Positions 1-64,000 of a stretch of DNA of 64,000 bases are shown in pieces. The position numbers and the translations under genes are program-made. Within the stretch, counting starts at the first letter, position 1, and every line of letters begins with the position of its first letter. The notes under the pieces are model-generated. The model searched no databases. It saw only the letters and a program-made list of their open reading frames with translations, and had not been told where the DNA came from. Origin of the DNA: Polyangium jinanense (GTDB lineage Bacteria; Myxococcota; Polyangia; Polyangiales; Polyangiaceae); contig NZ_JAGTJJ010000029.1 of assembly GCF_028435365.1 (NCBI RefSeq), positions 62,001-126,000 on the forward strand. Direction: 5' to 3'.

Positions 1-1575
1 GGCTTTGCCCGCGTTCTGCGAGGAGCGATCACAATCGGCCGCGAGGACGGCGAGCCCGGCGCGGATGTCCTCGTAATCGCGGTGGCCTTCGAGGTACCGC
101 TTGAGGATGCGGTGCACGACGAGGTCGGCGTACCTGCGGATCGGCGAGGTGAAATGCAGGTAGAGCGGCGCGCCGAGGCCAAAATGCGGGCCGGGATCGG
201 GCGTGTAACGCGCCGGGCCGAGGGTCTGGCCGAGCACGGTGCGGATCGCAGGCTCGAAGCGCGCGCCGGCGATCTGCGTCTCGAACGCGGCGAGCGAGCG
301 GGCCGAGAGGCGTGGGCCGAAGCCGGCCTCGATGCCGAAGTTGTGCGCGAGCTGCGCGAGCGTGCGGACGCGCTCGGGCGAGGGCTCGTCGTGGACGCGG
401 TAGATGCCGGGGAGGCCACGTGCGACGAGCCATTCCGCGACGGCCTCGTTCGCCGCGACCATGAGCCGCTCGACGAGCCTGTGCGCAGGGGTCTCACGGC
501 GCGCTTCGATCGCGATCGGCTCGCCCGTGCCGGCGTCGAGCTCGATCTTCGCCTCCTCGCGCGCGAGGTTCACCCCACCCCGCGCGGCGCGAACGGCGCT
601 GAGGCGCGCGACCGCGGTGCGGAGCCAGCGGAGCGTGCTCTCGACGGCGGGCGGGACGCCTTCGGCGTGGCTTTCGGACAGGAACGTGTCGACAGCGTCG
701 TACGTGAGGCGCGCGCGCGAGCGGACGAGGCTCTCGTAGACGTCGACCGAGGTGATGCGACCCTCGGGATCGATGCGGAGCTCGGCCGTGAGCGCAGGCC
801 GGTCCTCGCCCTCGACGAGGCTCGCCGCGCGCGACGAGATGGCCTCGGGGAGCATCGGGAGCACGCGGCCCGCGAGGTAGACGCTCGTGCCGCGCAGGCG
901 CGCCTCGCGATCGAGGATCGAGCGCTCGGGGACGAAGACGTCGACATCGGCGATGGAGACGAGCACGCGGAGCGCGCCGCTCGCGTCGGCCGGGTACGCC
1001 GAGAGCGCGTCGTCGATGTCGCGCGTGGAGGCCGCGTCGATGGTCACGGTCGGGACGCTCCGGAGATCGCGCCGCCGCTCCATGGGGATTGGCCGCGTGG
1101 CCGCTTCCTCGGCAGTACGATCGAGGGTCTCGGCGAAGACCGCGCGCAGGCCGTGCCGCGCGATGCAACGCTCGACGCCGAGATCGGCGCCTTCGGGGAC
1201 GACACGCGCGACGACGAGGCGATCGCCCGAGACCTCGGCCACGACGTGCGTGCCCTCGGCGAGCTCGTTCGTCGTGTCGAGCGGCCAGTCCGTGTTCGCC
1301 ACGGAGCGATCGATCCGCAGGTAGCGTTTGCCGCCGCGGAGGACGACGCTGCCGAAGACCTCGGCGCGGGCGCGGCTGACGAGCGCGAGCTCGGTGGCGA
1401 CGAAGCGGCCGTTGCCTTCGGACGTGAGCCGCGCGGTTACGACGTCGCCGTCGAGGAAGGGGTTCAGATCCGGGGGGGCGATGAACGCGGAGATGGGCGT
1501 CGGCGCTTCGACGACGAGGAAGCCGAACCCTCGTGGATGAACGGAAATGCGCCCGCGTGTCGTGCCGTCGCTCAT
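1..1575 (-). CDS. rnr: RNase R/RNase II family 3'-5' exoribonuclease (C-terminus off the window)
   Basis: The frame is open from the ATG at 1575 to the window edge, giving about 525 residues without a stop, so the 3' end lies outside. An N-terminal cold-shock/OB-like segment is followed by the RNB catalytic domain. Its metal-binding stretch TIDAASTRDIDDA lies near residues 178-190, and the family signature HFTSPIRRYADLVVHR is further on. The enzyme degrades structured RNA processively in the cytoplasm. The start codon overlaps the stop of the upstream amphi-Trp gene as ATGA, so the two are probably translationally coupled. RNase R is preferred over RNase II from general layout; the missing C-terminal S1 region would decide. 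Confidence 0.9.
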   Translation of the reverse strand, partial: MSDGTTRGRISVHPRGFGFLVVEAPTPISAFIAPPDLNPFLDGDVVTARLTSEGNGRFVATELALVSRARAEVFGSVVLRGGKRYLRIDRSVANTDWPLDTTNELAEGTHVVAEVSGDRLVVARVVPEGADLGVERCIARHGLRAVFAETLDRTAEEAATRPIPMERRRDLRSVPTVTIDAASTRDIDDALSAYPADASGALRVLVSIADVDVFVPERSILDREARLRGTSVYLAGRVLPMLPEAISSRAASLVEGEDRPALTAELRIDPEGRITSVDVYESLVRSRARLTYDAVDTFLSESHAEGVPPAVESTLRWLRTAVARLSAVRAARGGVNLAREEAKIELDAGTGEPIAIEARRETPAHRLVERLMVAANEAVAEWLVARGLPGIYRVHDEPSPERVRTLAQLAHNFGIEAGFGPRLSARSLAAFETQIAGARFEPAIRTVLGQTLGPARYTPDPGPHFGLGAPLYLHFTSPIRRYADLVVHRILKRYLEGHRDYEDIRAGLAVLAADCDRSSQNAGKA

Positions 1576-1814
1576 GTGCCGTCAGGACCGTCGCTCTCGG
1601 CTTGCCCGCGGCGCCACCGGAGCTGCATCTCGATCTCCTCGGCGTCGCCCTCGGCCTCGTGCTCGATCGAGAGCTCGGCGTCGTACGGGACCGTGACCCG
1701 CACGCCGCCGACCTGAACGCGGAACGGCTCGCCTCGCTCGACGGCATCGGCGACGCGGCGGAGCAGCGCGACGAACTCGTCCCTCGTACGGATGCGCGTG
1801 ACGTCTCTGGCCAT
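1572..1814 (-). CDS. amphi-Trp domain-containing small protein
   Basis: This 80-residue protein has the layout of amphi-Trp domain proteins: an N-terminal segment with TRDEFVALLRRVADAVERGE, then a short beta hairpin with VQVGG and VTVPYDAELSIEHE, and a C-terminal LRWRR. Such proteins are small and of unknown biochemical role. It is the first gene of a two-gene unit with the exoribonuclease, overlapping it by four bases. The start is supported by a TATCCT hexamer six bases upstream, with no Shine-Dalgarno sequence between. Confidence 0.7.
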   Translation of the reverse strand: MARDVTRIRTRDEFVALLRRVADAVERGEPFRVQVGGVRVTVPYDAELSIEHEAEGDAEEIEMQLRWRRGQAESDGPDGT

Positions 1815-1820
1815 GGGCGG

Positions 1821-1826
1821 AGGATA
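1821..1826 (-). promoter_or_regulatory. Putative -10 element TATCCT of the amphi-Trp/RNase unit
   Basis: TATCCT on the minus strand ends six bases before the ATG at 1814. Transcription would then begin at or next to the start codon, giving a leaderless message. No clear -35 was seen. Confidence 0.45.
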
Positions 1827-1864
1827 ATCGGCTCATCGTCGCGATGTCCATCGGAGGCATGTGC

Positions 1865-1870
1865 TAGTGT
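1865..1870 (+). promoter_or_regulatory. Putative -10 element TAGTGT (TGC-TAGTGT)
   Basis: TAGTGT lies 23 bases before the nucleotidyltransferase ATG at 1894, and an AGGA Shine-Dalgarno sits between. This is a conventional leadered arrangement. Confidence 0.4.
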
Positions 1871-1893
1871 CCGGCCCCCTCAGGAAAACCGGA

Positions 1894-2949
1894 ATGGAAG
1901 CGAAATCCGAGGTGATCCAGCGGCTCGAAGCGAAGGCGAACCGCGCCTTTCCGCACGTGCTCGCCGCGCGTGACCTCTCCGCGCGGACGCTCGAAAGGCT
2001 CCGCGAGCTCCTCCGCGGGCACGATCCGGAGGACGCGAGCATCGTCGTCTTCGGCTCGTTTGCCCGCGGCGAGTACACGCCCGGCAGCGACATCGACTGG
2101 ACGCTGCTCGTCGACGGGCGCGCGGACCGGGTCCACTTCGACGAGGCCGTCGCGATCACGCGTATCCTGGACGCGGCGAAGTTCCAACCGCCGAGCCCGT
2201 TCGGCGTCTTCGACAACGTGTCCTTCAGCCACCCCTTGCTGCACCTCATCGGGGGCCACGACGACACGAACCGCAACACCACGCAGCGCATCCTGCTCCT
2301 GCTGGAGTCGATCGCGATCGGCCAGAGGGAGGCGCTCGATCGGGTCGTCGACCTCGTGCTGCACCGCTACGTCTCCGATGATCGTGGTCTCTTGTTCTCC
2401 AAGCGTTCGAAGCTCGTGCCGCGCGTCCTCTTGAACGACATCATCCGGTACTGGCGCACCATCACCGTCGACTTCGTGAACAAGCAGGGCTTCAAGGGCG
2501 GCTGGGCGCTGCGCAACATCAAGCTGCGCATGAGCCGCAAGTTGCTCTTTGCGAGCGGGATGCTCGCGTGCTTCGCGCTCGAGCTTTTTGGCAAAGGCGA
2601 ATTCCGGCGTGGTGAGGGCGGCATCGATCCAGCGCGTGTCGTCCGCTACCTCCGCGAGCGGCTCCGCCTCTCGCCGTTCGAGCAGATGTGCGAGGTCCTG
2701 CTCCGGCCTACGATCTCCGTCGAGACCGCGCAGAAGGTGATGGGCTCGTACGATGCCTTCATGGCCATCCTCTCGGACGAGGACAAACGCCGGCACCTCT
2801 CCGATCTCCCGTTCGAAGCCTTCAATCAAGACGCGCTCTGGAAGGAAGCGACGAACTTGACCTATACCTTCCAGGATGGGCTCGATCAGGTCTTCTTCCT
2901 GGAGGACGAAGAGATCGCGGGCCTCGTGCGGCAATTCGGCGTGTTCTGA
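1894..2949 (+). CDS. Nucleotidyltransferase-fold protein (pol beta superfamily)
   Basis: The 351-residue product carries the nucleotidyltransferase signature VVFGSFARGEYTPGSDID at about residues 51-68: the GSFARG loop followed by the Asp pair D66/D68 that binds metal in this superfamily. The rest is helical and resembles no specific family I can name. Substrate is unknown; candidates are protein nucleotidylylation or a MNT/HEPN-type role. The ATG at 1894 is chosen over GTG at 1861 because AGGA lies just upstream of it. The gene is monocistronic and precedes the MFS gene by 53 bases. Confidence 0.7.
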   Translation: MEAKSEVIQRLEAKANRAFPHVLAARDLSARTLERLRELLRGHDPEDASIVVFGSFARGEYTPGSDIDWTLLVDGRADRVHFDEAVAITRILDAAKFQPPSPFGVFDNVSFSHPLLHLIGGHDDTNRNTTQRILLLLESIAIGQREALDRVVDLVLHRYVSDDRGLLFSKRSKLVPRVLLNDIIRYWRTITVDFVNKQGFKGGWALRNIKLRMSRKLLFASGMLACFALELFGKGEFRRGEGGIDPARVVRYLRERLRLSPFEQMCEVLLRPTISVETAQKVMGSYDAFMAILSDEDKRRHLSDLPFEAFNQDALWKEATNLTYTFQDGLDQVFFLEDEEIAGLVRQFGVF

Positions 2950-3002
2950 AGGGAGCCGTGGTTGCAGAGGTGCCGGCGGCGGAGTAACCACACGGCCTTC
3001 CC

Positions 3003-4490
3003 ATGTCGGTTCCAGATGAACGACGCACGCACAGAGGCCTGACGATCGCGGGCCTCGTGCTCTGCCTCGCCATGGCCGCGCTCGAGGCCACCGTCGTGGC
3101 CACCGCGATGCCCACCGTCACGGGGGATCTCGGCGGCATCCAGTATTATTCGTGGGTCACGAACGCCTACCTGATCACGTCGGCGATCACGGTCCCCATC
3201 TTCGGCAAGCTCGCGGATCTGCACGGCCGAAAGCCCGTCTTGCTCGCGGGGATCGCCATCTTCCTCCTGGGCTCGGCGGCGAGCGGCGCGGCGCAGTCGA
3301 TGCCAGCGCTCATCGTGTCCCGCGCGATCCAGGGGCTCGGCGCCGGGGCCATGCAGCCGATGCCGATCACGATCATCGCGGACATCTTCGGCATCGAGGA
3401 GCGCGCGAAGCTGCAAGGTTTCTTCGGCGCGGCGTGGGGCTTCTTCGGGCTCGTCGGGCCGATCATCGGCGGCGTGATCGTCGAGAACGTCTCCTGGCGC
3501 TGGGTTTTCTACATGAACCTGCCCTTCGGCGTGGCCGCCGCGGGCCTTCTCGTGACGGCCTTGCACGAGCGCGTGGAGCGGAAGAAGCGCCGCCTCGATC
3601 TCGCCGGCGCGGCCCTGCTCGCGAGCTTCGTGACAGCGCTGCTCCTCGCGAGCTCCGGGGTGCACGGCTCCGGCGCGTGGAGGTTCGTCCTCGCCACGGT
3701 GCTCTCCTTCGCGGCCTTCATTGCTGTCGAGCGTCGCGCCGAGGAGCCGCTCCTGCCGCTCTCGCTCTTCACGCGCCGGGTGATGGCGCTCTCGTCCGCG
3801 ATGGGCGCAGTCATCGGCGGTGCGATGATCGCGATCCTCACGTACGTGCCCCTGTTCATCCAGGGCGTGCGCGGCGGGACGCCGACCCAGGCGGGCAGCT
3901 CCATCACGCCCATGCTCGTCACGTGGCCGATCGCGAGCTCACTCGCTGGGCGGCTCCTTCCGCGGGTGGGCTTTCGCGCGCTCGTTCGCCTGGGGATGGG
4001 CTGCACGGGGGCGGCCGCGGTCGCGCTTCCCTTCATCGCCGAGCAAGGGCCCCTCGCGCTGCGCGTGGTGACCGGGCTGTTCGGGTTCGGGATGGGCTGC
4101 GCCAACACGGCGCTCGTCATCGCGGTGCAGACCTCGGTGCGCTGGGAGCAACGTGGCATCGCGACCGCGAGCACGATGTTTTTCCGGACGATCGGCGGCG
4201 CCGTCGCGGTCGGCGTGATGGGTGGCGTGATCGTCGCGGCGCTCGGGAAGGACCCGTCGCTCCCGAAGGACGCGGCGAGCCAAGCGCTGTCACGGGAGGG
4301 GATGTCCACGCTCGGTCCCGACGTCGTGCAGCGGATCTCCGGCCTGCTCGATGCGGGCCTCGGGACGGTCTTCTGGATGATCGCGGGGCTCGGTTTCACC
4401 GCGTTCGTGGCGGCCCTGTTTTTCCCGGACGTTCCGCTGGAGACGATGACGTCGAAGCCGGCTCCCGCGTCGGCGCCTCCTGCGCATTGA
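3003..4490 (+). CDS. MFS multidrug-type exporter (DHA2/EmrB-QacA family)
   Basis: This 495-residue inner-membrane protein has the Gly/Ala-rich hydrophobic segments of a DHA2-type drug:proton antiporter. The first helix is followed by the family-like stretch ALEATVVATAMPTVTGDL. Cytoplasmic loop 2-3 carries motif A (GKLADLHGRKPV), and SRAIQGLGAGAMQP fits the motif that follows. Length suits a 14-helix member. Substrate cannot be read from sequence. It converges on the envelope gene at 4515. Confidence 0.88.
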   Translation: MSVPDERRTHRGLTIAGLVLCLAMAALEATVVATAMPTVTGDLGGIQYYSWVTNAYLITSAITVPIFGKLADLHGRKPVLLAGIAIFLLGSAASGAAQSMPALIVSRAIQGLGAGAMQPMPITIIADIFGIEERAKLQGFFGAAWGFFGLVGPIIGGVIVENVSWRWVFYMNLPFGVAAAGLLVTALHERVERKKRRLDLAGAALLASFVTALLLASSGVHGSGAWRFVLATVLSFAAFIAVERRAEEPLLPLSLFTRRVMALSSAMGAVIGGAMIAILTYVPLFIQGVRGGTPTQAGSSITPMLVTWPIASSLAGRLLPRVGFRALVRLGMGCTGAAAVALPFIAEQGPLALRVVTGLFGFGMGCANTALVIAVQTSVRWEQRGIATASTMFFRTIGGAVAVGVMGGVIVAALGKDPSLPKDAASQALSREGMSTLGPDVVQRISGLLDAGLGTVFWMIAGLGFTAFVAALFFPDVPLETMTSKPAPASAPPAH

Positions 4491-4514
4491 TCGTTTGACC
4501 ACCAAATAGATCGT

Positions 4515-5567
4515 TCAGGGGACGGGCGCCGTCGTCGGGGCTCGCCGCGAGCGTGGCTGGATCTTGGTCACGCGCGGGTTCGGCGTGAGATCGAGCCCGA
4601 AGGCGATGCCGAGGCTCGCGCGCACGTCGTGCAGGGGGGCGAGCTCGAGCGCGGGGGGAACGAGGCGATAGCTGCCTTCGAAGAAGGCGGAGATCGGCTC
4701 GTCGTTGATCGCGAGGATCGTCCGCTCGACGCGGCCGTAGCCAAGCGCGCCGAGCTTCCAGGTGCGCTCGCTGGTCCAGTGCGGGGTGATCTCGGCGCGG
4801 GTGTCGAGCGAGAAGAGCCCGTCCTGCGTTTCGAAGCGGAAGCGGAGCGAGCCGGCCGTCCCGGGGGCGACACGATGCACGAGGCGAGGGCGCGCGATCG
4901 AGCCCTCGGGGCCGGTGCCGCGTTGCGGGCCGTAGACGTCGAGGTCGTACCGCACGCCTACGCCGATCTCGATGCTGCGGCCGGGATGGTTGGAGCGCAA
5001 AGGATCGAGGTAGGCGGTGGCGCGGGCGACGGAGACGCGGAGGAAGGGGATCGCCGCGCCGTCCGCGGCGCCCGTGGGCAGGGCACGCGGGACGGTGACG
5101 CGTCCGATCTCGCCATCGAAGCCGATATCGAAGGGGAAGGGGATGCTGAGTGGCGGCGAGGAGGGCAGGACGATGCGTGGCGCGAGATCGTGGCGGTGCG
5201 CGGCGGCGCCGTAGAGCGTGGCGTCGAAGGAGGGCATGTCCCCGAATGGGCGGACGAAGGGCGCGATGAAGCCCGAGAGAATGCGTTGATCGAATTGCCA
5301 TTCGACCCGCGAGGGGCCCTCGCCGAAGGCATAACGACGGCGCACGGAGATGCCCGCGTGGACCTCGAGTGCAGGGGTGATCCGGCCGTTTTCGTTGCGC
5401 GCACCGGATGAGGCCGCGCCGAGGCGAATGCGGCTTTCGGGATCAAAACGAACGCGGAAGGTGCGGCCCTTGGGCGAATGACGAAAGTCTCCCTCGTACG
5501 CCGCGGCCATGGGCGCGGTGGTGATGGCGATCGCGGCGATCGCGGCGGTGAGGGAGCGTCGGATCAC
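4515..5567 (-). CDS. Exported envelope protein, paralogue of its upstream neighbour
   Basis: The 350-residue protein begins with a signal peptide (Ala/Ile-rich core ending near MAAAYEG) and continues as beta-rich sequence with alternating aromatics, typical of an outer-membrane or periplasmic beta protein. It shares two landmarks with the upstream gene: KGRTFRVRF early (GRAFQVKF in the neighbour) and AILAINDEPISA-like wording late (VAINDQPISA in the neighbour). The two are therefore likely tandem duplicates. The GTG start overlaps the upstream TGA as GTGA, so they are co-translated. Function unknown. Confidence 0.65.
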   Translation of the reverse strand: MIRRSLTAAIAAIAITTAPMAAAYEGDFRHSPKGRTFRVRFDPESRIRLGAASSGARNENGRITPALEVHAGISVRRRYAFGEGPSRVEWQFDQRILSGFIAPFVRPFGDMPSFDATLYGAAAHRHDLAPRIVLPSSPPLSIPFPFDIGFDGEIGRVTVPRALPTGAADGAAIPFLRVSVARATAYLDPLRSNHPGRSIEIGVGVRYDLDVYGPQRGTGPEGSIARPRLVHRVAPGTAGSLRFRFETQDGLFSLDTRAEITPHWTSERTWKLGALGYGRVERTILAINDEPISAFFEGSYRLVPPALELAPLHDVRASLGIAFGLDLTPNPRVTKIQPRSRRAPTTAPVP

Positions 5568-6796
5568 GGGTCCTCGAAGGCGGGCATCGGCTCGAAGACG
5601 CGCGGCGGGGCGCCGAAGGACATGCGCAGGCCCGCGAAGAAGCGGAGCTCGACCGCACGCACGTCACGCACGAAGTCGTTTTGCGTGCGGCCCTCGGCCG
5701 CGAGGCGGGCCGAGATCGGCTGGTCGTTGATCGCGACGAGCACGCCCTCGTACGCGAACGATCCCGCGAGGCGATTGACGCTCTCGCCCGTGAGGTCGCC
5801 CGAGACGATGGTGGGGCGGCGGAAGGTGAGATCACTGAAGAGATAATGCAGGCCGCCCTTGCCGAGGCTGATGCGCGATTCGATCGCGGCCGTGGGTCCG
5901 ATGAAATAATTGCCCGATTTGCCGGAGACGATCTTCCGATCCTGCCAGTGCGCGCCGAAATCGCCGCCGAGTTCGATGCGGAGGTGGCTGTACATGTCGT
6001 CCGATTGCCAGGGGTTCCAGGCGACGTGGAACTCGCCGAACTCCATGTCGAGGGCGTCCCGGAACGAGGGCTGGCGATCGAGGACGGAAAGGACGCGGAA
6101 GCCGAAGCCCATGCGCGGCAGGATCGGGTGGACGTCGGGCTCGCCGAAGAAGGTGCTGATCCAGAAGAGCGGGCGCCTGTGCTCGTGCTGGTAATCGTAG
6201 GAGAGGAGTGTGCCGCGGAGCTCGAGGTCGGCGAAGGTCGCGCTGCCTTCGAGGATGCGGAGGTCGTGACGGGCTCGCTTTCGCGGCGAGAGAATGCTGA
6301 GGTGAATGCCCATCTCGGCGTTCGCCCGGGCAAACGGAAAGCCCGCGGGGACGGCGAAGCCGCGGCTCGATTGCAGAGTGGGAGCCCAGCCGACGCCGAT
6401 GTAGAAACGGTTCAGGAGGTCGAATTTGACCTGAAAAGCCCGGCCACTCTCGCCGCGCGCGTAGCCCGGCGGGGCCTCGGCGACCGCGGGGACCATGCGT
6501 GCGCGGCGCGCGAGCTGCCGATATTCGTCGTCGCTGTGCGCCGAGCAGGGCTGGACCTTGTCGAGCGGATCGCCGATGCCGACCATCTCGCCGGGAGCGG
6601 CGAGGCACGTCTCTCCTTTGGCGTCCTGCGTGCATTGGACGCGGAGCGTTTTCCCCTCCTTCAGATGATAACAGCTCACGGGCTGGTCCCAGCGGAGCGC
6701 TGGCGGAGCGTCGTCCGCCGCGGCAGGCGCCGCGAACGCGAGGAGCGGGGCGGTGAGCAGCGCGGAGAGGATGAGGCGTCGGGGAGGTGATCGCAC
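5564..6796 (-). CDS. Exported envelope protein with Cys-containing N-terminal segment
   Basis: The 410-residue product starts at GTG 6796, chosen because GAGGTAA sits just upstream and because a clear signal peptide follows (LILSALLTAPLLAFAAPAAA). The mature N-terminus has four Cys (SCYHLK, RVQCTQD, ETCLAAP, QPCSAHS). The remainder is beta-rich with many aromatic and Gly residues, as in outer-membrane beta-barrels. It is the first gene of a two-gene unit with the smaller paralogue downstream. The reading frame continues far upstream without a stop, but that part is antisense to the esterase gene and is not used. No named family recognised. Confidence 0.68.
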   Translation of the reverse strand: MRSPPRRLILSALLTAPLLAFAAPAAADDAPPALRWDQPVSCYHLKEGKTLRVQCTQDAKGETCLAAPGEMVGIGDPLDKVQPCSAHSDDEYRQLARRARMVPAVAEAPPGYARGESGRAFQVKFDLLNRFYIGVGWAPTLQSSRGFAVPAGFPFARANAEMGIHLSILSPRKRARHDLRILEGSATFADLELRGTLLSYDYQHEHRRPLFWISTFFGEPDVHPILPRMGFGFRVLSVLDRQPSFRDALDMEFGEFHVAWNPWQSDDMYSHLRIELGGDFGAHWQDRKIVSGKSGNYFIGPTAAIESRISLGKGGLHYLFSDLTFRRPTIVSGDLTGESVNRLAGSFAYEGVLVAINDQPISARLAAEGRTQNDFVRDVRAVELRFFAGLRMSFGAPPRVFEPMPAFEDP

Positions 6797-7069
6797 GGTG
6801 TTACCTCGTGGCGAAGGCGCCGGCGCGCGAAAAAGAGATCGCGGCATCCAGCAAGCTATCACGAGAGAAGCACGCGGCGTGCCCGCAAGAGGGCAGGGGA
6901 GGGAGGAAGGACCTGTCCATTCCGAAAGTGCAGAACATCGACGACGACCGGCGGAAATTCGACAGGGTCTGCGAAGGCGCGGACGCGGCTCGGCGCGGGA
7001 TCCTGCCAACACGGCTGCGCACGTGGCGCCGTGCCTTTGCCGACATTGAACGGTCCGGGGTGTCCTTGC

Positions 7070-7075
7070 TAGATT
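7070..7075 (+). promoter_or_regulatory. Putative -10 element TAGATT of the esterase gene
   Basis: TGC-TAGATT ends six bases before the ATG at 7082. TTGAAC at 7046-7051 is a possible -35 with an 18-base spacer. No Shine-Dalgarno lies between the hexamer and the start, suggesting a leaderless message. Confidence 0.55.
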
Positions 7076-7081
7076 CGGCCG

Positions 7082-8785
7082 ATGACGAAGACCTTCCGAT
7101 CCTTGGTTCGACGGGCAAACACATTCCAGGCGGCCGTGGCCCTCACGGCGGTATCCCTCACGGGGTGCAGCGACGATCCGGCGCAAAACCCGCCCTGCGT
7201 GGGCGATGCGTGCAATCCCCCCGAGCAGACGTGCGTGCCGACGATGGACTTCGAGGGGCTCGACGGCGGGCTCACGGAGACGCTGCGCAGGTTCTACAAT
7301 GGCAGCGGCGACGGGGGACTCGCGCACATCACGTACTGGAGCCTCAAGGCAGGGACGCCCGAATTCGACGATCTTCCGGCCGAGGAGCAAGCGAAGGTCA
7401 AGAAGATGCAGGCGAGCGTCCTGCATTCGCTGAAGCTCGCGCCAAAGGACGACGTGGCCGGCATCGAGGTCACGGGCACGCTTACGGTGACCGAGGGCGG
7501 GGTCACGCGGACGCAGGAGATCGTGCTGAAGATGCCGAATGATTGGAACGGCAAGCTCGTGGTGGCCGGGACGCCCGGGACGCGCAATGAATTCTCGAAC
7601 GATGGGACGATCGTTCCCTGGGTGCTGAAGCGCGGGTATGCGTACGTGGCCGGGAACAAGGGAATGACGAACGGCGGGGCCGATGGGAACGCGACCTTGC
7701 TCTCGAAGACGCACCCGACGCAGCACTGGGGCGCGATGATGCTGGATCTCGCGGCGTGGGCCTCGACGTCGATCGAGATCGTGACGTGCAAAGCGCCGAC
7801 GCATGTGTATGCGGTGGGGCTCTCGAACGGCGGATACCAGGTGCGGCGCGCGCTGGAGCTCGATCACGAGCGCGAGAAGGCCGGCGGGAAGCGGATCTTC
7901 GCGGGCGGGCTCGATTGGTCGGGCGCGTACTGGCCCGACGCGCGGGTGCTCGACAAGGACAAGGACGGGACGGTGACGCCGGCCGAGTATGCCGCGGCAA
8001 ACCACCTCGTGAGCACGAACGAGCGCGCGGCGCTGGCGATGAAGTGGGCCTACGATCCCGCGACGCTCTCGACGCCGGCCGCGTACACCGAGATGCCGCC
8101 GTTCTCGGGGGCGCAGGATGCGATGATCGCCGCGGGTTTCGGCGCGCCGTCGGCGACGATCTGGAGCGCGTACAACACGGCGTTCGATTCGCTGAAGGCG
8201 TCGCTCCCGCAATTCAAGGGGATCGGGTACTACAACTTCACGGCCTATTACTTCAAGGCGGAGCTGCTCGGCCACGATCTCACCGAGAGCGCGGCGTATA
8301 GCTGCTTCCCGCCGAACGACATGGATCCGCCGCCGTTCTACGCGTTCCTGACCTCGGCCGAGGACGCGGGCTGGACGCCGGAGAGCGTGTCGTTTGCCCT
8401 GAAAAACGCGAATACCGGCGAGTTCTCGGCGCCGCTCGTGAGCATCCACGGCGACGCGGACGGGCTACTCGGGGTGATCGCGAACGCGGAGGCCTATCGC
8501 GACGCGGTGACCGCGTACGGCGATCCGGACATGTACCGGCTCTACGTGGTGGCCGGCGGCGGCCACGTGGATCTGCATTCGGACGGGGTGCTCGATTTCG
8601 ATTTCGACGGTACGCCGGCCGAGGAGGGCGCCCAGGACAAGTTCACGATCCTGCAGCCCTACGCGGAGCGCGCATTCGACGCCCTCGTGGAGTGGGCCGA
8701 GAAGGGCACGGCGCCGCCGCCGAGCAAGACGCTGGCTACGGATTTGGTGAACGATCAGCTCGACGCGTCGAAGATCGAGCTCTGA
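7082..8785 (+). CDS. Secreted lipoprotein with alpha/beta-hydrolase (esterase) domain
   Basis: The 567-residue product has a lipoprotein signal ending LTGC (Cys29), then a Cys-containing linker and a large hydrolase domain. The nucleophile elbow GLSNGG places the catalytic Ser at about 248. Later SIHGDADG and GGGHVDLHS supply plausible Asp and His partners. The layout resembles tannase/feruloyl-esterase-like or polyester-depolymerase enzymes, acting outside the cytoplasm. An internal DKDKDGTVTPAEY stretch looks like an EF-hand-type calcium loop. It converges on the DUF4145 gene with nine bases between. Confidence 0.7.
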   Translation: MTKTFRSLVRRANTFQAAVALTAVSLTGCSDDPAQNPPCVGDACNPPEQTCVPTMDFEGLDGGLTETLRRFYNGSGDGGLAHITYWSLKAGTPEFDDLPAEEQAKVKKMQASVLHSLKLAPKDDVAGIEVTGTLTVTEGGVTRTQEIVLKMPNDWNGKLVVAGTPGTRNEFSNDGTIVPWVLKRGYAYVAGNKGMTNGGADGNATLLSKTHPTQHWGAMMLDLAAWASTSIEIVTCKAPTHVYAVGLSNGGYQVRRALELDHEREKAGGKRIFAGGLDWSGAYWPDARVLDKDKDGTVTPAEYAAANHLVSTNERAALAMKWAYDPATLSTPAAYTEMPPFSGAQDAMIAAGFGAPSATIWSAYNTAFDSLKASLPQFKGIGYYNFTAYYFKAELLGHDLTESAAYSCFPPNDMDPPPFYAFLTSAEDAGWTPESVSFALKNANTGEFSAPLVSIHGDADGLLGVIANAEAYRDAVTAYGDPDMYRLYVVAGGGHVDLHSDGVLDFDFDGTPAEEGAQDKFTILQPYAERAFDALVEWAEKGTAPPPSKTLATDLVNDQLDASKIEL

Positions 8786-8794
8786 AGAGGACCC

Positions 8795-9430
8795 TCAGGA
8801 GGGCCGCTCCGGCGCATCCGCTGCGAGCCGCCCTCGCTGGCGCCGCGCCTGCATGCGCCGGAACTTCTCCCGCAGGTGATAAAGCGTCTCCAGGAGCGCG
8901 CCCAGGAATTCGAGCGCCTCTTTTGCGTCCTGGTGCGAGGCCTTCGGATCCGTGGGCAGCACGCCGACGTCGCCGAGGAACCGGAGCTCCTCGCCCCAGC
9001 GGCAAAGCTCCTCGCTGATGAGGCCCTTCGTGTAGAGCGCCCGCAGGCCGTCGAGGAAACGCTCGTGATCGGGCGCGAACTCGCGCACCACGACCTCCAG
9101 CGTGCGCCGCGCCATGACCGCCGTGGCCATCCACGCGCCGGCCGCCTCGCACCGCAGCGTCTCCTGGTACGACTCCATCACCCGCGGCGGGAGCTCGAAA
9201 TCGATGGGCCGGAGCACCGAAGGCCAGAGCTGCCGCGGCTCCGCGGCCGCGCCGTCGGTTTCGTGCTCGTATTCGACGAGCCCAACGCGGTTGCAGCGGG
9301 CGCAGTGGCCGAAGACGTAGTCCTTCGAGGTCCCGTCCTGCTGCTGGTACTTGTGCTCGCCGTGGTGCACGAGCTGCACCTGCATGCGACACGCCTGGCA
9401 ATAAAAGCTCGGGTTGCGCTGCGTCGACAT
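8795..9430 (-). CDS. DUF4145 domain-containing protein with N-terminal zinc ribbon
   Basis: The 211-residue protein has two CxxC pairs (CQAC near residue 11, CARC near 43) that would form a zinc ribbon. A helical DUF4145-type domain follows, with conserved wording such as ESYQETLRCEAAGAWMATAVMARRTLE. DUF4145 occurs alone and fused to nucleases or restriction enzymes; its role is unknown. GAGGAG precedes the ATG. It is the last gene in the run of minus-strand genes behind the T6SS cargo cluster, but its 111-base gap leaves membership uncertain. Confidence 0.75.
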   Translation of the reverse strand: MSTQRNPSFYCQACRMQVQLVHHGEHKYQQQDGTSKDYVFGHCARCNRVGLVEYEHETDGAAAEPRQLWPSVLRPIDFELPPRVMESYQETLRCEAAGAWMATAVMARRTLEVVVREFAPDHERFLDGLRALYTKGLISEELCRWGEELRFLGDVGVLPTDPKASHQDAKEALEFLGALLETLYHLREKFRRMQARRQRGRLAADAPERPS

Positions 9431-9541
9431 GGCTACTCCTCGCGACGATGGATGCCCACTCTTTCACGGAGGCCCGCCGGGAGCAATGCCCATTCCGTGC
9501 CCGACGCACCTCGGCGCCCCCCGTGCGCGGGCCCCCCTGGG

Positions 9542-10141
9542 CTACTCGTCTTCCGGCTTTCCGTCTTCGTACTTCGGCGCGAGCGGCGCGCTCTGCCCCT
9601 TGGGGTCGAGCAGCTCGAAGGTATTGACGCAGAGGCCGAGCGGGACGACCCACACGTCCCATATGTCGAGCGGCGCCATTCCGATGAGCGCGAACAGGCG
9701 ATTGCCGTCCTCGAACATCGTGATGCGCAGTCTGAGCTTGCCGAAATCACTCGCCTGCACCGCGACCGCGTCCGCGGCCCAGCCGAACGGGAACTTGTTC
9801 AGCTTCATGCGCTGGAGCGCGAGCTGCTGGAGATAACATTGCCGCTCCAGCCATTCAGCCACATTGCCCTTCTTCGGCGCGGGGCGGACGCCGACCGTGA
9901 AGAGGATCGGCGGGAGCATCTCCTTCGCCGCGCTGAAGAGCGCGAGCGGGGCGAACTCGGACTCCTTGGAGAAGTCGATCTTGGACGCCGGCGCGGGCTG
10001 CTGATACCAGCCGTCGGGCAGGAGAATGCTGAAATCGAGATCCGAGCGAGGCTGCCGGACCGTGACGGTAATGCAATCCTTCAGCTCTTCCGCGTTCGGG
10101 AAGACGCCTTGGGTCGGGAGATCCGGATCGTCGAGCGCCAT
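9542..10141 (-). CDS. PsbP/DcrB (DUF1795)-like protein, candidate T6SS cargo adaptor
   Basis: The 199-residue protein begins at ATG 10141, supported by AAGGAAGAG upstream. After an acidic N-terminus the sequence reads like the PsbP/DcrB fold: FSILLPDGWYQQ early, alternating strands, and FALIGMAPLDIWD late. DUF1795 proteins include the Eag chaperones that stabilise T6SS effectors, which would suit this position downstream of two VgrGs. The fold assignment is by eye and no signal peptide is present. An alternative is an immunity protein. Confidence 0.5.
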   Translation of the reverse strand: MALDDPDLPTQGVFPNAEELKDCITVTVRQPRSDLDFSILLPDGWYQQPAPASKIDFSKESEFAPLALFSAAKEMLPPILFTVGVRPAPKKGNVAEWLERQCYLQQLALQRMKLNKFPFGWAADAVAVQASDFGKLRLRITMFEDGNRLFALIGMAPLDIWDVWVVPLGLCVNTFELLDPKGQSAPLAPKYEDGKPEDE

Positions 10142-10166
10142 GTCGAGCTCTTCCTTGCTGGAATCG

Positions 10167-10172
10167 AGTCTA
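10167..10172 (-). promoter_or_regulatory. Putative internal -10 element TAGACT
   Basis: TGC-TAGACT lies 25 bases before the ATG at 10141, with a Shine-Dalgarno between. It falls between the beta-propeller stop and the next gene, and could allow separate expression of the last genes of the locus. Confidence 0.35.
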
Positions 10173-10181
10173 GCACCTTCG

Positions 10182-11207
10182 TCACGAGGGATCGTCGAAG
10201 ACGAAGAGGTGCGCGAGGCCCTCGCCGTCGACGGCGATCGTGCGGCCATCGAACAGGCGGGGCGTGCCGATGATCTCGTCCGGCTCGGCGAGCGCGGCGA
10301 AGGTCTCGCGCTTGACGTCGAGCAGGATGAAGCGGGTCGTCGCCGGGCGCTCCTCGTCGCCGGGCTTTTCCGTGCGGAAGAAGGCGACAGAGCGGGCGCT
10401 CTGCGTGAACGTGGGCGTGCGCGCCGGGTCGAGGTAGCTGCTCTCGTAAAGGACGTGGCCCTCGCCTTCGAGGCGCGGGACGACGATGAGCGCGGTTTTC
10501 TCCTGGTCTTCGTGCACGCAGAAGAGGCCGAGCGTCGCGCCCTTGGGTGACCAGAAAGGCAGGATGTGGACGTTTCCGCCCGGGATCTCGGTGAAGATCG
10601 AGGTCACGACCGCGTTTTTCTCGCGCTTGACGAGCCAGACCTCGGAGATCTCCTCGCCCTCGCGCCCGGCCGTGTATACGATGTGCTCGCCGTCGGGCGA
10701 GACCACGATCTGCGCAGGGAACGAGGGATCGGCGTCGTCCTCGAAGGGGCCGAGCGCGCGCGGCTCTTCCTCGTCGAGCCCATACCGAAGCAGCGATTTG
10801 CGATAGGGATCCGCGACAAGGATGGCTTTGCCACCGGCTGTCCAGCCAAACCCCGTCCCTTCCACGCGCCGGATCTCGCCCGGCGCATCCGCACTCGCCC
10901 AGCCGACGGTGCCGCGCGCGCCATGACCGAGGAGCGGCGCGACGCGATACGCGATGTGCGAGCCGTCCGGGGAAAATGCGAGGTCCTCGACGCGGCCGGG
11001 CTTGAAGGGGACGAGGAGCCGGACCGAGTGGGCATTGTGGATCTCGCCGATCCAGATTCCGGTTTGTCCCTCGGGACCGTCTTCGCGGACAAAGGCGATA
11101 CGATGGCCGGAGGGCGCGAGCCGGCAGAGCCGCAGGACGGCGTCGCTGGGCACGGGCGCTTGGAGCGTGCGGTGCTGGTAGCGGAGTCCGGCTAGTTGGG
11201 TGGCCAT
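10182..11207 (-). CDS. Cytoplasmic TolB/WD40-like beta-propeller protein
   Basis: The 341-residue product consists of repeating blades with the TolB-type wording SPDGSHIAY, VSPDGEHIVY and WSPKGATLGL, about 45-55 residues apart, giving roughly six blades. There is no signal peptide, unlike periplasmic TolB, so it acts in the cytoplasm. It overlaps the upstream 101-residue gene by 16 bases and sits downstream of the extended VgrG. The position suggests a role in effector handling or immunity, which is inference from neighbourhood only. Confidence 0.65.
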   Translation of the reverse strand: MATQLAGLRYQHRTLQAPVPSDAVLRLCRLAPSGHRIAFVREDGPEGQTGIWIGEIHNAHSVRLLVPFKPGRVEDLAFSPDGSHIAYRVAPLLGHGARGTVGWASADAPGEIRRVEGTGFGWTAGGKAILVADPYRKSLLRYGLDEEEPRALGPFEDDADPSFPAQIVVSPDGEHIVYTAGREGEEISEVWLVKREKNAVVTSIFTEIPGGNVHILPFWSPKGATLGLFCVHEDQEKTALIVVPRLEGEGHVLYESSYLDPARTPTFTQSARSVAFFRTEKPGDEERPATTRFILLDVKRETFAALAEPDEIIGTPRLFDGRTIAVDGEGLAHLFVFDDPS

Positions 11208-11497
11208 GCCGTGAAATATCCGTTGAGCTCGTGCAGGCGTTCGATGAAATCAGCGAGGTCCGGATCGGGCGCCGGCTCGAGCTCGCGGACGGCGAGCAGG
11301 CCGATCGTGATGGATTCGCGCTCGTCCTCGGTGGGCGTGCGGTCGTTCGCCGTCATCGATTGCATGGCGGCGAGCTGGCGGGCGATGGATTCGTAGGTGA
11401 CCGAGCGCGGGGCGCCTTGGAAGCGCGCCTCGGCCTCGATCTGCGTCTGCGCGAGGACGTCGAAAAAATCCTTCCGGTTGTCGAGCGGACGGTTCAT
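11192..11497 (-). CDS. Small acidic protein following the extended VgrG; candidate immunity protein
   Basis: The 101-residue, soluble, acidic protein has no signal peptide or recognisable domain. It starts six bases after the VgrG stop and overlaps the beta-propeller gene, so it belongs to the operon. Placement directly behind a VgrG with an unusual C-terminal extension is the classic position for a cognate immunity gene. The sequence itself does not show this. Confidence 0.5.
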   Translation of the reverse strand: MNRPLDNRKDFFDVLAQTQIEAEARFQGAPRSVTYESIARQLAAMQSMTANDRTPTEDERESITIGLLAVRELEPAPDPDLADFIERLHELNGYFTAWPPN

Positions 11498-11503
11498 GCG
11501 GGA

Positions 11504-14074
11504 TCAGGCGGCGGGCTTCACGCCGATTTCGTTGATGTTCGAGTTGTTGCCGATGTAATACTGGGTCGCGCCGCCCGGGGTCATCACCGGCTTGTTCTTC
11601 ACGCTCCACGTGTCGAGGATCTTCGCCGCCGTGGTCTTCAGGTAGGGCGTGGACGGCGGAATGGCATACGGCTTCGCGATCTTCTCGACGACCGTGCCGT
11701 CCTGCTTCGTTCCCATCCAGCCAATGCCGAGATCGGGCGGCGTGGCCATGGAGCTCGCGAAGTAATTGCCCTTGAACCCGCCCGGGACCTGCCATTGCGT
11801 GAGCCGCTTCGGCGCCGGCGGCGGCGGACCCACGGAGAGGGGCTCCTTGAAATCGACGCCCCTCATGTGACTCAGGATCTCGTTGATCTCCTGCGGGTAG
11901 TTGTAATTGCGCACCTTCCCGAGGGCCTGGTCGAATTTCTGGCCGTTGTCCTTGTAGAAGTGGAGCGCGATCTTCTTCCGGGCGGCCATCTGCGCGACGC
12001 TGCTGCCCTTCTCCGCGGCGATCTTGAACATCTGCGGCGTCGGGGGCCGGAAGCCGATGATCTGGCGCTGCATGGCCAGGCGCACGGCCTTGGGCTTGGG
12101 CTGGCCAAACGTCTCCAGAACCGCGCCGAGCGTGCGACCCTGGGGCCTTCGCGCGCCGTCGCTCGCGCTGCCCTCGACCTTGGGCGCTCCCCCGGGCACG
12201 CTCTTCGTATTGACGTAGACGTGTTTGCCCTCGATGATGACGTCTCCGCCCGATTTCAGGACGACGTTGCGATCGGCGAGCAAATTGATGTTCGCGTCGT
12301 CGAGGATGCTCGTGCCCTTGCCCGTGGTGAGCGAGATCTTCGGGTGGACCGTCTCGATCATCGTCTCCTTGAGCACCATCGTGGGCTCGTTCGGTTTGTC
12401 CGGGTCTTTCTCCCGGAACTCGACCATGGCGGCGACGCTGCGCTGGCCGACCATGACGTTGTCGACGGCGCCGATGAAGGAGCTCCTGTTTGCGCCCACG
12501 AAGATCGAGCGATTCGCGCCCGTCCGCTCGTTTTCGTTCGCCTTGACGAGCTTCGAGAGGTTTCGCTGGGCCTGCATGTAGAGCACCTCCTTGCCCGCGG
12601 CATCGTCGAAGGTGATCTCGTTCCAGCCCTCGGATTTCGGCGAGGACTGCGATTTCCACGTGCTCACCGTCCGCTGCTCGGGGAGGTTGAAAGGCACGGG
12701 CGCGACCTTGTTGTAGGCGCGGCCGAGAAGGACGGGTTGATCCGGATCCCCTTCGAGGAAGCCGATCAAGACCTCCTGGCTCACGCGCGGCAGGACGATC
12801 ATACCGAACGCGCCGCCGGCCCAGCCCTGGCTCACGCGAATCCAGCAGGACGATTGATCGTCGTATTGCCCGTCGCGATCCCAGTGGAATTGCACGCGCA
12901 CGCGGCCGTGCTCGTCGGTGTGGATCTCCTCGCCCTTCGGGCCGACGACGATCGCGCTCTCGACGCCCTCGACGACGGGCTTCGGCGTGACCTTCATCGG
13001 CCGGAACCGCGTCTTCTCCTCGACGAACGCGGCATACCCGGAGAGCGTCCACTCGCCGTCGTGCGTGCCTTCGAGCGAGACCTCCGTGCAGAGGAAGCGG
13101 CCCGCCGAGACGTCGCCGCGCGGGTGATTCTCGATCTTGAAGAGCAGCCCCGGCGCGAGGTCGTACGCGTTCGCGTCGAACTGGAGCTCGCGCTTGCCGC
13201 GGCGCGCGGCCGCGAGGTCGATGTCGGCGACAAGCTTGCCCTCGGGGTCCGCAGGGACGCGCGGCTGCTCGCGCCGATCCTTGACGAGCCCGGCGGGCGT
13301 GTACCGGTAAAGCTCGTAAAAATCCTCGGGCTTCGAGGCCTTCTCGGCGTCGCCGAGGAGGTGGAAATCGGGGCGCACGAAGTCGTAATCGCGGAAGCTC
13401 GCCGCGCCGGGGCGAATGCGGTGCGCGATCTTGACGTTGCGGACGAACTCCTTGCGCGCGTCCTGGTTCGGCGCGTACACGAAGGGCAGGATGGGGCGCT
13501 CCTCGCCCGCCTCGGGTTTGTCCGAAAGGATCAGCTCGGTCGTGTACGTGCCGGCGTTGCCGCCGCCGACCTGCTTGAAGAAATAGGAGATGCCCTCCTC
13601 TTCGAGCAGGCGGCTCACGAAGTCGTAATCGCTCTCCTCGTACTGGACGCGATATTCGTGCTCCTGGTGCTCGTCGACCGTCTTCATCTGGTGGACGATC
13701 GAATACTCGTCGAGGATCTGCTTGACGATCGCGGGGATCGTCATGTGCTGGAAGATGCGGTTCCGCTTGCGGAGCCTGAGGAGCCACATCTGCGGCACGA
13801 TCCGCACGAAATAGGTCGAAAGACCCGTCGGCTCGGCCTGCACCATCTGAATGTGGCTGGCGACGCCGGACCACGCGCGCGGCCCCGAGAGCGGGCCGCC
13901 CATCATCAAGAATGCGGCAGGTCTCCCGACGAACCCCTCGAGATCGAGCCCTGGCAGGCGCGAGCGCGCGAGCACGCCCACGTCGAACGAGCCAGAGATC
14001 GGCTCCCGGACGGAGAAATGCCGCACCGAGAGGGAGTCTTCATTGTTTTCGAAGGCAAGCTCCAGCAGCGCCAT
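11504..14074 (-). CDS. vgrG: T6SS spike protein VgrG with C-terminal extension (specialised VgrG)
   Basis: The 856-residue protein has the gp27-like base (about 1-380, with FVSRLLEEEGISYFF), the gp5 OB fold (TDEHGRVRVQFHWDRDG near 386-402, then SCWIRVSQGWAGGAFGM and PRVSQEVLIGFLEGDPDQP), and the beta-helix needle rich in VGANRSSFIGAVD repeats to about 625. Residues ~630-856 are extra compared with the paralogous VgrG at 18194. That extension is helical, then ends in a short beta-rich stretch, KPVMTPGGATQYYI near 829-841, recalling C-terminal toxin modules. VgrG caps the Hcp tube and is delivered into target cells, so this may be an effector. Operon member. Confidence 0.93.
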   Translation of the reverse strand: MALLELAFENNEDSLSVRHFSVREPISGSFDVGVLARSRLPGLDLEGFVGRPAAFLMMGGPLSGPRAWSGVASHIQMVQAEPTGLSTYFVRIVPQMWLLRLRKRNRIFQHMTIPAIVKQILDEYSIVHQMKTVDEHQEHEYRVQYEESDYDFVSRLLEEEGISYFFKQVGGGNAGTYTTELILSDKPEAGEERPILPFVYAPNQDARKEFVRNVKIAHRIRPGAASFRDYDFVRPDFHLLGDAEKASKPEDFYELYRYTPAGLVKDRREQPRVPADPEGKLVADIDLAAARRGKRELQFDANAYDLAPGLLFKIENHPRGDVSAGRFLCTEVSLEGTHDGEWTLSGYAAFVEEKTRFRPMKVTPKPVVEGVESAIVVGPKGEEIHTDEHGRVRVQFHWDRDGQYDDQSSCWIRVSQGWAGGAFGMIVLPRVSQEVLIGFLEGDPDQPVLLGRAYNKVAPVPFNLPEQRTVSTWKSQSSPKSEGWNEITFDDAAGKEVLYMQAQRNLSKLVKANENERTGANRSIFVGANRSSFIGAVDNVMVGQRSVAAMVEFREKDPDKPNEPTMVLKETMIETVHPKISLTTGKGTSILDDANINLLADRNVVLKSGGDVIIEGKHVYVNTKSVPGGAPKVEGSASDGARRPQGRTLGAVLETFGQPKPKAVRLAMQRQIIGFRPPTPQMFKIAAEKGSSVAQMAARKKIALHFYKDNGQKFDQALGKVRNYNYPQEINEILSHMRGVDFKEPLSVGPPPPAPKRLTQWQVPGGFKGNYFASSMATPPDLGIGWMGTKQDGTVVEKIAKPYAIPPSTPYLKTTAAKILDTWSVKNKPVMTPGGATQYYIGNNSNINEIGVKPAA

Positions 14075-14094
14075 GATCGGCCTCTTCGGTTACG

Positions 14095-14607
14095 TCAGAT
14101 CGTGTCGTCCGGATCGTCTTGCTTCACGGGGCGCAAGGGCGGGAGCGCGCGACCGTGCGTGATGTCCGCGACGCGCGCGAACCAGCGCGTCGTCCACGTG
14201 GCGGCGAGATCCCTGAGCTTCTCCATGCCCTCGTCGAGTATCTCCCGCGTCGTCGTGGCGAGGGGGAAATCCTTCTTCAGGAAATACATGCGTTTGTCCG
14301 GGTCGAGGTGGAAATACCCTCCCCCCTGGTCGAAGAGCCCGCCGATCGCCGGATCGTTGAGCGCGCGGCCGACCTTCATGAAGGCGTCGATCTGCGCCTC
14401 CGGCGCGCCGTCGCGCCACGCCTTCGCCACGAAGACGCGCCCGACGAGCGCGTCCTTCTCGGGCTCGTGCCGGAAGCCGAACTCGCCGAACGAGATGTCC
14501 CCGTTCGCATCGAACGCCGCGTCGTAGCGGTTTTCTTTGCGCGCGTAGAACTGCATGAGGGCCTCGGCCCTGTCCCGCCCCGGCGGCATCGCGCTGTTCG
14601 TCGCCAT
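14095..14607 (-). CDS. Small protein between lipase effector and VgrG; possible effector chaperone
   Basis: The 170-residue soluble protein lacks a signal peptide. Residues ~25-60 contain DANGDISFGEFGFRHEPEKD and VGRVFVAKAW, which look like the strands of a CesT-type secretion chaperone. The C-terminal half is helical. It follows the lipase gene by 30 bases and precedes VgrG by 20. Lipase immunity proteins are normally exported to the periplasm, so a cytoplasmic chaperone role is more likely than immunity. Family not firmly identified. Confidence 0.5.
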   Translation of the reverse strand: MATNSAMPPGRDRAEALMQFYARKENRYDAAFDANGDISFGEFGFRHEPEKDALVGRVFVAKAWRDGAPEAQIDAFMKVGRALNDPAIGGLFDQGGGYFHLDPDKRMYFLKKDFPLATTTREILDEGMEKLRDLAATWTTRWFARVADITHGRALPPLRPVKQDDPDDTI

Positions 14608-14637
14608 CGTCGTCCCTTTGCCTTCCGCCTCGGCGCC

Positions 14638-15963
14638 TTATTTGTTCTTGCCGCAGCCGCAGGTGTCGCCGGTGTTCCGGTTCTGCTGCTGGTAGGCCTT
14701 GAAATAAAGATCGTCGTCGATGCCGTGGTATTCGGTCATCCCCGGCAGCCAGTGCTTGTCGAGGTTCTTGCCGTTCGTCTCGAAATCGGCAGCCTGGCCG
14801 CGCTCGCCCGAGAACGTGACGACGTTGCCGCCGCCCGCGTACTTCGCGTGATTGCTCGGATTGTCGCCGAGGCCGAACACCATCGGCGTCGCGTCGTTCA
14901 CGTGCACGTAATGCGTGTACTTCGGCCCGTTCACCCATTGCGGCGCCGCGGAGCCGAAGCTCGTGACCTTGACGTTCTCGTCGAGGCCCGCGTTCGGCGA
15001 GGGCGAACCCGCCTTGAGCGTGTTGTTCGCGTCGTAGAGCGCGAGGCTCGTGACGGCGCCGCCCTGGCTATGGGCGAAGATCTCGACGGGCCGCCCCGAC
15101 TCGCGCTCGGCCACGACGAGGTCGCTCAGCGTGTTCACCGCGGGGTTTCGTCCGTCCGTCGTGAGGTCCTTCTTGCCCGCCGCCGCCTCGCGAATGAGGC
15201 GCCGATCCTTCGAGGTCTGCTGCGCGTCCTTGGCAAACCCTTCGGTGGCATTGTAAACGCCGACGACGGTGGCGCACGTCATGTCGCCGAGCTGCTTCAG
15301 CGTCTCGCAATGGGTGGTGCGCGTCGTATTGATGCCGTTGACGTAGAAGATCGTGCGCGGAGGTTTGCCCTCGGTGCATTTCGCGCAGCAATCCTTCGTC
15401 GCCTGCGAGGTGTTTCGCGCAGGATCGTCCGGCCGTTCTGGGTCGTAGGCCGAATGGGTCGCCGACGATGGGTTGTAGCCGCTTTTCTTCGCGTTTTCTA
15501 TATCGGCCCGCGTGACCTCCTGGCCCTTCTGGGTGAGCGGCACGCATTTGCCGTTCACGTAGCCGAAGATCGCGCCGTCGTGGTCGACGTCCTTGCCGGT
15601 GCACGCAATACAAGGCTGGGCCGGGGGTTTGCCCGTGAAATGCTCCTTGGCCTTCGCATACGCGTCGCTGACGGCCTTCGCGCCGGAGTCGAGCGCGTCC
15701 TTGCCCGCGCCGAGCACGTTGTACCCGGCGTCCGCCACGGCCCGCGTCGCGCCCCGGACCCCTTCCTTGACGGTGTCCTTGACCGCGACCGCGGCATTGC
15801 CGACGGCCTTCGCGCCCGTCACGACGGCATTGCCGACGGCCTTCGCGCCGCTGACGATCCCGTCGCCAATCATCTGCGCGCCACCCGTGATGGCGCCGGC
15901 TGTCTTCTTGGCCGCGTTCGAGGCCGCGCCCAAAGCTCTCTGCAATAGACCGCCACCAGGCAT
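14638..15963 (-). CDS. Putative T6SS lipase effector (alpha/beta hydrolase)
   Basis: The 441-residue protein starts with an Ala/Gly-rich amphipathic region of repeated GAKAVGNA units (about 36-60). A Cys cluster follows (C118, C121, C140, C192, C193, C196), then a hydrolase domain. IFYVNGINTT forms the first strand and oxyanion region. The nucleophile elbow AHSQGG gives Ser299, VHVNDATP gives Asp357, and EYHGIDD gives His413 as plausible triad. The arrangement resembles T6SS phospholipases (Tle type) that attack target membranes. It is encoded four bases before the DUF4123 adaptor ends, in the position expected of that adaptor's cargo. The exact Tle class is not assigned. Confidence 0.78.
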   Translation of the reverse strand: MPGGGLLQRALGAASNAAKKTAGAITGGAQMIGDGIVSGAKAVGNAVVTGAKAVGNAAVAVKDTVKEGVRGATRAVADAGYNVLGAGKDALDSGAKAVSDAYAKAKEHFTGKPPAQPCIACTGKDVDHDGAIFGYVNGKCVPLTQKGQEVTRADIENAKKSGYNPSSATHSAYDPERPDDPARNTSQATKDCCAKCTEGKPPRTIFYVNGINTTRTTHCETLKQLGDMTCATVVGVYNATEGFAKDAQQTSKDRRLIREAAAGKKDLTTDGRNPAVNTLSDLVVAERESGRPVEIFAHSQGGAVTSLALYDANNTLKAGSPSPNAGLDENVKVTSFGSAAPQWVNGPKYTHYVHVNDATPMVFGLGDNPSNHAKYAGGGNVVTFSGERGQAADFETNGKNLDKHWLPGMTEYHGIDDDLYFKAYQQQNRNTGDTCGCGKNK

Positions 15964-15966
15964 GAC

Positions 15967-16884
15967 TCAGGTCTCCTCGAGCGTACGAAGAAGCTTGCGC
16001 GTGAAGTCCGAGATCCACGCGGCCTTGTCACCGGACGAGAGGTGCTTGGCCGCGAGCGTCTCCGCCACGGCCGGCATCGCCGTATCGAAATCACCGCCGA
16101 GCGCCCAGGCCGTGATCACGTACGTCACGAGCTCGAGCTCCGTCGTGAAGCCGTGCAGCGTGCGCGCACGATCGATCTGTTCGGCGACGAAATACTTGAG
16201 CGAAGGCCTCGGCTCCTCCCGCGCGTCCGGAAACTGCGTCTGGAGGAAGTTCACCGTGCGATCCGTGAAGCGCTCCTCCGAGGCCTTGGAGAAGGCGCGC
16301 ATCTGCGCCGGGCGCAGCTTGTAGAGGACGTCCTCGCGCTTGCGCGGCGCGCCCTCGACGAGGCGTTTCCAGAAGAGCGCGCCGAGGCCGTCTTCCGTGG
16401 GGATGCCGTACTCGCTCACGGGGCCGTAAAAATCGTCGAGCTCCTGCGCGGTGCAGCAGTCGAGCCACGTGACGAGCACGCGCGGATCGTAGAAGCGGAA
16501 GTTCATCTTCGTGCCCGCCGGCGACTGGACCAGGAGGTAGCGGCGGAAGTGACGACGCACGCCTTCGAGGTTCGTGTCGGCGATCGCGAAGATGCAGAGG
16601 CTCGGATCCTCGGTGAGGCCCTCGCGCAGCCAGGTCCAGGTCGAAGGATCGACCTGGAAGAGGTACGGCGCGGCGTCGGCCCACTCGCTCGCGTCCTTGG
16701 GTTTGTAGAGACAGACCGCGGCGTGGGGGCCGGCTTGCGTGGCCTTCTCCGCGACGAACGGCGCGTCCGCAGCGTCGACCGCGGCGAACAGGCGGCCCGA
16801 TCGCGTGAGGCGCTCGATGCCGTCGGCGAAGGCCGCGGTCGTGACGAGAGGGGACTCGTGCTCGTTCATGCCGTTGTCCATCAA
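15967..16884 (-). CDS. DUF4123 adaptor (T6SS effector-loading protein, Tap/TEC type)
   Basis: The 305-residue protein carries the DUF4123 hallmark LLVQSPAGTKMNFRFYDPRVLVTWL-like region (about 125-150; key residues are the RFYDPR core). DUF4123 proteins bind a VgrG tip and load the effector encoded immediately downstream, here the lipase. They act in the cytoplasm and are not themselves delivered. Gene order VgrG-PAAR-DUF4123-lipase is the textbook arrangement. Spacing is 13 bases from the PAAR gene and 3 from the lipase gene. Confidence 0.88.
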   Translation of the reverse strand: MMDNGMNEHESPLVTTAAFADGIERLTRSGRLFAAVDAADAPFVAEKATQAGPHAAVCLYKPKDASEWADAAPYLFQVDPSTWTWLREGLTEDPSLCIFAIADTNLEGVRRHFRRYLLVQSPAGTKMNFRFYDPRVLVTWLDCCTAQELDDFYGPVSEYGIPTEDGLGALFWKRLVEGAPRKREDVLYKLRPAQMRAFSKASEERFTDRTVNFLQTQFPDAREEPRPSLKYFVAEQIDRARTLHGFTTELELVTYVITAWALGGDFDTAMPAVAETLAAKHLSSGDKAAWISDFTRKLLRTLEET

Positions 16885-16897
16885 GCCTCGTTCTCCC

Positions 16898-18184
16898 TCA
16901 GAAGTCGCACTTGATCGGCGTGAACGGCGCCGCCGCGCGTTTCGCGGCCTTGAGCGTCAGCGCCTGGGACTTGTTGCGGATGCCGACCGCGTCGACGATG
17001 ACGCCCGGCGGTTGATCGGGCGGTGGCGCGCCGGGAACGTACGGAGGCGGGGTGCCGCCGATGAGCACGGTCATGCAGCCGATCGCGATCGGATCGATGC
17101 CCGCGACGCCGGGGACGCCGGGCGCCTTCGGGGGCTCCTTCTTCTCCTCGGCGGGGCCGATCTCGATGTTGAGCTTGAAGCCGAGGCCCGCGAGCAAGGC
17201 GCCGACCTTCGCGCCGAACCCCATCTGGAGCTTGCCGTCGCGGTAGCCCGCGTACGCGCTCGCGCGCGCCTCCGCGGTGAGCAGCGCGCCCGAGGCCTCG
17301 CCGCCGATGCTGACGTCGAGGTTCACGAGCGGGATCGTGAACGTCTTCTTGCCCGAGGCTTTGCCCTCGACGACGGACGCGCCCGCGCCCGCGCCCGCCT
17401 CGACATACGCGGACTCGACCTTGCCGTTCTTGACCTCGAACTGCCCGCCCGCGGCCGCGTCGGCCTTCGCGGTGAGGACCTTGGCCTCGCCCGAGACTTC
17501 ACCCCAGCCCTTCGCGTCGCCGGCCTTGCCCGCGGCCGCGAAGAGCGAACCTTCGATCTCGGCCTTGCCGCCGGCGTTCGCCTTCATGTTGCGAACGTTC
17601 TCGATCTCGGCGGTTGCCCCGATGGAACCCTTCGTCGAGCCGGAGAAGAACTGCGCGTAGTTGTCGACGGGTTTGCCGTCGGCGCCCTTGGGCACGGTGG
17701 TCGCGCTCCAGAGCTCCTTGTTCGCGCCGAGCGCGACCTTGGGCTTCCACGCTTGATCCTTCGGATCGCGGCCGTGCGCGACCTGATCGAGCGCCTTGTC
17801 GCCGGCCTTGTTCTTCGCCTGGTCCCAGGCTTCGCCGAGCGTCTTGCCCGTGCCCTCGCCCTCGGTGGCGTACTTGTTTTCCTTCGTCGCGGACCCGTCC
17901 GCTTTGAAGGTCCACTTCGCCTGCTCGGGTTTGGCCGCGTCGCCTCCGCCGACCGCGGTGGAGGGCATCATGCAGGTGCACGCGTCGCCCACGCGCGCGG
18001 CGCCGACCTTGTTGATGAAGACCGTGAACGACGTCTGCGTGACGGGCCCGGGGCCGTGCAGCGGACAGACGTGTTTGTCGGTCAGGCGCGCGGCGGGCAT
18101 CCCGCCGATGGTGACGTCGGGCGAACCCTCGGCGAGCACGCCGCCGTGCACCGTCAGATCGCCTTTGCGTGCGGCTTGCGGCAT
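16898..18184 (-). CDS. PAAR/DUF4150-type T6SS tip protein with long Gly/Ala beta-rich extension
   Basis: The first ~80 residues form a PAAR-like tip: GSPDVTIGGMPAARLTD, HVCPLHG, FTVFINKVGAARVGDACTC, with His and Cys residues suited to metal binding. About 230 residues of Ala/Gly/Lys-rich repeat-like sequence follow (for example GGKAEIEGSLFAAAGKAGDA). Near residues 365-380 comes another PAAR-like strand pair, IAIGCMTVLIGGTPP. The protein is 428 residues against ~100 for a bare PAAR. It is separated from VgrG by nine bases and preceded by AGGAG. Confidence 0.85.
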   Translation of the reverse strand: MPQAARKGDLTVHGGVLAEGSPDVTIGGMPAARLTDKHVCPLHGPGPVTQTSFTVFINKVGAARVGDACTCMMPSTAVGGGDAAKPEQAKWTFKADGSATKENKYATEGEGTGKTLGEAWDQAKNKAGDKALDQVAHGRDPKDQAWKPKVALGANKELWSATTVPKGADGKPVDNYAQFFSGSTKGSIGATAEIENVRNMKANAGGKAEIEGSLFAAAGKAGDAKGWGEVSGEAKVLTAKADAAAGGQFEVKNGKVESAYVEAGAGAGASVVEGKASGKKTFTIPLVNLDVSIGGEASGALLTAEARASAYAGYRDGKLQMGFGAKVGALLAGLGFKLNIEIGPAEEKKEPPKAPGVPGVAGIDPIAIGCMTVLIGGTPPPYVPGAPPPDQPPGVIVDAVGIRNKSQALTLKAAKRAAAPFTPIKCDF

Positions 18185-18193
18185 GGCGGTCTC

Positions 18194-20038
18194 CTAGCAG
18201 TTGATCTTCACGAACGGGCCGCCGTGGATGACGACCTCGCCACCCGCGTTGAGCTTGATGTCACCGTCGGCCTTCAGCGTGATCGTGGCTCCGTCGAGCG
18301 TGATCGTGGCCTTGCCCGTGGTCAGCGTGATCTTGCCGTCGACCATCTCGATCATGGTCTCTTGCTTCTCGACGTCGGGGTTGCCCATGGCCTCGACCTT
18401 GAGGTCCTTGGGTTTGGCCATGATGAGCGCGTACTTCGAACCGACGAGCGTGGTGTCGACGGCGCCGACGACGCTCGAACGGTTTGCCCCGACGACCATC
18501 GTGCGGTTCGCGCCGGTGCGCTCGGTCTCGTTGCGCTTGACGAGCTTCGAGAGATCACGCTGCGCTTGGACGAAGAAGAGCTCCTTGCCCGCCTTGTCCT
18601 CGAACATGATCTCGTTGAAGCCGCCGGTCGTCGGCGAGCTGTTCGTCTTCCAGGTGCTCTTCGTCTTCTCGTCGGGCAGCTTGTACGGGACGCGGTTCTT
18701 GCCGTTGTAGAGGCGGCCGACGATGACGGGTTCGTCGGGGTTGCCCTCCCAGAAGCCGACGAGGACCTCCTGGCCGATGCGCGGGATCGTCATCATGCCG
18801 TACGCGGCGCCGGCCCAGCCCTGGCTCACGCGGATCCAGCAGGTCGAGTTCTCGTCGTACTTGCCGTCGCGATCCCAGTGGAACTGCACGCGCACACGGC
18901 CGTACTCGTCGGTGTAGATCTCCTCGCCCTTCGGGCCGACGACGAACGCGCTCTGGATGCCGTTGATCTTGGGGCGCGGCGTGCGCTGCGCGGGCCGGTG
19001 CAGGACGTCGATGAACGTGGCCTCGCCGGAGAGCGTCCACTCGCCGTCGGGCGTGCCTTCGTGCATCGCCTCGAGGACGAGGAGCTTCTTGCCCGGATCG
19101 AGGTCCTCGCGCGGGTGGTTGTCGATGCTGAAGATCACGCCCGGCGCGAGATCGAAGGCGTTCGCCTCGTACGAGACGACGCGCTTCGTGCGGCGCTCGG
19201 CTTCGAGCAGGATGTCCGCGCGGCGCTTGCCTTCCTTGTCGTCGGTGAAGGCGCCGTGCTCGTAGACGTATTGCTCGAAGAAGTCTTCCTTCTTGGTCTT
19301 CTCGGCCTCGCCGCGGAGGAGGAACTTGGGTTTTTCGAAGTCGTAGTCGCGGATCACCGCGGCGCCGGGGCGAACCTGGTGCGCGAGGTGGACGCGGCAG
19401 ATCCACTCGTTGTTGCCGGGCTGGTTCGGGTTCTCCGCGTGGCGGATGGGCTTGCGCGCCTCGCCGCGCGTGGGCGCGTCCGCGAGGTGGAGCTCGCTGA
19501 CGATCTTGTCGCCGTTCATCGCCTGGCCGAACCAGTACGAGATGCCTTCTTCCTCGAGCAGGCGGCTCACGAAGGCGAAATCGGTCTCGCCGTATTGGAC
19601 GCGGTACTCGTGCTCGGGGTGCGGCTCGGTGAGCTTCTCCTTGGGCGTGATGCCGTACTCGCCGAGGACCTTCTTGACGATGTCGGGGATCGACATCTTC
19701 TGGAAGATCCGGTTGCCCTTGCGCTGCGTGAGCAGCCACATCGTGGGCACGATCCGGATGAGGTAGGTGGAGAGTCCGAGCGAGGTGCCGGTCGGCGGCT
19801 CGACGTCGATCTGCTCGGCGTGGCTGACGACGCCGGTCCAGCCGCGTGGCACGTTCAAGTTGCCAATCGCGAGCAAGCCTCCGGCCTTGCCGACGAGCGA
19901 TTCGAGGTCGATGTCTTCCTTCGGCGAGCGCGCGACGATGCTGGCGCTGAAGAGCGTCGAGATGCCTTCGTGCACCGAGAAGTGCCGCACGGAGAGGCTC
20001 TGCTCGCCGGACTCGAAGGAGAGATCGAGGATCGCCAT
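18194..20038 (-). CDS. vgrG: T6SS spike protein VgrG
   Basis: The 614-residue VgrG aligns throughout with the first ~625 residues of the VgrG at 11504: N-terminal ESGEQSLSVRHFSVHE, FVSRLLEEEGISYWF, the OB fold with YTDEYGRVRVQFHWDRDG, and the needle region VVGANRSSVVGAVDTTLVGS. It ends after a normal needle with no extension. The ATG at 20038 is chosen by alignment with its paralogue and because TAGGCT lies six bases upstream. It is the first gene of the cargo operon and probably carries the PAAR protein and lipase. Confidence 0.94.
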   Translation of the reverse strand: MAILDLSFESGEQSLSVRHFSVHEGISTLFSASIVARSPKEDIDLESLVGKAGGLLAIGNLNVPRGWTGVVSHAEQIDVEPPTGTSLGLSTYLIRIVPTMWLLTQRKGNRIFQKMSIPDIVKKVLGEYGITPKEKLTEPHPEHEYRVQYGETDFAFVSRLLEEEGISYWFGQAMNGDKIVSELHLADAPTRGEARKPIRHAENPNQPGNNEWICRVHLAHQVRPGAAVIRDYDFEKPKFLLRGEAEKTKKEDFFEQYVYEHGAFTDDKEGKRRADILLEAERRTKRVVSYEANAFDLAPGVIFSIDNHPREDLDPGKKLLVLEAMHEGTPDGEWTLSGEATFIDVLHRPAQRTPRPKINGIQSAFVVGPKGEEIYTDEYGRVRVQFHWDRDGKYDENSTCWIRVSQGWAGAAYGMMTIPRIGQEVLVGFWEGNPDEPVIVGRLYNGKNRVPYKLPDEKTKSTWKTNSSPTTGGFNEIMFEDKAGKELFFVQAQRDLSKLVKRNETERTGANRTMVVGANRSSVVGAVDTTLVGSKYALIMAKPKDLKVEAMGNPDVEKQETMIEMVDGKITLTTGKATITLDGATITLKADGDIKLNAGGEVVIHGGPFVKINC

Positions 20039-20044
20039 TGGCAC

Positions 20045-20050
20045 AGCCTA
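20045..20050 (-). promoter_or_regulatory. Putative -10 element TAGGCT of the T6SS cargo operon
   Basis: TAGGCT ends six bases before the VgrG ATG at 20038, the same geometry as at other genes of this window. No Shine-Dalgarno is present, suggesting leaderless translation of the first gene. Confidence 0.45.
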
Positions 20051-20256
20051 CGAAAAGCATGGCGAAGCATGCAAGGGGGCCGAGCCATGCGAAGGCATAT
20101 CGACACCCCGCGTCATGGGCGTCGATGAGCTATCCGTGAAAAATGATGCCGACGGTGTAGATTGGCGGGGGGTGGAGGGACTTGTCGTGACCGGGCCTTC
20201 ATTCGCCGGGGCGCGGTGGTCCGGCACGCTGAGGCAGAAGGGCTGGATCGACAGGG

Positions 20257-20670
20257 TCAGCGAGCAGCGTCGCGGAGCTGTTTCTTGAAGGTGAGGCGGA
20301 CGATGGGGACGATGGTGGGATCGTTTTGGATTTCGCGTTCGAATTGGAGGACGTCGTAGTAGCCGCAGCGGCTCTTGCCGGGGTATTCGCGGCAGGCCTG
20401 GGGGCGGCCTTCGTAGATGGTGCAGCCGCGGGTCTCGGGGTGGAGGAATTTGCAGGATTTGCCGAAGAAAGGATCTTTCTTCCGGCGGAGGATGCGGCCG
20501 CCGAAGCGGTGCACGGTGAAGCGTTTCTCGGCGACCTCGGGCGTGAGGCCGAAATGGGCGGCGAGCCGCTTGACGTCCCGCGCCGTCACCTCGACGCGCT
20601 CGTAGATGGAGCAGCAAAATGCCACGCACTTGGTGCAATCGTATTGAACGCGCGTTCGTCCGGCGGCCAC
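20257..20670 (-). CDS. YkgJ-family cysteine cluster protein
   Basis: The 137-residue protein has the YkgJ pattern: CTKCVAFCC near residues 12-20, then KSCKFLHPETRGCTIYEGRPQACREYP, giving eight Cys for a metal or Fe-S site. Family function is unknown; members are annotated as putative zinc or iron-sulfur proteins. Start is GTG 20670, preceded by CTGGAG. The gene stands alone between the T6SS locus and the beta-helix gene. The 218 bases to its downstream side (20039-20256) hold only the VgrG promoter that I can see. Confidence 0.82.
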   Translation of the reverse strand: MAAGRTRVQYDCTKCVAFCCSIYERVEVTARDVKRLAAHFGLTPEVAEKRFTVHRFGGRILRRKKDPFFGKSCKFLHPETRGCTIYEGRPQACREYPGKSRCGYYDVLQFEREIQNDPTIVPIVRLTFKKQLRDAAR

Positions 20671-20935
20671 GGCTGACTCCAGGGAGAGTTGGAATTGGAT
20701 GGATGCCGCGTCACGCGACGAGGCGGCGCGAGTCTAGGCGCATCGAAGGCGCGGGTCGAGGGGGTTCGTCCGAGCAGGCGATGTGGGCAAAATCACGCAG
20801 CCTAGACGAACTCATCCCGTCCCCGGTGCTCTCCCGCGCGTCCTGGGCGGCCAGGTTTGTGCGTTGTGTCGCAATTCGTCGTGACGGGGTCGAATGCGGG
20901 CGCTACCTTTCAAGGACTCACGCGGAGGTGCTGTC
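20671..20935. other. Divergent intergenic region, no gene seen
   Basis: This 265-base stretch separates the YkgJ gene (minus) from the beta-helix lipoprotein (plus). It must hold both promoters. A Shine-Dalgarno GGAGGTG at 20924-20930 serves the plus-strand gene. No conserved operator or RNA was recognised. Confidence 0.5.
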
Positions 20936-22468
20936 ATGCGCGTTTTCTTGAGCGCCGCTCCGCTTGTCTTGCTGCTTGCGTGCTCGCGCCCGGCCTCGCC
21001 CGGCGACCACGGCGAGTCGGCCGATGCGGCTTCCGCGCCGCCGCAAATGCAGAACCTGGCGTCGATCGGGCCCGCGAAGACGAGGCCTCTGTCGCCGCAG
21101 GGCGGGCGGCGATTCCGGGTCTCGCCGCTGGGAAACGACGCAAACGATTGCTCGGAGAGCAAGCCCTGCCGGGAAATCCAGCGAGGCATTTCCCTGGCGA
21201 CGGCGCCCGGCGACGTGCTCTTCGTGGAAGACGGGGAATACGCGCGGTTCACGGTGGACGGGCTGCGCGGCGAGCCGGGCCGGCCCATCACGATCTTCGC
21301 GATCGGCAAGCGCGCGGTCGTCCGGCCGGATCCTGATTGCAAGAACAAGAACGCTTGTCGGGACAACATCATTCTGCGGAGATCTCACCACGTCGTCCTC
21401 GACGGGATCTCGTCGTACGGCGCGCCGCGGGCCGCGGTGGCGGTGTTTTACGGGACGAATGTGGCGATCCGGAACGGGACGTACTTCGACAACGGTCGAT
21501 GGGGGATCTTCTCGTCGTTCGCGGACGATCTCGTGGTCGAGAACAACGAGGTCCGGCGGAGCCGGCGCGAGCACGGGATCTATCTGTCGAACAGCGGCGA
21601 CAGGCCCGTGGTGCGGGCGAACGTGCTGCGCGACAACGACGGCTGCGGGATCCAGATCAACGCCGACATGCGCGAGAGGCCCGAGTTCGACAAGTCCGGC
21701 AAGAGTTTCTACGGCGGCGTGGCCGACGGGCTCGTGACCGGCGCCGCCATCGAGCGGAATCTCATCATCGGCAATGGCGCCGGGCTGCTCGCGAACAACA
21801 AGAAGCGCAAAGGCGCGGGGATCAACCTCGACGGCGTGCAGGATTCGATCGTCCAGGGGAACGTGCTCTACGACAATGCCGCGTCAGGCATCGTGGCGTT
21901 CGGCGACGCGGATGGAAGCGAAGAGGACGCGGAGGAGGACGGGGACGGTCGCTTCGGGCCGAAGGGGCTTTCGATCGTGCACAACACGGTGGTGATGCCC
22001 GAGGGGGCGCGGAGCGCGCTGCAGGTGCGATTGAGCGCAGGGCCGAACGTGGTGCGGAACAACATTCTGTATCATCGGGACGCGCGCCGCGCAGGGCTCG
22101 AGCTCGTGACGGAGAAGGACGCGAAGCTCGTGGAGAGCGACGGGAACGTCCTTGATCGAGTGGCAATCGGGGAGAGGGTGCGGCCGCTCGAAGATTGGCG
22201 AAAGCAGCTCGGCAAGGACGGGCATTCGCTGTCGCTGCCGCTCGCGCGGCTCTTCGTGGATCCGGCGCGGGGCGATTACACGCTTTTGCCCGCGTCTCCG
22301 GCGGCGCGGGCGGCGACGGCGGATCCGGTGGACGAGCACCAGGATTTCATGGGGAAACCACGGATGAGGCGGGAGAAGGGGCACAGCATTGGCGCCTGCG
22401 AGGTGGCGCCGGCGGAGCCGCAAGGGGTCAGGGCATCGCCAGTCGGACCACGCGCTCACCAGCGATGA
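20936..22468 (+). CDS. Lipoprotein with right-handed parallel beta-helix repeats
   Basis: The product (510 residues from ATG 20936, supported by GGAGGTG) has a signal ending LLLACS, then a domain starting FRVSPLGNDANDC typical of DUF1565/pectate-lyase-like helices. Repeating Asn-rich turns follow (VVENNEVRRS, VVRANVLRDNDGCG, SIVQGNVLYDNAASG). It would sit at the cell surface and probably binds or cleaves polysaccharide, but no catalytic residues can be assigned. The last 41 bases overlap the convergent IPT/NHL gene. Confidence 0.78.
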   Translation: MRVFLSAAPLVLLLACSRPASPGDHGESADAASAPPQMQNLASIGPAKTRPLSPQGGRRFRVSPLGNDANDCSESKPCREIQRGISLATAPGDVLFVEDGEYARFTVDGLRGEPGRPITIFAIGKRAVVRPDPDCKNKNACRDNIILRRSHHVVLDGISSYGAPRAAVAVFYGTNVAIRNGTYFDNGRWGIFSSFADDLVVENNEVRRSRREHGIYLSNSGDRPVVRANVLRDNDGCGIQINADMRERPEFDKSGKSFYGGVADGLVTGAAIERNLIIGNGAGLLANNKKRKGAGINLDGVQDSIVQGNVLYDNAASGIVAFGDADGSEEDAEEDGDGRFGPKGLSIVHNTVVMPEGARSALQVRLSAGPNVVRNNILYHRDARRAGLELVTEKDAKLVESDGNVLDRVAIGERVRPLEDWRKQLGKDGHSLSLPLARLFVDPARGDYTLLPASPAARAATADPVDEHQDFMGKPRMRREKGHSIGACEVAPAEPQGVRASPVGPRAHQR

Positions 22469-25400
22469 GGACGAGGTCCTTGCCGTCAACGGTGACGGCA
22501 CGGACGCCGCGCGGCGCAACGGAGAGGGGCGGCGCGCCGTCGGCCGCGAGGCGGCCCGGCGCGCCGCTGCCGAAGACGTGCGCAAAGTGGCTCGAAGGCC
22601 CGATCGCGCCACTCGCATCCGGCTCGACGACGACGAGCGTGTGGCCGAAGTCGTTCGCGATCACGAGCTCGCCCGTCGGGAGGAAGGTGATGTCGCTCGG
22701 GCGATTGAGGCGCAGGTCGGAGAGGGCGCCGGGCTTGGCGACGCCGTAGCGCTGGCTGTCGCCCGGGATGACGTTTTCCGCGGTGAAGGGGCCGGCGGCG
22801 GGGATGCGGCGGACGGCGTTGGAATCGTACGAGGCGACGTAGAGGTCGCCGTTCGGCGCGAAGGCGATGCCGCTGATGTTCGGGCCGAGGCTCTGCGGGA
22901 CGTCGTCGACGTAGCCGGGCTCGAGCGTGACGCCGAACGTGGTGATGGCCTGGTTCGTGATGTTGATGATGCGGAGGTAGTTCGCGTCGGCGAAGTAGAG
23001 CGCGCCGTTCGGGCCGATCGTGGCCTTGCCCGCGCCGGTGTTGATGGCGACGCGCGCAGCCGTGGCGAGGCCCGCCGCCTGCTGCTCGGCGGTCGTGGCG
23101 GCGCGGCCGTCGCCCGCGACGACGGAGAGCATGCCCGTCGCAAGGTCGATCTTCGACACGCGCGGCAGGCTCGCCTCGAGGAGGTAAAGCGCGCCGCCCG
23201 CGAGATCAAAGCCGCGCAAAGAGGCGAGATCGGAGGCGAGCGCCATCCCGTTCGGGCCGATGGTGTTGCCGGTGTAGCCCGTGCCGGCGAGGGGCATGAG
23301 CAAGTTCGTCGTGCGATCCTGGGCCACGACGCGCGCGTCCGAAGTGTAGATGTAGCGATTGTTCGCCGCGTCGACGCGGATGGAGCTCAGGCTGTTCAGG
23401 GCGCGGAGCGAGAGGCCGGGCAGGTTGTCGATCTTGGTCGGGCCCGTGCCGGCGACGGCCTCGACGAGCCCCGGATTGCCGGCGGCGTCGAACAGGACGC
23501 GGCGCAGGCGGCCCTCGGCGAGCACGAGGAGCGAGCCGTTGCGATCGACGAAGGGGCGCGAGAAGAGCGCGAACGTGGCGCTCTTCGCGGGGCCGCCGTC
23601 GCCCGTGTAGCCGGCGTTCGGGATGGCCTTGCCCATGTCCCAGCTCCCGGCGACGAAATCGATGCAGTCGTTCTCGTCGAGCGCCGTCGCCAGGTTCCCG
23701 CCGGCCGGGCGAATGCGGCGGATGAGGCCGTGGCGGCTGCCGACGAGCAGGTCGCCGCGGACGGGATCGACGATGACGCCGCTGTTGATGCCGAGCGGCG
23801 TGGTGATCGCGGGGCAACCCTCGGCGGGCAGGCTCGAATTGTTGCCGTTGCCCGCGAGGTGCACGCTCTCGACGTACATCGGATCGCCCACCGGCGGGCG
23901 GTTCGCGGGGATCTTGCGGAGCTGGATGGACGTCGCCGTGTAGATGCTGCCGTCGGCGTCGAGCGTCACGGTGAGCGGATTGACGGCGCCGATGTTCGCG
24001 ATCTGATCGACCGCGTCGGCCGCGATCGTGACGCCCCAGGCCGTGGTGGCCGTGCCCGTGGTGTTGATCGCGCGGATCGTGCCGTTGCTGTTGTCCGCGA
24101 CGAGCAGGATCGAGCCGTCGGCCGTGAAGGCGAGGTCGGTGATGCCGTTGAAGCTCGCGCTGAGGCGGTTGCCGCCGTTGCCGCCGTTGCCGCTCGACGC
24201 GGTGCCGGCATAGTCCGTGACGGTGCCGTCGGTGCGCTTGGCCCGGAAGATGCGGAAGCCCGACGCGAAATACGCGTCCTGCGTGACGGGGTGGATCGCG
24301 ACGGCGGCGACGCCCTCGGGCGCCTGCGCGACGGTCTGGATGGTCTTCGGCTGGATCGTCTTGCCGAACATCGTGACGGGCATCGAGCCGTTGTTGATGA
24401 CGCGGACACGCTTGCGATCGGCGATGTAATAGTTGTTGGCCGCGTCCGTCGTGACGAACCCGCCTTCGATCGAGGCGAGCAAGGGATCCGCGCCGTCGCC
24501 GATCTCGTTCTCCTCGGGGCCGCCGCCGGCGAGGATCTTGTAATCGCCCGAGACGCCGAAGACGCCGGCGTTCGTGGTTTGTCCGGCCGAATCGATGAGG
24601 ATCTCGGCCGGGCCGAAGTCGACGGCCGGGACTTCCACGACGAGCCGATCGGGCTCGGCGGAGAGGACGACGGCGTCCACACCGTCGAAGGTGACCTTGT
24701 TCATCGCGGCGTCCGCGGCGAAGCCCGTGCCGCGGAGGACGAGCGCGCTGCCGGGAGCGCCGCCGGCCGGGGTCGTGTCGAGCACGGAGAGGACGGGCGT
24801 GGTGCCGGTGATCGTGGCCGCGACGTAGCTCCGCGCAGGCAAGCGCCCCGGGGCGGCGAGGTTCAACGGGCCGGTGACGGCGTCCGCGGGGACGGTGACG
24901 ACGACCTGCGTGCCGGCGGCGTTGATCGAGGTGACGGGCGCAGGCGCGGCGGCGCCGGCAAACGTGACGGTGAGGTCGGCGGGCGAAAGGCCGACGAAGC
25001 CAGCGCCGGTGAGGGTGATGTTCTCGCCGGGTGCGTGGGGCGCGTCGAAGCCGGTGACCGCGAGCTCGGCGGGGATCGAGGCGTCGGTGATCGTGAGCGG
25101 GAGCCAGTTCGAGCGCAGGCCGTTGACCTCGATGGCGATGGCGCCGGTCGCGAGCGTGGACTCGGAGTTGCCGACGCCGAGCGCGAAGGCGAGGTCGCCG
25201 GGAGTTGCCTGGTTCGTGACGATCTTGCGGCGCGTGCCGCTGCGGCCCGGGATCGCGAGCTGGTTCGCCTCGACGGACGCAGGGTCGAAGCCGAGGCCCT
25301 GGACCTTCAGCGTGGAGGAGAGTTTGGCCTGCGTGACGTCGGTCGAACCGGCGACGGGCAGGTGGGTGAAACCCGGGGAGAACGTGGCTTGCGGCGTGCC

Positions 25401-26105
25401 GTCGAGGGTGAGCGTGACGACGCGGGTGCGGGCGACGGCGGCGGGCGTGGTGACGCTGAGGGTGCCGTCGTCGAGGACCATGACGTCGGCGGCCGGGACG
25501 TTGCCGAAGAGAACACCGACGGCGCCGATGAAGCCGTAGCCGCTGATCGTGACGAGCTCGCCGCCGGCGGCGCTGCCGGCGGCCGGCTGCATGCCGATGA
25601 TGGCGACGGCGGGCTCGACCTCGATCGTGTAGTCCTGCGTCGCCTTCTGGCCGTCGGGGCCCGTGGCCACGAGCGAGACGACCTGCGGCCCTTCCTGGCC
25701 TGCGGCGGGCGTCCACGTGACCTCGCCCGTCGCGGCGTCGACCTGCATGCCGTCGGGCTTGGTCGTGAGCGAGTAGGTGATCGTGTCGCCAGGGAGGGCG
25801 TTTTCCTGAACGGCCTGCGACGCGTAGAGGTAGGGGTCGCCGACGCGCGCAACGAGCACCGGCGTCGTGGTGAACGAGACCGGGCCGCGCATTTCTTCGT
25901 GTCCGCCGGCGCCGGCGCTCCCACCGTTGCCGCCGGAGCCGCCGCTCCCGCCCATGCCGCCGACGCCGCCCGCGCCGCCGCTGCCGGCGGGGTTCGTCGT
26001 GCCGGAGGTCGAGGGCGCATCGTCGGAGCAACCCGTCGCGAAGGCGGCGAGCGGGAGGCTGATCAGGAACGCGAGCGAGAGTCGGCTTTTCGCGCGGGAA
26101 CGCAT
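22428..26105 (-). CDS. Large lipoprotein with IPT/TIG domains and NHL-type propeller
   Basis: The 1225-residue protein has a lipoprotein signal (LAAFATGCSDD), a Gly/Ser-rich linker of GG-x repeats (about 40-70), and a cadherin-like or putative-Ig domain (TYSLTTKPDGMQVDAATGEV). Several IPT/TIG modules follow (AGSAAGGELVTISGYGF; PGENITLTGAGF; PGSALVLRGTGF). The C-terminal half is NHL-like (GITDLAFTADGSILLVAD; GISGIAFAPNGDLYVAS). It is probably a surface-exposed binding protein. A Shine-Dalgarno AGGAGG precedes the ATG, and TATCCT lies 38 bases upstream as a possible -10. Confidence 0.78.
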   Translation of the reverse strand: MRSRAKSRLSLAFLISLPLAAFATGCSDDAPSTSGTTNPAGSGGAGGVGGMGGSGGSGGNGGSAGAGGHEEMRGPVSFTTTPVLVARVGDPYLYASQAVQENALPGDTITYSLTTKPDGMQVDAATGEVTWTPAAGQEGPQVVSLVATGPDGQKATQDYTIEVEPAVAIIGMQPAAGSAAGGELVTISGYGFIGAVGVLFGNVPAADVMVLDDGTLSVTTPAAVARTRVVTLTLDGTPQATFSPGFTHLPVAGSTDVTQAKLSSTLKVQGLGFDPASVEANQLAIPGRSGTRRKIVTNQATPGDLAFALGVGNSESTLATGAIAIEVNGLRSNWLPLTITDASIPAELAVTGFDAPHAPGENITLTGAGFVGLSPADLTVTFAGAAAPAPVTSINAAGTQVVVTVPADAVTGPLNLAAPGRLPARSYVAATITGTTPVLSVLDTTPAGGAPGSALVLRGTGFAADAAMNKVTFDGVDAVVLSAEPDRLVVEVPAVDFGPAEILIDSAGQTTNAGVFGVSGDYKILAGGGPEENEIGDGADPLLASIEGGFVTTDAANNYYIADRKRVRVINNGSMPVTMFGKTIQPKTIQTVAQAPEGVAAVAIHPVTQDAYFASGFRIFRAKRTDGTVTDYAGTASSGNGGNGGNRLSASFNGITDLAFTADGSILLVADNSNGTIRAINTTGTATTAWGVTIAADAVDQIANIGAVNPLTVTLDADGSIYTATSIQLRKIPANRPPVGDPMYVESVHLAGNGNNSSLPAEGCPAITTPLGINSGVIVDPVRGDLLVGSRHGLIRRIRPAGGNLATALDENDCIDFVAGSWDMGKAIPNAGYTGDGGPAKSATFALFSRPFVDRNGSLLVLAEGRLRRVLFDAAGNPGLVEAVAGTGPTKIDNLPGLSLRALNSLSSIRVDAANNRYIYTSDARVVAQDRTTNLLMPLAGTGYTGNTIGPNGMALASDLASLRGFDLAGGALYLLEASLPRVSKIDLATGMLSVVAGDGRAATTAEQQAAGLATAARVAINTGAGKATIGPNGALYFADANYLRIINITNQAITTFGVTLEPGYVDDVPQSLGPNISGIAFAPNGDLYVASYDSNAVRRIPAAGPFTAENVIPGDSQRYGVAKPGALSDLRLNRPSDITFLPTGELVIANDFGHTLVVVEPDASGAIGPSSHFAHVFGSGAPGRLAADGAPPLSVAPRGVRAVTVDGKDLVLIAGERVVRLAMP

Positions 26106-26223
26106 GGCGTGCTCCTCCTGTGACGGAAGGGAAGGATCGAGGAGGATAGAGCGGAGACGCCGGCGGCAGAAGGGGGAGGATGACAGCAGAGGACGATTCC
26201 CGTGTGCCTGGACGAGCTCCGCT

Positions 26224-27117
26224 TCACCGAACCATGTCGTTCGTCACCCAATCGATGACGGAGCCATGCTGCGGGTTCCAGCCGAGCTCGCGGCGGGCTT
26301 TTTCGGAACGGACGCGGCTGTTCGAGCCGAGCGCGAAGACGGCGAGCTCACGGCCCCACCGGGCGATCGCCTGATCGGCGGGCCACGACTCCGCCGCGCC
26401 AAGCCCGAGGGCCTTGCCGATCGCGCGGACGAGATCGCCGAAGGAGGCCTCGCCATTCTCCACGTAGTAAAAACTCCCTGCCGGCGCCTTCTCCAGCGCG
26501 AGCAGATAAAGCTCGGTCATGTCGGCGATGTGGACGTTCGACCAGATGTTGAGGCCGCGGCCGATGTAGCGCGGGATTCCGCTCTCCTTTGCCTGGGCGC
26601 AGAGCGGCGGGATCTGCACGCTCTGGGCGGGCGGGCCCAGCGTGTGGCCGTAGATCAGGCTGTTGCAGAGCACGACGGTTCGCACGCCGGGGGCGGCCTC
26701 GACGATGCGCTTGTTCAATGCGACGCGGTGTTCCTTGTCCGGCTCCGGCACGACCTGCGTCTCCTCGGTGAAGATCGCACTCGACGGTTCGCCCATCGCT
26801 TCGTCGCCAACGAGGCTCGTGCCGCTCGTGTGGAGGAACGGTTTGCCCGAGCCGGCAAGTCCGGCGAGCAGTGCGATGGCGGCGCCCTCATGGTCGCTGT
26901 CGGCGGCATTGATGACGGCATCGGCGGCCTTCGCCTCGGCGGTGAGCAATGCGGCGTCGTCGAGCGTGCCGAGGACGGGGTCGATGCCCTTCGCGCGCAC
27001 GCCTTCGACCTTCGCAGCCGAACGGACGAGGCCGCGCACGACATGCCCCAGGGAGGCGAGCCGCGCGGCGACCGAACCACCGATATAGCCGCTTGCACCG
27101 GTCACGAAGATCTTCAT
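26224..27117 (-). CDS. NAD(P)-dependent epimerase/SDR-family protein
   Basis: The 297-residue protein begins at ATG 27117 (AAGGAGTG upstream) with the nucleotide-binding motif TGASGYIGG near residues 6-14. It continues as an extended SDR, with IYGHTLGPP and VHIADMTELYLLALEK typical of NmrA/dTDP-epimerase relatives. The usual YxxxK is not evident, so catalysis is uncertain. It diverges from a LysR regulator whose start is 108 bases away, a common regulator-target pairing. Confidence 0.82.
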   Translation of the reverse strand: MKIFVTGASGYIGGSVAARLASLGHVVRGLVRSAAKVEGVRAKGIDPVLGTLDDAALLTAEAKAADAVINAADSDHEGAAIALLAGLAGSGKPFLHTSGTSLVGDEAMGEPSSAIFTEETQVVPEPDKEHRVALNKRIVEAAPGVRTVVLCNSLIYGHTLGPPAQSVQIPPLCAQAKESGIPRYIGRGLNIWSNVHIADMTELYLLALEKAPAGSFYYVENGEASFGDLVRAIGKALGLGAAESWPADQAIARWGRELAVFALGSNSRVRSEKARRELGWNPQHGSVIDWVTNDMVR

Positions 27118-27165
27118 GCAACACTCCTTTTCTCGAGGCCTGGACGATGGAATCACCGCGGCCCT

Positions 27166-27194
27166 TTGACAATCCGCCGCGCATGCGCATGACA
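27166..27194 (+). promoter_or_regulatory. Possible LysR-gene promoter (TTGACA -35)
   Basis: TTGACA at 27166-27171 is a consensus -35 upstream of the LysR ATG at 27226. The matching -10 is weak (ATGACA at 17 bases). The 108-base divergent gap should also hold the LysR operator. Confidence 0.3.
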
Positions 27195-27225
27195 TGTGAA
27201 TCCCTTTCACAAGGCAGGGGTCGAG

Positions 27226-28236
27226 ATGGACAATCGCATGGGCGAGATGCGGGTCTTCGTGCGGGTGGTGGAAGCCGGCAGCTTCTCGGAGGCGGCGCGT
27301 CAGCTCAGGATGACGCCGTCGACCGTGAGCAAGCTGGTCGGCCGGATCGAAGAGCGGATGGGCGTGCGCCTCGTCGAGCGCTCGACACGACGCCTGTCGT
27401 TGACCGACGAGGGCCAGGTCTACTTCGAACGAAGCGGCGCGCTCCTCGGCGAGCTCGACGATCTGGAAAGGGAGCTCGCGCAGGGAGGTGCGCACGCGAG
27501 GGGGACGGTGCGCGTCAACGCGTCGGTCGCCTTCGGCGTGCGCGGGCTCTTGCCGCTCTTGCCGGGTTTCTGGGAGGCGTATCCGGAAATCGTCGTCGAC
27601 GTGTCGCTGTCGGACGAAATCGTCGACCTCTACCTCGATCGCACCGACATTGCATTTCGCGTCGGCGCGCTCGGCGACTCGAACCTGGTCGCTCGAAAGG
27701 TCGGCACGGCACGCCGCCGGATCGTCGCTTCGCCGGCCTATCTGAAACGACACGGGACGCCCCGGACCGTCGAGGATCTCGAGCGCCACAATTGCCTAGG
27801 CTTCAACTTTCGGCGGTCGGCGCCGGTGTGGCCCATGCGGCAGGGCGGTCGTGTCGTCGACCGAACCGTGCGCGGCAGCTTGCTCGCCAACAACGGCGAG
27901 ACGGTGCGCACCATGGCCCTCGCGGGCGTCGGATTGGCGCGGCTCGCGGACTTCCACGTCGATCCCGACATCGAGAGCGGACGGCTCGTCGAAGTGCTGG
28001 CGGACGAAGAGCACAGCGACGTCGAAGACGTGCACGCGCTTTATCTCGGGGGGCAGCGCGTGCCACAACGCGTCCGCGTGTTTCTCGACCACATGGTCCC
28101 GCGGTTGCAATCGTTCATGGCGCGTGGCGGAGACGATCGCCACGGTCGGGACGCCTCGTCAGGTCCGCGGGGCGGCTCGCGTGAGCGGTCGCGAAAGGCC
28201 CGCACGCCCCCGCCTCGTGCGGCTGCGTCGCGATGA
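27226..28236 (+). CDS. LysR-family transcriptional regulator
   Basis: The product has the N-terminal winged HTH of LysR proteins (FVRVVEAGSFSEAARQL, then TPSTVSKLVGRIEERMGVRL) and the substrate-binding domain (LPLLPGFWEAYPEIVVDV, ASPAYLKRHGTP). The last ~35 residues are Arg/Pro-rich and low-complexity, unusual for the family. ATG 27226 is preferred over the upstream GTG because AGGGG precedes it and because the HTH follows directly. Likely target: the divergent SDR gene. Confidence 0.9.
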   Translation: MDNRMGEMRVFVRVVEAGSFSEAARQLRMTPSTVSKLVGRIEERMGVRLVERSTRRLSLTDEGQVYFERSGALLGELDDLERELAQGGAHARGTVRVNASVAFGVRGLLPLLPGFWEAYPEIVVDVSLSDEIVDLYLDRTDIAFRVGALGDSNLVARKVGTARRRIVASPAYLKRHGTPRTVEDLERHNCLGFNFRRSAPVWPMRQGGRVVDRTVRGSLLANNGETVRTMALAGVGLARLADFHVDPDIESGRLVEVLADEEHSDVEDVHALYLGGQRVPQRVRVFLDHMVPRLQSFMARGGDDRHGRDASSGPRGGSRERSRKARTPPPRAAASR

Positions 28237-28262
28237 AGTCGCGCGGGCGGCGCGTCGTCGTG

Positions 28263-29168
28263 TCACTTCGCGCGCACGAGCAGCTCCTTGGCCACGTCCA
28301 CGAAGAGGCGCAGCGCCGGGGAGCATTGCGCGCGGCTCGGGTAGTAGAGGAAAAAGCCGGGGACCTTGGGCGCGTAGGGCTCGAGCACACGCTCGAGCCG
28401 CCCGGTGCGTAGCTGCTCCATCACCATGGGCTCGAAGGCGTATGCCAGCCCCAGGCCTTCCTCGGCCATGGCCACGCCGAGCTCGCTCTCGTTCGTGACC
28501 ACGCCTCCGCGCACCGGCACGCGCCAGTTCCTGCGACCCCGCTCGAGCTCCCATGCGTAGAGCGCCCCGGTGGTCTGCATGCGGAAGGTAATGCATTCGT
28601 GGCGCAAGAGATCCTCGGGGCGCTGCGGCGTCCCGTGGCGCGCGAGGTAGCTCGGCGCGCCCACCACCACGAAGCGAAATGCGTCGGTGAGCCGCACCTG
28701 CACCATGTCGCGCTCGATGGCCTCGGTCAGCCGCACGCCCGCGTCGTAGCCCTCCGCCACGATATCCACGAAGCGGTTTTCGAGGACGACCTCGACCTCG
28801 ATCCGCGGGTGACGGGCGCGGAAGGTAGGCACCAACGGCGCGATGATGAAGGGCACCGCCGCCCTCGGCACCGACAGCCGGACCCGGCCCACCGTCTCTC
28901 CCGGCTGCGCGGAGACCTCGGTGAGGGCGGCGAGCGCCTGTCTCATTGCCGGGCCGGCGCTCTCCACGAGCCGCCGCCCTGCATCCGTCAGCGACACGCT
29001 ACGCGTCGTGCGGGCCAGGAGCACCACGCGTAGCTGCTCCTCGAGCTGCCGCACCGCCTGGCTCACGGCGGACCTGGAGACGCCGAGCTCGCGCGCCGCG
29101 CTGCTGAAGCTCTGCAGGCGCGCCACGGCAAGGAACGCCTGGAGCTGGGGGAAGGGCGCCGTGTTCAT
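28263..29168 (-). CDS. LysR-family transcriptional regulator
   Basis: This 301-residue LysR protein carries FLAVARLQSFSSAARELG and SRSAVSQAVRQLEEQLRV in the HTH, and VVVGAPSYLARHGTPQRPEDL in the effector domain. It diverges from an aldo/keto reductase gene 167 bases away, which is its probable target. Both LysR genes in this stretch are convergent with each other and share the same regulator-plus-oxidoreductase arrangement. Confidence 0.92.
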   Translation of the reverse strand: MNTAPFPQLQAFLAVARLQSFSSAARELGVSRSAVSQAVRQLEEQLRVVLLARTTRSVSLTDAGRRLVESAGPAMRQALAALTEVSAQPGETVGRVRLSVPRAAVPFIIAPLVPTFRARHPRIEVEVVLENRFVDIVAEGYDAGVRLTEAIERDMVQVRLTDAFRFVVVGAPSYLARHGTPQRPEDLLRHECITFRMQTTGALYAWELERGRRNWRVPVRGGVVTNESELGVAMAEEGLGLAYAFEPMVMEQLRTGRLERVLEPYAPKVPGFFLYYPSRAQCSPALRLFVDVAKELLVRAK

Positions 29169-29215
29169 GCGGAGGATCCGGCTTCAAGCGCGCCTCATTG
29201 TCAAGCATGGGTTAA

Positions 29216-30319
<1,104 letters not shown>

Positions 30320-30374
30320 GCAAGGCGGGACGGGGGCGGCAAGGGGAGCTGATGCGATGGAACGCGTCGTGTAG

Positions 30375-30713
30375 CTAGCCTTCCGCGTTCGGCGTCTGCT
30401 TTGCCTTTGCGGCCTGCTTCGCGCGCCGTCGCGCGGTCGCCTTCTCGGCCGCCGCGAGGAGCGGGGCGCGAATGGCGTCCACGGCGGCGGCGGGGGCGCT
30501 CGATTGTTCGAGGTTCGTGAGCACGGCCTTGGCGACCTTCGCCCAGGCGCGCCTCCGCTTCCGGATCTCGGCCGGCGAGACGCCATTCTTTTGCGCCTCG
30601 GCGGCGGCCTGCGGCTTTTGATTCTCGATGGCCCCGAGCTTCTGGCCTGCGTCGCCGAGCTGCACTTCGGGTCTGATCCGGGATCGAATCAGAGGGGAGA
30701 CACTCGACGTCAT
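30375..30713 (-). CDS. Small Ala/Lys-rich hypothetical protein
   Basis: A 112-residue, strongly basic, helical protein with a C-terminal tail of alternating Ala, Lys, Arg and Gln. No domain was recognised. Codon use matches the surroundings. The basic tail would fit nucleic-acid binding, but nothing more can be shown. It ends 55 bases from the convergent aldo/keto reductase. Confidence 0.45.
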   Translation of the reverse strand: MTSSVSPLIRSRIRPEVQLGDAGQKLGAIENQKPQAAAEAQKNGVSPAEIRKRRRAWAKVAKAVLTNLEQSSAPAAAVDAIRAPLLAAAEKATARRRAKQAAKAKQTPNAEG

Positions 30714-30732
30714 CGAGCGGGAGGCCCGCGCC

Positions 30733-31188
30733 TCACTTCCCGGCGAGGCACTCGGGATTGCAGCGCTCGGCGATGCAACCGTCGAGTCGAGTGGCCTCGT
30801 CGGAGGGCTCGAAGAGCTGGCCGCACGTGGCGAGGCAGGCCTGGATCATCGCAGCACGGTCGCTGTCTTCGAGCACGGGCGTCCCGGCGGGGGGCGGCTT
30901 GCGGCATCCCATGCGGCACCCGAGCGCTTGGGCCGCGCTGGGGGTGAAGGCCACAGGCGGAGAACAGCAACGAGACTTGACGCACGGAGCGCAGGACTCG
31001 GACAGGCTCTTCGTCATCGTGCACGCGGCGACTGATTCGGGGCTCACCGGCGCCGGGCTCGCCTCCTCGATGGGCATGCTTGTCGAGGCCGAGGTGGGCG
31101 CGGGGGTCGGGGCGGCCACGGGGCTCGGCTCCGAACCGCCACACGCGACGAGGAAAACTCCCAGCAGGGGTACAGAATGAAGTTTCAC
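30733..31188 (-). CDS. Cys-rich lipoprotein
   Basis: The 151-residue product starts at GTG 31188, has a short lipoprotein signal (LLGVFLVACGG), a Pro/Ala/Ser linker, and a module of about ten Cys arranged in CxxC and CC pairs (ESCAPCVKSRCC, LGCRMGCR, ERCNPEC). It is an envelope protein of unknown role, of a style seen several times in this window. A TAGCGT hexamer ends six bases before the GTG. Confidence 0.65.
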   Translation of the reverse strand: MKLHSVPLLGVFLVACGGSEPSPVAAPTPAPTSASTSMPIEEASPAPVSPESVAACTMTKSLSESCAPCVKSRCCSPPVAFTPSAAQALGCRMGCRKPPPAGTPVLEDSDRAAMIQACLATCGQLFEPSDEATRLDGCIAERCNPECLAGK

Positions 31189-31194
31189 TCGCCC

Positions 31195-31200
31195 ACGCTA
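31195..31200 (-). promoter_or_regulatory. Putative -10 element TAGCGT
   Basis: TGC-TAGCGT ends six bases before GTG 31188 and supports that start. The message would be leaderless. Confidence 0.5.
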
Positions 31201-31343
31201 GCACTCTCGCGCTGGTGCTGGACCGGCGGAGCGCGATTGGCGGGGAACCATGAGCCCAAAGCAAAACACGAGGAGCAATCCGAGATATACGGCTCGGGCC
31301 CGCATCGGTGCGCACGCCCCCGCGCCGCGAAGTTCGTCGAGGA

Positions 31344-32195
31344 TCAGGGCCAGAGCTCGAGCGTCACGGATTCGTGGGAAAACCCCACGACCTCGACGCC
31401 GAGGCTTTCGAGCTGGAGGAGCAAGCCGAACGGCGATTCGAGATCGGCAAATGCACGGCCGACCGCAGCCGGATCCAGGAAGAAACGCGCGCCCAAGGAC
31501 CTCGGCTGCGGCTCCACGCGACTCCCTTGCGCGACGAGCTTGCGCCACGAGAGCTCGCCGACGGCCGCGACGCATGCGCGGGTCCACGCCCCCCACCAGG
31601 TTCGTGGAATCGGGACGTCTGCGAGCCCGCCGGGGACCTGCCGCATCAGCTCGACCATGAGAAGGAGGGCCGCTCGCTCCGGCGGCCGCTCCCGATGGAT
31701 CCCGGTCCTCCAGACGGGGCGGCGGATCGATTCGCGGCGGCCTTCGGAGAGAGCCCTCGTGCTTCGACCGAGCGCATCCAGGGCGCGCGTGGCCGCGAGC
31801 GCGAGACGTTCGGCCTGCGCGACGAGCGGGGCGAATCGCGAGAAAGCAACGGCGTCCTGCGTCGTGATCGGGTGGTGCACGGCGCGCGCGGGCGGAACGC
31901 CGGGGCTGCGGCAAAGCGCGATGGAGACGGCGCAGGCGCGCATGCGTCGCCGGATCGAGCCGGGCGCGCCGCCGATGCCCACGCCGTGCAAATGAAAGAG
32001 CCGCAGTGGGTCGTCCTCGTATCCCTCGCGGGCGCGATGCATTCGGAGCCGATCCCAGGCCTCGAATGGATCCCGCGTCGACGAGGCGATGCGGCCCGTG
32101 AGGTCCCGTCGCTCGGGCGTGTCGAGCTCGAGGCGCGCCACGGCGCGAGGCCATACGCCGGTTCGAACGGCTTCGGCGAGCGCCTCGACGCTCAT
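31344..32195 (-). CDS. Hypothetical protein
   Basis: The 283-residue soluble protein has an N-terminal MSVEALAEAVRTG, a helical, Arg-rich middle (ERRDLTGRIASSTRDPFEAW), and a central stretch with HLHGVGIGG. No catalytic motif or family was recognised. The ATG at 32195 overlaps the stop of the upstream small gene as ATGA, so the two are coupled. The reading frame extends upstream of this ATG, but the coupling and lack of similarity favour the shorter form. Confidence 0.5.
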   Translation of the reverse strand: MSVEALAEAVRTGVWPRAVARLELDTPERRDLTGRIASSTRDPFEAWDRLRMHRAREGYEDDPLRLFHLHGVGIGGAPGSIRRRMRACAVSIALCRSPGVPPARAVHHPITTQDAVAFSRFAPLVAQAERLALAATRALDALGRSTRALSEGRRESIRRPVWRTGIHRERPPERAALLLMVELMRQVPGGLADVPIPRTWWGAWTRACVAAVGELSWRKLVAQGSRVEPQPRSLGARFFLDPAAVGRAFADLESPFGLLLQLESLGVEVVGFSHESVTLELWP

Positions 32196-32329
32196 TCGAA
32201 TCCGTAACGCACCAGCGGGAGATTGAGATGCGGCGAGCGGCCGGGGATGGGCGAAACGTCCGCAAACACGAAGGGTTCGCCGTCGATGCACTCGAGCGGA
32301 GTGCGTGGCGTCTCGTCGGTTGCATCCAT
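32192..32329 (-). CDS. Small hypothetical protein coupled to the 283-residue protein
   Basis: A 45-residue product from ATG 32329, preceded by GAGG. It contains DGEPFVFADVSPIPGRSP and no recognisable motif. The four-base stop/start overlap with the next gene suggests a real two-gene unit. A longer form from further upstream cannot be excluded. Confidence 0.4.
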   Translation of the reverse strand: MDATDETPRTPLECIDGEPFVFADVSPIPGRSPHLNLPLVRYGFE

Positions 32330-32515
32330 CGGTCCTCTTGTCGGCTCGCTCACGAACGGCTCGTTCCGCGCCCCGTGGAGATCATCGCTGCGGCGGTCGC
32401 ACCTTCGCATGGTCGCCTGGCTCCTCCCCCCGCATCTTCGGGGAAAGCATCCTGTGAGGATGAGACCAAAACAATGGTTCTCCGAGGTCGGGATCGAAAG
32501 GCCCGCAGCTTCGGG

Positions 32516-32521
32516 TAGACT
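32516..32521 (+). promoter_or_regulatory. -10 element TAGACT duplicated from the GST promoter
   Basis: GGG-TAGACT stands seven bases before the ATG of the GST remnant. The intact GST gene has GGG-TAAACT at the identical distance from its start (36250-36255). Confidence 0.45.
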
Positions 32522-32528
32522 GCCCCCC

Positions 32529-32585
32529 ATGTACACCCCTTCCATCGCCAACAAGAATGACTCGTCCTGGTTGCTTCGGCCATGA
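32529..32585 (+). pseudogene. 5' remnant of a glutathione S-transferase gene
   Basis: Eighteen codons, MYTPSIANKNDSSWLLRP then TGA, match the start of the intact GST at 36263 (VYTLYIANKNYSSWSLRP then Trp). The bases from GGGTAGACTGCC upstream through this stop are roughly 83% identical to 36247-36319 by eye. The Trp codon TGG of the intact gene is TGA here. The similarity ends at that point and the PP2C-like frame begins: its ATG (32582) overlaps the TGA. This is either a partial duplication or the scar of a replacement. Confidence 0.7.
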
Positions 32586-33797
32586 CCCTCACCATCGAAT
32601 CGACCCTGGGCCTATGCGCTTCGCGCGGCAGTCGGACGGACGATCGACGTCGGCGCCGGAGCCGGAGAGGGATTGCTCGTCGTCGCTGACGGAATGGGGG
32701 GGCCCTGCACGGGGTGGCTCGGCGCACGCCTGGCCGTGCGTGCGCTCGTCCAGCCATTCACGAGCGTTGGCGCGGAGCTCCGGTTCGTGGGAGCCGCCGA
32801 GGGGTTCCCCGACAACTGTGACTGGGCCGGCGCGATGCAATTGCATCGAGGGGCCGAGCGCGTGTACGAGGCGTGCGCGGCGGACTTCGGAGATCCGGCG
32901 GCGCTCCCGCGTGATCTCGCTGCGATGTTCTCGGAGATCGACCGGGTCGTGGCCAACGTCCCGAAGCATGACCGTATCTACGGCCTCCTGGTCGGGTGTA
33001 TTGCCGCCACCGTCGAAGGCGCTCGCGTGCGTGGGATCCACGTGGGGATCGGGCGCGCGCTCCTGCTCCGCGCGGGCGCCCACCACTTCGAGAGTCTCGT
33101 GGTCGAGCATTACCTGCACCTCGTCGCGGATCGCATGTCGCAAGCCCGCGACATCGACCCGGCGCAGATCCCGTTGAACATCATCGCCAACGGGCTCGGG
33201 GGACTCACGCAAACCGGGGTGGGCGTCGACCCATTCGATGTCGAGCTCGGCGCGGGCGACCTTCTCCTCCTCTGCTCCCAACGAATGGACGTCCCCGAAG
33301 AAGAAGTGGCCCGCATCGCGAGGGCCGCCGTGGACGATGGTGCTCCGCTCGAGGAGCTCGCGCGCACCCTCGAACGCCGCTCGGCCGCCGTGTTCGACGC
33401 TTCCGAGGCGCATCGCGCCGTGGACGTGGCCTTCGCGATTGCGCTTGCGAGGCTCTCACATTCGAGGAGAATTCGGTCCGATGGGCGAGCCGACCGGCGC
33501 GCGCGGGACGAGGCCGTGGATCAAGAGCTCGAGCGCCCGTGCCATACGCCGATCTCGCGCGCGGCCCGATCCATCGTCCGCGAGGACGGCCGAGAGCATG
33601 GCGAGCACGTCGATCACGTCGGCGAGGGTGAGGTCGTCGCGGACCAGCCCCGCCGCGCGCGCGCGCTGCAGTGGCACCGTGAGCAGCCGCGTCACCCGGG
33701 GCACGAGGGCCTGGAGCGCGTGCTCGCCCGGTCCACGCAGCAGGGCGGGCACCAATGCGTGGGTCTCGGTGTGCCGTTCGACGATGGCCGAGAGTAG
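32582..33797 (+). pseudogene. Degenerate PP2C-type phosphatase, frameshifted at its N-terminus
   Basis: ATG 32582 starts MTLTIESTLGLCASRGSRTDD, then the frame dies. One frame over, VGAGAGEGLLVVADGMGG continues as a PP2C domain to about 33450. The switch (near 32637-32648) falls where the metal-binding NEDA motif should be. Other metal-site motifs are changed: GDSR reads GIGR, and CSDG reads CSQR. Only DGMGG is intact. No stop occurs until 33797, so the frame runs 342 bases into the TetR gene on the other strand. It is either a dead gene or a pseudophosphatase with a sequencing error at the N-terminus. Confidence 0.6.
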
Positions 33798-34070
33798 CTT
33801 CATGAAGGCGTCGGGACGATCGCCGTGCTCGTGGGCGAGCGCCTCGAGCTCGCAGAGATCATCCTCGACGATGGCGGCGCCGAGCGCGTACCGGTCCGGG
33901 AAGTTCCGATAGAGCGTCGCCCGCCCGACGCCGGCGTGACGCGCGATCGCATCGAACGGCGCGTCGAAGCCGGCCGAGGCGTACACCGCGCGTGCTGCAG
34001 CGACGATCCGCGCGCGGTTCTCCTCGGCGTCTTTCCGGCGCGCCGGTCTTTTTTCCGTGGGGCTTTCCAC
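33456..34070 (-). CDS. TetR/AcrR-family repressor
   Basis: The 204-residue protein has the TetR HTH (RARIVAAARAVYASAGFDA, then IARHAGVGRATLYRNFPDR) and a helical ligand-binding domain. It diverges from the Coq4-P450-GST operon. A perfect inverted repeat lies 20-48 bases from its start. The ligand is unknown but is probably a lipophilic substrate of the P450/GST pathway. TAGAGT six bases before the ATG suggests a leaderless transcript that would be self-repressed. Confidence 0.93.
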   Translation of the reverse strand: MESPTEKRPARRKDAEENRARIVAAARAVYASAGFDAPFDAIARHAGVGRATLYRNFPDRYALGAAIVEDDLCELEALAHEHGDRPDAFMKLLSAIVERHTETHALVPALLRGPGEHALQALVPRVTRLLTVPLQRARAAGLVRDDLTLADVIDVLAMLSAVLADDGSGRARDRRMARALELLIHGLVPRAPVGSPIGPNSPRM

Positions 34071-34076
34071 CGCGCG

Positions 34077-34082
34077 ACTCTA
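34077..34082 (-). promoter_or_regulatory. Putative -10 element TAGAGT of the TetR gene
   Basis: TAGAGT ends six bases before ATG 34070. The operator begins nine bases upstream of it, so the repressor would cover its own promoter. Confidence 0.5.
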
Positions 34083-34090
34083 CCCCGAAG

Positions 34091-34118
34091 CCGAAGTGGA
34101 CACCACTGTCCACTTCGG
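34091..34118. promoter_or_regulatory. TetR operator: perfect palindrome with 12-base arms
   Basis: CCGAAGTGGACA and TGTCCACTTCGG are exact reverse complements separated by CCAC. The site lies in the divergent gap and overlaps the -35 and spacer of the plus-strand promoter. It is the expected target of the adjacent TetR protein. Confidence 0.8.
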
Positions 34119-34125
34119 ATATGCT
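34097..34125 (+). promoter_or_regulatory. Promoter of the Coq4-P450-GST operon
   Basis: TGGACA (34097-34102) and TATGCT (34120-34125) are separated by exactly 17 bases, a sigma-70-like arrangement. The operator overlaps the -35 and most of the spacer, so repressor binding should block RNA polymerase. Confidence 0.55.
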
Positions 34126-34176
34126 CGAACCACGAGCGCCGGAAGCCAGGGCTGCTCGCCGCTGAAGGAGTGCTTC

Positions 34177-34305
34177 ATGAACGACGACACGCTGCCGACC
34201 TTGCCCGCGAACGCGTCGATCTTCACCCGCATCCGCCTGGCCGTCCACGCGCTCGGCGTCCTGGCCAATGACCCTGGGCACACGTACTACGCGGTCCGCT
34301 GGTGA
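34177..34305 (+). CDS. N-terminal fragment of a Coq4-like protein
   Basis: A 42-residue frame from ATG 34177 (AAGGAG upstream) reads IFTRIRLAVHALGVLANDPG, which corresponds to the first helix region of Coq4 (leucine-rich segment then N-P). It terminates at 34305 while the rest of Coq4 continues in the frame one base back, starting GTG 34302. Together the pieces make one full-length Coq4. Either a one-base indel split the gene or the ribosome shifts or re-initiates at TGGTGA. Confidence 0.6.
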   Translation: MNDDTLPTLPANASIFTRIRLAVHALGVLANDPGHTYYAVRW

Positions 34306-34856
34306 ACGCGTGCCTCGATAGCGAGACGTACGCGAAGCTGGCCGAGACGTGGCGCGAGATTCCCGAGGCCCGCCGGCTGCTCGACGAGCGCCCGACGTTG
34401 CAGGGCCGCGAGCTCGACCTCGAAGCCCTCGCGCGCCTGCCGAAAGGCACGCTCGGCCACGAATTCGTGCGCTACTTCCGCGACAATGGCATCGAGCCGT
34501 TCATCACCACGTTCCCCGTCGCGAGCGACGTCGATTACCTCAGCAAACGCTACCGCGAGACGCACGACCTGTTTCACCTGATCACCGGTTATGGGACCGA
34601 CGAGCCCGGCGAGATGGAGCTGCAGGCCTTCGTGCTCGGCAACCTCGGCGTCCGCCAGGCGGTGCTGATCCTGGCGTATTCGGTCCCGCGACAGCTCAAG
34701 CGCTCGGGATTCAAGGATTTCAAGGCGTACCTCGGCCGGCTGCGCGCGGCCTATTCGCGTGGCCGCCACTCGCGCGAGCTGCTCAGCGTGAGCTACGAGA
34801 AGCTGTGGGAACAGCCGGTGTCGACGCTGACCGACCTCTTGTGCGCCCCTGCGTGA
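34302..34856 (+). CDS. Coq4-family protein (main part)
   Basis: The 184-residue frame matches Coq4 from its second helix on: DERPTLQGRELDLEALARLPKG parallels the family's ERPRI...LDL..L..LP.G; the zinc site KRYRETHDLFHLITGYGTDEPGE keeps His-Asp-x-x-His and the distal Glu; SYEKLWEQP ends it. Coq4 acts in ubiquinone biosynthesis and binds long polyprenyl lipids. Myxobacteria mostly use menaquinone, and here the gene heads an operon with P450 and GST, so a different lipid-like substrate is likely. See the split N-terminus just upstream. Confidence 0.8.
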   Translation: MNACLDSETYAKLAETWREIPEARRLLDERPTLQGRELDLEALARLPKGTLGHEFVRYFRDNGIEPFITTFPVASDVDYLSKRYRETHDLFHLITGYGTDEPGEMELQAFVLGNLGVRQAVLILAYSVPRQLKRSGFKDFKAYLGRLRAAYSRGRHSRELLSVSYEKLWEQPVSTLTDLLCAPA

Positions 34857-34866
34857 GGGCCTGAGC

Positions 34867-36252
34867 ATGCGGCCCCCCGGTCCCGGACTCTTACAGTTCA
34901 TCCACGGCGTTCGCACCCTCGGATTCCTCGACTTCGTGGGGAAGCAATGGCGCGAGCACGGAGACGTGTTCCAGGTGCGCATCGGCCGGCGAACGCTCGT
35001 CTTCGCCATGCACCCCGACGCGGTGGAGCGCGTCAACATCAGCCATCGGCAGAACTACGACAAACTCGGCAGCTACGACGGGGTGCGGAAATACCTGATC
35101 GGCAATGGCATCGTCGCGAGCACCGGGGATCTCTGGCGCCGGCAGCGCAAGTTGATGGCGCCCTTCTACACCCCAAAGGGCGTGCAAGCTTATGCCGAGC
35201 TGATGATTCGCGATGGCGCCCGCCTCGTGGAGCGCTGGGAGGCGCTCGCCAGCAAGGGCACCGAGGTGGAGATCGCCGAGGAAATGACCAACGTCACGGC
35301 CTCCATCATTCTGAAGGCGATGTTCAGCACCGAGACGATGGAGTCGATCCACCAGATGAAGGACGCGGTGGAGACGATGCTTTCCTTCGTCAACGACCGG
35401 ATGGCGGGCCTTTCGCTCCCCGATTGGTTGCCTACCTCGAAGAATCGCAAATACCTCGCAGCGCGGGAGCGGGTGCATCGTTCGATCAGCGCGCTCATCG
35501 CGCAAAGGCGCGGCACCGACGAGGCGTCCTGGCCCGACGACCTCCTCTCGCGGCTCATGAAGGCGCGCGACGAGGAGACCGGACAGGCCATGTCGGAGAC
35601 CCTGCTGCGCGACGAGTCGATCACCACCTTTTTCGCGGGCCACGAAACCACCGCGCGCACCATGACGTTCGCCTGGTACGCGCTGGCGACGAACCCGAAG
35701 GTGACCGAGCGCCTGCACGAGGAGCTCGATCGCGTGCTCGGCGGACGGACGCCGACCGCGGACGAGCTGCGGCAGCTTCCGTATACGCTGCAGGTCGTCA
35801 AGGAGGTGCTGCGGCTCTACCCGGCGGCGCCCTTTTACGTGCGCGATGCCCTCGCCGCCGATCGGATCGCCGGCTTCGACGTGCCCGCGGGCGCGGCGGT
35901 GATGCTGTCGCCGTATTACACGCACCGGCATCCAGAGATCTGGGAAAACCCCGAGGTATTCGACCCCGATCGCTGGACGCGCGAGCGAGAGGCCGCCCGT
36001 CACGGCTACGCATACCACCCGTTCGCCATCGGTCAGCGCATTTGCATCGGCAACAACTTCTCGCTGCTCGAGAGCCACCTGCTTCTGGCGATGCTCGCGC
36101 AGCGCTTCACGCCTCGATTGCGCGCCCGCTTCGAGCCGCGCTGGACGATGCAGGGCACCCTGGGCATCACCAATGGGCTGCCGATGGTCATCACGCCGCG
36201 CCGACCCGCAACACCCGGCCGCGTGGGTGACCTCGACGGGCGGTCCGGGTAA
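34867..36252 (+). CDS. Cytochrome P450
   Basis: The 461-residue monooxygenase has all P450 landmarks: the I-helix AGHETT (257-262), the K-helix ExxR at Glu313-Arg316 (KEVLRLYP), and the haem loop PFAIGQRICIG with Cys393 as ligand. The overall look is CYP102/CYP4-like (fatty-acid or terpenoid hydroxylases). No signal or membrane anchor. It starts 10 bases after the Coq4 stop and ends 10 bases before the GST start, so the three are co-expressed under the TetR operator. Redox partners are not encoded nearby. Confidence 0.95.
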   Translation: MRPPGPGLLQFIHGVRTLGFLDFVGKQWREHGDVFQVRIGRRTLVFAMHPDAVERVNISHRQNYDKLGSYDGVRKYLIGNGIVASTGDLWRRQRKLMAPFYTPKGVQAYAELMIRDGARLVERWEALASKGTEVEIAEEMTNVTASIILKAMFSTETMESIHQMKDAVETMLSFVNDRMAGLSLPDWLPTSKNRKYLAARERVHRSISALIAQRRGTDEASWPDDLLSRLMKARDEETGQAMSETLLRDESITTFFAGHETTARTMTFAWYALATNPKVTERLHEELDRVLGGRTPTADELRQLPYTLQVVKEVLRLYPAAPFYVRDALAADRIAGFDVPAGAAVMLSPYYTHRHPEIWENPEVFDPDRWTREREAARHGYAYHPFAIGQRICIGNNFSLLESHLLLAMLAQRFTPRLRARFEPRWTMQGTLGITNGLPMVITPRRPATPGRVGDLDGRSG

Positions 36253-36255
36253 ACT
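36250..36255 (+). promoter_or_regulatory. Putative internal -10 element TAAACT of the GST gene
   Basis: GGG-TAAACT overlaps the P450 stop codon and ends seven bases before GTG 36263. The same element is kept in the GST remnant at 32516. This may give the GST its own leaderless transcript. Confidence 0.45.
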
Positions 36256-36262
36256 GCCCGCC

Positions 36263-36946
36263 GTGTACACCCTCTACATCGCCAACAAGAACTACTCGTC
36301 CTGGTCGCTTCGCCCGTGGATCCTGCTCCTGGAAGCAGGCATTCCCTTCGAGGAGCGTTTGCTCCGGTTCGGCGACGAGGCCGCCTGGGCGCCGTTCCGC
36401 GCGATGACGCCAGCGGGGAAAGTGCCGACGCTGCTCGACGGCGAACGCGTGGTGTGGGATTCGCTCGCCATCGCGGAATACCTCGCCGAAAGGCACCCCA
36501 GCGTGTGGCCCCGCGACGAAGCCGCCCGCGCCTGGGCGCGCTCCGCGGCCGCCGAGATGCACGCAGGATTCGGGGTGCTGCGCGAGAAGTGCAGCATGAA
36601 CATCGGCATTCGCGTGCGCTTGCACGAGACGCCGCCCGCGCTTTCGCGCGACGTGGCGCGGATCTCGGCGTTATGGACGGAGGGGCTCGAGCGCTTCGGC
36701 GGGCCGTTCCTCGCCGGGGACACGTTCACGGCGGTCGACGCCTTCTTCGCGCCGGTGGTCTTCCGCTGGCAGACGTATGGACTGCACTTCGGGGAAGCGG
36801 CTGCGGCCTACGCGACGCGGATGCTCGAGCGTCCGTCGATGCGAAGGTGGTACGACGAAGGGATCGCCGAGACCTTCCGCGACCTGTCTCACGATGAGGA
36901 GTGCCGCGCCGCCGGTGTGTGGACCGCGGATTTCCGGGCGAGCTGA
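36263..36946 (+). CDS. Glutathione S-transferase
   Basis: The 227-residue protein has the thioredoxin-like N-domain (VYTLYIANKNYSSWSLRPW; APFRAMTPAGKVPTLLDG; VWDSLAIAEYLAERHP) and the helical C-domain (FLAGDTFTAVDAFFAPVVFRW). The SSWSLRPW wording is that of a bacterial GST subgroup with Ser as probable glutathione-activating residue. GTG 36263 is chosen by the conserved start and by the parallel remnant at 32529. It is the last gene of the TetR-controlled operon, perhaps conjugating or isomerising the P450 product. Confidence 0.92.
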   Translation: MYTLYIANKNYSSWSLRPWILLLEAGIPFEERLLRFGDEAAWAPFRAMTPAGKVPTLLDGERVVWDSLAIAEYLAERHPSVWPRDEAARAWARSAAAEMHAGFGVLREKCSMNIGIRVRLHETPPALSRDVARISALWTEGLERFGGPFLAGDTFTAVDAFFAPVVFRWQTYGLHFGEAAAAYATRMLERPSMRRWYDEGIAETFRDLSHDEECRAAGVWTADFRAS

Positions 36947-36958
36947 GCGCTCGGCACC

Positions 36959-37861
36959 TCACGCAATCCGATGCAGCAACGGCTCGCCGCGAAGGAGGCG
37001 GTGGACGTTGCCCGCGACGATGTCCGCGATCCGCGCGAACGCCTCCTCCGTCGAGCCCGCGACGTGCGGCAGGACGACGACGTCGTCCCGACGATAAAGC
37101 GGATCCGCCGGATCCCAAGGCTCCTCCCAGAACACGTCGAGCCCAGCACCGCCGAGCCTGCCCGTCTCCAGGGCATGCAAGAGCGCGTCTCGATCGACGA
37201 TGGGGCCCCGCGCAACGTTGACGAGCAGGGCCCCGGGCTTCACGCGCGAGAGAAACGTTTCGCCCACGAGGCCACGCGTCCTCGGCGTGAGCGGGCAATG
37301 GATGCTGATGACGTCGGCGCGGGCCGCGAGATCGAGGACATCCTCGGGGGACGTGGTGCTACGCGCGGCGAGGATACGCATGCCGAGGGCCTCGGCAATG
37401 CGGGCGAGCGCCGCGCCGGAGCGGCCGAGGCCGAGGATGCCGAGCGTGCGGCCCGCAAGCTCGATGCCGAGCGGCGCGCCGATGGAGCGCTCGGCGAAAG
37501 CGCGGCTCGCGCAGGGGAAGCGGCGCGCAAGAGCGAGGATCAAGAAGAGCGCGGCCTCGGCGACCGATTGTCCATTCGTGCCAGGCGCGTTGCACACGGG
37601 AACGCCCCGGGCGCGCGCCGCCGCGAGGTCGATGCCCTCGGTGCCAACGGCCGGCTGCTGGATGAGGCGAAGATTGCGCGGCGCGGCAATGACGTCGGCA
37701 TCGAGGCGAGCGTTCGAGGGCAAGAGGACGTCAGCGTCCTCGACCTGGCCCGCGAGCGGCAAGCCCGGGTCCCACGCGCGCAGCGTGACGCCGAGAGGCA
37801 GCCGCGCGCGGATGGCGTCGACGATGGGGAACCAGCCCGTGCCGCAGAAGACGATGTGCAC
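36959..37861 (-). CDS. D-2-hydroxyacid dehydrogenase (NAD-dependent)
   Basis: The 300-residue enzyme carries the dinucleotide motif GILGLGRSG, the catalytic Arg in VNVARGPIVD, Glu in GLDVFWEEPW and His in VVLPHVAGSTEEAF. This is the complete set of the phosphoglycerate/glyoxylate dehydrogenase family. It would reduce a 2-oxoacid or oxidise a D-2-hydroxyacid in the cytoplasm. Start is GTG 37861. It converges on the GST gene. The exact substrate cannot be told. Confidence 0.92.
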   Translation of the reverse strand: MHIVFCGTGWFPIVDAIRARLPLGVTLRAWDPGLPLAGQVEDADVLLPSNARLDADVIAAPRNLRLIQQPAVGTEGIDLAAARARGVPVCNAPGTNGQSVAEAALFLILALARRFPCASRAFAERSIGAPLGIELAGRTLGILGLGRSGAALARIAEALGMRILAARSTTSPEDVLDLAARADVISIHCPLTPRTRGLVGETFLSRVKPGALLVNVARGPIVDRDALLHALETGRLGGAGLDVFWEEPWDPADPLYRRDDVVVLPHVAGSTEEAFARIADIVAGNVHRLLRGEPLLHRIA

Positions 37862-38038
37862 AGGGGACGGTTACCGCCATCGAGGCGGTCGCGCACGCGC
37901 GGAGGCGTGCCCCGTCGTCCGAGGCGGTCTTCGTGCCCCCGCCGTGTGTGGAAAAAGATACAGGCTTTTCCGTACGTCAGCGGGTCGGGCTCGTGGTCTC
38001 GATGCGCAACCTTTTGCCGGTTCGACGTCGGTTTCCGT

Positions 38039-38044
38039 TAGCAT
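38039..38044 (+). promoter_or_regulatory. Putative -10 element TAGCAT of the kinase gene
   Basis: TAGCAT ends ten bases before ATG 38055. An alternative ATG (38043) lies inside this hexamer, which is the reason for preferring 38055. Confidence 0.4.
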
Positions 38045-38054
38045 GGTCGATCGT

Positions 38055-39578
38055 ATGGATCTGGCTCCGGGCTCAATCATCGCGGGACGGTACCGGGTCG
38101 ACGCGCGTGTCGGCGCGGGCGGCATGGGCGAGGTGTGGGCCGGTGAGCACCTCGCGATCGGCATGAAAGTGGCGATCAAGACGCTGCTCGCCGCCGCTGC
38201 CTACGATCGCGAGGTGGTCGCGCGTTTCCGCCGCGAGGCAAACCTGCTCGGCCGCATCCGGAGCGATCACGTCGCGCGCGTCGTCGACTTCGTCGAGGAT
38301 CCGAGCGTCGGACTCGTGCTCGTCATGGAGTACATCGAGGGCCAGCCGCTCTCGAAGGTGCTGCAGCAGCGAAGGCTCTCCGTCGAGGAGGCGATCGACG
38401 TGGGCTGTCACGTGGTCGACGCACTCGGCGATCTGCACCGCGCGCACGTGATCCACCGCGACATGAAGCCCGGCAACATCATGATGGAGCCGCAGCCGAA
38501 CGGCAGGACGCGCGCGATCATCGTGGACTTCGGCATGGGCCGCATCGAGTCCGGCGCAGGCGAAGACCTCGAGCAGACGAACCTGACGCGCGCAGACATG
38601 GCGCTCGGGACCCTCGAGTACATGGCGCCCGAGCAGATCCTGAACTCGCGCGACGTGACCGCAGCCTCGGATCTCTACGCAGTCGGAGCCATGCTCTACC
38701 GCGCGATCGCAGGGCGCCACATCTTCGGCGACGCGCAAGACGCGGAGCTCGCGCGCGCCAAGCTGATGACGGACGCCCCGCCGCTGCAGACAGGGCGAAA
38801 CGATCGAATCTCGCAAGGGTTCGTCAACGTGGTGATGCGCGCGGTGCAGCGCCGGCCGCAGACGCGCTACCAGAAGGCCGAGGACATGCTGAACGAGCTG
38901 CGCGCGCTGCAAGACGCAGTGCGCGCAGCGGCCTTCGAGAGCAGCGCGGCGCGGCATCTGCTCGGGCCGACGAGCATCCCGAACGCGCGGCCCTCGCAGA
39001 CGTCGTACCCGGGATACGCCGCGACGCAGACGCCGCTGCCGTACGCGCAGCAGCAACCGCCGGTGCAAGCTCCGCAAGCGATGATGCAAGCGCAGGATCG
39101 GCCCTCGCTGCCGGGCGGGCCGATCTCGCGGCCAAGCATGAGCGGCCCCGCGCCCATGTCGGTCCCCGCAGCCTCTCCGCGTCGTGGCATGTCACCCGCG
39201 GCCGTCGTGGGCCTCGTGTTCATCGCGCTCGCAGCAGGCGTGGCCGGAGCCGCCGCGTTTTTCCTGAACGCGAGGCCCCCCGAGCCAGCCCTTTCCACGG
39301 CAGCCGCCACGCCGTCGCAAGCGCCCGTGCCAAGCGCGACCCCCACGCCGACGCCGCAAGCCCCCGCGCCGTCCGCAGCCGCGCCAGCGCCAGGCGCCGA
39401 AGGCGATGGTATCGACGTCGAGCCCGCCGCGACCGCGCCGCAGCAAGCGCCGAGCCAGAAGCCCGCGGCGACGCTCGGGAGCGGCGCGTCGTCCGCGAAG
39501 CCGTTCGGCACAGGCACGGCGAAGGCGCCCGCGTCGACGGGCACGGCGCCGAAGGTCGGCAATATCAACTTCCCCTGA
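38055..39578 (+). CDS. Membrane-anchored Ser/Thr protein kinase (PknB type)
   Basis: The 507-residue kinase has a full catalytic domain: Gly loop VGAGGMGEVW (19-28), Lys42, HRDMKPGN with Asp136 (134-141), DFG (158-160) and APEQ (191-194). A Pro/Gln/Met-rich linker follows (300-380), one membrane helix (about 382-404), and a C-terminal Pro/Ala-rich tail. The tail lacks PASTA or other sensor folds, so the external part is disordered. Such kinases are abundant in myxobacteria and often act with FHA proteins. The downstream end abuts a 307-base structured repeat. Confidence 0.94.
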   Translation: MDLAPGSIIAGRYRVDARVGAGGMGEVWAGEHLAIGMKVAIKTLLAAAAYDREVVARFRREANLLGRIRSDHVARVVDFVEDPSVGLVLVMEYIEGQPLSKVLQQRRLSVEEAIDVGCHVVDALGDLHRAHVIHRDMKPGNIMMEPQPNGRTRAIIVDFGMGRIESGAGEDLEQTNLTRADMALGTLEYMAPEQILNSRDVTAASDLYAVGAMLYRAIAGRHIFGDAQDAELARAKLMTDAPPLQTGRNDRISQGFVNVVMRAVQRRPQTRYQKAEDMLNELRALQDAVRAAAFESSAARHLLGPTSIPNARPSQTSYPGYAATQTPLPYAQQQPPVQAPQAMMQAQDRPSLPGGPISRPSMSGPAPMSVPAASPRRGMSPAAVVGLVFIALAAGVAGAAAFFLNARPPEPALSTAAATPSQAPVPSATPTPTPQAPAPSAAAPAPGAEGDGIDVEPAATAPQQAPSQKPAATLGSGASSAKPFGTGTAKAPASTGTAPKVGNINFP

Positions 39579-39600
39579 GAGGGGCTCGACAGGAGCGTGG

Positions 39601-39907
39601 CGCCGGGGCGCTGCCCCCGGACCCCGCGGGGGCTATCCGCCCCTCGACCCGGACCAGGGCAAGCCCTGGACTCGGGGTGGAAGAACTGCGCATCGCGCAG
39701 TTCTTCCAACGGGCCCGTTGGACCGCGTTGCCAGTCGAGAGGGCAGCGCGGCTGTCTCGGTTGGCAGGATCGTCGCCGGTCTTGACTCGGCCTGTTCGAT
39801 GAACTGCGCGAAGCGCAGTTCATCGACCCCGGGTCCAGCCCCTGGCTGGTCCGGGTCCAGGGGCGGATAGCCCCGGTGGGGCCTGGGGCAACGCCCCAGC
39901 GCAGCGG
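39601..39907. repeat. Dispersed ~307-base structured repeat, copy 1
   Basis: This intergenic element is nearly identical to 56094-56400. Its outer ends are inverted relative to each other: GGGGCTATCCGCCCC near the left end and GGGGCGGATAGCCCC near the right. Two internal perfect hairpins with 12-base arms occur: GAAGAACTGCGC/GCGCAGTTCTTC and GATGAACTGCGC/GCGCAGTTCATC. It contains no gene and lies between the convergent ends of the kinase and a lipoprotein gene. Confidence 0.85.
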
Positions 39908-39929
39908 CATCCGCGACGCGGTCGATCGT

Positions 39930-40589
39930 TCAGTTGCCGTCGTTCGAGCAGGCCAGGAACTGCATGCCGCAGCCGTTCGAGGAGTTGTCGAGCAGGCAGT
40001 TCTCGCAGTCGGATGCGGGGACCTGGTTCGACATGCACGCCTCGCCGCACACCGACGCGCAGGCGCCGAGGCACTTGCAGTCGGTGAAGGCCTCGTAGAG
40101 CGGGACGGACGCGGGGCAGAGCTCGGGCGGCATCTCGTCGAGCAAGAACTGCTTGCACGACGCGCACGTCGAGCCGCCGCCGGCTCCGCCCACGCCGCCA
40201 GTGCCGGCCACGCCGCCGCCTCCGCTGGCTCCGCCGACCCCGCCGAAGCCGCCGACGCCCACGGCAACCGAGGGCCCGGGCACGCCTGGTTCGGGGGAGC
40301 AGGTCGCGAAGTTCGAGCTGTCCTCGGTCACGTCGTAACAGCACGTGTCGCCCTCGAACGCGCCCTCGCTGTCGACCGAGGAGATGCTGCTCGAGCAGAA
40401 ATCACCCTGGAAGAAATCGAGCGCCTCGCCCTGCGAGGGGCAGGAGCCTTCGAGCTCGGTCCAGTAGAAACAGGCGCGATCGGTCCCGCATCCAGAGCTC
40501 GACACCGTGAGGAGCAAGCCGGTCGCGAGTGCGAGCGAGAGGAGGGGGAGCGGCAGCGAAGAAAAAGAAAAGAAGCGCGGGTATCGCAT
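39930..40589 (-). CDS. Cys-rich lipoprotein with Gly-rich linker
   Basis: The 219-residue protein starts at ATG 40589, has a signal ending TVSSSGCGTD, a Cys-containing N-module, a linker of GG-x repeats (VGVGGFGGVGG, GGVGGAGGG), and a C-terminal module of about ten Cys (STCASCKQ, DCKCLGACASVCGEAC). It is a cell-surface protein of unknown role. Its 3' end faces the structured repeat. Confidence 0.68.
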   Translation of the reverse strand: MRYPRFFSFSSLPLPLLSLALATGLLLTVSSSGCGTDRACFYWTELEGSCPSQGEALDFFQGDFCSSSISSVDSEGAFEGDTCCYDVTEDSSNFATCSPEPGVPGPSVAVGVGGFGGVGGASGGGGVAGTGGVGGAGGGSTCASCKQFLLDEMPPELCPASVPLYEAFTDCKCLGACASVCGEACMSNQVPASDCENCLLDNSSNGCGMQFLACSNDGN

Positions 40590-40686
40590 GCCGTCCAGCG
40601 TGGCGCCTCGCGCTCGAAAATTCAATCGTGGCGCGGGGGAGGTTCGCGCCCATTCCGCCTAGCGGTGTTCCCTCGTTACGTGGAGC

Positions 40687-41583
40687 TCAGCGCAGCGGGG
40701 CCGGCCGGCTCTCGGGCGGCGAGGCGAAGAAGCGGAGCAAGCGCTCGGCGAGCACCTCGGGCGCGGTCCAGTGCATCATGTGGCCGGCTTCGGGCAGATC
40801 GACGTGCAGCGTGCTCGGGATGCACGCAAGCCGCTCGGCCTCGTCGGGCAACCGCAGGCCGTTGACGCCGCCGCTCACATAAAGCGTGGGCGCCGTGATG
40901 CGGCGGAGGAAGCACTTGAAGGACTCGAGGTGGAACGGGACCGGCGCCGTCGTGCGGTGCATGGCATCGTAGGCCCAGGACAAACGGCCCGAGTGGGTGC
41001 GCGTGAGCAGGCGCGCGCGGCTCTCGAGGATCGCGCGCGGGACCTGCGGGTGCCTGCGCGCGAGGCGATCGAGGGCCTCGTCGAAGGAGCCGACGGGGCG
41101 CGGGGTGCGATCGAGCGAGCGCATGTCGTCGAGCCAGGTGCGCATGCGATCGACGGCCGTGCTCGGTTCGGAGGCGGGCGCGCCGAGGCCTTCGAGCAGG
41201 ACGAGCTGATCGACGCGCTGAGGCCTCGCGCCGGCGAAGAGCGCGGCGATCGTGCCGCCCATCGAGTGACCCACGAGCGCGAGGCGCTTCGGCGCGAGGA
41301 TGTCGAGCAGCGACGAGAGGTCACTGACGTAGTCGGGGAAGTGGTAGTAGCCGCCTGCGCCGACGGAGTCGCTCTCGCCGAACCCGCGAAGATCGGGCGC
41401 GAGGACGTCGTGGCCGGCGCGCGCGAGGGGCTCGGCCACGAGATCCCACGTGGCACCCGAGTCCAGGTATCCGTGGAGAAGCAGAACCGTCAGGCCGCTC
41501 GGACGAGCGCTGGCGGGCTGAAAACGATGGATGTAGAGGCGGATTCCATTGACGAAGACGAGGCCCGACCCGCTCTGCACCAT
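40687..41583 (-). CDS. Alpha/beta hydrolase
   Basis: The 298-residue hydrolase has LLLHGYLDSGATW (oxyanion region), DLRGFGESD, the nucleophile elbow GHSMGG with Ser107, and a C-terminal PEAGHMMHWTAPE supplying His. The catalytic acid is probably in the segment around VSGGVNGLRLPDE, where the usual Asp is replaced or shifted, so the triad is not fully certain. No signal peptide. It diverges from deoC. Confidence 0.88.
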   Translation of the reverse strand: MVQSGSGLVFVNGIRLYIHRFQPASARPSGLTVLLLHGYLDSGATWDLVAEPLARAGHDVLAPDLRGFGESDSVGAGGYYHFPDYVSDLSSLLDILAPKRLALVGHSMGGTIAALFAGARPQRVDQLVLLEGLGAPASEPSTAVDRMRTWLDDMRSLDRTPRPVGSFDEALDRLARRHPQVPRAILESRARLLTRTHSGRLSWAYDAMHRTTAPVPFHLESFKCFLRRITAPTLYVSGGVNGLRLPDEAERLACIPSTLHVDLPEAGHMMHWTAPEVLAERLLRFFASPPESRPAPLR

Positions 41584-41623
41584 GCCACCCTTAGCAGGGA
41601 TGCCGCGGCGCGGATAGTTCTGC

Positions 41624-41629
41624 TAGCGT
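41624..41629 (+). promoter_or_regulatory. Putative -10 element TAGCGT of the deoC operon
   Basis: TGC-TAGCGT lies 20 bases before ATG 41650, giving a short leader with GGAGG between. Confidence 0.45.
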
Positions 41630-41649
41630 CCCGGCCCGGAGGCCGGTCG

Positions 41650-42594
41650 ATGGCTGCAGAAGGCGGCAATGGCAAGGGCGCGGTAGGGCCGAGCGGAGTG
41701 CGGACGTACCCCGATTTTTCGGCGCCCACTGTGGACAAGGTGATGGTCGAGGAGCGCGCGGCGGCTCTCGGCAAGCGCAGCATCAAGAAGGAGGCGAAGG
41801 TCGCGGGACTCTTGCTCTCCATCGCGATGATGGATCTCACGACCCTCGAAGGGAAGGACTCGCCGGGCAAGGTGACGCAGCTCTGCCAGAAGGCGATGCG
41901 GCCCTACGCCTCGCCCGAGGTACCGCCGTGCGCCGCGATCTGCGTGTACCCGAAGCTCGTGCCCGTGGCGAAGCAAGCGCTCGCCGGATCGAGCGTGAAG
42001 GTCGCGAGCGTGGCGACGGCGTTCCCGAGCGGGCTCTCGGCGCTCGACGTGAAGCTCGACGACGTGCGGCGCGCGGTCGCGTGGGGCGCCGACGAGATCG
42101 ACATGGTGATCGATCGCGGCGCGCTGCTCGCCGGGGAGAAGACGCGCATCTTCGACGAGATCGCGGCGACGAAAGAGGCGTGCGGAGCGGCGCACCTCAA
42201 GGTGATTCTGGAGACGGGAGAGCTCGGCACGTACGACCTCGTGCGTGAGGCGAGCCAGATCGCGATGCTCGCGGGCGCGGACTTCATCAAGACGTCGACG
42301 GGCAAGGTCACGCCGGCGGCGACGCCCGCGGTCACGCTCGTGATGCTGGAGGCGATCCGCGACTTCTTCTACGCGACGGGCAAGCGCATCGGCATGAAGC
42401 CGGCGGGCGGGATCCGCACGGCGAAGCAGGCGCTCCATTACCTGGTGCTCGTGAAGGAGACGCTCGGGGACGCCTGGCTCACGCCGGATCTCTTCCGCCT
42501 CGGCGCATCCACGTTGCTCAACGACGTGCTCATGCAGCTCGAGAAAGAGCGCACGGGCGCCTACCAGTCAGGCGATTACTTCAGCAAGGACTGA
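41650..42594 (+). CDS. deoC: Deoxyribose-phosphate aldolase
   Basis: The 314-residue class I aldolase splits 2-deoxyribose 5-phosphate into acetaldehyde and glyceraldehyde 3-phosphate. Schiff-base Lys214 is in ADFIKTSTGK, the partner Lys250 in GMKPAGGIRT, and Asp151 in ADEIDMV. About 50 extra N-terminal residues compared with the E. coli enzyme match a longer family variant. The next gene starts nine bases after the stop. The operon couples aldolase to aldehyde oxidation. Confidence 0.95.
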   Translation: MAAEGGNGKGAVGPSGVRTYPDFSAPTVDKVMVEERAAALGKRSIKKEAKVAGLLLSIAMMDLTTLEGKDSPGKVTQLCQKAMRPYASPEVPPCAAICVYPKLVPVAKQALAGSSVKVASVATAFPSGLSALDVKLDDVRRAVAWGADEIDMVIDRGALLAGEKTRIFDEIAATKEACGAAHLKVILETGELGTYDLVREASQIAMLAGADFIKTSTGKVTPAATPAVTLVMLEAIRDFFYATGKRIGMKPAGGIRTAKQALHYLVLVKETLGDAWLTPDLFRLGASTLLNDVLMQLEKERTGAYQSGDYFSKD

Positions 42595-42603
42595 GGAGAC
42601 ACG

Positions 42604-44142
42604 ATGACCGCCAAGGAAACGATCGCCTCTGCGACGAACGGCGAGACCCACGCGGCCCCGTCGTCGCCCGCTCGCCCAACGCATGGAGCCGCGCTCGAGT
42701 TCGGCAAGGCGTGGACCTACGCGCCCGCGCCCGAGGCCGCCGATCACGTGCGGATCGATCCGCGTTACGAGCTCTTCATCGGCGGCAAGTGGGTCGCGCC
42801 GTCGTCGGGCAAGTATTTCGACACCGTGAGCCCCTCGACCGAGCAGAAGCTCGCCGAGGTCGCCGAAGCCAACGAGCGTGACGTCGACCTCGCCGTCAAG
42901 GCTGCGCGAGCTGGGTATGAAAGGTACTGGTCGAAGCTCTCCGGGATCGAGCGCGGCAAGTACATCTACCGCATCGCGCGGGTGATCCAGGAGAAGGCGC
43001 GCGAGCTCGCCATCGTGGAGACGATGGACGGCGGCAAGCCCATCAAGGAGTCGCGCGACGTCGATCTGCCGCTCGTGGCAGCGCACTTCTTCTATTACGC
43101 GGGCTGGGCCGACAAACTCGCGTACGCGTTCCCGGGTCGCTCGCCGCGCCCGCTCGGCGTGGCGGGGCAGGTGATCCCCTGGAACTTCCCGCTGCTCATG
43201 GCCGCGTGGAAGCTCGCGCCCGCGCTCGCCGCGGGCAACACGTGCGTGCTCAAGCCCGCGGAGACGACGCCGCTCACGGCGCTCTTGCTCGCGAAGATCA
43301 TCGAGGAGTGTGATCTGCCGCCGGGCGTGGTGAACATCGTGACGGGCGCGGGCGCGACGGGCGCGGCGGTCGTCGCGCATCCGGACGTGGACAAGGTCGC
43401 GTTCACGGGATCGACGGACGTGGGCAAGCGGATCCAGAAGGCCCTGTCCGGCACGAAGAAGAAGCTCACGCTCGAGCTCGGCGGCAAAGCGGCGAACATC
43501 GTGTTCGCGGACGCGCCGCTCGATCAGGCGGTCGAGGGGATCATCTCGGGCATCTACTTCAACCAGGGGCACGTCTGCTGCGCGGGATCACGCCTGCTCG
43601 TGGAGGAGGGCGCATTCGAGCCGCTCCTGCAAAAGCTCCGTGATCGCATGCAGACGCTGCGCGTGGGGGATCCGCTCGACAAGAACACCGACGTCGGCGC
43701 GATCAACTCGAAGATGCAGCTCGACAAGATCCGCGAGCTCGTCGACGCGGGTGAGCGCGAAGGCGCCGAGCGGTTCTCGACGCCGTGCGAGTTGCCGACG
43801 CGCGGCTACTGGTTCGCGCCGACGCTCTTCACGGGCGTGTCGCAATCGCACCGCATCGCGCGCGAGGAGATCTTCGGGCCGGTGCTCGCCGTGATGACCT
43901 TCCGCACGCCCGACGAGGCGATCGAGAAGGCGAACAACACGATGTACGGCCTGAGCGCGGGCGTCTGGACGGACAAGGGCTCGAAGAGCTTCTGGGTCTC
44001 GCAGCGGCTGCGCGCCGGGGTCGTCTGGGCGAACACGTACAACAAGTTCGATCCGAGCTCTCCGTTCGGCGGTTACAAGGAGAGCGGCTTCGGCCGCGAA
44101 GGCGGCCGGCAAGGGCTCTTGCCGTATCTCGAGGTGGACTGA
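42604..44142 (+). CDS. Aldehyde dehydrogenase (catalytically complete)
   Basis: The 512-residue enzyme shows IPWNFPLLMAAWKLAPALA, GNTCVLKPAE, FTGSTDVGK, the general base Glu291 in LELGGKAANIV, and nucleophile Cys325 in FNQGHVCCAGSR. The last residues overlap the next gene (TGATG). In a deoC operon its likely substrate is the acetaldehyde released by DeoC. Together with the next gene it resembles the two halves of ALDH16-type enzymes. Confidence 0.95.
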   Translation: MTAKETIASATNGETHAAPSSPARPTHGAALEFGKAWTYAPAPEAADHVRIDPRYELFIGGKWVAPSSGKYFDTVSPSTEQKLAEVAEANERDVDLAVKAARAGYERYWSKLSGIERGKYIYRIARVIQEKARELAIVETMDGGKPIKESRDVDLPLVAAHFFYYAGWADKLAYAFPGRSPRPLGVAGQVIPWNFPLLMAAWKLAPALAAGNTCVLKPAETTPLTALLLAKIIEECDLPPGVVNIVTGAGATGAAVVAHPDVDKVAFTGSTDVGKRIQKALSGTKKKLTLELGGKAANIVFADAPLDQAVEGIISGIYFNQGHVCCAGSRLLVEEGAFEPLLQKLRDRMQTLRVGDPLDKNTDVGAINSKMQLDKIRELVDAGEREGAERFSTPCELPTRGYWFAPTLFTGVSQSHRIAREEIFGPVLAVMTFRTPDEAIEKANNTMYGLSAGVWTDKGSKSFWVSQRLRAGVVWANTYNKFDPSSPFGGYKESGFGREGGRQGLLPYLEVD

Positions 44143-45107
44143 TGGCGCGCGCGAAGGAGAGCAAGGTGAAGGACAACGAGCGCGCGCCTCTGCAGGACGA
44201 CGTGAACGGGAGCGAGAACGGGTTCGTCTTGCCCGAACGCCTGCGGGTGAGAAAAGCCTACAAAATGTTGGTCGGCGGGCAGTTCGTTCGATCGGAGTCG
44301 GGCAGGTACATCCAGGTGGCGGATCCGATGAGCCTCGGAGGGACGAAAGAGAACGTGCCGTGGGCGTCCCGCAAGGACGTGCGCGACGCGGTCGTCGTGG
44401 CGCGCGGCGCGTGGGAGGGCTGGTCTGGCCGAACCGCGTACAACCGCGGGCAGATCCTCTACCGGCTCGCGGAGATGCTCGAAGCGCGGCAAGGCGAGCT
44501 CGCGCGCGCGCTCGAGCGCGGCGGGCTCGATGCGTCGCGGGCGGCGACCGAGACGGCGGCCGCGATCGATCGCGTGGTCTCGTACGCGGGCTGGGCGGAC
44601 AAGTACCAGAGCTTGTTTTCGAGCCTGAATCCGGTCGCCGGGCCGCACTTCAACTTCACGGTGCCCGAGTCGATGGGCGTGGTCGGCGTCGTTTCGCCCG
44701 CGCGTCCGGCGCTCCTCGGGCTGCTCGGCGCGGTCCTGCCGATCATCACGGCGGGCAACACGGTCGTCGTGCTCGCGAGCGAGGAGGATCCGCGCACGGC
44801 GCTCGTGCTCGGCGAGGCGCTCGCGACGAGTGATCTGCCGGGTGGCGTGATCAACGTGCTCACCGGCCGCGCGGCCGAGCTGCTTCCGCACCTCGCGAAG
44901 CACATGGAGGTGGCGGCGCTCGATCTGCACGGCGTGACGCCGGAGCTCGCGCGCAAGGCGGAGGAGGCGGCCATCGTGAACGTGAAGCGCGTGCGGACGC
45001 GATCGATCGACGAGGCGGCCTGGTTCGACGCGGACGGCGCGACGAGCCCGCGCTGGATCGAGCGGTTCGTCGAGATGAAGACGATCTGGCATCCCTCGGG
45101 CGCGTAA
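44142..45107 (+). CDS. Truncated ALDH-like protein without catalytic cysteine
   Basis: The 321-residue protein aligns with the first ~270 residues of ALDHs (YKMLVGGQFVRSESGRYI; SYAGWADKYQSL; GVVGVVSPARPALLGLLGAV; TAGNTVVVLASEEDPRTAL). The usual ELGGK and catalytic Cys blocks are missing. The end (VNVKRVRTRSIDEAAWF) is unlike ALDH. The ATG shares a base with the preceding stop. It is a dead or regulatory paralogue, probably an assembly partner of the upstream ALDH, like the C-terminal half of ALDH16 enzymes. Confidence 0.85.
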   Translation: MARAKESKVKDNERAPLQDDVNGSENGFVLPERLRVRKAYKMLVGGQFVRSESGRYIQVADPMSLGGTKENVPWASRKDVRDAVVVARGAWEGWSGRTAYNRGQILYRLAEMLEARQGELARALERGGLDASRAATETAAAIDRVVSYAGWADKYQSLFSSLNPVAGPHFNFTVPESMGVVGVVSPARPALLGLLGAVLPIITAGNTVVVLASEEDPRTALVLGEALATSDLPGGVINVLTGRAAELLPHLAKHMEVAALDLHGVTPELARKAEEAAIVNVKRVRTRSIDEAAWFDADGATSPRWIERFVEMKTIWHPSGA

Positions 45108-45650
45108 GCGCAAACCTCCATCCACCGGCATCCCCACCAGCGCTGCGCCGACGCGATCCGAAGGGTTCCGCTTGCGCGGCGTGTCTTGCGTGCATGCGAG
45201 ACACGCGGGGCCATGTGCGCGGGGGGGCTTGCGCCGGCGCAAACGCTGCCGGCTGCACTCGACGGACCCGCTTGAACGTGCGCAAGCGGGGTCAGCGCAC
45301 ACGTTTGGGTGCGCTTGCGCGCGCACAAGCGCATCCGTGACATGTGTTTGGGGTGTCTTGCATCGGCGCAAGGCACTCCAAACAGTCGCGAGGGCACTGC
45401 TTGCGTGGGTGCAAGGGACGTCGGCGACGCCCGAGGGGTCGATTTGCGTGCGTGCAAGACACGCCTCGCAGAGGAGGTGTGGGGTTTTGCGCCGTGGAGC
45501 CCTCGGTCGGGAGCCTGCACGCTGCGTTTTTGCGGGGGTGTTCAGCGGCTCTTGTCCGACGAGGGCGGAGGCTCGTCAGGACGTTCGTTGCGCTCGGCCG
45601 GCGAGGGGCTTGCCGCTGGGCGGGTGAACGGGCAAGGAACGACGAGGCGC
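45108..45650 (+). other. 543-base gene-free region with dyad array
   Basis: No credible gene lies here. The period of the array (43) is not a multiple of three, so it does not encode a repeated protein. The region contains the dyad array, and from about 45541 the leader of the ATPase gene, ending in GAGG before ATG 45651. Confidence 0.6.
45143..45533. repeat. Array of TTGC-N6-GCAA dyads at exact 43-base spacing
   Basis: TTGC (TTGA once) occurs at 45186, 45229, 45272, 45315, 45358, 45401, 45444, 45487 and 45530, each exactly 43 bases after the last. A matching right arm GCAA (or GCGA, ACAA) begins 10 bases later for the first seven. An eroded unit (CTGC/GCGA) sits at 45143. A lone GCAA at 45110 is also in register. 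The consensus unit core is CTTGCGnnnGnGCAAG, with GG 14-15 bases left of centre. Several units extend to longer hairpins: 45346-45383 has arms of 16 with two G-T pairs. Spacer sequence is otherwise unconserved. Confidence 0.85.
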
Positions 45651-46613
45651 ATGTTCCAGTCGATCGAGATCGAACGGTTCCGTGGCTTTTCCCGCCTCAC
45701 GCTGGAGGATCTCGGTCGCGTCAACCTCGTCGTTGGTGAGAACAACACGGGGAAGACGTCGCTGCTGGAGGCGATCACGCTGCTCGCGAATCCCATGCAG
45801 ATGTTTGATCTGCATCGGTTGTATCGCATCGACCGCCACCAGGAGGCTGACGCACGGTTTTTCGATTGGGTGCCGCAGCATGGTGCTGGGGACGCTGCGG
45901 CCTGCCTTCGGGTGACGTCACCGAAATCCGAGCTGCGTGAGTTTACCATCGAGAGGGGCTTCCACTTCCAGCACAAGCTCGGTGAGGGTGAGCAAAGTGA
46001 GTTCTCATCCGACAAGCACCCGATCTTTGTACGCGGCAAGGGACCATTTCGACGTCTGCGTGCGCATGCGGTCTCCGTGCAGCACCGCGTGCCCGAAGCG
46101 CTGGTAGACGCCTTCGCGGCAGCAGTGCGAGCGCCCGAAGACGAGCGGCAGTTGGAGTCTCTGCTCGCCTCCGTCGATAAGCGCATCCGCTCGGTGCGGC
46201 TCGACGCTGCCTCTTCCAAGCCCTTCATCGCCGTCGACGTCGGCCTTCGTGAGCGCATCCCCCTCTCGCAGGCAGGGCAGGGCATCTACAGGCTCGTGGC
46301 GATCTTCTCGGAGCTGCTCGGCGGCAAGCCGGACATCTGCTTCATCGACGAGATCGAGAACGGCATCCACTACACCGCGCTCCCCACGGTCTGGAAGGGA
46401 ATCGCCGAAGTCTCCGAGCGCCTCGGCATCCAGGTCTTCGCCACGACCCACTCCCGCGAGTGCCTCATCGCCGCGCACGAGTGTTTCGCTGCGCGAAACA
46501 GCTACGACTTCCGCGTGATCCAGCTCTATCGCATGGAAGGCGCGGCGGAAGGGCGCACCCTGGACCGCAAGCACATCGAAGCGGCCATCGCCGGGGACAT
46601 CGAGCTTCGTTGA
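45651..46613 (+). CDS. OLD/ABC-type AAA ATPase, partner of a TOPRIM protein
   Basis: The 320-residue ATPase has Walker A GENNTGKT (29-36), signature LSQAGQG (205-211), Walker B ICFIDEIENG (229-238) and H-loop TTHS (265-268). This is the layout of AAA_15/AAA_21 OLD-family ATPases. The usual C-terminal TOPRIM nuclease domain is absent and is supplied by the next gene, seven bases away. In PARIS and related systems an equivalent ATPase senses phage and releases a TOPRIM effector. ATG 45651 is preceded by GAGG. It lies directly downstream of the dyad array. Confidence 0.85.
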   Translation: MFQSIEIERFRGFSRLTLEDLGRVNLVVGENNTGKTSLLEAITLLANPMQMFDLHRLYRIDRHQEADARFFDWVPQHGAGDAAACLRVTSPKSELREFTIERGFHFQHKLGEGEQSEFSSDKHPIFVRGKGPFRRLRAHAVSVQHRVPEALVDAFAAAVRAPEDERQLESLLASVDKRIRSVRLDAASSKPFIAVDVGLRERIPLSQAGQGIYRLVAIFSELLGGKPDICFIDEIENGIHYTALPTVWKGIAEVSERLGIQVFATTHSRECLIAAHECFAARNSYDFRVIQLYRMEGAAEGRTLDRKHIEAAIAGDIELR

Positions 46614-46620
46614 GACGGTG

Positions 46621-47244
46621 ATGACAACCAAGAAACCGACGCTCGAAGCGTGCGATCGTGTCCTGATCGTCGAGGGCTACGGCGATCTCCTGTTCTACGC
46701 CGAGGCGCTCGAGGCGATCGGCAAGCTGGACGGCGTCTTCATCAAGGAGATGAACGGCAAGTCCGAGCTGACCACCAAGCTGGAGACGTTCCTGAGCCGG
46801 AAGCTCCTCGCCGCGAAGAAGTGCATTGGCGTGATCGTCGACGCGGACGCGGACCTTTCGGGTACGTGCCGTTCGCTTGAATCGGTGCTCACGAGGATCA
46901 CGGGGCAGGCGGTCAGGCATGCCGACTGGACGCAGGGCACACCGAGCATCGGGCTCTTCGTCGTCTCCGGCGACGGTAACACCGGCGAGATCGAGTCCCT
47001 CGTCTGGCGAGCGTGGTCGAACGACCCCGAGAATGCTGGACCCAGGACGTGCGTCGAGACGTTCCTCGCCTGCATGGACGGCCAAGGTCATCGGGCAAAG
47101 AGCCCCGACAAGGGACGGATCAGCGCGCTCCTCTCGGTGCTCAGCGACGAGGACCCCCGGCTGGGCCCCGGCGCGAGGGATCGCGTCTTCGATTTCTCCC
47201 GTCCCGAGTTCCAGCCCCTCATCGACTTCCTCCGCCGCCTCTGA
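46621..47244 (+). CDS. TOPRIM (DUF3226-like) nuclease-type protein
   Basis: The 207-residue protein has the TOPRIM signatures: Glu18 in VLIVEGYGDLLFY, then VIVDADAD with Asp74 and Asp76. GNTGEIESLVW near 120-130 carries further acidic residues typical of DUF3226 proteins. It is probably a metal-dependent nuclease or nucleic-acid-binding effector. ATG 46621 is chosen; GTG 46618 is possible. With the ATPase it forms a split OLD-like pair. It ends 17 bases before fmt. Confidence 0.78.
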   Translation: MTTKKPTLEACDRVLIVEGYGDLLFYAEALEAIGKLDGVFIKEMNGKSELTTKLETFLSRKLLAAKKCIGVIVDADADLSGTCRSLESVLTRITGQAVRHADWTQGTPSIGLFVVSGDGNTGEIESLVWRAWSNDPENAGPRTCVETFLACMDGQGHRAKSPDKGRISALLSVLSDEDPRLGPGARDRVFDFSRPEFQPLIDFLRRL

Positions 47245-47261
47245 AGCGCTACACCCCGCCC

Positions 47262-48194
47262 GTGCGCGCTCTCTTCTTCGGCACCCCTGCCATCTCCGTC
47301 TTCGCGCTCGACGCGCTCCACGCGATCGCCGAGATCCCGCTCGTCGTTTGCCAGCCCGATCGACCTGCGGGTCGCGGCCTCGAACTCCGTGCGCCGCCGG
47401 TCAAGCAGCGCGCCCTCGAGCTCGGCCTGCGCGTCGAGCAACCGCTCAAGGTCAAAACACCGGAGTTCGCACGCCTCATCGCGGAGACGAACGCCGACGT
47501 CGCGCTCGTCATCGCGTACGGCCGCATCTTGCCCAAGGCCGTGCTCGAAGCGCCTCGCCGCGGCTGCATGAACCTGCACGCCTCGATCCTGCCCAAGTAC
47601 CGCGGCGCGGCCCCGATCACGTGGGCGATCGTGAACGGCGAGCGCGAGACGGGCGTTTGCCTCATGCAGATGGACGAGGGCATGGACACGGGCCCCGTCT
47701 TCTCCACGCACCGAATCCCGATCGGCGAGGACATGACCGCCGACGAGCTTTACGTCGAGCTCGGCGAGCTCGCGGCGCGTGTCGTGCGTGAAGATCTTTT
47801 CCGCGCGGTATCCGGAGACCTCGTTGCGCGGGAACAGGATCACGCGGCGGCGACGATGGCGCCGATGCTCGAAAAGGAGCACGGCCGCATCGATTGGTCG
47901 AAGCCCGCACGCGCGGTGCACGATCACGTCCGCGGCATGACCTCGTGGCCCGGCGCGTTCACGACGTGCGCAGGCAAAGGGCTGAAGGTGCTCGCAACGA
48001 AGGTGGCCACCGAGCAAGGTGTGCGCGGCACGCCCGGCGAGATCATCGCCGCGGACAAATGGGGCGCGGAGGTCGCATGCGGCGCGGGCACGATCACGCT
48101 CGTGCGCGGGCAACTCGAAGGACGGAAAGTTCTGTCCGCGCAGGAGCTCGTCGCCGGTCGCGCCCTCGCGAAGGGCATGACCCTCGGCGCCTAG
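47262..48194 (+). CDS. fmt: Methionyl-tRNA formyltransferase
   Basis: The 310-residue enzyme formylates initiator Met-tRNA using 10-formyl-tetrahydrofolate. The catalytic trio is Asn104 and His106 (CMNLHASILPKYRGAAP) and Asp142 (EGMDTGPVF). The C-terminal tRNA-binding domain starts near SWPGAFT. GTG 47262 is chosen for the conserved RALFFGTPA. No def gene is next to it. It lies close behind the ATPase/TOPRIM pair on the same strand and shares its stop CTAG with the convergent gene. Confidence 0.95.
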   Translation: MRALFFGTPAISVFALDALHAIAEIPLVVCQPDRPAGRGLELRAPPVKQRALELGLRVEQPLKVKTPEFARLIAETNADVALVIAYGRILPKAVLEAPRRGCMNLHASILPKYRGAAPITWAIVNGERETGVCLMQMDEGMDTGPVFSTHRIPIGEDMTADELYVELGELAARVVREDLFRAVSGDLVAREQDHAAATMAPMLEKEHGRIDWSKPARAVHDHVRGMTSWPGAFTTCAGKGLKVLATKVATEQGVRGTPGEIIAADKWGAEVACGAGTITLVRGQLEGRKVLSAQELVAGRALAKGMTLGA

Positions 48195-49075
48195 CCAGCG
48201 CGCTTCTTCCGCTTCTTCTTCGCCGGCTTCGGCTTCGGCTCGCCTTCGTCTTTCGTTCCGTCGCCGCCGCTCGGCGCCTTCGTCGCATCCGAAAGCTTCC
48301 CGGGATCGGCGCAGCAGCGGAAGCCCGTCTCGTAGAACGTGAACGACGGCTCGTGCGCGTCGTTCGTCCCGCGGCAGCCCGTCCACGGCTTCGCCCAGAA
48401 CCCGCCCATCAGCGCGCCGGGGAATTTGCGTCCGGGCCGCGTCGCGACCCACTCCTCGACGTTGCCCATCATGTCGTAGATGCCGAACGGCGAGACGCAG
48501 CTGAGGTACGAGCCGCTCGTCGCACCTTGCCAGAGCTTCTCGAGCTCCTTCTTTTCGTCCTCGCCTCCGGCCGCGAGCGCCCGCGCGTCGAACGGCCGCC
48601 ACGGCTTGTCGCTGTTGCATTGCGTCCGGTTCACCTGCCAGCCGTACGCGAGCGGCCTCCGCTCGCCGCCTTCGCAGGCGAGCTCCCACTCCTGCTCGGT
48701 GCAGACGCGTTTTCCGCGCTCGCCGCACCAGCGCTCGGCCATCCGGAACGACTGCATGACGAGCGGACGCGCGCCGCGCCGGTTCGGCGCCTCGAACTGA
48801 TCCATGCAGACGCGGACGTCCGTCCGGGTCCCTTCCTCCCCCGTCAGACCCTCGAAATAAGCGAAGCAATGCGTCGTCTTCGCGTCCTTGCGGGGGTCTG
48901 TGCAGAGGTGCTGGACCTCGTCGGCGTGTGTGCCCGTGACCAGGCGCATGTCGCTCGGGCACTCGGGGTTCGGGCCTGGATCGAGCGAAGGCGCTGCGGG
49001 GACGTGCAGCAGGAAGGCAGCGAGGGACAACGTCGCGAGGACCGGATCGAGCAAGCGGCGGACTCCCGGGCGCAT
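48191..49075 (-). CDS. Exported SUMF1/FGE-like domain protein
   Basis: The 294-residue protein (ATG 49075) has a signal-like N-terminus (LDPVLATLSLAAFLLHVPAA) and a sulfatase-modifying-factor domain: VCMDQFEAPN, GKRVCTEQEWELACEGGE, YDMMGNVEEWVA, GFWAKPWTGCRGT, FYETGFRCC. The Ca-binding Asn-Val-Glu-Glu-Trp core is intact. The active-site Cys pair of true FGEs is not evident, so it may bind rather than modify. A Lys/Arg/Pro tail ends it. Several such proteins occur in myxobacterial genomes. Confidence 0.82.
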   Translation of the reverse strand: MRPGVRRLLDPVLATLSLAAFLLHVPAAPSLDPGPNPECPSDMRLVTGTHADEVQHLCTDPRKDAKTTHCFAYFEGLTGEEGTRTDVRVCMDQFEAPNRRGARPLVMQSFRMAERWCGERGKRVCTEQEWELACEGGERRPLAYGWQVNRTQCNSDKPWRPFDARALAAGGEDEKKELEKLWQGATSGSYLSCVSPFGIYDMMGNVEEWVATRPGRKFPGALMGGFWAKPWTGCRGTNDAHEPSFTFYETGFRCCADPGKLSDATKAPSGGDGTKDEGEPKPKPAKKKRKKRAG

Positions 49076-49385
49076 GGTACCCGCCCCGGACGGGGGCGCT
49101 AGCCGTGGCGGGCTCTTCAAAGCTCGGAGAAGACCCTACGGGACCCCCGTGGCTCCCGAGAGCGGATGAAATCTCCCGCAGAGCCCTGGCATGGCGCGTG
49201 CGTCGTGTCTACGTTGACCGCCGCCTCCGACACCCCGCTCGGGCGCAGCTTGCTCCACGGGGCTCGGGAGGACATCAAACCGATTGACGCTATTCGTGAG
49301 CTGGCCTCTGTAGGGTCCAGCAATTGCCGCCGATGCCGGTCGGAGCTGCTCCCGTCCCGGGTAGCTTCGCAGAGGAGATCGTCTC
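49076..49385 (+). other. Divergent intergenic region upstream of lon
   Basis: The 310 bases between the SUMF1-like gene and lon hold no gene. TTGACG (49284-49289) and TAGGGT (49311-49316) look like lon promoter elements but are 21 bases apart, longer than normal. A CIRCE or HrcA-type repeat was not seen. GGAG-containing sequence (GCAGAGGAGATC) precedes the lon ATG. Confidence 0.4.
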
Positions 49386-51836
<2,451 letters not shown>

Positions 51837-51856
51837 CGCAGGTTTGTCGGCAATGA

Positions 51857-51898
51857 ACATCGGGGGCGGTGCTCGCGCATCGCCCCCGATGTCTTTTT
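51857..51898 (+). terminator. Rho-independent terminator of lon
   Basis: ACATCGGGGGCG and CGCCCCCGATGT form a perfect 12-base stem with a 12-base loop, followed by CTTTTT. Confidence 0.85.
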
Positions 51899-51963
51899 GT
51901 GGCGCCGATCCCCATGCTCGCCCGACGTTCGCGGAGCGGGAGACCCGCGGCGGACAAAAATGT

Positions 51964-51969
51964 TAGTGT
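51964..51969 (+). promoter_or_regulatory. Putative -10 element TAGTGT
   Basis: TGT-TAGTGT ends nine bases before ATG 51979 of the FHA gene. Confidence 0.4.
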
Positions 51970-51978
51970 GGCGGGCGG

Positions 51979-53241
51979 ATGAAGCCCTGTCCCAGCTGTC
52001 AGTGGATGCTCAAGGACACGGACTCGGTCTGCAACATGTGCGGAGCGTCCGTGGGGGGTGGAGCAGGCGCACCGGCGCCGCCTCCGATGGGTGGAGCGGG
52101 GGCCTATGCGCCTCCGGGGCCCCCAGGGATGGGCGGCGGCTACCCCGCGCCTCCACCGAAGATCAACCCGGGCGGGATGGCGCCTCCGCCGCCCGTCACG
52201 CCCGGAGCCTATCCGCCGCCGCCCATGGCCGGAGGCGGGATGCCGGCCGCGAGCGCGTTCTCGTCGGCCGACGTGGACGACAGTCCCATGCGCTCGCCCT
52301 GGGCGCGCGAGGCGCCGAAGCCCGCGCCGCAACAGCCGATGGGCGCGCCGCCCGGGATGCCCGCGGCCCCGGGCTTCGGAGCGCCGCCCGCACCCGGCGG
52401 GATGCCGTTTGGCCAAGCGCCGCTCGGCGCGCCGCCGATGGGTGCGCCGCAGATGCCCGGCGCGCCTTCGTTCGGACAACCTCCGCCGATGGCGCAGCCG
52501 ATGGGGCAGCCGATGGGGCAACCGATGGGGCAGCCGATGGGCCAGCCCGCGCCGACGTTCGGCAATCCAGGCATGTCCGCGCCGCCGATGGCAGTGCCGC
52601 AGATGGCGCCGCAGATGGCGCCGCAGATGGCGCCGCAGATGGCGCCGCAGATGGCGCCGCAGATGGCCGTGCCGCCGATGGTCCCGCAAGGCGGGATGGG
52701 CGCGATGCCCGCCGCGCCGCCGCGCCTGACGGGGCCGGGTCAGCTCGGCGGGGTCGCGCCGCCGCCGATGGTGGCGCCGCCGCCGATGATGTCGCCGGGC
52801 GGTCTGGGAGGCGGGCTCGGGCAGCCGCCGATGGTCGCGCCGCAGATGGTTTCGCCGGGCTCGTTGTCAGGGCCCGCGGCCGCGCCGCCGGGGGCGGTGA
52901 CGCCGTCGGGGCAACGCGTGCTCGTCGGCTTCCTCGTGACGTTCCAGAACGATCCGGGCGGCAGCTTCTGGCCGATCCACAGCGGCCGCACGCAGCTCGG
53001 TCGGAGCGGCGGGGACAGCGGCGTGGACATCGCGGTCTCGGACGGCAGCACGTCGTCGCGCCACGCGACGATCCACGCGGATCCCGCGACGGGTCAGGCG
53101 TTCGTCGAGGACGACAACTCGCGCAACGGGACGTTCCTGAACGAGCAGAAGCTCGTGCCCGGCGATCGCCGCCAGCTCCGCGACAACGATCGGCTGCGCC
53201 TCGGCAGCACGACGTTCGTGGTCAAACTGCTCGTGTCCTAG
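51979..53241 (+). CDS. Zinc-ribbon, Pro/Met/Gly-rich linker and FHA domain protein
   Basis: The 420-residue cytoplasmic protein has a CPSC...CNMC zinc ribbon (residues 4-21), a ~270-residue low-complexity linker, and a C-terminal FHA domain. The FHA landmarks are GRTQLGRS, TSSRHATIH, DDNSRNGTFLN and DRLRLGSTTF. FHA domains bind phosphothreonine, so this is a probable adaptor for Ser/Thr kinases such as the one at 38055. The linker contains GQPM and APQM repeats encoded by exact 12-base tandem repeats. Confidence 0.88.
   Translation: MKPCPSCQWMLKDTDSVCNMCGASVGGGAGAPAPPPMGGAGAYAPPGPPGMGGGYPAPPPKINPGGMAPPPPVTPGAYPPPPMAGGGMPAASAFSSADVDDSPMRSPWAREAPKPAPQQPMGAPPGMPAAPGFGAPPAPGGMPFGQAPLGAPPMGAPQMPGAPSFGQPPPMAQPMGQPMGQPMGQPMGQPAPTFGNPGMSAPPMAVPQMAPQMAPQMAPQMAPQMAPQMAVPPMVPQGGMGAMPAAPPRLTGPGQLGGVAPPPMVAPPPMMSPGGLGGGLGQPPMVAPQMVSPGSLSGPAAAPPGAVTPSGQRVLVGFLVTFQNDPGGSFWPIHSGRTQLGRSGGDSGVDIAVSDGSTSSRHATIHADPATGQAFVEDDNSRNGTFLNEQKLVPGDRRQLRDNDRLRLGSTTFVVKLLVS
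52489..52548 (+). repeat. Five tandem 12-base units (ATGGGGCAGCCG type)
   Basis: Five head-to-tail copies with one or two changes each, in frame, encoding MGQP repeats in the FHA-protein linker. Confidence 0.9.
52594..52665 (+). repeat. Six tandem 12-base units (GCGCCGCAGATG)
   Basis: Six head-to-tail copies, the last five identical, encoding APQM repeats in the same linker. The near-identity points to recent expansion. Confidence 0.92.
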
Positions 53242-53251
53242 AGAATTTTCC

Positions 53252-53288
53252 GGCGCGCGTGGGAGCAGGTTTCGCCCCCACGCGCGCC
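53252..53288. terminator. Bidirectional stem-loop between convergent genes
   Basis: GGCGCGCGTGGG pairs perfectly with CCCACGCGCGCC across a 13-base loop. It lies 10 bases after the FHA stop and 10 before the end of the convergent lipoprotein gene. No T-run follows on the plus strand. Confidence 0.65.
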
Positions 53289-53297
53289 CTGCGTGTC

Positions 53298-54548
53298 TCA
53301 GGGCATGCCGCCCGCGCCGCCGGCACCACCGGCACCACCGGCACCACCGGCGCCACCTCCGCCCGCGTCAGGCATCGAGCATGCACCGGCGTCGACGTCA
53401 GCGCGGCACTTCTTCACGCCGTCCGCATCCAGCACGCAAGCAGAGCCGGAGCCGCAATCGTCGTGGATGATGCAGGTCTTGCACTCACCGCAGGCGTTGT
53501 TGCAGACGACGCCGCAGTCCACGTCGCCCTCGTCGGCGTCATGTTTTCCATTGCCGCAGTTCGGGTTCGGCCTGCACTTCAGGATCCCATCCAACTCGTC
53601 CTTCGCGCACGTGCGGGAAGCACAATCGGCGTTGATCGCGCACAACTTGCCCTCCGCGCAGCCCTTGCCGCAGATCGCGCCGCAGTCCACGTCGGTCTCG
53701 TCCGGGTCCTTCTGCGCGTTGGCGCACGTGGAAGACGCGCCCGGGACGCTGCACTCGAAGTACTCGACGACCACCGGCGGCTCGCCGCTCAGCGGATATT
53801 TCTCGTCGGTGGGCATGGGGATCATCGAAGGCGGGTAAACGACGCGGAACCGCACAAAGCCGTTCACGCCCACCGCGCCTGCGCTGGACAAGAGCTCCGC
53901 CCTCGGCATGAGCTGGTCGTAGTCCTGCTCGATCTGCTGGTCGCCGTCGCACTTGGCGAGCTGCAGGCGGTTGAAGCGATGCGTCTCGCCGTTCGGGCAT
54001 TTCGTGTCGATGAGCTCGCGCTCCGTGATCGACGTGACGGAGAACGTGCCACCGCACGTCTGTGTCTCGCTGGAGCAATCCACGGCGCCGGCGTCACCCG
54101 TGCCGCCGTCCGGGATGGGCGGATTCGATTCGACGGAGATCGCGAACGCCCCGTCGTTGCCGACCGCGCCGGCACCGCACAACGTCGTGTCGGCGTTGAT
54201 GATGGCGAACGAGGCGGTCTTGACGGGGAACTCCGCGATGTCGAGCGGCGGATCGAAGACGACCCTTCCGCCCGCCGCGCTGTCGAACACGCAGAGGTCG
54301 AGTTTGTCGCGCTTGAGGAACGTTCCGTGGCGCGGCGAAGGCTGGGCCGGATCGTTCGGCGGCGTATCGGCGTTGACGACCACGCCACACCGGTCCGTCA
54401 CCTCCTGGGCGAACTTGCGGTAGCAGTTGTTGGTATCGCCGAGCCAGCCGCAGAGATCCTCGAGGTTGTCGGGGGGGCTGCAGGCGGCGAGGTACGCGCC
54501 GATGGCGGTCGGGATGGCGGTGAGAACAAAGGCGAGCCGGAAGCGCAT
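53298..54548 (-). CDS. Cys-rich lipoprotein with Gly-rich C-terminal tail
   Basis: The 416-residue protein has a lipoprotein signal (AIGAYLAACSPP), an N-domain with paired Cys, and two repeats of the myxobacterial type NGxxDxxExDVDCGxxC (around DPDETDVDCGAICGKGC and DADEGDVDCGVVCNNAC). It ends in GGAGGAGG repeats encoded by a 9-base tandem repeat (CCGGCACCA). It is probably surface-displayed; function unknown. A TAAACT hexamer supports the ATG at 54548. Confidence 0.78.
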   Translation of the reverse strand: MRFRLAFVLTAIPTAIGAYLAACSPPDNLEDLCGWLGDTNNCYRKFAQEVTDRCGVVVNADTPPNDPAQPSPRHGTFLKRDKLDLCVFDSAAGGRVVFDPPLDIAEFPVKTASFAIINADTTLCGAGAVGNDGAFAISVESNPPIPDGGTGDAGAVDCSSETQTCGGTFSVTSITERELIDTKCPNGETHRFNRLQLAKCDGDQQIEQDYDQLMPRAELLSSAGAVGVNGFVRFRVVYPPSMIPMPTDEKYPLSGEPPVVVEYFECSVPGASSTCANAQKDPDETDVDCGAICGKGCAEGKLCAINADCASRTCAKDELDGILKCRPNPNCGNGKHDADEGDVDCGVVCNNACGECKTCIIHDDCGSGSACVLDADGVKKCRADVDAGACSMPDAGGGGAGGAGGAGGAGGAGGMP

Positions 54549-54554
54549 GGATCG

Positions 54555-54560
54555 AGTTTA
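54555..54560 (-). promoter_or_regulatory. Putative -10 element TAAACT
   Basis: TAAACT ends six bases before ATG 54548, with no Shine-Dalgarno between. A leaderless message is likely. Confidence 0.5.
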
Positions 54561-54639
54561 CGTGAACGACACGCATCCGGACTACATCCGCGCGCGTCCT
54601 TCCCGTCTCGCGCGCCCACCGTGGGGGAGGGCGCTCCGC

Positions 54640-55248
54640 TCAGAGCTCGGTGTACGGACCCGGGACGCCATACACGTCGTCGGTGCCCGTGTACGCGAAC
54701 ATGCCCCAGCAAACGAGCTTGTGCTTGAGCGCGAAGGCGACCGACTCGGAGAGGCTCGTCTTCGGCGCCAGGACCGCGAGGTTCGACCGGCGCAGCCCCC
54801 ACCAGCCCGGGCCGTGATCGAGCAGCGATTCCTGCAGATCCCGCGTGGCCGCGAAGTGGTCGTCGAGGACCGCGAGGCGCAGACGTACGAACTGCTGCGG
54901 CTCGCCCTCCTTCTTCTCGCCCGTGGGGAAGTCGAACCAGTAGAGGTTGTCACGCGCCTTCTTGGGCTCGATCTTGAGCCCCTGGGTCTCCAGGAAACGC
55001 GCAAAGTCCTCCGGCCCGAGCCGCTGCGTGACCGGGTGGGTGTCGAGCCCCTTGCAGACGTCGTCCTTGATGACGAAGCCGTTCAGCGAAATGCTGGGGT
55101 CCGCCTCGCCCTCCGGCGACGTCAGATGCTCATCCGGCGAGGGCAAATCGCTCGGATAGTCGATGCCAGCCTCGAGCCCGACGCAGCCAAAGCCGCCGAG
55201 CGCGAGGGCGAGGGATAGAAGGACACTACGTTCTGCGAGATACGTCAC
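54640..55248 (-). CDS. Lipoprotein of unknown function
   Basis: The 202-residue product starts at GTG 55248 (GGGGAG upstream), with signal LLSLALALGGFGCVG. The mature part has WFDFPTGEKKEGEPQQFVRLR and HGPGWWGLRRSNLAVLAPK, and no recognisable family. It diverges from another lipoprotein gene. Confidence 0.62.
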   Translation of the reverse strand: MTYLAERSVLLSLALALGGFGCVGLEAGIDYPSDLPSPDEHLTSPEGEADPSISLNGFVIKDDVCKGLDTHPVTQRLGPEDFARFLETQGLKIEPKKARDNLYWFDFPTGEKKEGEPQQFVRLRLAVLDDHFAATRDLQESLLDHGPGWWGLRRSNLAVLAPKTSLSESVAFALKHKLVCWGMFAYTGTDDVYGVPGPYTEL

Positions 55249-55379
55249 GGTGCACTCCCCAGGCGCCGCGCGAGCGACACCGGATCCTGGCATCATCTTG
55301 TCCGAAGCCGGCCCGATCATTCAACGGTCTCGGCGAGAAGGCCAAACTCATGAGCGATCATTTGGCCCCGCGACCAGGG

Positions 55380-55385
55380 TATCCT
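55380..55385 (+). promoter_or_regulatory. Putative -10 element TATCCT
   Basis: TATCCT lies 12 bases before ATG 55398 (9 before GTG 55395). Confidence 0.35.
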
Positions 55386-55397
55386 AAGTTAACCGTG

Positions 55398-56069
55398 ATG
55401 AGGCCCGTCGACCTCTCTGCCCCCAAGCTCCGTTCTCTTCGCCGTCTGGCCGTCGTGCTGGGCGCGTTGACCCTGCCCATCGTCCCGCTCGGCTGCGGTG
55501 GCTCGCCCACGGCGCCCCAGCGCGACGACGTGTTCTACCTGCACGGCAGCGGGGTCATCGACAAGAACCAGAGCTACGAAGTCTACTTCCCGAAGCTCAA
55601 CGCCGACGAAAACGAGCGCCTGCCGCGCCGTGTCGGCGTAGGGGTGCTCGACGGCGACGTGCGCTTCGCGCGCCCGATCGACTGGTACGTGCGCGACGCC
55701 GACTACGCGCCCGGTCAGCGCTTCATCTCGTATCAGTCGCCGCGCCAGTTCCTCTTCTCGATCTACGAGCGGATCGATCATCCCGAGGACACGTGGCCCG
55801 ACGTGATGAAGCGCTACGAGCGCGACTGCGAGGACCAAGGCGCGCAGATCCTCGCGGGCCGGATGCCCGTGGCGACAGCGAACGCGCAAGCACGAAGCTA
55901 CATCGTGAAGACGCGTGTGCCCGCGAAGCCAGCGTATCACTCGTACGCGCACGAAGTTTTGATCCGCAGCGGCAATCGCCTCCTGCTCGTGCAGGTCGTT
56001 CACGGCGAGAACATCGAGTCGGTCGCCGACGAGATGGCGACGGCGCTGCGAAGCATGCTCGTCTACTGA
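55398..56069 (+). CDS. Lipoprotein of unknown function
   Basis: The 223-residue protein has a lipoprotein signal ending PLGCGG. It continues with DDVFYLHGSGVIDKNQSYEVY and RPIDWYVRDADYAPGQRFISY, which look like a compact alpha/beta fold. No family was recognised. The gene ends 24 bases before structured repeat copy 2, beyond which lies the T6SS gene tssG on the opposite strand. Confidence 0.6.
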   Translation: MRPVDLSAPKLRSLRRLAVVLGALTLPIVPLGCGGSPTAPQRDDVFYLHGSGVIDKNQSYEVYFPKLNADENERLPRRVGVGVLDGDVRFARPIDWYVRDADYAPGQRFISYQSPRQFLFSIYERIDHPEDTWPDVMKRYERDCEDQGAQILAGRMPVATANAQARSYIVKTRVPAKPAYHSYAHEVLIRSGNRLLLVQVVHGENIESVADEMATALRSMLVY

Positions 56070-56093
56070 CAAACTCCCACGCCCCCCCCGCCG

Positions 56094-56400
56094 CGCCGGG
56101 GCGCTGCCCCGGGCCCCGCGGGGGCTATCCGCCCCTCGACCCGGACCAGGGCAAGCCCTGGACTCGTGATGGAAGAACTGCGCTCCGCGCAGTTCTTCCA
56201 ACGGGCCGGTTGAACCGCGTTGCCAGTCGAAAGGGCAGCGCGGCTGTCTTGGCTGGCAGGGTCGCCTTCGGTCTTGCCCTGGCCTGTTCGATGAACTGCG
56301 CATCGCGCAGTTCATCGACCCCGGGTCCAGCCCCTGGCTGGTCCGGGTCCAGGGGCGGACAGCCCCTGGTGGGGCCTGGGGCAACGCCCCAGCGCGGCGG
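56094..56400. repeat. Dispersed ~307-base structured repeat, copy 2
   Basis: This is the second copy of the element at 39601-39907, with about 90% identity by eye. Both 12-base-arm hairpins are perfect here too; only the three-base loops differ (TCC and ATC here, ATC and GAA in copy 1). Its right end touches the stop of tssG, so it again lies between convergent gene ends. Confidence 0.85.
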
Positions 56401-56401
56401 G

Positions 56402-57571
56402 CTAGTACGGAAGCGGCGGCGGGTCGAGACGTTCTTCCTCTTCGTCGTCTCCCTGGCCGGTCTTCTGGGGTTTGTCGTTCAGCGGTACTTCGATCACGAA
56501 GTTTTGCCCGACGGGGCCGCCGAGCCACGTCGTTCGCGCCAGTGTCGACGCGCGCGGCGATGCGAGCTGGAAGCGCGGCGCGTCCTCCGTTGCCACGTGC
56601 AGCTCCAGCATCGCGTCACACGCGCCGCGCGTCAGCGTGTCGACTGCGGCCTTGAGGACCGATCGGTTCGAGCCGCCCGGCAAAAACGAGATGTACTCGT
56701 CGTACTTCAGCGGCCCGAGCTTGATCTTGAACCGGCCTGTCCCGTCGTAGACCCATCGGCCGATCGTCAGGCTCTCGCCGAGCTGATGGTTCGCCACGCC
56801 CATCTTGTTGCGCAGCGGCTTCTCCAGCAGCGTCCAGTGCCCGACGAACTGCTCGATGTCTACGCCCATGCTGCCGAAGATGTCCTTCAGCACCACCTCG
56901 AGCCCACGCGCGCTCCTCGACTTCGTCGCGAGCAGCGGCGCGTAGCGCAGGTACAGGAACCGGTGCAGCGGGCTCTTGTGCTCGCGGAATCCATCGACGC
57001 CCGCCGCGCAGAGCAGGCGCCGCGTGAACGGATCGTCGCCCTTCTTCCGGTAGCCGACCGAGTGCCGGTACTTCGTGAACGCCCGGTAAAACAGCGACAG
57101 CAGGCGATGGTTGAAGACGTCGAGGAACTCGCGCTTCGGCTGCGGACCGCCCTGGTAGTCCTCCTGCGCGAGATCTTCGACGTAGTACGTCGGCAGCGGC
57201 GAGACCGAGCCGTAGAGCCCGAGGAAGCCCGCTGTGATGCGTGCGCGCTCGACCTCGTCCGGGTACTTCGTCGACTTCAGCTCGCTGACGTCGGTCGACG
57301 CGAAGATCAGGCTCGTGTCCCCGCGCAGGCGGATGCGCTCCGTCGCGACGGGCCCGAGCTGGCCCACGGGTGCGCTGCCCGGGAAGAGGCGTTCGAGGAT
57401 GTAGACGAGCCGAAAGAACGAGTAGCGACGCGCGCTGTGCTCGAGCTCGGCCATCTTGGCCGCGATCATGGCCTTCGCCTGCCGCTCCGGATCGGGCGAC
57501 GGCGCGAATGCCGCGTCGGGTTTGCCCCCGCCGCTCAGATCAGGTTCAGGCTGCCGCTCTTCGGCTCCCAT
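56402..57571 (-). CDS. tssG: T6SS baseplate protein TssG
   Basis: The 389-residue protein has TssG (ImpH/VasB) wording: RYSFFRLVYILERLFPG, RLRGDTSLIFASTDV, FLGLYGSVSPLPTYYVEDL, FLDVFNHRLLSLFYRAF, GLEVVLKDIFGSMGV. TssG is a wedge subunit of the T6SS baseplate that pairs with TssF. It overlaps tssF by 37 bases. The acidic C-terminal tail (DDEEEERLDPPP) is unusual. Confidence 0.94.
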   Translation of the reverse strand: MGAEERQPEPDLSGGGKPDAAFAPSPDPERQAKAMIAAKMAELEHSARRYSFFRLVYILERLFPGSAPVGQLGPVATERIRLRGDTSLIFASTDVSELKSTKYPDEVERARITAGFLGLYGSVSPLPTYYVEDLAQEDYQGGPQPKREFLDVFNHRLLSLFYRAFTKYRHSVGYRKKGDDPFTRRLLCAAGVDGFREHKSPLHRFLYLRYAPLLATKSRSARGLEVVLKDIFGSMGVDIEQFVGHWTLLEKPLRNKMGVANHQLGESLTIGRWVYDGTGRFKIKLGPLKYDEYISFLPGGSNRSVLKAAVDTLTRGACDAMLELHVATEDAPRFQLASPRASTLARTTWLGGPVGQNFVIEVPLNDKPQKTGQGDDEEEERLDPPPLPY

Positions 57572-59304
57572 CGATAAACCACGCGCGTATTGGTGCCGGT
57601 GACGCTCAGCTGCGTGAAGGAGTTGAGCGAGACGTACGCCGCGAGCATCTCGTTCAGGATGCTCGCGAAGAGATACATCTCGCCTTCACCCGCGAAGCCC
57701 CCTTCGTCGAGCTCGACTTCCGTCGCCACGCCGCGCACGGGTGCGCCGCGGTAGAGCCGATCCGTGGGGCGGACGCGGATCGACTTGATCGCCTGCATGC
57801 GGAGCTGGTTCGCCCGCGCCGCCTGACGATCGACGAGCGCGGGGAAGTTGTAGATCTCGAGGACGGATCGGAGCACGTCGAGCTCCGTGATCGAGCGATA
57901 ACTCATCGCCATGTGCGAGAGCACGCGCCACTGAAGCTCGCGGCCCATCGGCGGAGGCAAGGGCGCGGTCACGCCCGTGACGTTCGTGAAGCTCGCGACC
58001 GCCGGCGATGTCGCTGTCGGCACGCGCAGATCGCCGACCTTGAGCTGCGCCGGCAAGCGCCGGTTCGTGCACGTCGCCTCGATGCTGATGACGTCGAACT
58101 CCGGGATCGCCGCGCCGTCCTGCGCCGAGCCGAACGAGACGTAGATGTCCACGCCGTCGCCGATCGCCGCGGGCTTGATGTGCGTCTGGTAAAAGACGCC
58201 GCGCGACGACGCCTCCGGATCGAGCTCGTGCTCGAACGAGAAAAACGGCGGGATCTTCACGCGCTGGCTCGTGCGCCGCGCGATGCCGATCACGTTCTCG
58301 ATGCTGTAGAGCTCGTACGCGACCGGCGTCGAACCCGCGGGGCGCGCGAGGTACTCGTACTTGCTCGGATCAGGCTTGATCGGATCACTCGAGTGCTCGA
58401 AGAGGTTCACGACCGGCGAACAGAAGAGCCGGAAGTTCTCCTTCGACAGACGCGTCCCCGCGGGCAGACCGTCCTTGAACTGGATCAGGATCGCGAACCT
58501 GTCCGAGAGTTTGTCCGCGGGCATCGCTTCGAGCCCCTGGATCTCGAAGAACGCGAACTTCTGCGGGAGCGTGAAGTACTCCTGGAGCAGCCGGAACCCC
58601 GCGTAGACCGTGGGCGGGTAAGGGATCAGCGCCTCGTCCTCGTCGAACCCGACGAGTTTTACGTTGCGCGCAGGCAAGGTCGCGAGCGTCGTGTCGCGGC
58701 CGGCGGCGTCGACCGAGCAGAGCGCGACGGAGTCGACGTGCGCGCCGAGCCAGACGCGCACGTCGTCCTGGAGCCTGCGCTCGCCGTGGATGTAGAAGCG
58801 GATCCGCGAGAGCGCGAGCGCCGCGAGCGCCGCGCCGCCCGTCACCTTCACCTCGATCCGCAAGGACTGCGCGAGCTGCGCGCCCGTCTCGACGCGCACG
58901 TCCTCCACCGTGAGGGGCAAAAGCTCCACGTCCTGCGTCGTGCGGAATCGACACGAAACACCGTCGACGGGCACCGAGCCGACCTCGGCGTGCCGCGCGA
59001 CGATGAGTTTTTCGCGCACCACGTTCGGCAGCGGCGTGAACTCCACGATCGACGTCGCCGGGATCTGCCTGAGGTAGTGCGGGAAGAGCAGCGACGCGAC
59101 CGAGTGGATGACTTCGGGCAGCTCGTCGTCGAGCTTCTGCCGGATCTTCCCTGTCAGGAACGCGACGCCTTCGAGCAATCGCTCGACGTCCGGATCTGCC
59201 CCGCGCTCGGCGAGCATCGGCGCGATCGCGGGGTACGCCTGCGCGAACTCGCGCCCGAGCTCGCGCAGGTAGGATAGCTCGTCCTGGTAGTACTTGTTGA
59301 ACAT
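57535..59304 (-). CDS. tssF: T6SS baseplate protein TssF
   Basis: The 589-residue TssF (ImpG/VasA) starts with the family hallmark NKYYQDELSYLRELGREFA, followed by RLLEGVAFLTGKIRQKLDD and FPHYLRQIPATSIVEF. It forms the baseplate wedge with TssG and TssK. Central in the tssE-tssF-tssG unit, it begins 80 bases after tssE. Confidence 0.96.
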   Translation of the reverse strand: MFNKYYQDELSYLRELGREFAQAYPAIAPMLAERGADPDVERLLEGVAFLTGKIRQKLDDELPEVIHSVASLLFPHYLRQIPATSIVEFTPLPNVVREKLIVARHAEVGSVPVDGVSCRFRTTQDVELLPLTVEDVRVETGAQLAQSLRIEVKVTGGAALAALALSRIRFYIHGERRLQDDVRVWLGAHVDSVALCSVDAAGRDTTLATLPARNVKLVGFDEDEALIPYPPTVYAGFRLLQEYFTLPQKFAFFEIQGLEAMPADKLSDRFAILIQFKDGLPAGTRLSKENFRLFCSPVVNLFEHSSDPIKPDPSKYEYLARPAGSTPVAYELYSIENVIGIARRTSQRVKIPPFFSFEHELDPEASSRGVFYQTHIKPAAIGDGVDIYVSFGSAQDGAAIPEFDVISIEATCTNRRLPAQLKVGDLRVPTATSPAVASFTNVTGVTAPLPPPMGRELQWRVLSHMAMSYRSITELDVLRSVLEIYNFPALVDRQAARANQLRMQAIKSIRVRPTDRLYRGAPVRGVATEVELDEGGFAGEGEMYLFASILNEMLAAYVSLNSFTQLSVTGTNTRVVYRWEPKSGSLNLI

Positions 59305-59384
59305 GGGGCCCGACGCCGAACAGTCGACCGTTCCGGAGAGACAGTGTCAACGATCGTGAAGAGGTTCGCGCCTCCGCGAACCGA

Positions 59385-59801
59385 TCAGCCGACCTTGACG
59401 TTGCCGCTCTGATCCACCGAGGTGCTGAAACGGAGCCCCGTACGCCGTCCGTCCGGGTAGTGAAGCTGCCCCGTGATCTCGAACTCGAGGTACATGGTCC
59501 CCATGACCTCGTTCTTGATGTGCCGCACCTGCACGTTCTTCAGCCGCGGTTCGTACTGCTGAATGCTGTTCTTGATGGCGCGCTGCACGATGCCGACCGC
59601 GTCGGGGAAGTCGTGCAGCATCTCCGACACCTCGATCAGCCCATAATCCGGGCAGGTCAGCGAGCTACCCTGCCGCGTGTTCAGCATCCGCGAGAGGTGC
59701 GTGATCACCGCCTGCTCGAGATCCTGATCCTTCCACGTGTGCCTCTCCAGCGAGTGCGGGTTGGCGGCGTGGGCGATGCGCGTGAGCAGCGAGGCTGCCA
59801 T
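59385..59801 (-). CDS. tssE: T6SS baseplate protein TssE (gp25-like)
   Basis: The 138-residue gp25-like protein has ITHLSRMLNTRQGSSL, PDYGLIEVSEMLHDF and IQQYEPRLKNVQVRH, typical of TssE. It initiates sheath assembly on the baseplate. ATG 59801 is chosen because TAGAAT lies seven bases upstream and overlaps the alternative ATG at 59810. Confidence 0.93.
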   Translation of the reverse strand: MAASLLTRIAHAANPHSLERHTWKDQDLEQAVITHLSRMLNTRQGSSLTCPDYGLIEVSEMLHDFPDAVGIVQRAIKNSIQQYEPRLKNVQVRHIKNEVMGTMYLEFEITGQLHYPDGRRTGLRFSTSVDQSGNVKVG

Positions 59802-59808
59802 GCTGACC

Positions 59809-59814
59809 ATTCTA
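59809..59814 (-). promoter_or_regulatory. Putative -10 element TAGAAT of tssE-tssF-tssG
   Basis: GGG-TAGAAT ends seven bases before ATG 59801. The message would start at or near the ATG. Confidence 0.5.
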
Positions 59815-60008
59815 CCCGTCGCCCCGCTCGACCAGAAGCCCCGAATCCCCGCGCCGCGCTTCCCCCTCGAAACGGCTCGCCGGCATTGTATCAAAGGTCA
59901 CCTGCCTTCGCGGTGGGGGAGCGTTGTCGGGGTTCGGGCCGTGGATCGTGCGCGGGGAGGCCACAGGGAATTTTCGTGGCAGGCGCCTTGCGTGATACGA
60001 AATGAGGC

Positions 60009-60956
60009 GTGAAGCCGTCTCTTCAAGACCGCCGGAACCAAGCGAAAACGGCGCGCCGCGGGAGCCTCGCCGCGCTGGCGCTGGGGATCGCCTCCACGAT
60101 GGGCTGCGGCGCTGCGCCCGAGCAGCCGCACCTCGAGGCCAAGACGCGCGAGCAGACGCCGATCGCGGTGTGCACGCAGAAGCTCTCACCGCTGCGCGGG
60201 GGTCGCGGCAAGGCCGTGGTGCGCACGCTCGAGGCCGATCAGTGGGCCGAGATCGCGTTCCCCGGGTTCAACGCGGAGAAGGGGTTGAACCCGACCGACG
60301 TCGACTGCACCGGCCACTACGCCTTCGCGAACGAGTCGCTCCGCGGCGGCATCTCGGAGAAGGGCTGGCCGCGCAAGCTCGACGTCGAGGAGGTCGACGT
60401 CCGCTCCGGCCCGAACGGCCTGCGCACGCTCTGGTTCCGCGTGCTCAAGTTCGAGAACGGCGACGAAGGCGGCCCGATCATCCTCGCCCGCGCGGTCGAC
60501 GATCGCGCCGAGATCTACGCGATCGGTAGCTTCCGCGGTCCCGCGAAATCGCAGATCACGCCGGTTCGTCTCGGCGACGACAACCTCGTCGTGGCGGAAG
60601 CGAAGCGTTGTCCCGATCCGGATGACTGCCGCAAACAGGCGCACATGTTCCTCGCGCGCCGCGGGCGTTTGATCGAGGCGGCGAAGGTCGACATCGAGCG
60701 CGTGCAGGTGCTCCCGTCGGTCACCGAGCGCGGGCTTTATGCGCGGTACCAGCTTCGAACGGACGTCAGCTACAAGCCGAACGGGATCCAGCTCCTCGAG
60801 CAGGTGAAGGTGAGCATCATCCACTACGAGGATCCGAACCGGGACAGCGACCGCGCGCTGCGCAAGGTCGAGTTCTCGCGTTTCCTCAAGGTGGAGCGCG
60901 ACGCCCTGTTCTCCTCGAACGACCCGCTCTGGGAGCGCGTCGTCGGTCAGGATTGA
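60009..60956 (+). CDS. Lipoprotein of unknown function
   Basis: The 315-residue product starts at GTG 60009, has a twin-basic N-terminus and a lipoprotein signal (LALGIASTMGCGA). The mature domain contains TPIAVCTQKLSPLRGG and CPDPDDCRKQAHMFLARRGR. No family was recognised. An ATG seven bases upstream is in another frame. A stem-loop terminator follows the stop. Confidence 0.62.
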   Translation: MKPSLQDRRNQAKTARRGSLAALALGIASTMGCGAAPEQPHLEAKTREQTPIAVCTQKLSPLRGGRGKAVVRTLEADQWAEIAFPGFNAEKGLNPTDVDCTGHYAFANESLRGGISEKGWPRKLDVEEVDVRSGPNGLRTLWFRVLKFENGDEGGPIILARAVDDRAEIYAIGSFRGPAKSQITPVRLGDDNLVVAEAKRCPDPDDCRKQAHMFLARRGRLIEAAKVDIERVQVLPSVTERGLYARYQLRTDVSYKPNGIQLLEQVKVSIIHYEDPNRDSDRALRKVEFSRFLKVERDALFSSNDPLWERVVGQD

Positions 60957-60961
60957 TCAAG

Positions 60962-60989
60962 AGGGTGCGGCCTCGATGGGCCGCACCCT
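60962..60989 (+). terminator. Stem-loop after the lipoprotein gene
   Basis: AGGGTGCGGCC and GGCCGCACCCT form a perfect 11-base stem with a six-base loop, five bases after the stop codon. No T-run. Confidence 0.65.
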
Positions 60990-61074
60990 ACGTCCCTCAC
61001 TCCGTTTCACTTCATTCGGGACTACCCGGCGTAGGTGCCGCTGGTTCGCTGGGTAGGGTAGCGGCAAAGCCGGG

Positions 61075-61107
61075 ACGTTGGTGCTCCGAAGGTTGGAGCA
61101 CCAACGT
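61075..61107 (-). terminator. Stem-loop after the PAP2-like gene
   Basis: ACGTTGGTGCTCC and GGAGCACCAACGT are a perfect 13-base stem with a seven-base loop, nine bases beyond the minus-strand stop. With the preceding stem-loop it separates two convergent genes. Confidence 0.7.
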
Positions 61108-61116
61108 CATGCTGCT

Positions 61117-61842
61117 TCACCAGCAGAAGATCGCGTTGCCGTAGCCGCAGGAGGGGCGCTGGAGGAGCGCGTAGGCTCCGCCGACGAGCAGGCCGGTGAA
61201 GAAGCCCGCGAAGGTGCCGGCGATGATCTGGTTCGAGGTCTCGTAGGGGAGGGTCTGCGTGCCGAACTCGTCGACCGCGGGCGACTCCACGCCGCGGCCG
61301 ACCGACGTCAAGATCGAGGCCACGAGCGGGACGCCGATGTTCCCGATGAACGAGCCCGCGTTGAAGCGGCCCTTCGAGTACTTGATCGTGTCGACGAGGA
61401 AGATGCCCGTGCCGACGCCCGTCGCGCCCCACGACGCGAAGGCGTGTGTCGAGGGCCCGCCGAACGTCTCGCAGCCCGAGTCCGTGTTCGCGACGAGCGT
61501 CTGATCCACGGAGCAGCCGGGGCGCGGATATTGGAGCGCGTTCCGGATGGGGCCATCGACGAGGAACGTCGCGGCGGCCATGGTCATCGCGGGGGCGAAC
61601 ATCGAGAAGTGCCAGCGGCCCTTCCAGCCGACCGTCGCTTCCGGGTCGCTGTAGTACACGCGCGGCATGAGAAAGACCGTGCCGGCGCCGACGCCGAGCA
61701 TGGCGTGGCTCACCGTGCCCCACGTCTCGTCGCGCGGGGCGATGGCCGGGACGCCGGTGGTCTGGGCAGATGCCTCCGTGGAGTAGGCGAAGGAGGCTGA
61801 GACGAGGCCCAACGTGGCCAGAACGATCTCCCTGATACGCAT
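61117..61842 (-). CDS. Exported PAP2-superfamily phosphatase-like protein
   Basis: The 241-residue protein (ATG 61842, GAAGG upstream) has a signal ending STEASAQ and several hydrophobic helices. NALQYPRPGC and FGGPSTHAFASWGATG correspond to the RP and PSxH motifs of PAP2 phosphatases, but the third motif (SRxxxxxH) is not evident. It may be a divergent lipid phosphatase or an inactive relative in the envelope. It ends near Cys-rich CGYGNAIFCW. Confidence 0.68.
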   Translation of the reverse strand: MRIREIVLATLGLVSASFAYSTEASAQTTGVPAIAPRDETWGTVSHAMLGVGAGTVFLMPRVYYSDPEATVGWKGRWHFSMFAPAMTMAAATFLVDGPIRNALQYPRPGCSVDQTLVANTDSGCETFGGPSTHAFASWGATGVGTGIFLVDTIKYSKGRFNAGSFIGNIGVPLVASILTSVGRGVESPAVDEFGTQTLPYETSNQIIAGTFAGFFTGLLVGGAYALLQRPSCGYGNAIFCW

Positions 61843-61886
61843 TCGGATGAGCCTTCCGTATCCGCGCCCCGCGATGCGGGCGCGGC

Positions 61887-63197
61887 TCATCGTTTGATCT
61901 GGTTCGGCGAGAGAGTGAAGCGGCCGCGGTTCTTCGCGCCCGCATCGCCGGTGGCTTTCTCGTCATCCCCGGCCGTCGCAGCGTACGCGCGAGAGAACTG
62001 CGGGCCAAAAATAATCAGGAAGGTCTCTTTCTGTTCTCCAGCGTAGTCGCCGTGTACGACCTCGTAGAGCTTCCAGAGAGCTTCGAATTTGTTCGAGAAT
62101 AGGCCGCCCCTCTTGCCGCGACGCTCGAGCTCCTCCTCGATCGTCTTCGGCGACAGCTTCGTGAGCAGCGTGCGCACGCCTTCCATCACGCCGTTGATGA
62201 GCGCGACCTGGTGGCTCATCACGTCGACGAAGATGTCCTGGAGCTGCCGCGGCGCGTCCGGTCCGCCTTGCGGTCCGAGCAGCGCGTTGCCGAGCTCCTT
62301 CTCGTCCTTCGCGGAGGCCACGCGATCGTTCTCGTCCGGCGTCACCTCGCGCGCGAGCATCTCGGCCTCGAACTCCTGGTAGCCGTTCCGCAGGCTCACG
62401 AAGCACTTGAGGAAGACTTCCATCGCGTCGCGCAGCTTGCGGCCGAACGTCAGCACGCTCTCGACGTCCTCGATCGGCTTCGAGCCAGGCGCGAGCGTGC
62501 GCGAGAGCTCGATCATCGCGGCGTGCGCGGCCTGCGCCGGGCTCGGCTCGCCGAGCATGCGCGGATCGACGCCGTAGTACTGCGAGAGCTTCTGGAAATC
62601 CTGCTCGGCCGTGAGGGTCGGCTGCTCCATCGCGACGCGCTTCAAGTAGTTCTGCCGCACCTCGGGCGTAAGGCGCGGCAGGTGGTCGTAGATCACGCGG
62701 TACACGCCGCCCCAGGCCGCGCGGTAGGCCTCCACGTACGGCTGGAGCTGCCGCACGTAGGCGTCCTCGGCGCCGGGCGTGATCGGCTTCTGCTGCTGCC
62801 TCCACGACGCGGCGGCGTTGCCGGATTGCTCCTGGGCGAAGTCGAGGACCGTCCCGTCTTTCGGGGCCTCGCGTTTCTTCGGCGCCGCATCGATGAGCTG
62901 CATCCGCATCACGATCGGGCCGATGGTCAGCTCCGGCGTGCTCGTGACGTCGGTCGGCGTGTCACGCGTGAGGCGCCGGCCTGCGAACACGGTTCCGTTC
63001 GTCGAGCCGAGATCCTTGACGATGATCTGCCGGTCGCGGACGTCGATGGCCAGGTGGAACTGCGAGACGTACGGCCGATCGATGTGCAGGTCGTTGAGCT
63101 GGTTTCTGCCGATGCGGATGGGGAAGCGCTCGAATGTGACGTCGAAGCTTTGATTGGCCTGGGTATCGATGACCCGGGCCACGAGCGCCAGCGGCAT
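61887..63197 (-). CDS. tagH: T6SS-associated FHA domain protein (TagH type)
   Basis: The 436-residue protein has an N-terminal FHA domain (FPIRIGRNQLNDLHI, YVSQFHLAIDV, DLGSTNGTVFAG) and a long C-terminal domain of the T6SS_FHA_C type (FGRKLRDAMEVFLKCFVSLRNGYQEF). Such proteins control T6SS assembly through threonine phosphorylation. ATG 63197 is chosen by the fit of the FHA start and the TAGTCT hexamer seven bases upstream. It lies 2 kb from tssE on the same strand. Confidence 0.9.
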   Translation of the reverse strand: MPLALVARVIDTQANQSFDVTFERFPIRIGRNQLNDLHIDRPYVSQFHLAIDVRDRQIIVKDLGSTNGTVFAGRRLTRDTPTDVTSTPELTIGPIVMRMQLIDAAPKKREAPKDGTVLDFAQEQSGNAAASWRQQQKPITPGAEDAYVRQLQPYVEAYRAAWGGVYRVIYDHLPRLTPEVRQNYLKRVAMEQPTLTAEQDFQKLSQYYGVDPRMLGEPSPAQAAHAAMIELSRTLAPGSKPIEDVESVLTFGRKLRDAMEVFLKCFVSLRNGYQEFEAEMLAREVTPDENDRVASAKDEKELGNALLGPQGGPDAPRQLQDIFVDVMSHQVALINGVMEGVRTLLTKLSPKTIEEELERRGKRGGLFSNKFEALWKLYEVVHGDYAGEQKETFLIIFGPQFSRAYAATAGDDEKATGDAGAKNRGRFTLSPNQIKR

Positions 63198-63204
63198 GGG
63201 TGCG

Positions 63205-63210
63205 AGACTA
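63205..63210 (-). promoter_or_regulatory. Putative -10 element TAGTCT of tagH
   Basis: TGC-TAGTCT ends seven bases before ATG 63197, with no Shine-Dalgarno between. Confidence 0.5.
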
Positions 63211-63374
63211 GCAGACAGTGTGCCGGGACCAGAAGTAGCGGGCGACGATCCCGCGAACCTCCTCCGATCCCGCCAGGTTCGCCGCGGCGCGGCGCGTCGT
63301 CCGATCGGCAGGCCTTCGGGTGGGCCGGCCCGGTTTTTTGACACCTTTACCTACATCATGCGACCCTGACCGAC

Positions 63375-64000
63375 ATGAGCCTCCTGCACAGGATTCCGCC
63401 CCTCGTTTCGGCCCTTGCGTTTGGGTACGGCGTGGGGATGAGCGCGCCGGACGCGGCGCTCGCGCCTGTCCAGGCCGCCGTGGTGGCGGTCGCGCCTGCG
63501 CCGGGGGCGGCCCGTCCCGAGGCCGCGCCGGTGCCGCTCATCGTGGATCCTTCGCGGACGCCCGTGCGGGGGGATGCGCCGCGGGGCGGGGTCACGGCGG
63601 CGCGGATGGGCGGGCCGGAGTCGCAGCAGCTCGGCAGGCTGCGCGAGGTCGAGATGCGGGAGGCGGCGCGCGGGGAGCAGTCCTCGCTCGATCGGCCGAT
63701 GTACTCGCGTTCGCCGCGGCTCAACTCCGACGCGACGGGGGAGGGGGCCGAGGTCGACGATCTCGACGTGGCGGGCGCAGAGGCGCTCTCGCGGCTGCAG
63801 CTTCCGGATCTGAAGGTGTCGATCACGCGGCGCACGTTGAAGTACGTCCGCTTCTTCACGCGGACCGATCGGGGCCGCGGGATGTTCGAGACCTGGCTGA
63901 AGCGCAGCGGCCGGTTCCAGGACCTCATCCAGGGGGAGCTCCGCGAGTGGCGTTTGCCCGAGGATCTGATCTGGGTCGCGATGATCGAGAGCGGGTTCGA
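63375..64000 (+). CDS. Lytic transglycosylase-like exported protein (3' end off the window)
   Basis: The frame runs from ATG 63375 to the window edge (about 208 codons) with no stop. A signal-like N-terminus (PPLVSALAFGYGVGM) precedes a long Pro/Ala-rich region. It ends in FFTRTDRGRGMFETWLKRSGRF and LPEDLIWVAMIESGF, the start of an SLT/MltD-type transglycosylase domain; the Glu of IESGF would be catalytic. It probably cleaves peptidoglycan. A TTGACA at 63338 may be its -35. Confidence 0.75.
   Translation, partial: MSLLHRIPPLVSALAFGYGVGMSAPDAALAPVQAAVVAVAPAPGAARPEAAPVPLIVDPSRTPVRGDAPRGGVTAARMGGPESQQLGRLREVEMREAARGEQSSLDRPMYSRSPRLNSDATGEGAEVDDLDVAGAEALSRLQLPDLKVSITRRTLKYVRFFTRTDRGRGMFETWLKRSGRFQDLIQGELREWRLPEDLIWVAMIESGF

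Follow-up and report, generated by a model that had tools for sequence, protein, structure and literature searches.

A helically phased array of palindromic DNA sites in Polyangium, a candidate tract for a symmetric DNA-binding protein

Palindromes set in regularly spaced rows between genes, and dispersed over the genome, have been described as BIME-2/REP elements, for which a role as protein-binding sites and in chromosome organisation has been suggested (PMC2817692). REP copy number is usually above 100 per genome (PMC2817692), and one end of a REP carries a GTAG or CGTC tag (PMC3733652). The arrays reported here, from the myxobacterial genus Polyangium, are alike in being intergenic palindromes in regular rows that are dispersed through the genome. 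They differ in that the units lack a fixed tag (of 158 units, 2 have GTAG and 18 have CGTC at the best offset), in that the sites are symmetric and directionless with a palindromic centre instead of a loop, in the rigid step of 43 bp, and in number, since between two and ten arrays were found in a genome. GTAG REPs go with a Y1 (RAYT) transposase in the genome; a REP system with its RAYT was rejected here on the missing tag and on the absence of a Y1 transposase from genomes G057 and G001. Matches to this family (PF01797) numbered 0 in G057, G001 and G078, one each in G087, G094 and G033, and two in G015. Among the titles and opening lines of abstracts listed from the open-licence PMC literature, no account of arrays of the present kind was found.

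Centromere-type and macrodomain-type sites such as parS and matS are palindromes of about 16 bp that occur at several places per chromosome. The Polyangium sites are likewise palindromes of about 16 bp at several chromosomal places, and the arrays of G057 are origin-distal; the likeness is one of architecture. Unlike parS and matS, they are arranged as phased rows, and in G057 a lone site hardly ever occurs. Operators of the FNR/CRP and Cro/CI types are single sites, or a few, at promoters. The geometry TTG-x-x-N4-x-x-CAA is common to the Polyangium sites and to FNR sites, and two viral contigs of GC 0.70-0.71 (L236:11623-11803 and L237:4817-4877) have CTTGCRYNNRYGCAAG dyads next to Cro/CI-type HTH genes. 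Compared with such operators, the Polyangium rows are long, mostly of 7-10 sites, and some lie between convergent genes. They also differ from CRISPR arrays with their near-identical repeats and unique spacers, since in most Polyangium arrays variation runs through the whole unit and spares the dyad alone.

The array from which this work started lies in a window of 64,000 nucleotides from Polyangium jinanense (contig NZ_JAGTJJ010000029.1, positions 62,001 to 126,000), and its features are collected in Table 1. TTGC words start at 45186, 45229, 45315, 45358, 45401, 45444, 45487 and 45530, with TTGA at 45272, and both reading and a script place every step at 43 bases. Seven of these nine words have a GCAA-like right arm, which is missing from those at 45487 and 45530. 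The motif CTTGC-N6-GCAAG, with at most one mismatch, recurs at a period of exactly 43 bp in the seven A dyads of the core. Six exact TTGC words at one period were reached in 0 of 500 Markov shuffles of the region and in 0 of 20 shuffles of the whole window, the maximum being 3 in each case. The nine-fold register with its seven right arms, as described in an earlier sequence-only reading of this DNA, is thus confirmed, and the shuffle control proposed in that reading did not reproduce the periodicity. The array is also non-coding, as had been claimed; a coding repeat is rejected by the period of 43 and by the lack of any called gene inside the array. Eroded units had been seen upstream, and the dyad one period before the core is real. 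The last in-register TTGC, at 45529..45544, probably lies outside the array proper.

Table 1. Features in and around the dyad array (positions in the window unless a locus is named)
Feature	Position	Strand	Remarks
Aldehyde-dehydrogenase-family gene, left neighbour	44142..45107	+	only part of PF00171 covered; not part of the array
Eroded A dyad preceding the core by one period	45142..45157	.	better kept in the orthologue of Polyangium sp. 6x1 (G001), CTTGCGCCGACGCGAA
Core array, seven A dyads	45185..45458	.	CTTGC-N6-GCAAG, at most one mismatch, 43-bp steps
A dyad 1	45185..45200	.	CTTGCGTGCATGCGAG
A dyad 2	45228..45243	.	CTTGCGCCGGCGCAAA
A dyad 3	45271..45286	.	CTTGAACGTGCGCAAG
A dyad 4	45314..45329	.	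CTTGCGCGCGCACAAG
A dyad 5	45357..45372	.	CTTGCATCGGCGCAAG; long outer arms including G-T pairs
A dyad 6	45400..45415	.	CTTGCGTGGGTGCAAG
A dyad 7	45443..45458	.	TTTGCGTGCGTGCAAG
First of six B positions, 17 bp	45206..45222, axis base 45214	.	weak dyad, CCRNGCMSNSKGCNYGG-like, midway between A dyads
Other five B positions	axes 45257, 45300, 45343, 45386, 45429	.	from the pooled profile of 124 spacers; single B sites weak
In-register TTGC without right arm	45486..45501	.	surrounding sequence kept in four aligned orthologues
In-register TTGC without right arm	45529..45544	.	within a segment missing from G057 and G087
AAA_15/AAA_21 (OLD-like) ATPase gene, right neighbour	45651..46613	+	not part of the array; missing beside the array in G057 and G087
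DUF3226 (PF11536) protein gene, second of the pair	46621..47244	+	not part of the array
140-bp repeat (approximate length), inverted pairs	39592-39718 / 39778-39906; 56093-56210 / 56270-56395
140-bp repeat (approximate length), elsewhere	L161:2825-2965

Twenty arrays were compared, that of the window and L150-L168, with 7-10 units in 17 of the 20. This is no set of independent arrays: the window locus accounts for four and a second locus for three, a type-B family contributes nine copies with L157 as a partial tenth, two are of a third kind and one stands alone; units are pseudo-replicated in all pooled counts. With no period imposed, the 79 adjacent spacings between strong dyads in these arrays were 43 bp in 66 cases, 42 in 3, 86 in 4, 129 in 5 and 172 in one, and no other value occurred. 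In 19 of the arrays there is no called gene; in the twentieth, L167, only the weak tail departs from this. The 158 units (not independent) give the consensus CTTGCRYS|SRYGCAAG for the A dyad, and its profile is symmetric on both strands. Midway between A dyads lies a weaker B dyad, CCRNGCM-N3-KGCNYGG, with its axis on a base; in 124 spacers its positions are 37% Watson-Crick, compared with 29.6% (sd 1.4) in shuffled spacers. The A and B axes follow one another about every 21.5 bp, near two turns of B-DNA, and 43 bp is about 4.1 turns, which supports the earlier estimate of roughly four helical turns per period. At the window locus G001 and G057 have one 43-bp unit more than the window and G087; units are gained and lost whole.

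Several other rows of dyads were seen. Locus L179 (G015:C8) consists of 129-bp (3 x 43) super-repeats and contains a fully symmetric alternative dyad, CTCGAACGCGTTCGAG, which the demand of a two-fold symmetric reader would explain. L220 (G057, 7.524 Mb), L151, L169 and L222 are young, near-identical tandem arrays with A and B dyads of the same kind and a unit of 43 bp, or of 42 bp in G033; the near-identical 43-bp arrays L151 and L220 show that plain tandem duplication also yields such rows, a point against the binding-array reading. In Bacteroidetes MAG contigs (L012, L085, L036, L045) CTTGC...GCAAG-like dyads recur about every 21 or 42 bp.

At the window locus the dyads have been kept while the sequence between them has changed. 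In four orthologues the A arms are 84-95% identical and the spacers 49-75%, the adjoining coding tail being at 89-96%; for arms against spacers, Fisher p is 7e-5, 2e-9 and 9e-6 when the window is compared with G001, G057 and G087 respectively. Selection rather than chance, as proposed from the sequence of the window, is supported both by this conservation and by shuffles that never match the periodicity. The arrays can nevertheless be lost, as is indicated by the decayed dyads of the orthologous G094 array and by G078, in which the only remnant seen is two units of a type-B array, cut into a gene end. G078 also had no pattern match above control (0 forward, control 3), which together with the remnant argues against an essential function.

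The earlier reading had taken the matching outer arms of individual units as a sign of selection on pairing. In the window array, at positions +-9..16, a unit's own arms are Watson-Crick in 34 of 56 pairs, compared with 24.6 when arms are swapped between units (p 0.002-0.004). The excess is therefore true in this array, and as it is not foreseen for a site made of the core only, it counts against the binding-array reading. It is not general: in the other 19 arrays p was below 0.06 in four (L153, L159, L164 and L165), two of which are type-B and one the nearest orthologue of the window array, and in most arrays other than that of the window it is weak or absent. Nor have the private arms been kept by compensation in that orthologue. 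Compared with G087, 24 dyad pairs of the window have changed, of which one is a compensated double change; in the others Watson-Crick pairing was lost in 11, gained in 8, and was lacking in both orthologues in 4. Selection on pairing is thus not supported, with one in 24 changed pairs compensated and arms that do not covary.

Covariation was assessed in three sets. Nine type-B copies show change on both sides in 1 of 42 arm pairs, the shuffled mean being 1.4. When each family is reduced to a single array (41 units), none of the pairs +-2 to +-8 significantly exceeds what independence would give. In all 158 units, positions +-3..+-8 give 665 own pairs and 690 with swapped arms, as expected if the half-sites vary independently. 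The central pair +-1 does covary, in 26 of 41 units of the reduced set compared with 16.9 expected (p 0.001) and in 121 of 158 compared with 70.2 in the pooled set. Since adjacent central bases cannot pair in a hairpin, this is a feature of duplex symmetry. The pair +-2 covaries in the pooled set only (105 vs 82), and +-9 and +-10 show a modest pooled excess, which for +-9 is weak in the reduced set (p 0.04).

These results bear on the proposal that the array is transcribed as a precursor of hairpin RNAs. In its favour, three of the seven window units fold far below shuffles (z -3.9, -2.9 and -6.8, the other four giving -1.1, -1.8, +0.8 and -1.0), and of 33 units from four orthologues at the window locus, which are not independent, 24 fold better as the window + strand (p 0.014). 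L153/L156, oriented alike, have 18 G-T and 38 A-C mismatches (p 0.010), the opposite direction, as if the other strand were used. Elsewhere the balance is closer: G-T and A-C mismatches number 126 and 127 when every unit is counted, and 34 and 35 with one array per family, a weak test as orientations are mixed, and among arrays oriented alike they number 63 and 46 at the window locus overall (p 0.13), 44 and 38 at the second locus, and 13 and 7 in L151. In the type-B arrays with L157, oriented alike, inner arms have 56 G-T and 61 A-C mismatches, and outer arms an uneven 73 and 45. Several strand tests were made on units that are copies of one another, so the bias is weak; it nevertheless tells against the duplex-DNA reading, and some of the arrays may be transcribed. 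Against a precursor stand the near-lack of two-sided change in type-B copies and in the nearest orthologue, the covarying central bases, and the absence of any Rfam family in the window and in L151, L154, L161 and L166. Hairpin RNAs were rejected as the main reading on the want of compensatory changes in the type-B copies, the reduced set and the nearest orthologue, and such a precursor now appears highly improbable. On this evidence selection would seem to act on duplex DNA rather than on RNA hairpins, RNA being largely, and less than wholly, set aside.

A functional link had also been expected between the array and the OLD-like ATPase/TOPRIM-like gene pair downstream. Array and pair occur together at the window locus in the window itself and in G001, and in G094 the pair accompanies the decayed array. 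G057 and G087 have the array without the pair; G015 has the pair without the array, the ATPase start lying about 30 bp past the dehydrogenase stop; and G078 has neither, with about 20 bp between the flanking matches. All four combinations are thus found in seven genomes, and the link is not upheld; a unit of array and ATPase/DUF3226 pair was rejected, each occurring without the other at this locus. The co-occurrence that had been proposed as a check likewise fails here, and the other arrays checked adjoin other genes. A search for the ATPase at E <= 1e-20 in 98 genomes of the family found it in three, G094, G015 and G001. Elsewhere the array neighbours include peptidase, permease, kinase, esterase, isochorismatase and other genes, and no gene family common to all array neighbours was found.

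This placement also bears on whether the array is an operator that regulates the adjacent gene or genes. In the window and in G001 the array precedes the ATPase gene on its upstream side, and arrays L153, L161 and L163 lie 128-188 bp upstream of genes of a 235-238-aa family without a Pfam domain. Similar CTTGCRYNNRYGCAAG dyads adjoin Cro/CI-type HTH genes in two of the five viral contigs found in a scan; in another, L235, the dyads are inside an ORF. Promoter-region placement is, however, not general, since arrays also lie between convergent genes (L152/L155/L167, L156 and L166; in L152, L156 and L166 with Pfam support on both sides). The neighbours are diverse, and A sites outside arrays are nearly nil in G057. 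The segment 45050-45700 has no sigma-70-like promoter, although such promoters need not be recognisable in Polyangium, and no terminator-like site. Taken together, an operator is very unlikely. The genes of the 235-238-aa family (L153:4456-5172, L161:2984-3700 and L163:4388-5092) start at this distance from the array at several loci, adjoin arrays of different kinds, and have a copy in G015 with no array within its 3.7-kb locus.

Arrays of this kind were sought more widely. In a two-dyad scan of genome contigs, Polyangium sp. 6x1 appears twice among the matches listed, once at the place orthologous to the window (L030) and once beside unrelated genes (L024), and Polyangium sp. 15x6 (L105) has a further orthologue of the window array, its sequence agreeing with the G087 locus. 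At least 15 of the at least 120 stretches listed have four or more dyads in a row; three of these are from Polyangium (L024, L030 and L105), and the non-Polyangium rows, 11 of 12 of which were inspected, are mostly near-identical tandem repeats at other periods. The two-dyad pattern with at most three mismatches was then counted in six whole genomes of the genus, with forward matches (and reversed controls) of 50 (2) in G057, 17 (1) in G094, 0 (3) in G078, 37 (4) in G001, 22 (8) in G087 and 6 (1) in G015. A strict pattern was found in 6 of 183 genomes of the order (control 0), namely four Polyangium, G033, whose rows have a 42-bp step and a different B dyad, and G120, which has pairs at a distance of 40 bp. 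A looser pattern matched 8 of 98 genomes of the family, partly as isolated or coding-type pairs, and its reversed control matched 11 of 98, ten times in G088. Counted by locus, ten arrays were found in G057, some of them truncated, at least eight in G001, at least five each in G087 and G094, and at least two in G015.

Other repeats occur in the same genomes. A repeat of about 140 bp, which contains a long palindrome, GGAAGAACTGCGCA...TGCGCAGTTCTTCC, besides other GC hairpins, is distinct from the 43-bp arrays. With a 2.9-kb query that includes it, each Polyangium genome had 58-104 matches; most of the matches listed are copies of this repeat, 86-98% identical, and no Rfam family was found for it in the window or L161. 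In G057 six mutually alike stretches (6198413, 6248394, 6301766, 6316431, 6469404 and 7486810) match the two-dyad pattern when 2-3 mismatches are allowed, and no fewer than three of them have a copy of the 140-bp repeat within about 400 bp; they look like another repeat family.

The dispersal raises the question of a selfish tandem repeat, MITE-like or BIME-like, copied by a mobile or conversion process, whose dyads would serve the copying enzyme and have no host role. The type-B family, of about 300 bp and seven dyads with four copies each in G001, G057, G087 and G094, argues for this: homology between copies largely stops at the array ends where the flanks are not orthologous, and three G087 copies cluster, one of them at a locus shared with other species, which points to recent copying or conversion. 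In the tree of these sixteen copies there are two orthologous G057/G094 pairs (supports 97/97 and 91/91), and copies also group within G087 and within G001, so both vertical descent and within-genome copying or conversion have occurred. One type-B array of G057 lies by an esterase gene at which 0 of 5 other genomes have a type-B array within 1.5 kb upstream, and G078 has lost nearly all arrays. A selfish dispersed repeat would explain the low copy number, the copying and the loss. On the other side, site arms are kept while spacers diverge at orthologous places, and the exact spacing persists with spacers only half identical. Terminal repeats, target duplication and a cognate transposase were not found, the genomes with most pattern matches (G057 and G001) have no Y1 transposase, no clean empty-site pair was seen, and the type-B array ends in half B dyads. 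A type-B array gave no match to phages or plasmids, and a plasmid search with 45000-45660 returned one chance-like match of 46 bases, in Burkholderia. A selfish origin is possible, if on the doubtful side.

The arrangement of sites in the chromosome can be judged in G057, a single complete contig of 13.24 Mb, the other Polyangium genomes being drafts. The A-type pattern YTTGCRYSSRYGCAAG occurs there at 25 places (reversed control 4 forward and 3 reverse), 24 of them in arrays, two of which are truncated, and one alone. All arrays lie at 3.0-8.5 Mb, and dnaA is at 11.65 Mb. The largest empty arc covers 59% of the chromosome with dnaA inside it (p 0.004 for ten arrays, rising to 0.016 if the group at 8.04-8.06 Mb is counted as one); this clustering test was post hoc, and its pattern is not repeated in G033, one of whose two arrays lies about 2.2 Mb from dnaA. 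A partition-like site had been among the candidates named earlier; one of the parS kind would be expected near the origin, and the position of the G057 arrays away from dnaA speaks against it.

The explanation that we consider probable, with a good deal of room for doubt, is a helically phased array that works as duplex DNA and offers sites to a putative DNA-binding protein of symmetric (dimeric) form. A cooperative protein-binding array had been one of the candidates proposed for the window, and it is retained as the leading reading. Each 43 bp would present site A, strong and 16 bp long, and halfway to the next A the weaker site B of 17 bp, with the axes of both on one face of the helix about every 21.5 bp. 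The candidate dimer could bind neighbouring sites cooperatively and so form a nucleoprotein tract of 300-400 bp, and arrays would grow or shrink by entire 43-bp units. Such a tract may be an architectural or insulating site rather than a regulator of one neighbour, which would explain why the sites occur only in arrays, why they are indifferent to gene orientation, and why their phasing is exact. Because like dyads adjoin Cro/CI-type HTH genes in the viral contigs L236 and L237, a regulator of that type is a lead for the protein; an FNR-type regulator is presumably the alternative, by the geometry of its site. A bolder version, which we put forward tentatively and think unlikely, is a chromosome-architecture system of its own, in which a dedicated dimer polymerises on phased A/B dyads and ties together or insulates about ten origin-distal arrays. 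It would be in keeping with sites almost only in rows, and with selection on site and spacing while the spacers turn over.

The arrays thus amount to a precise and rigidly spaced set of DNA sites in the very large (11-13 Mb) chromosomes of myxobacteria. As the sites of G057 are almost never single, a pull-down with one array should name the candidate protein and would reveal any architectural system that these genomes have of their own. If the arrays should prove selfish, they would still be a clear case of tandem palindromes that hold an exact helical phase while their spacers diverge.
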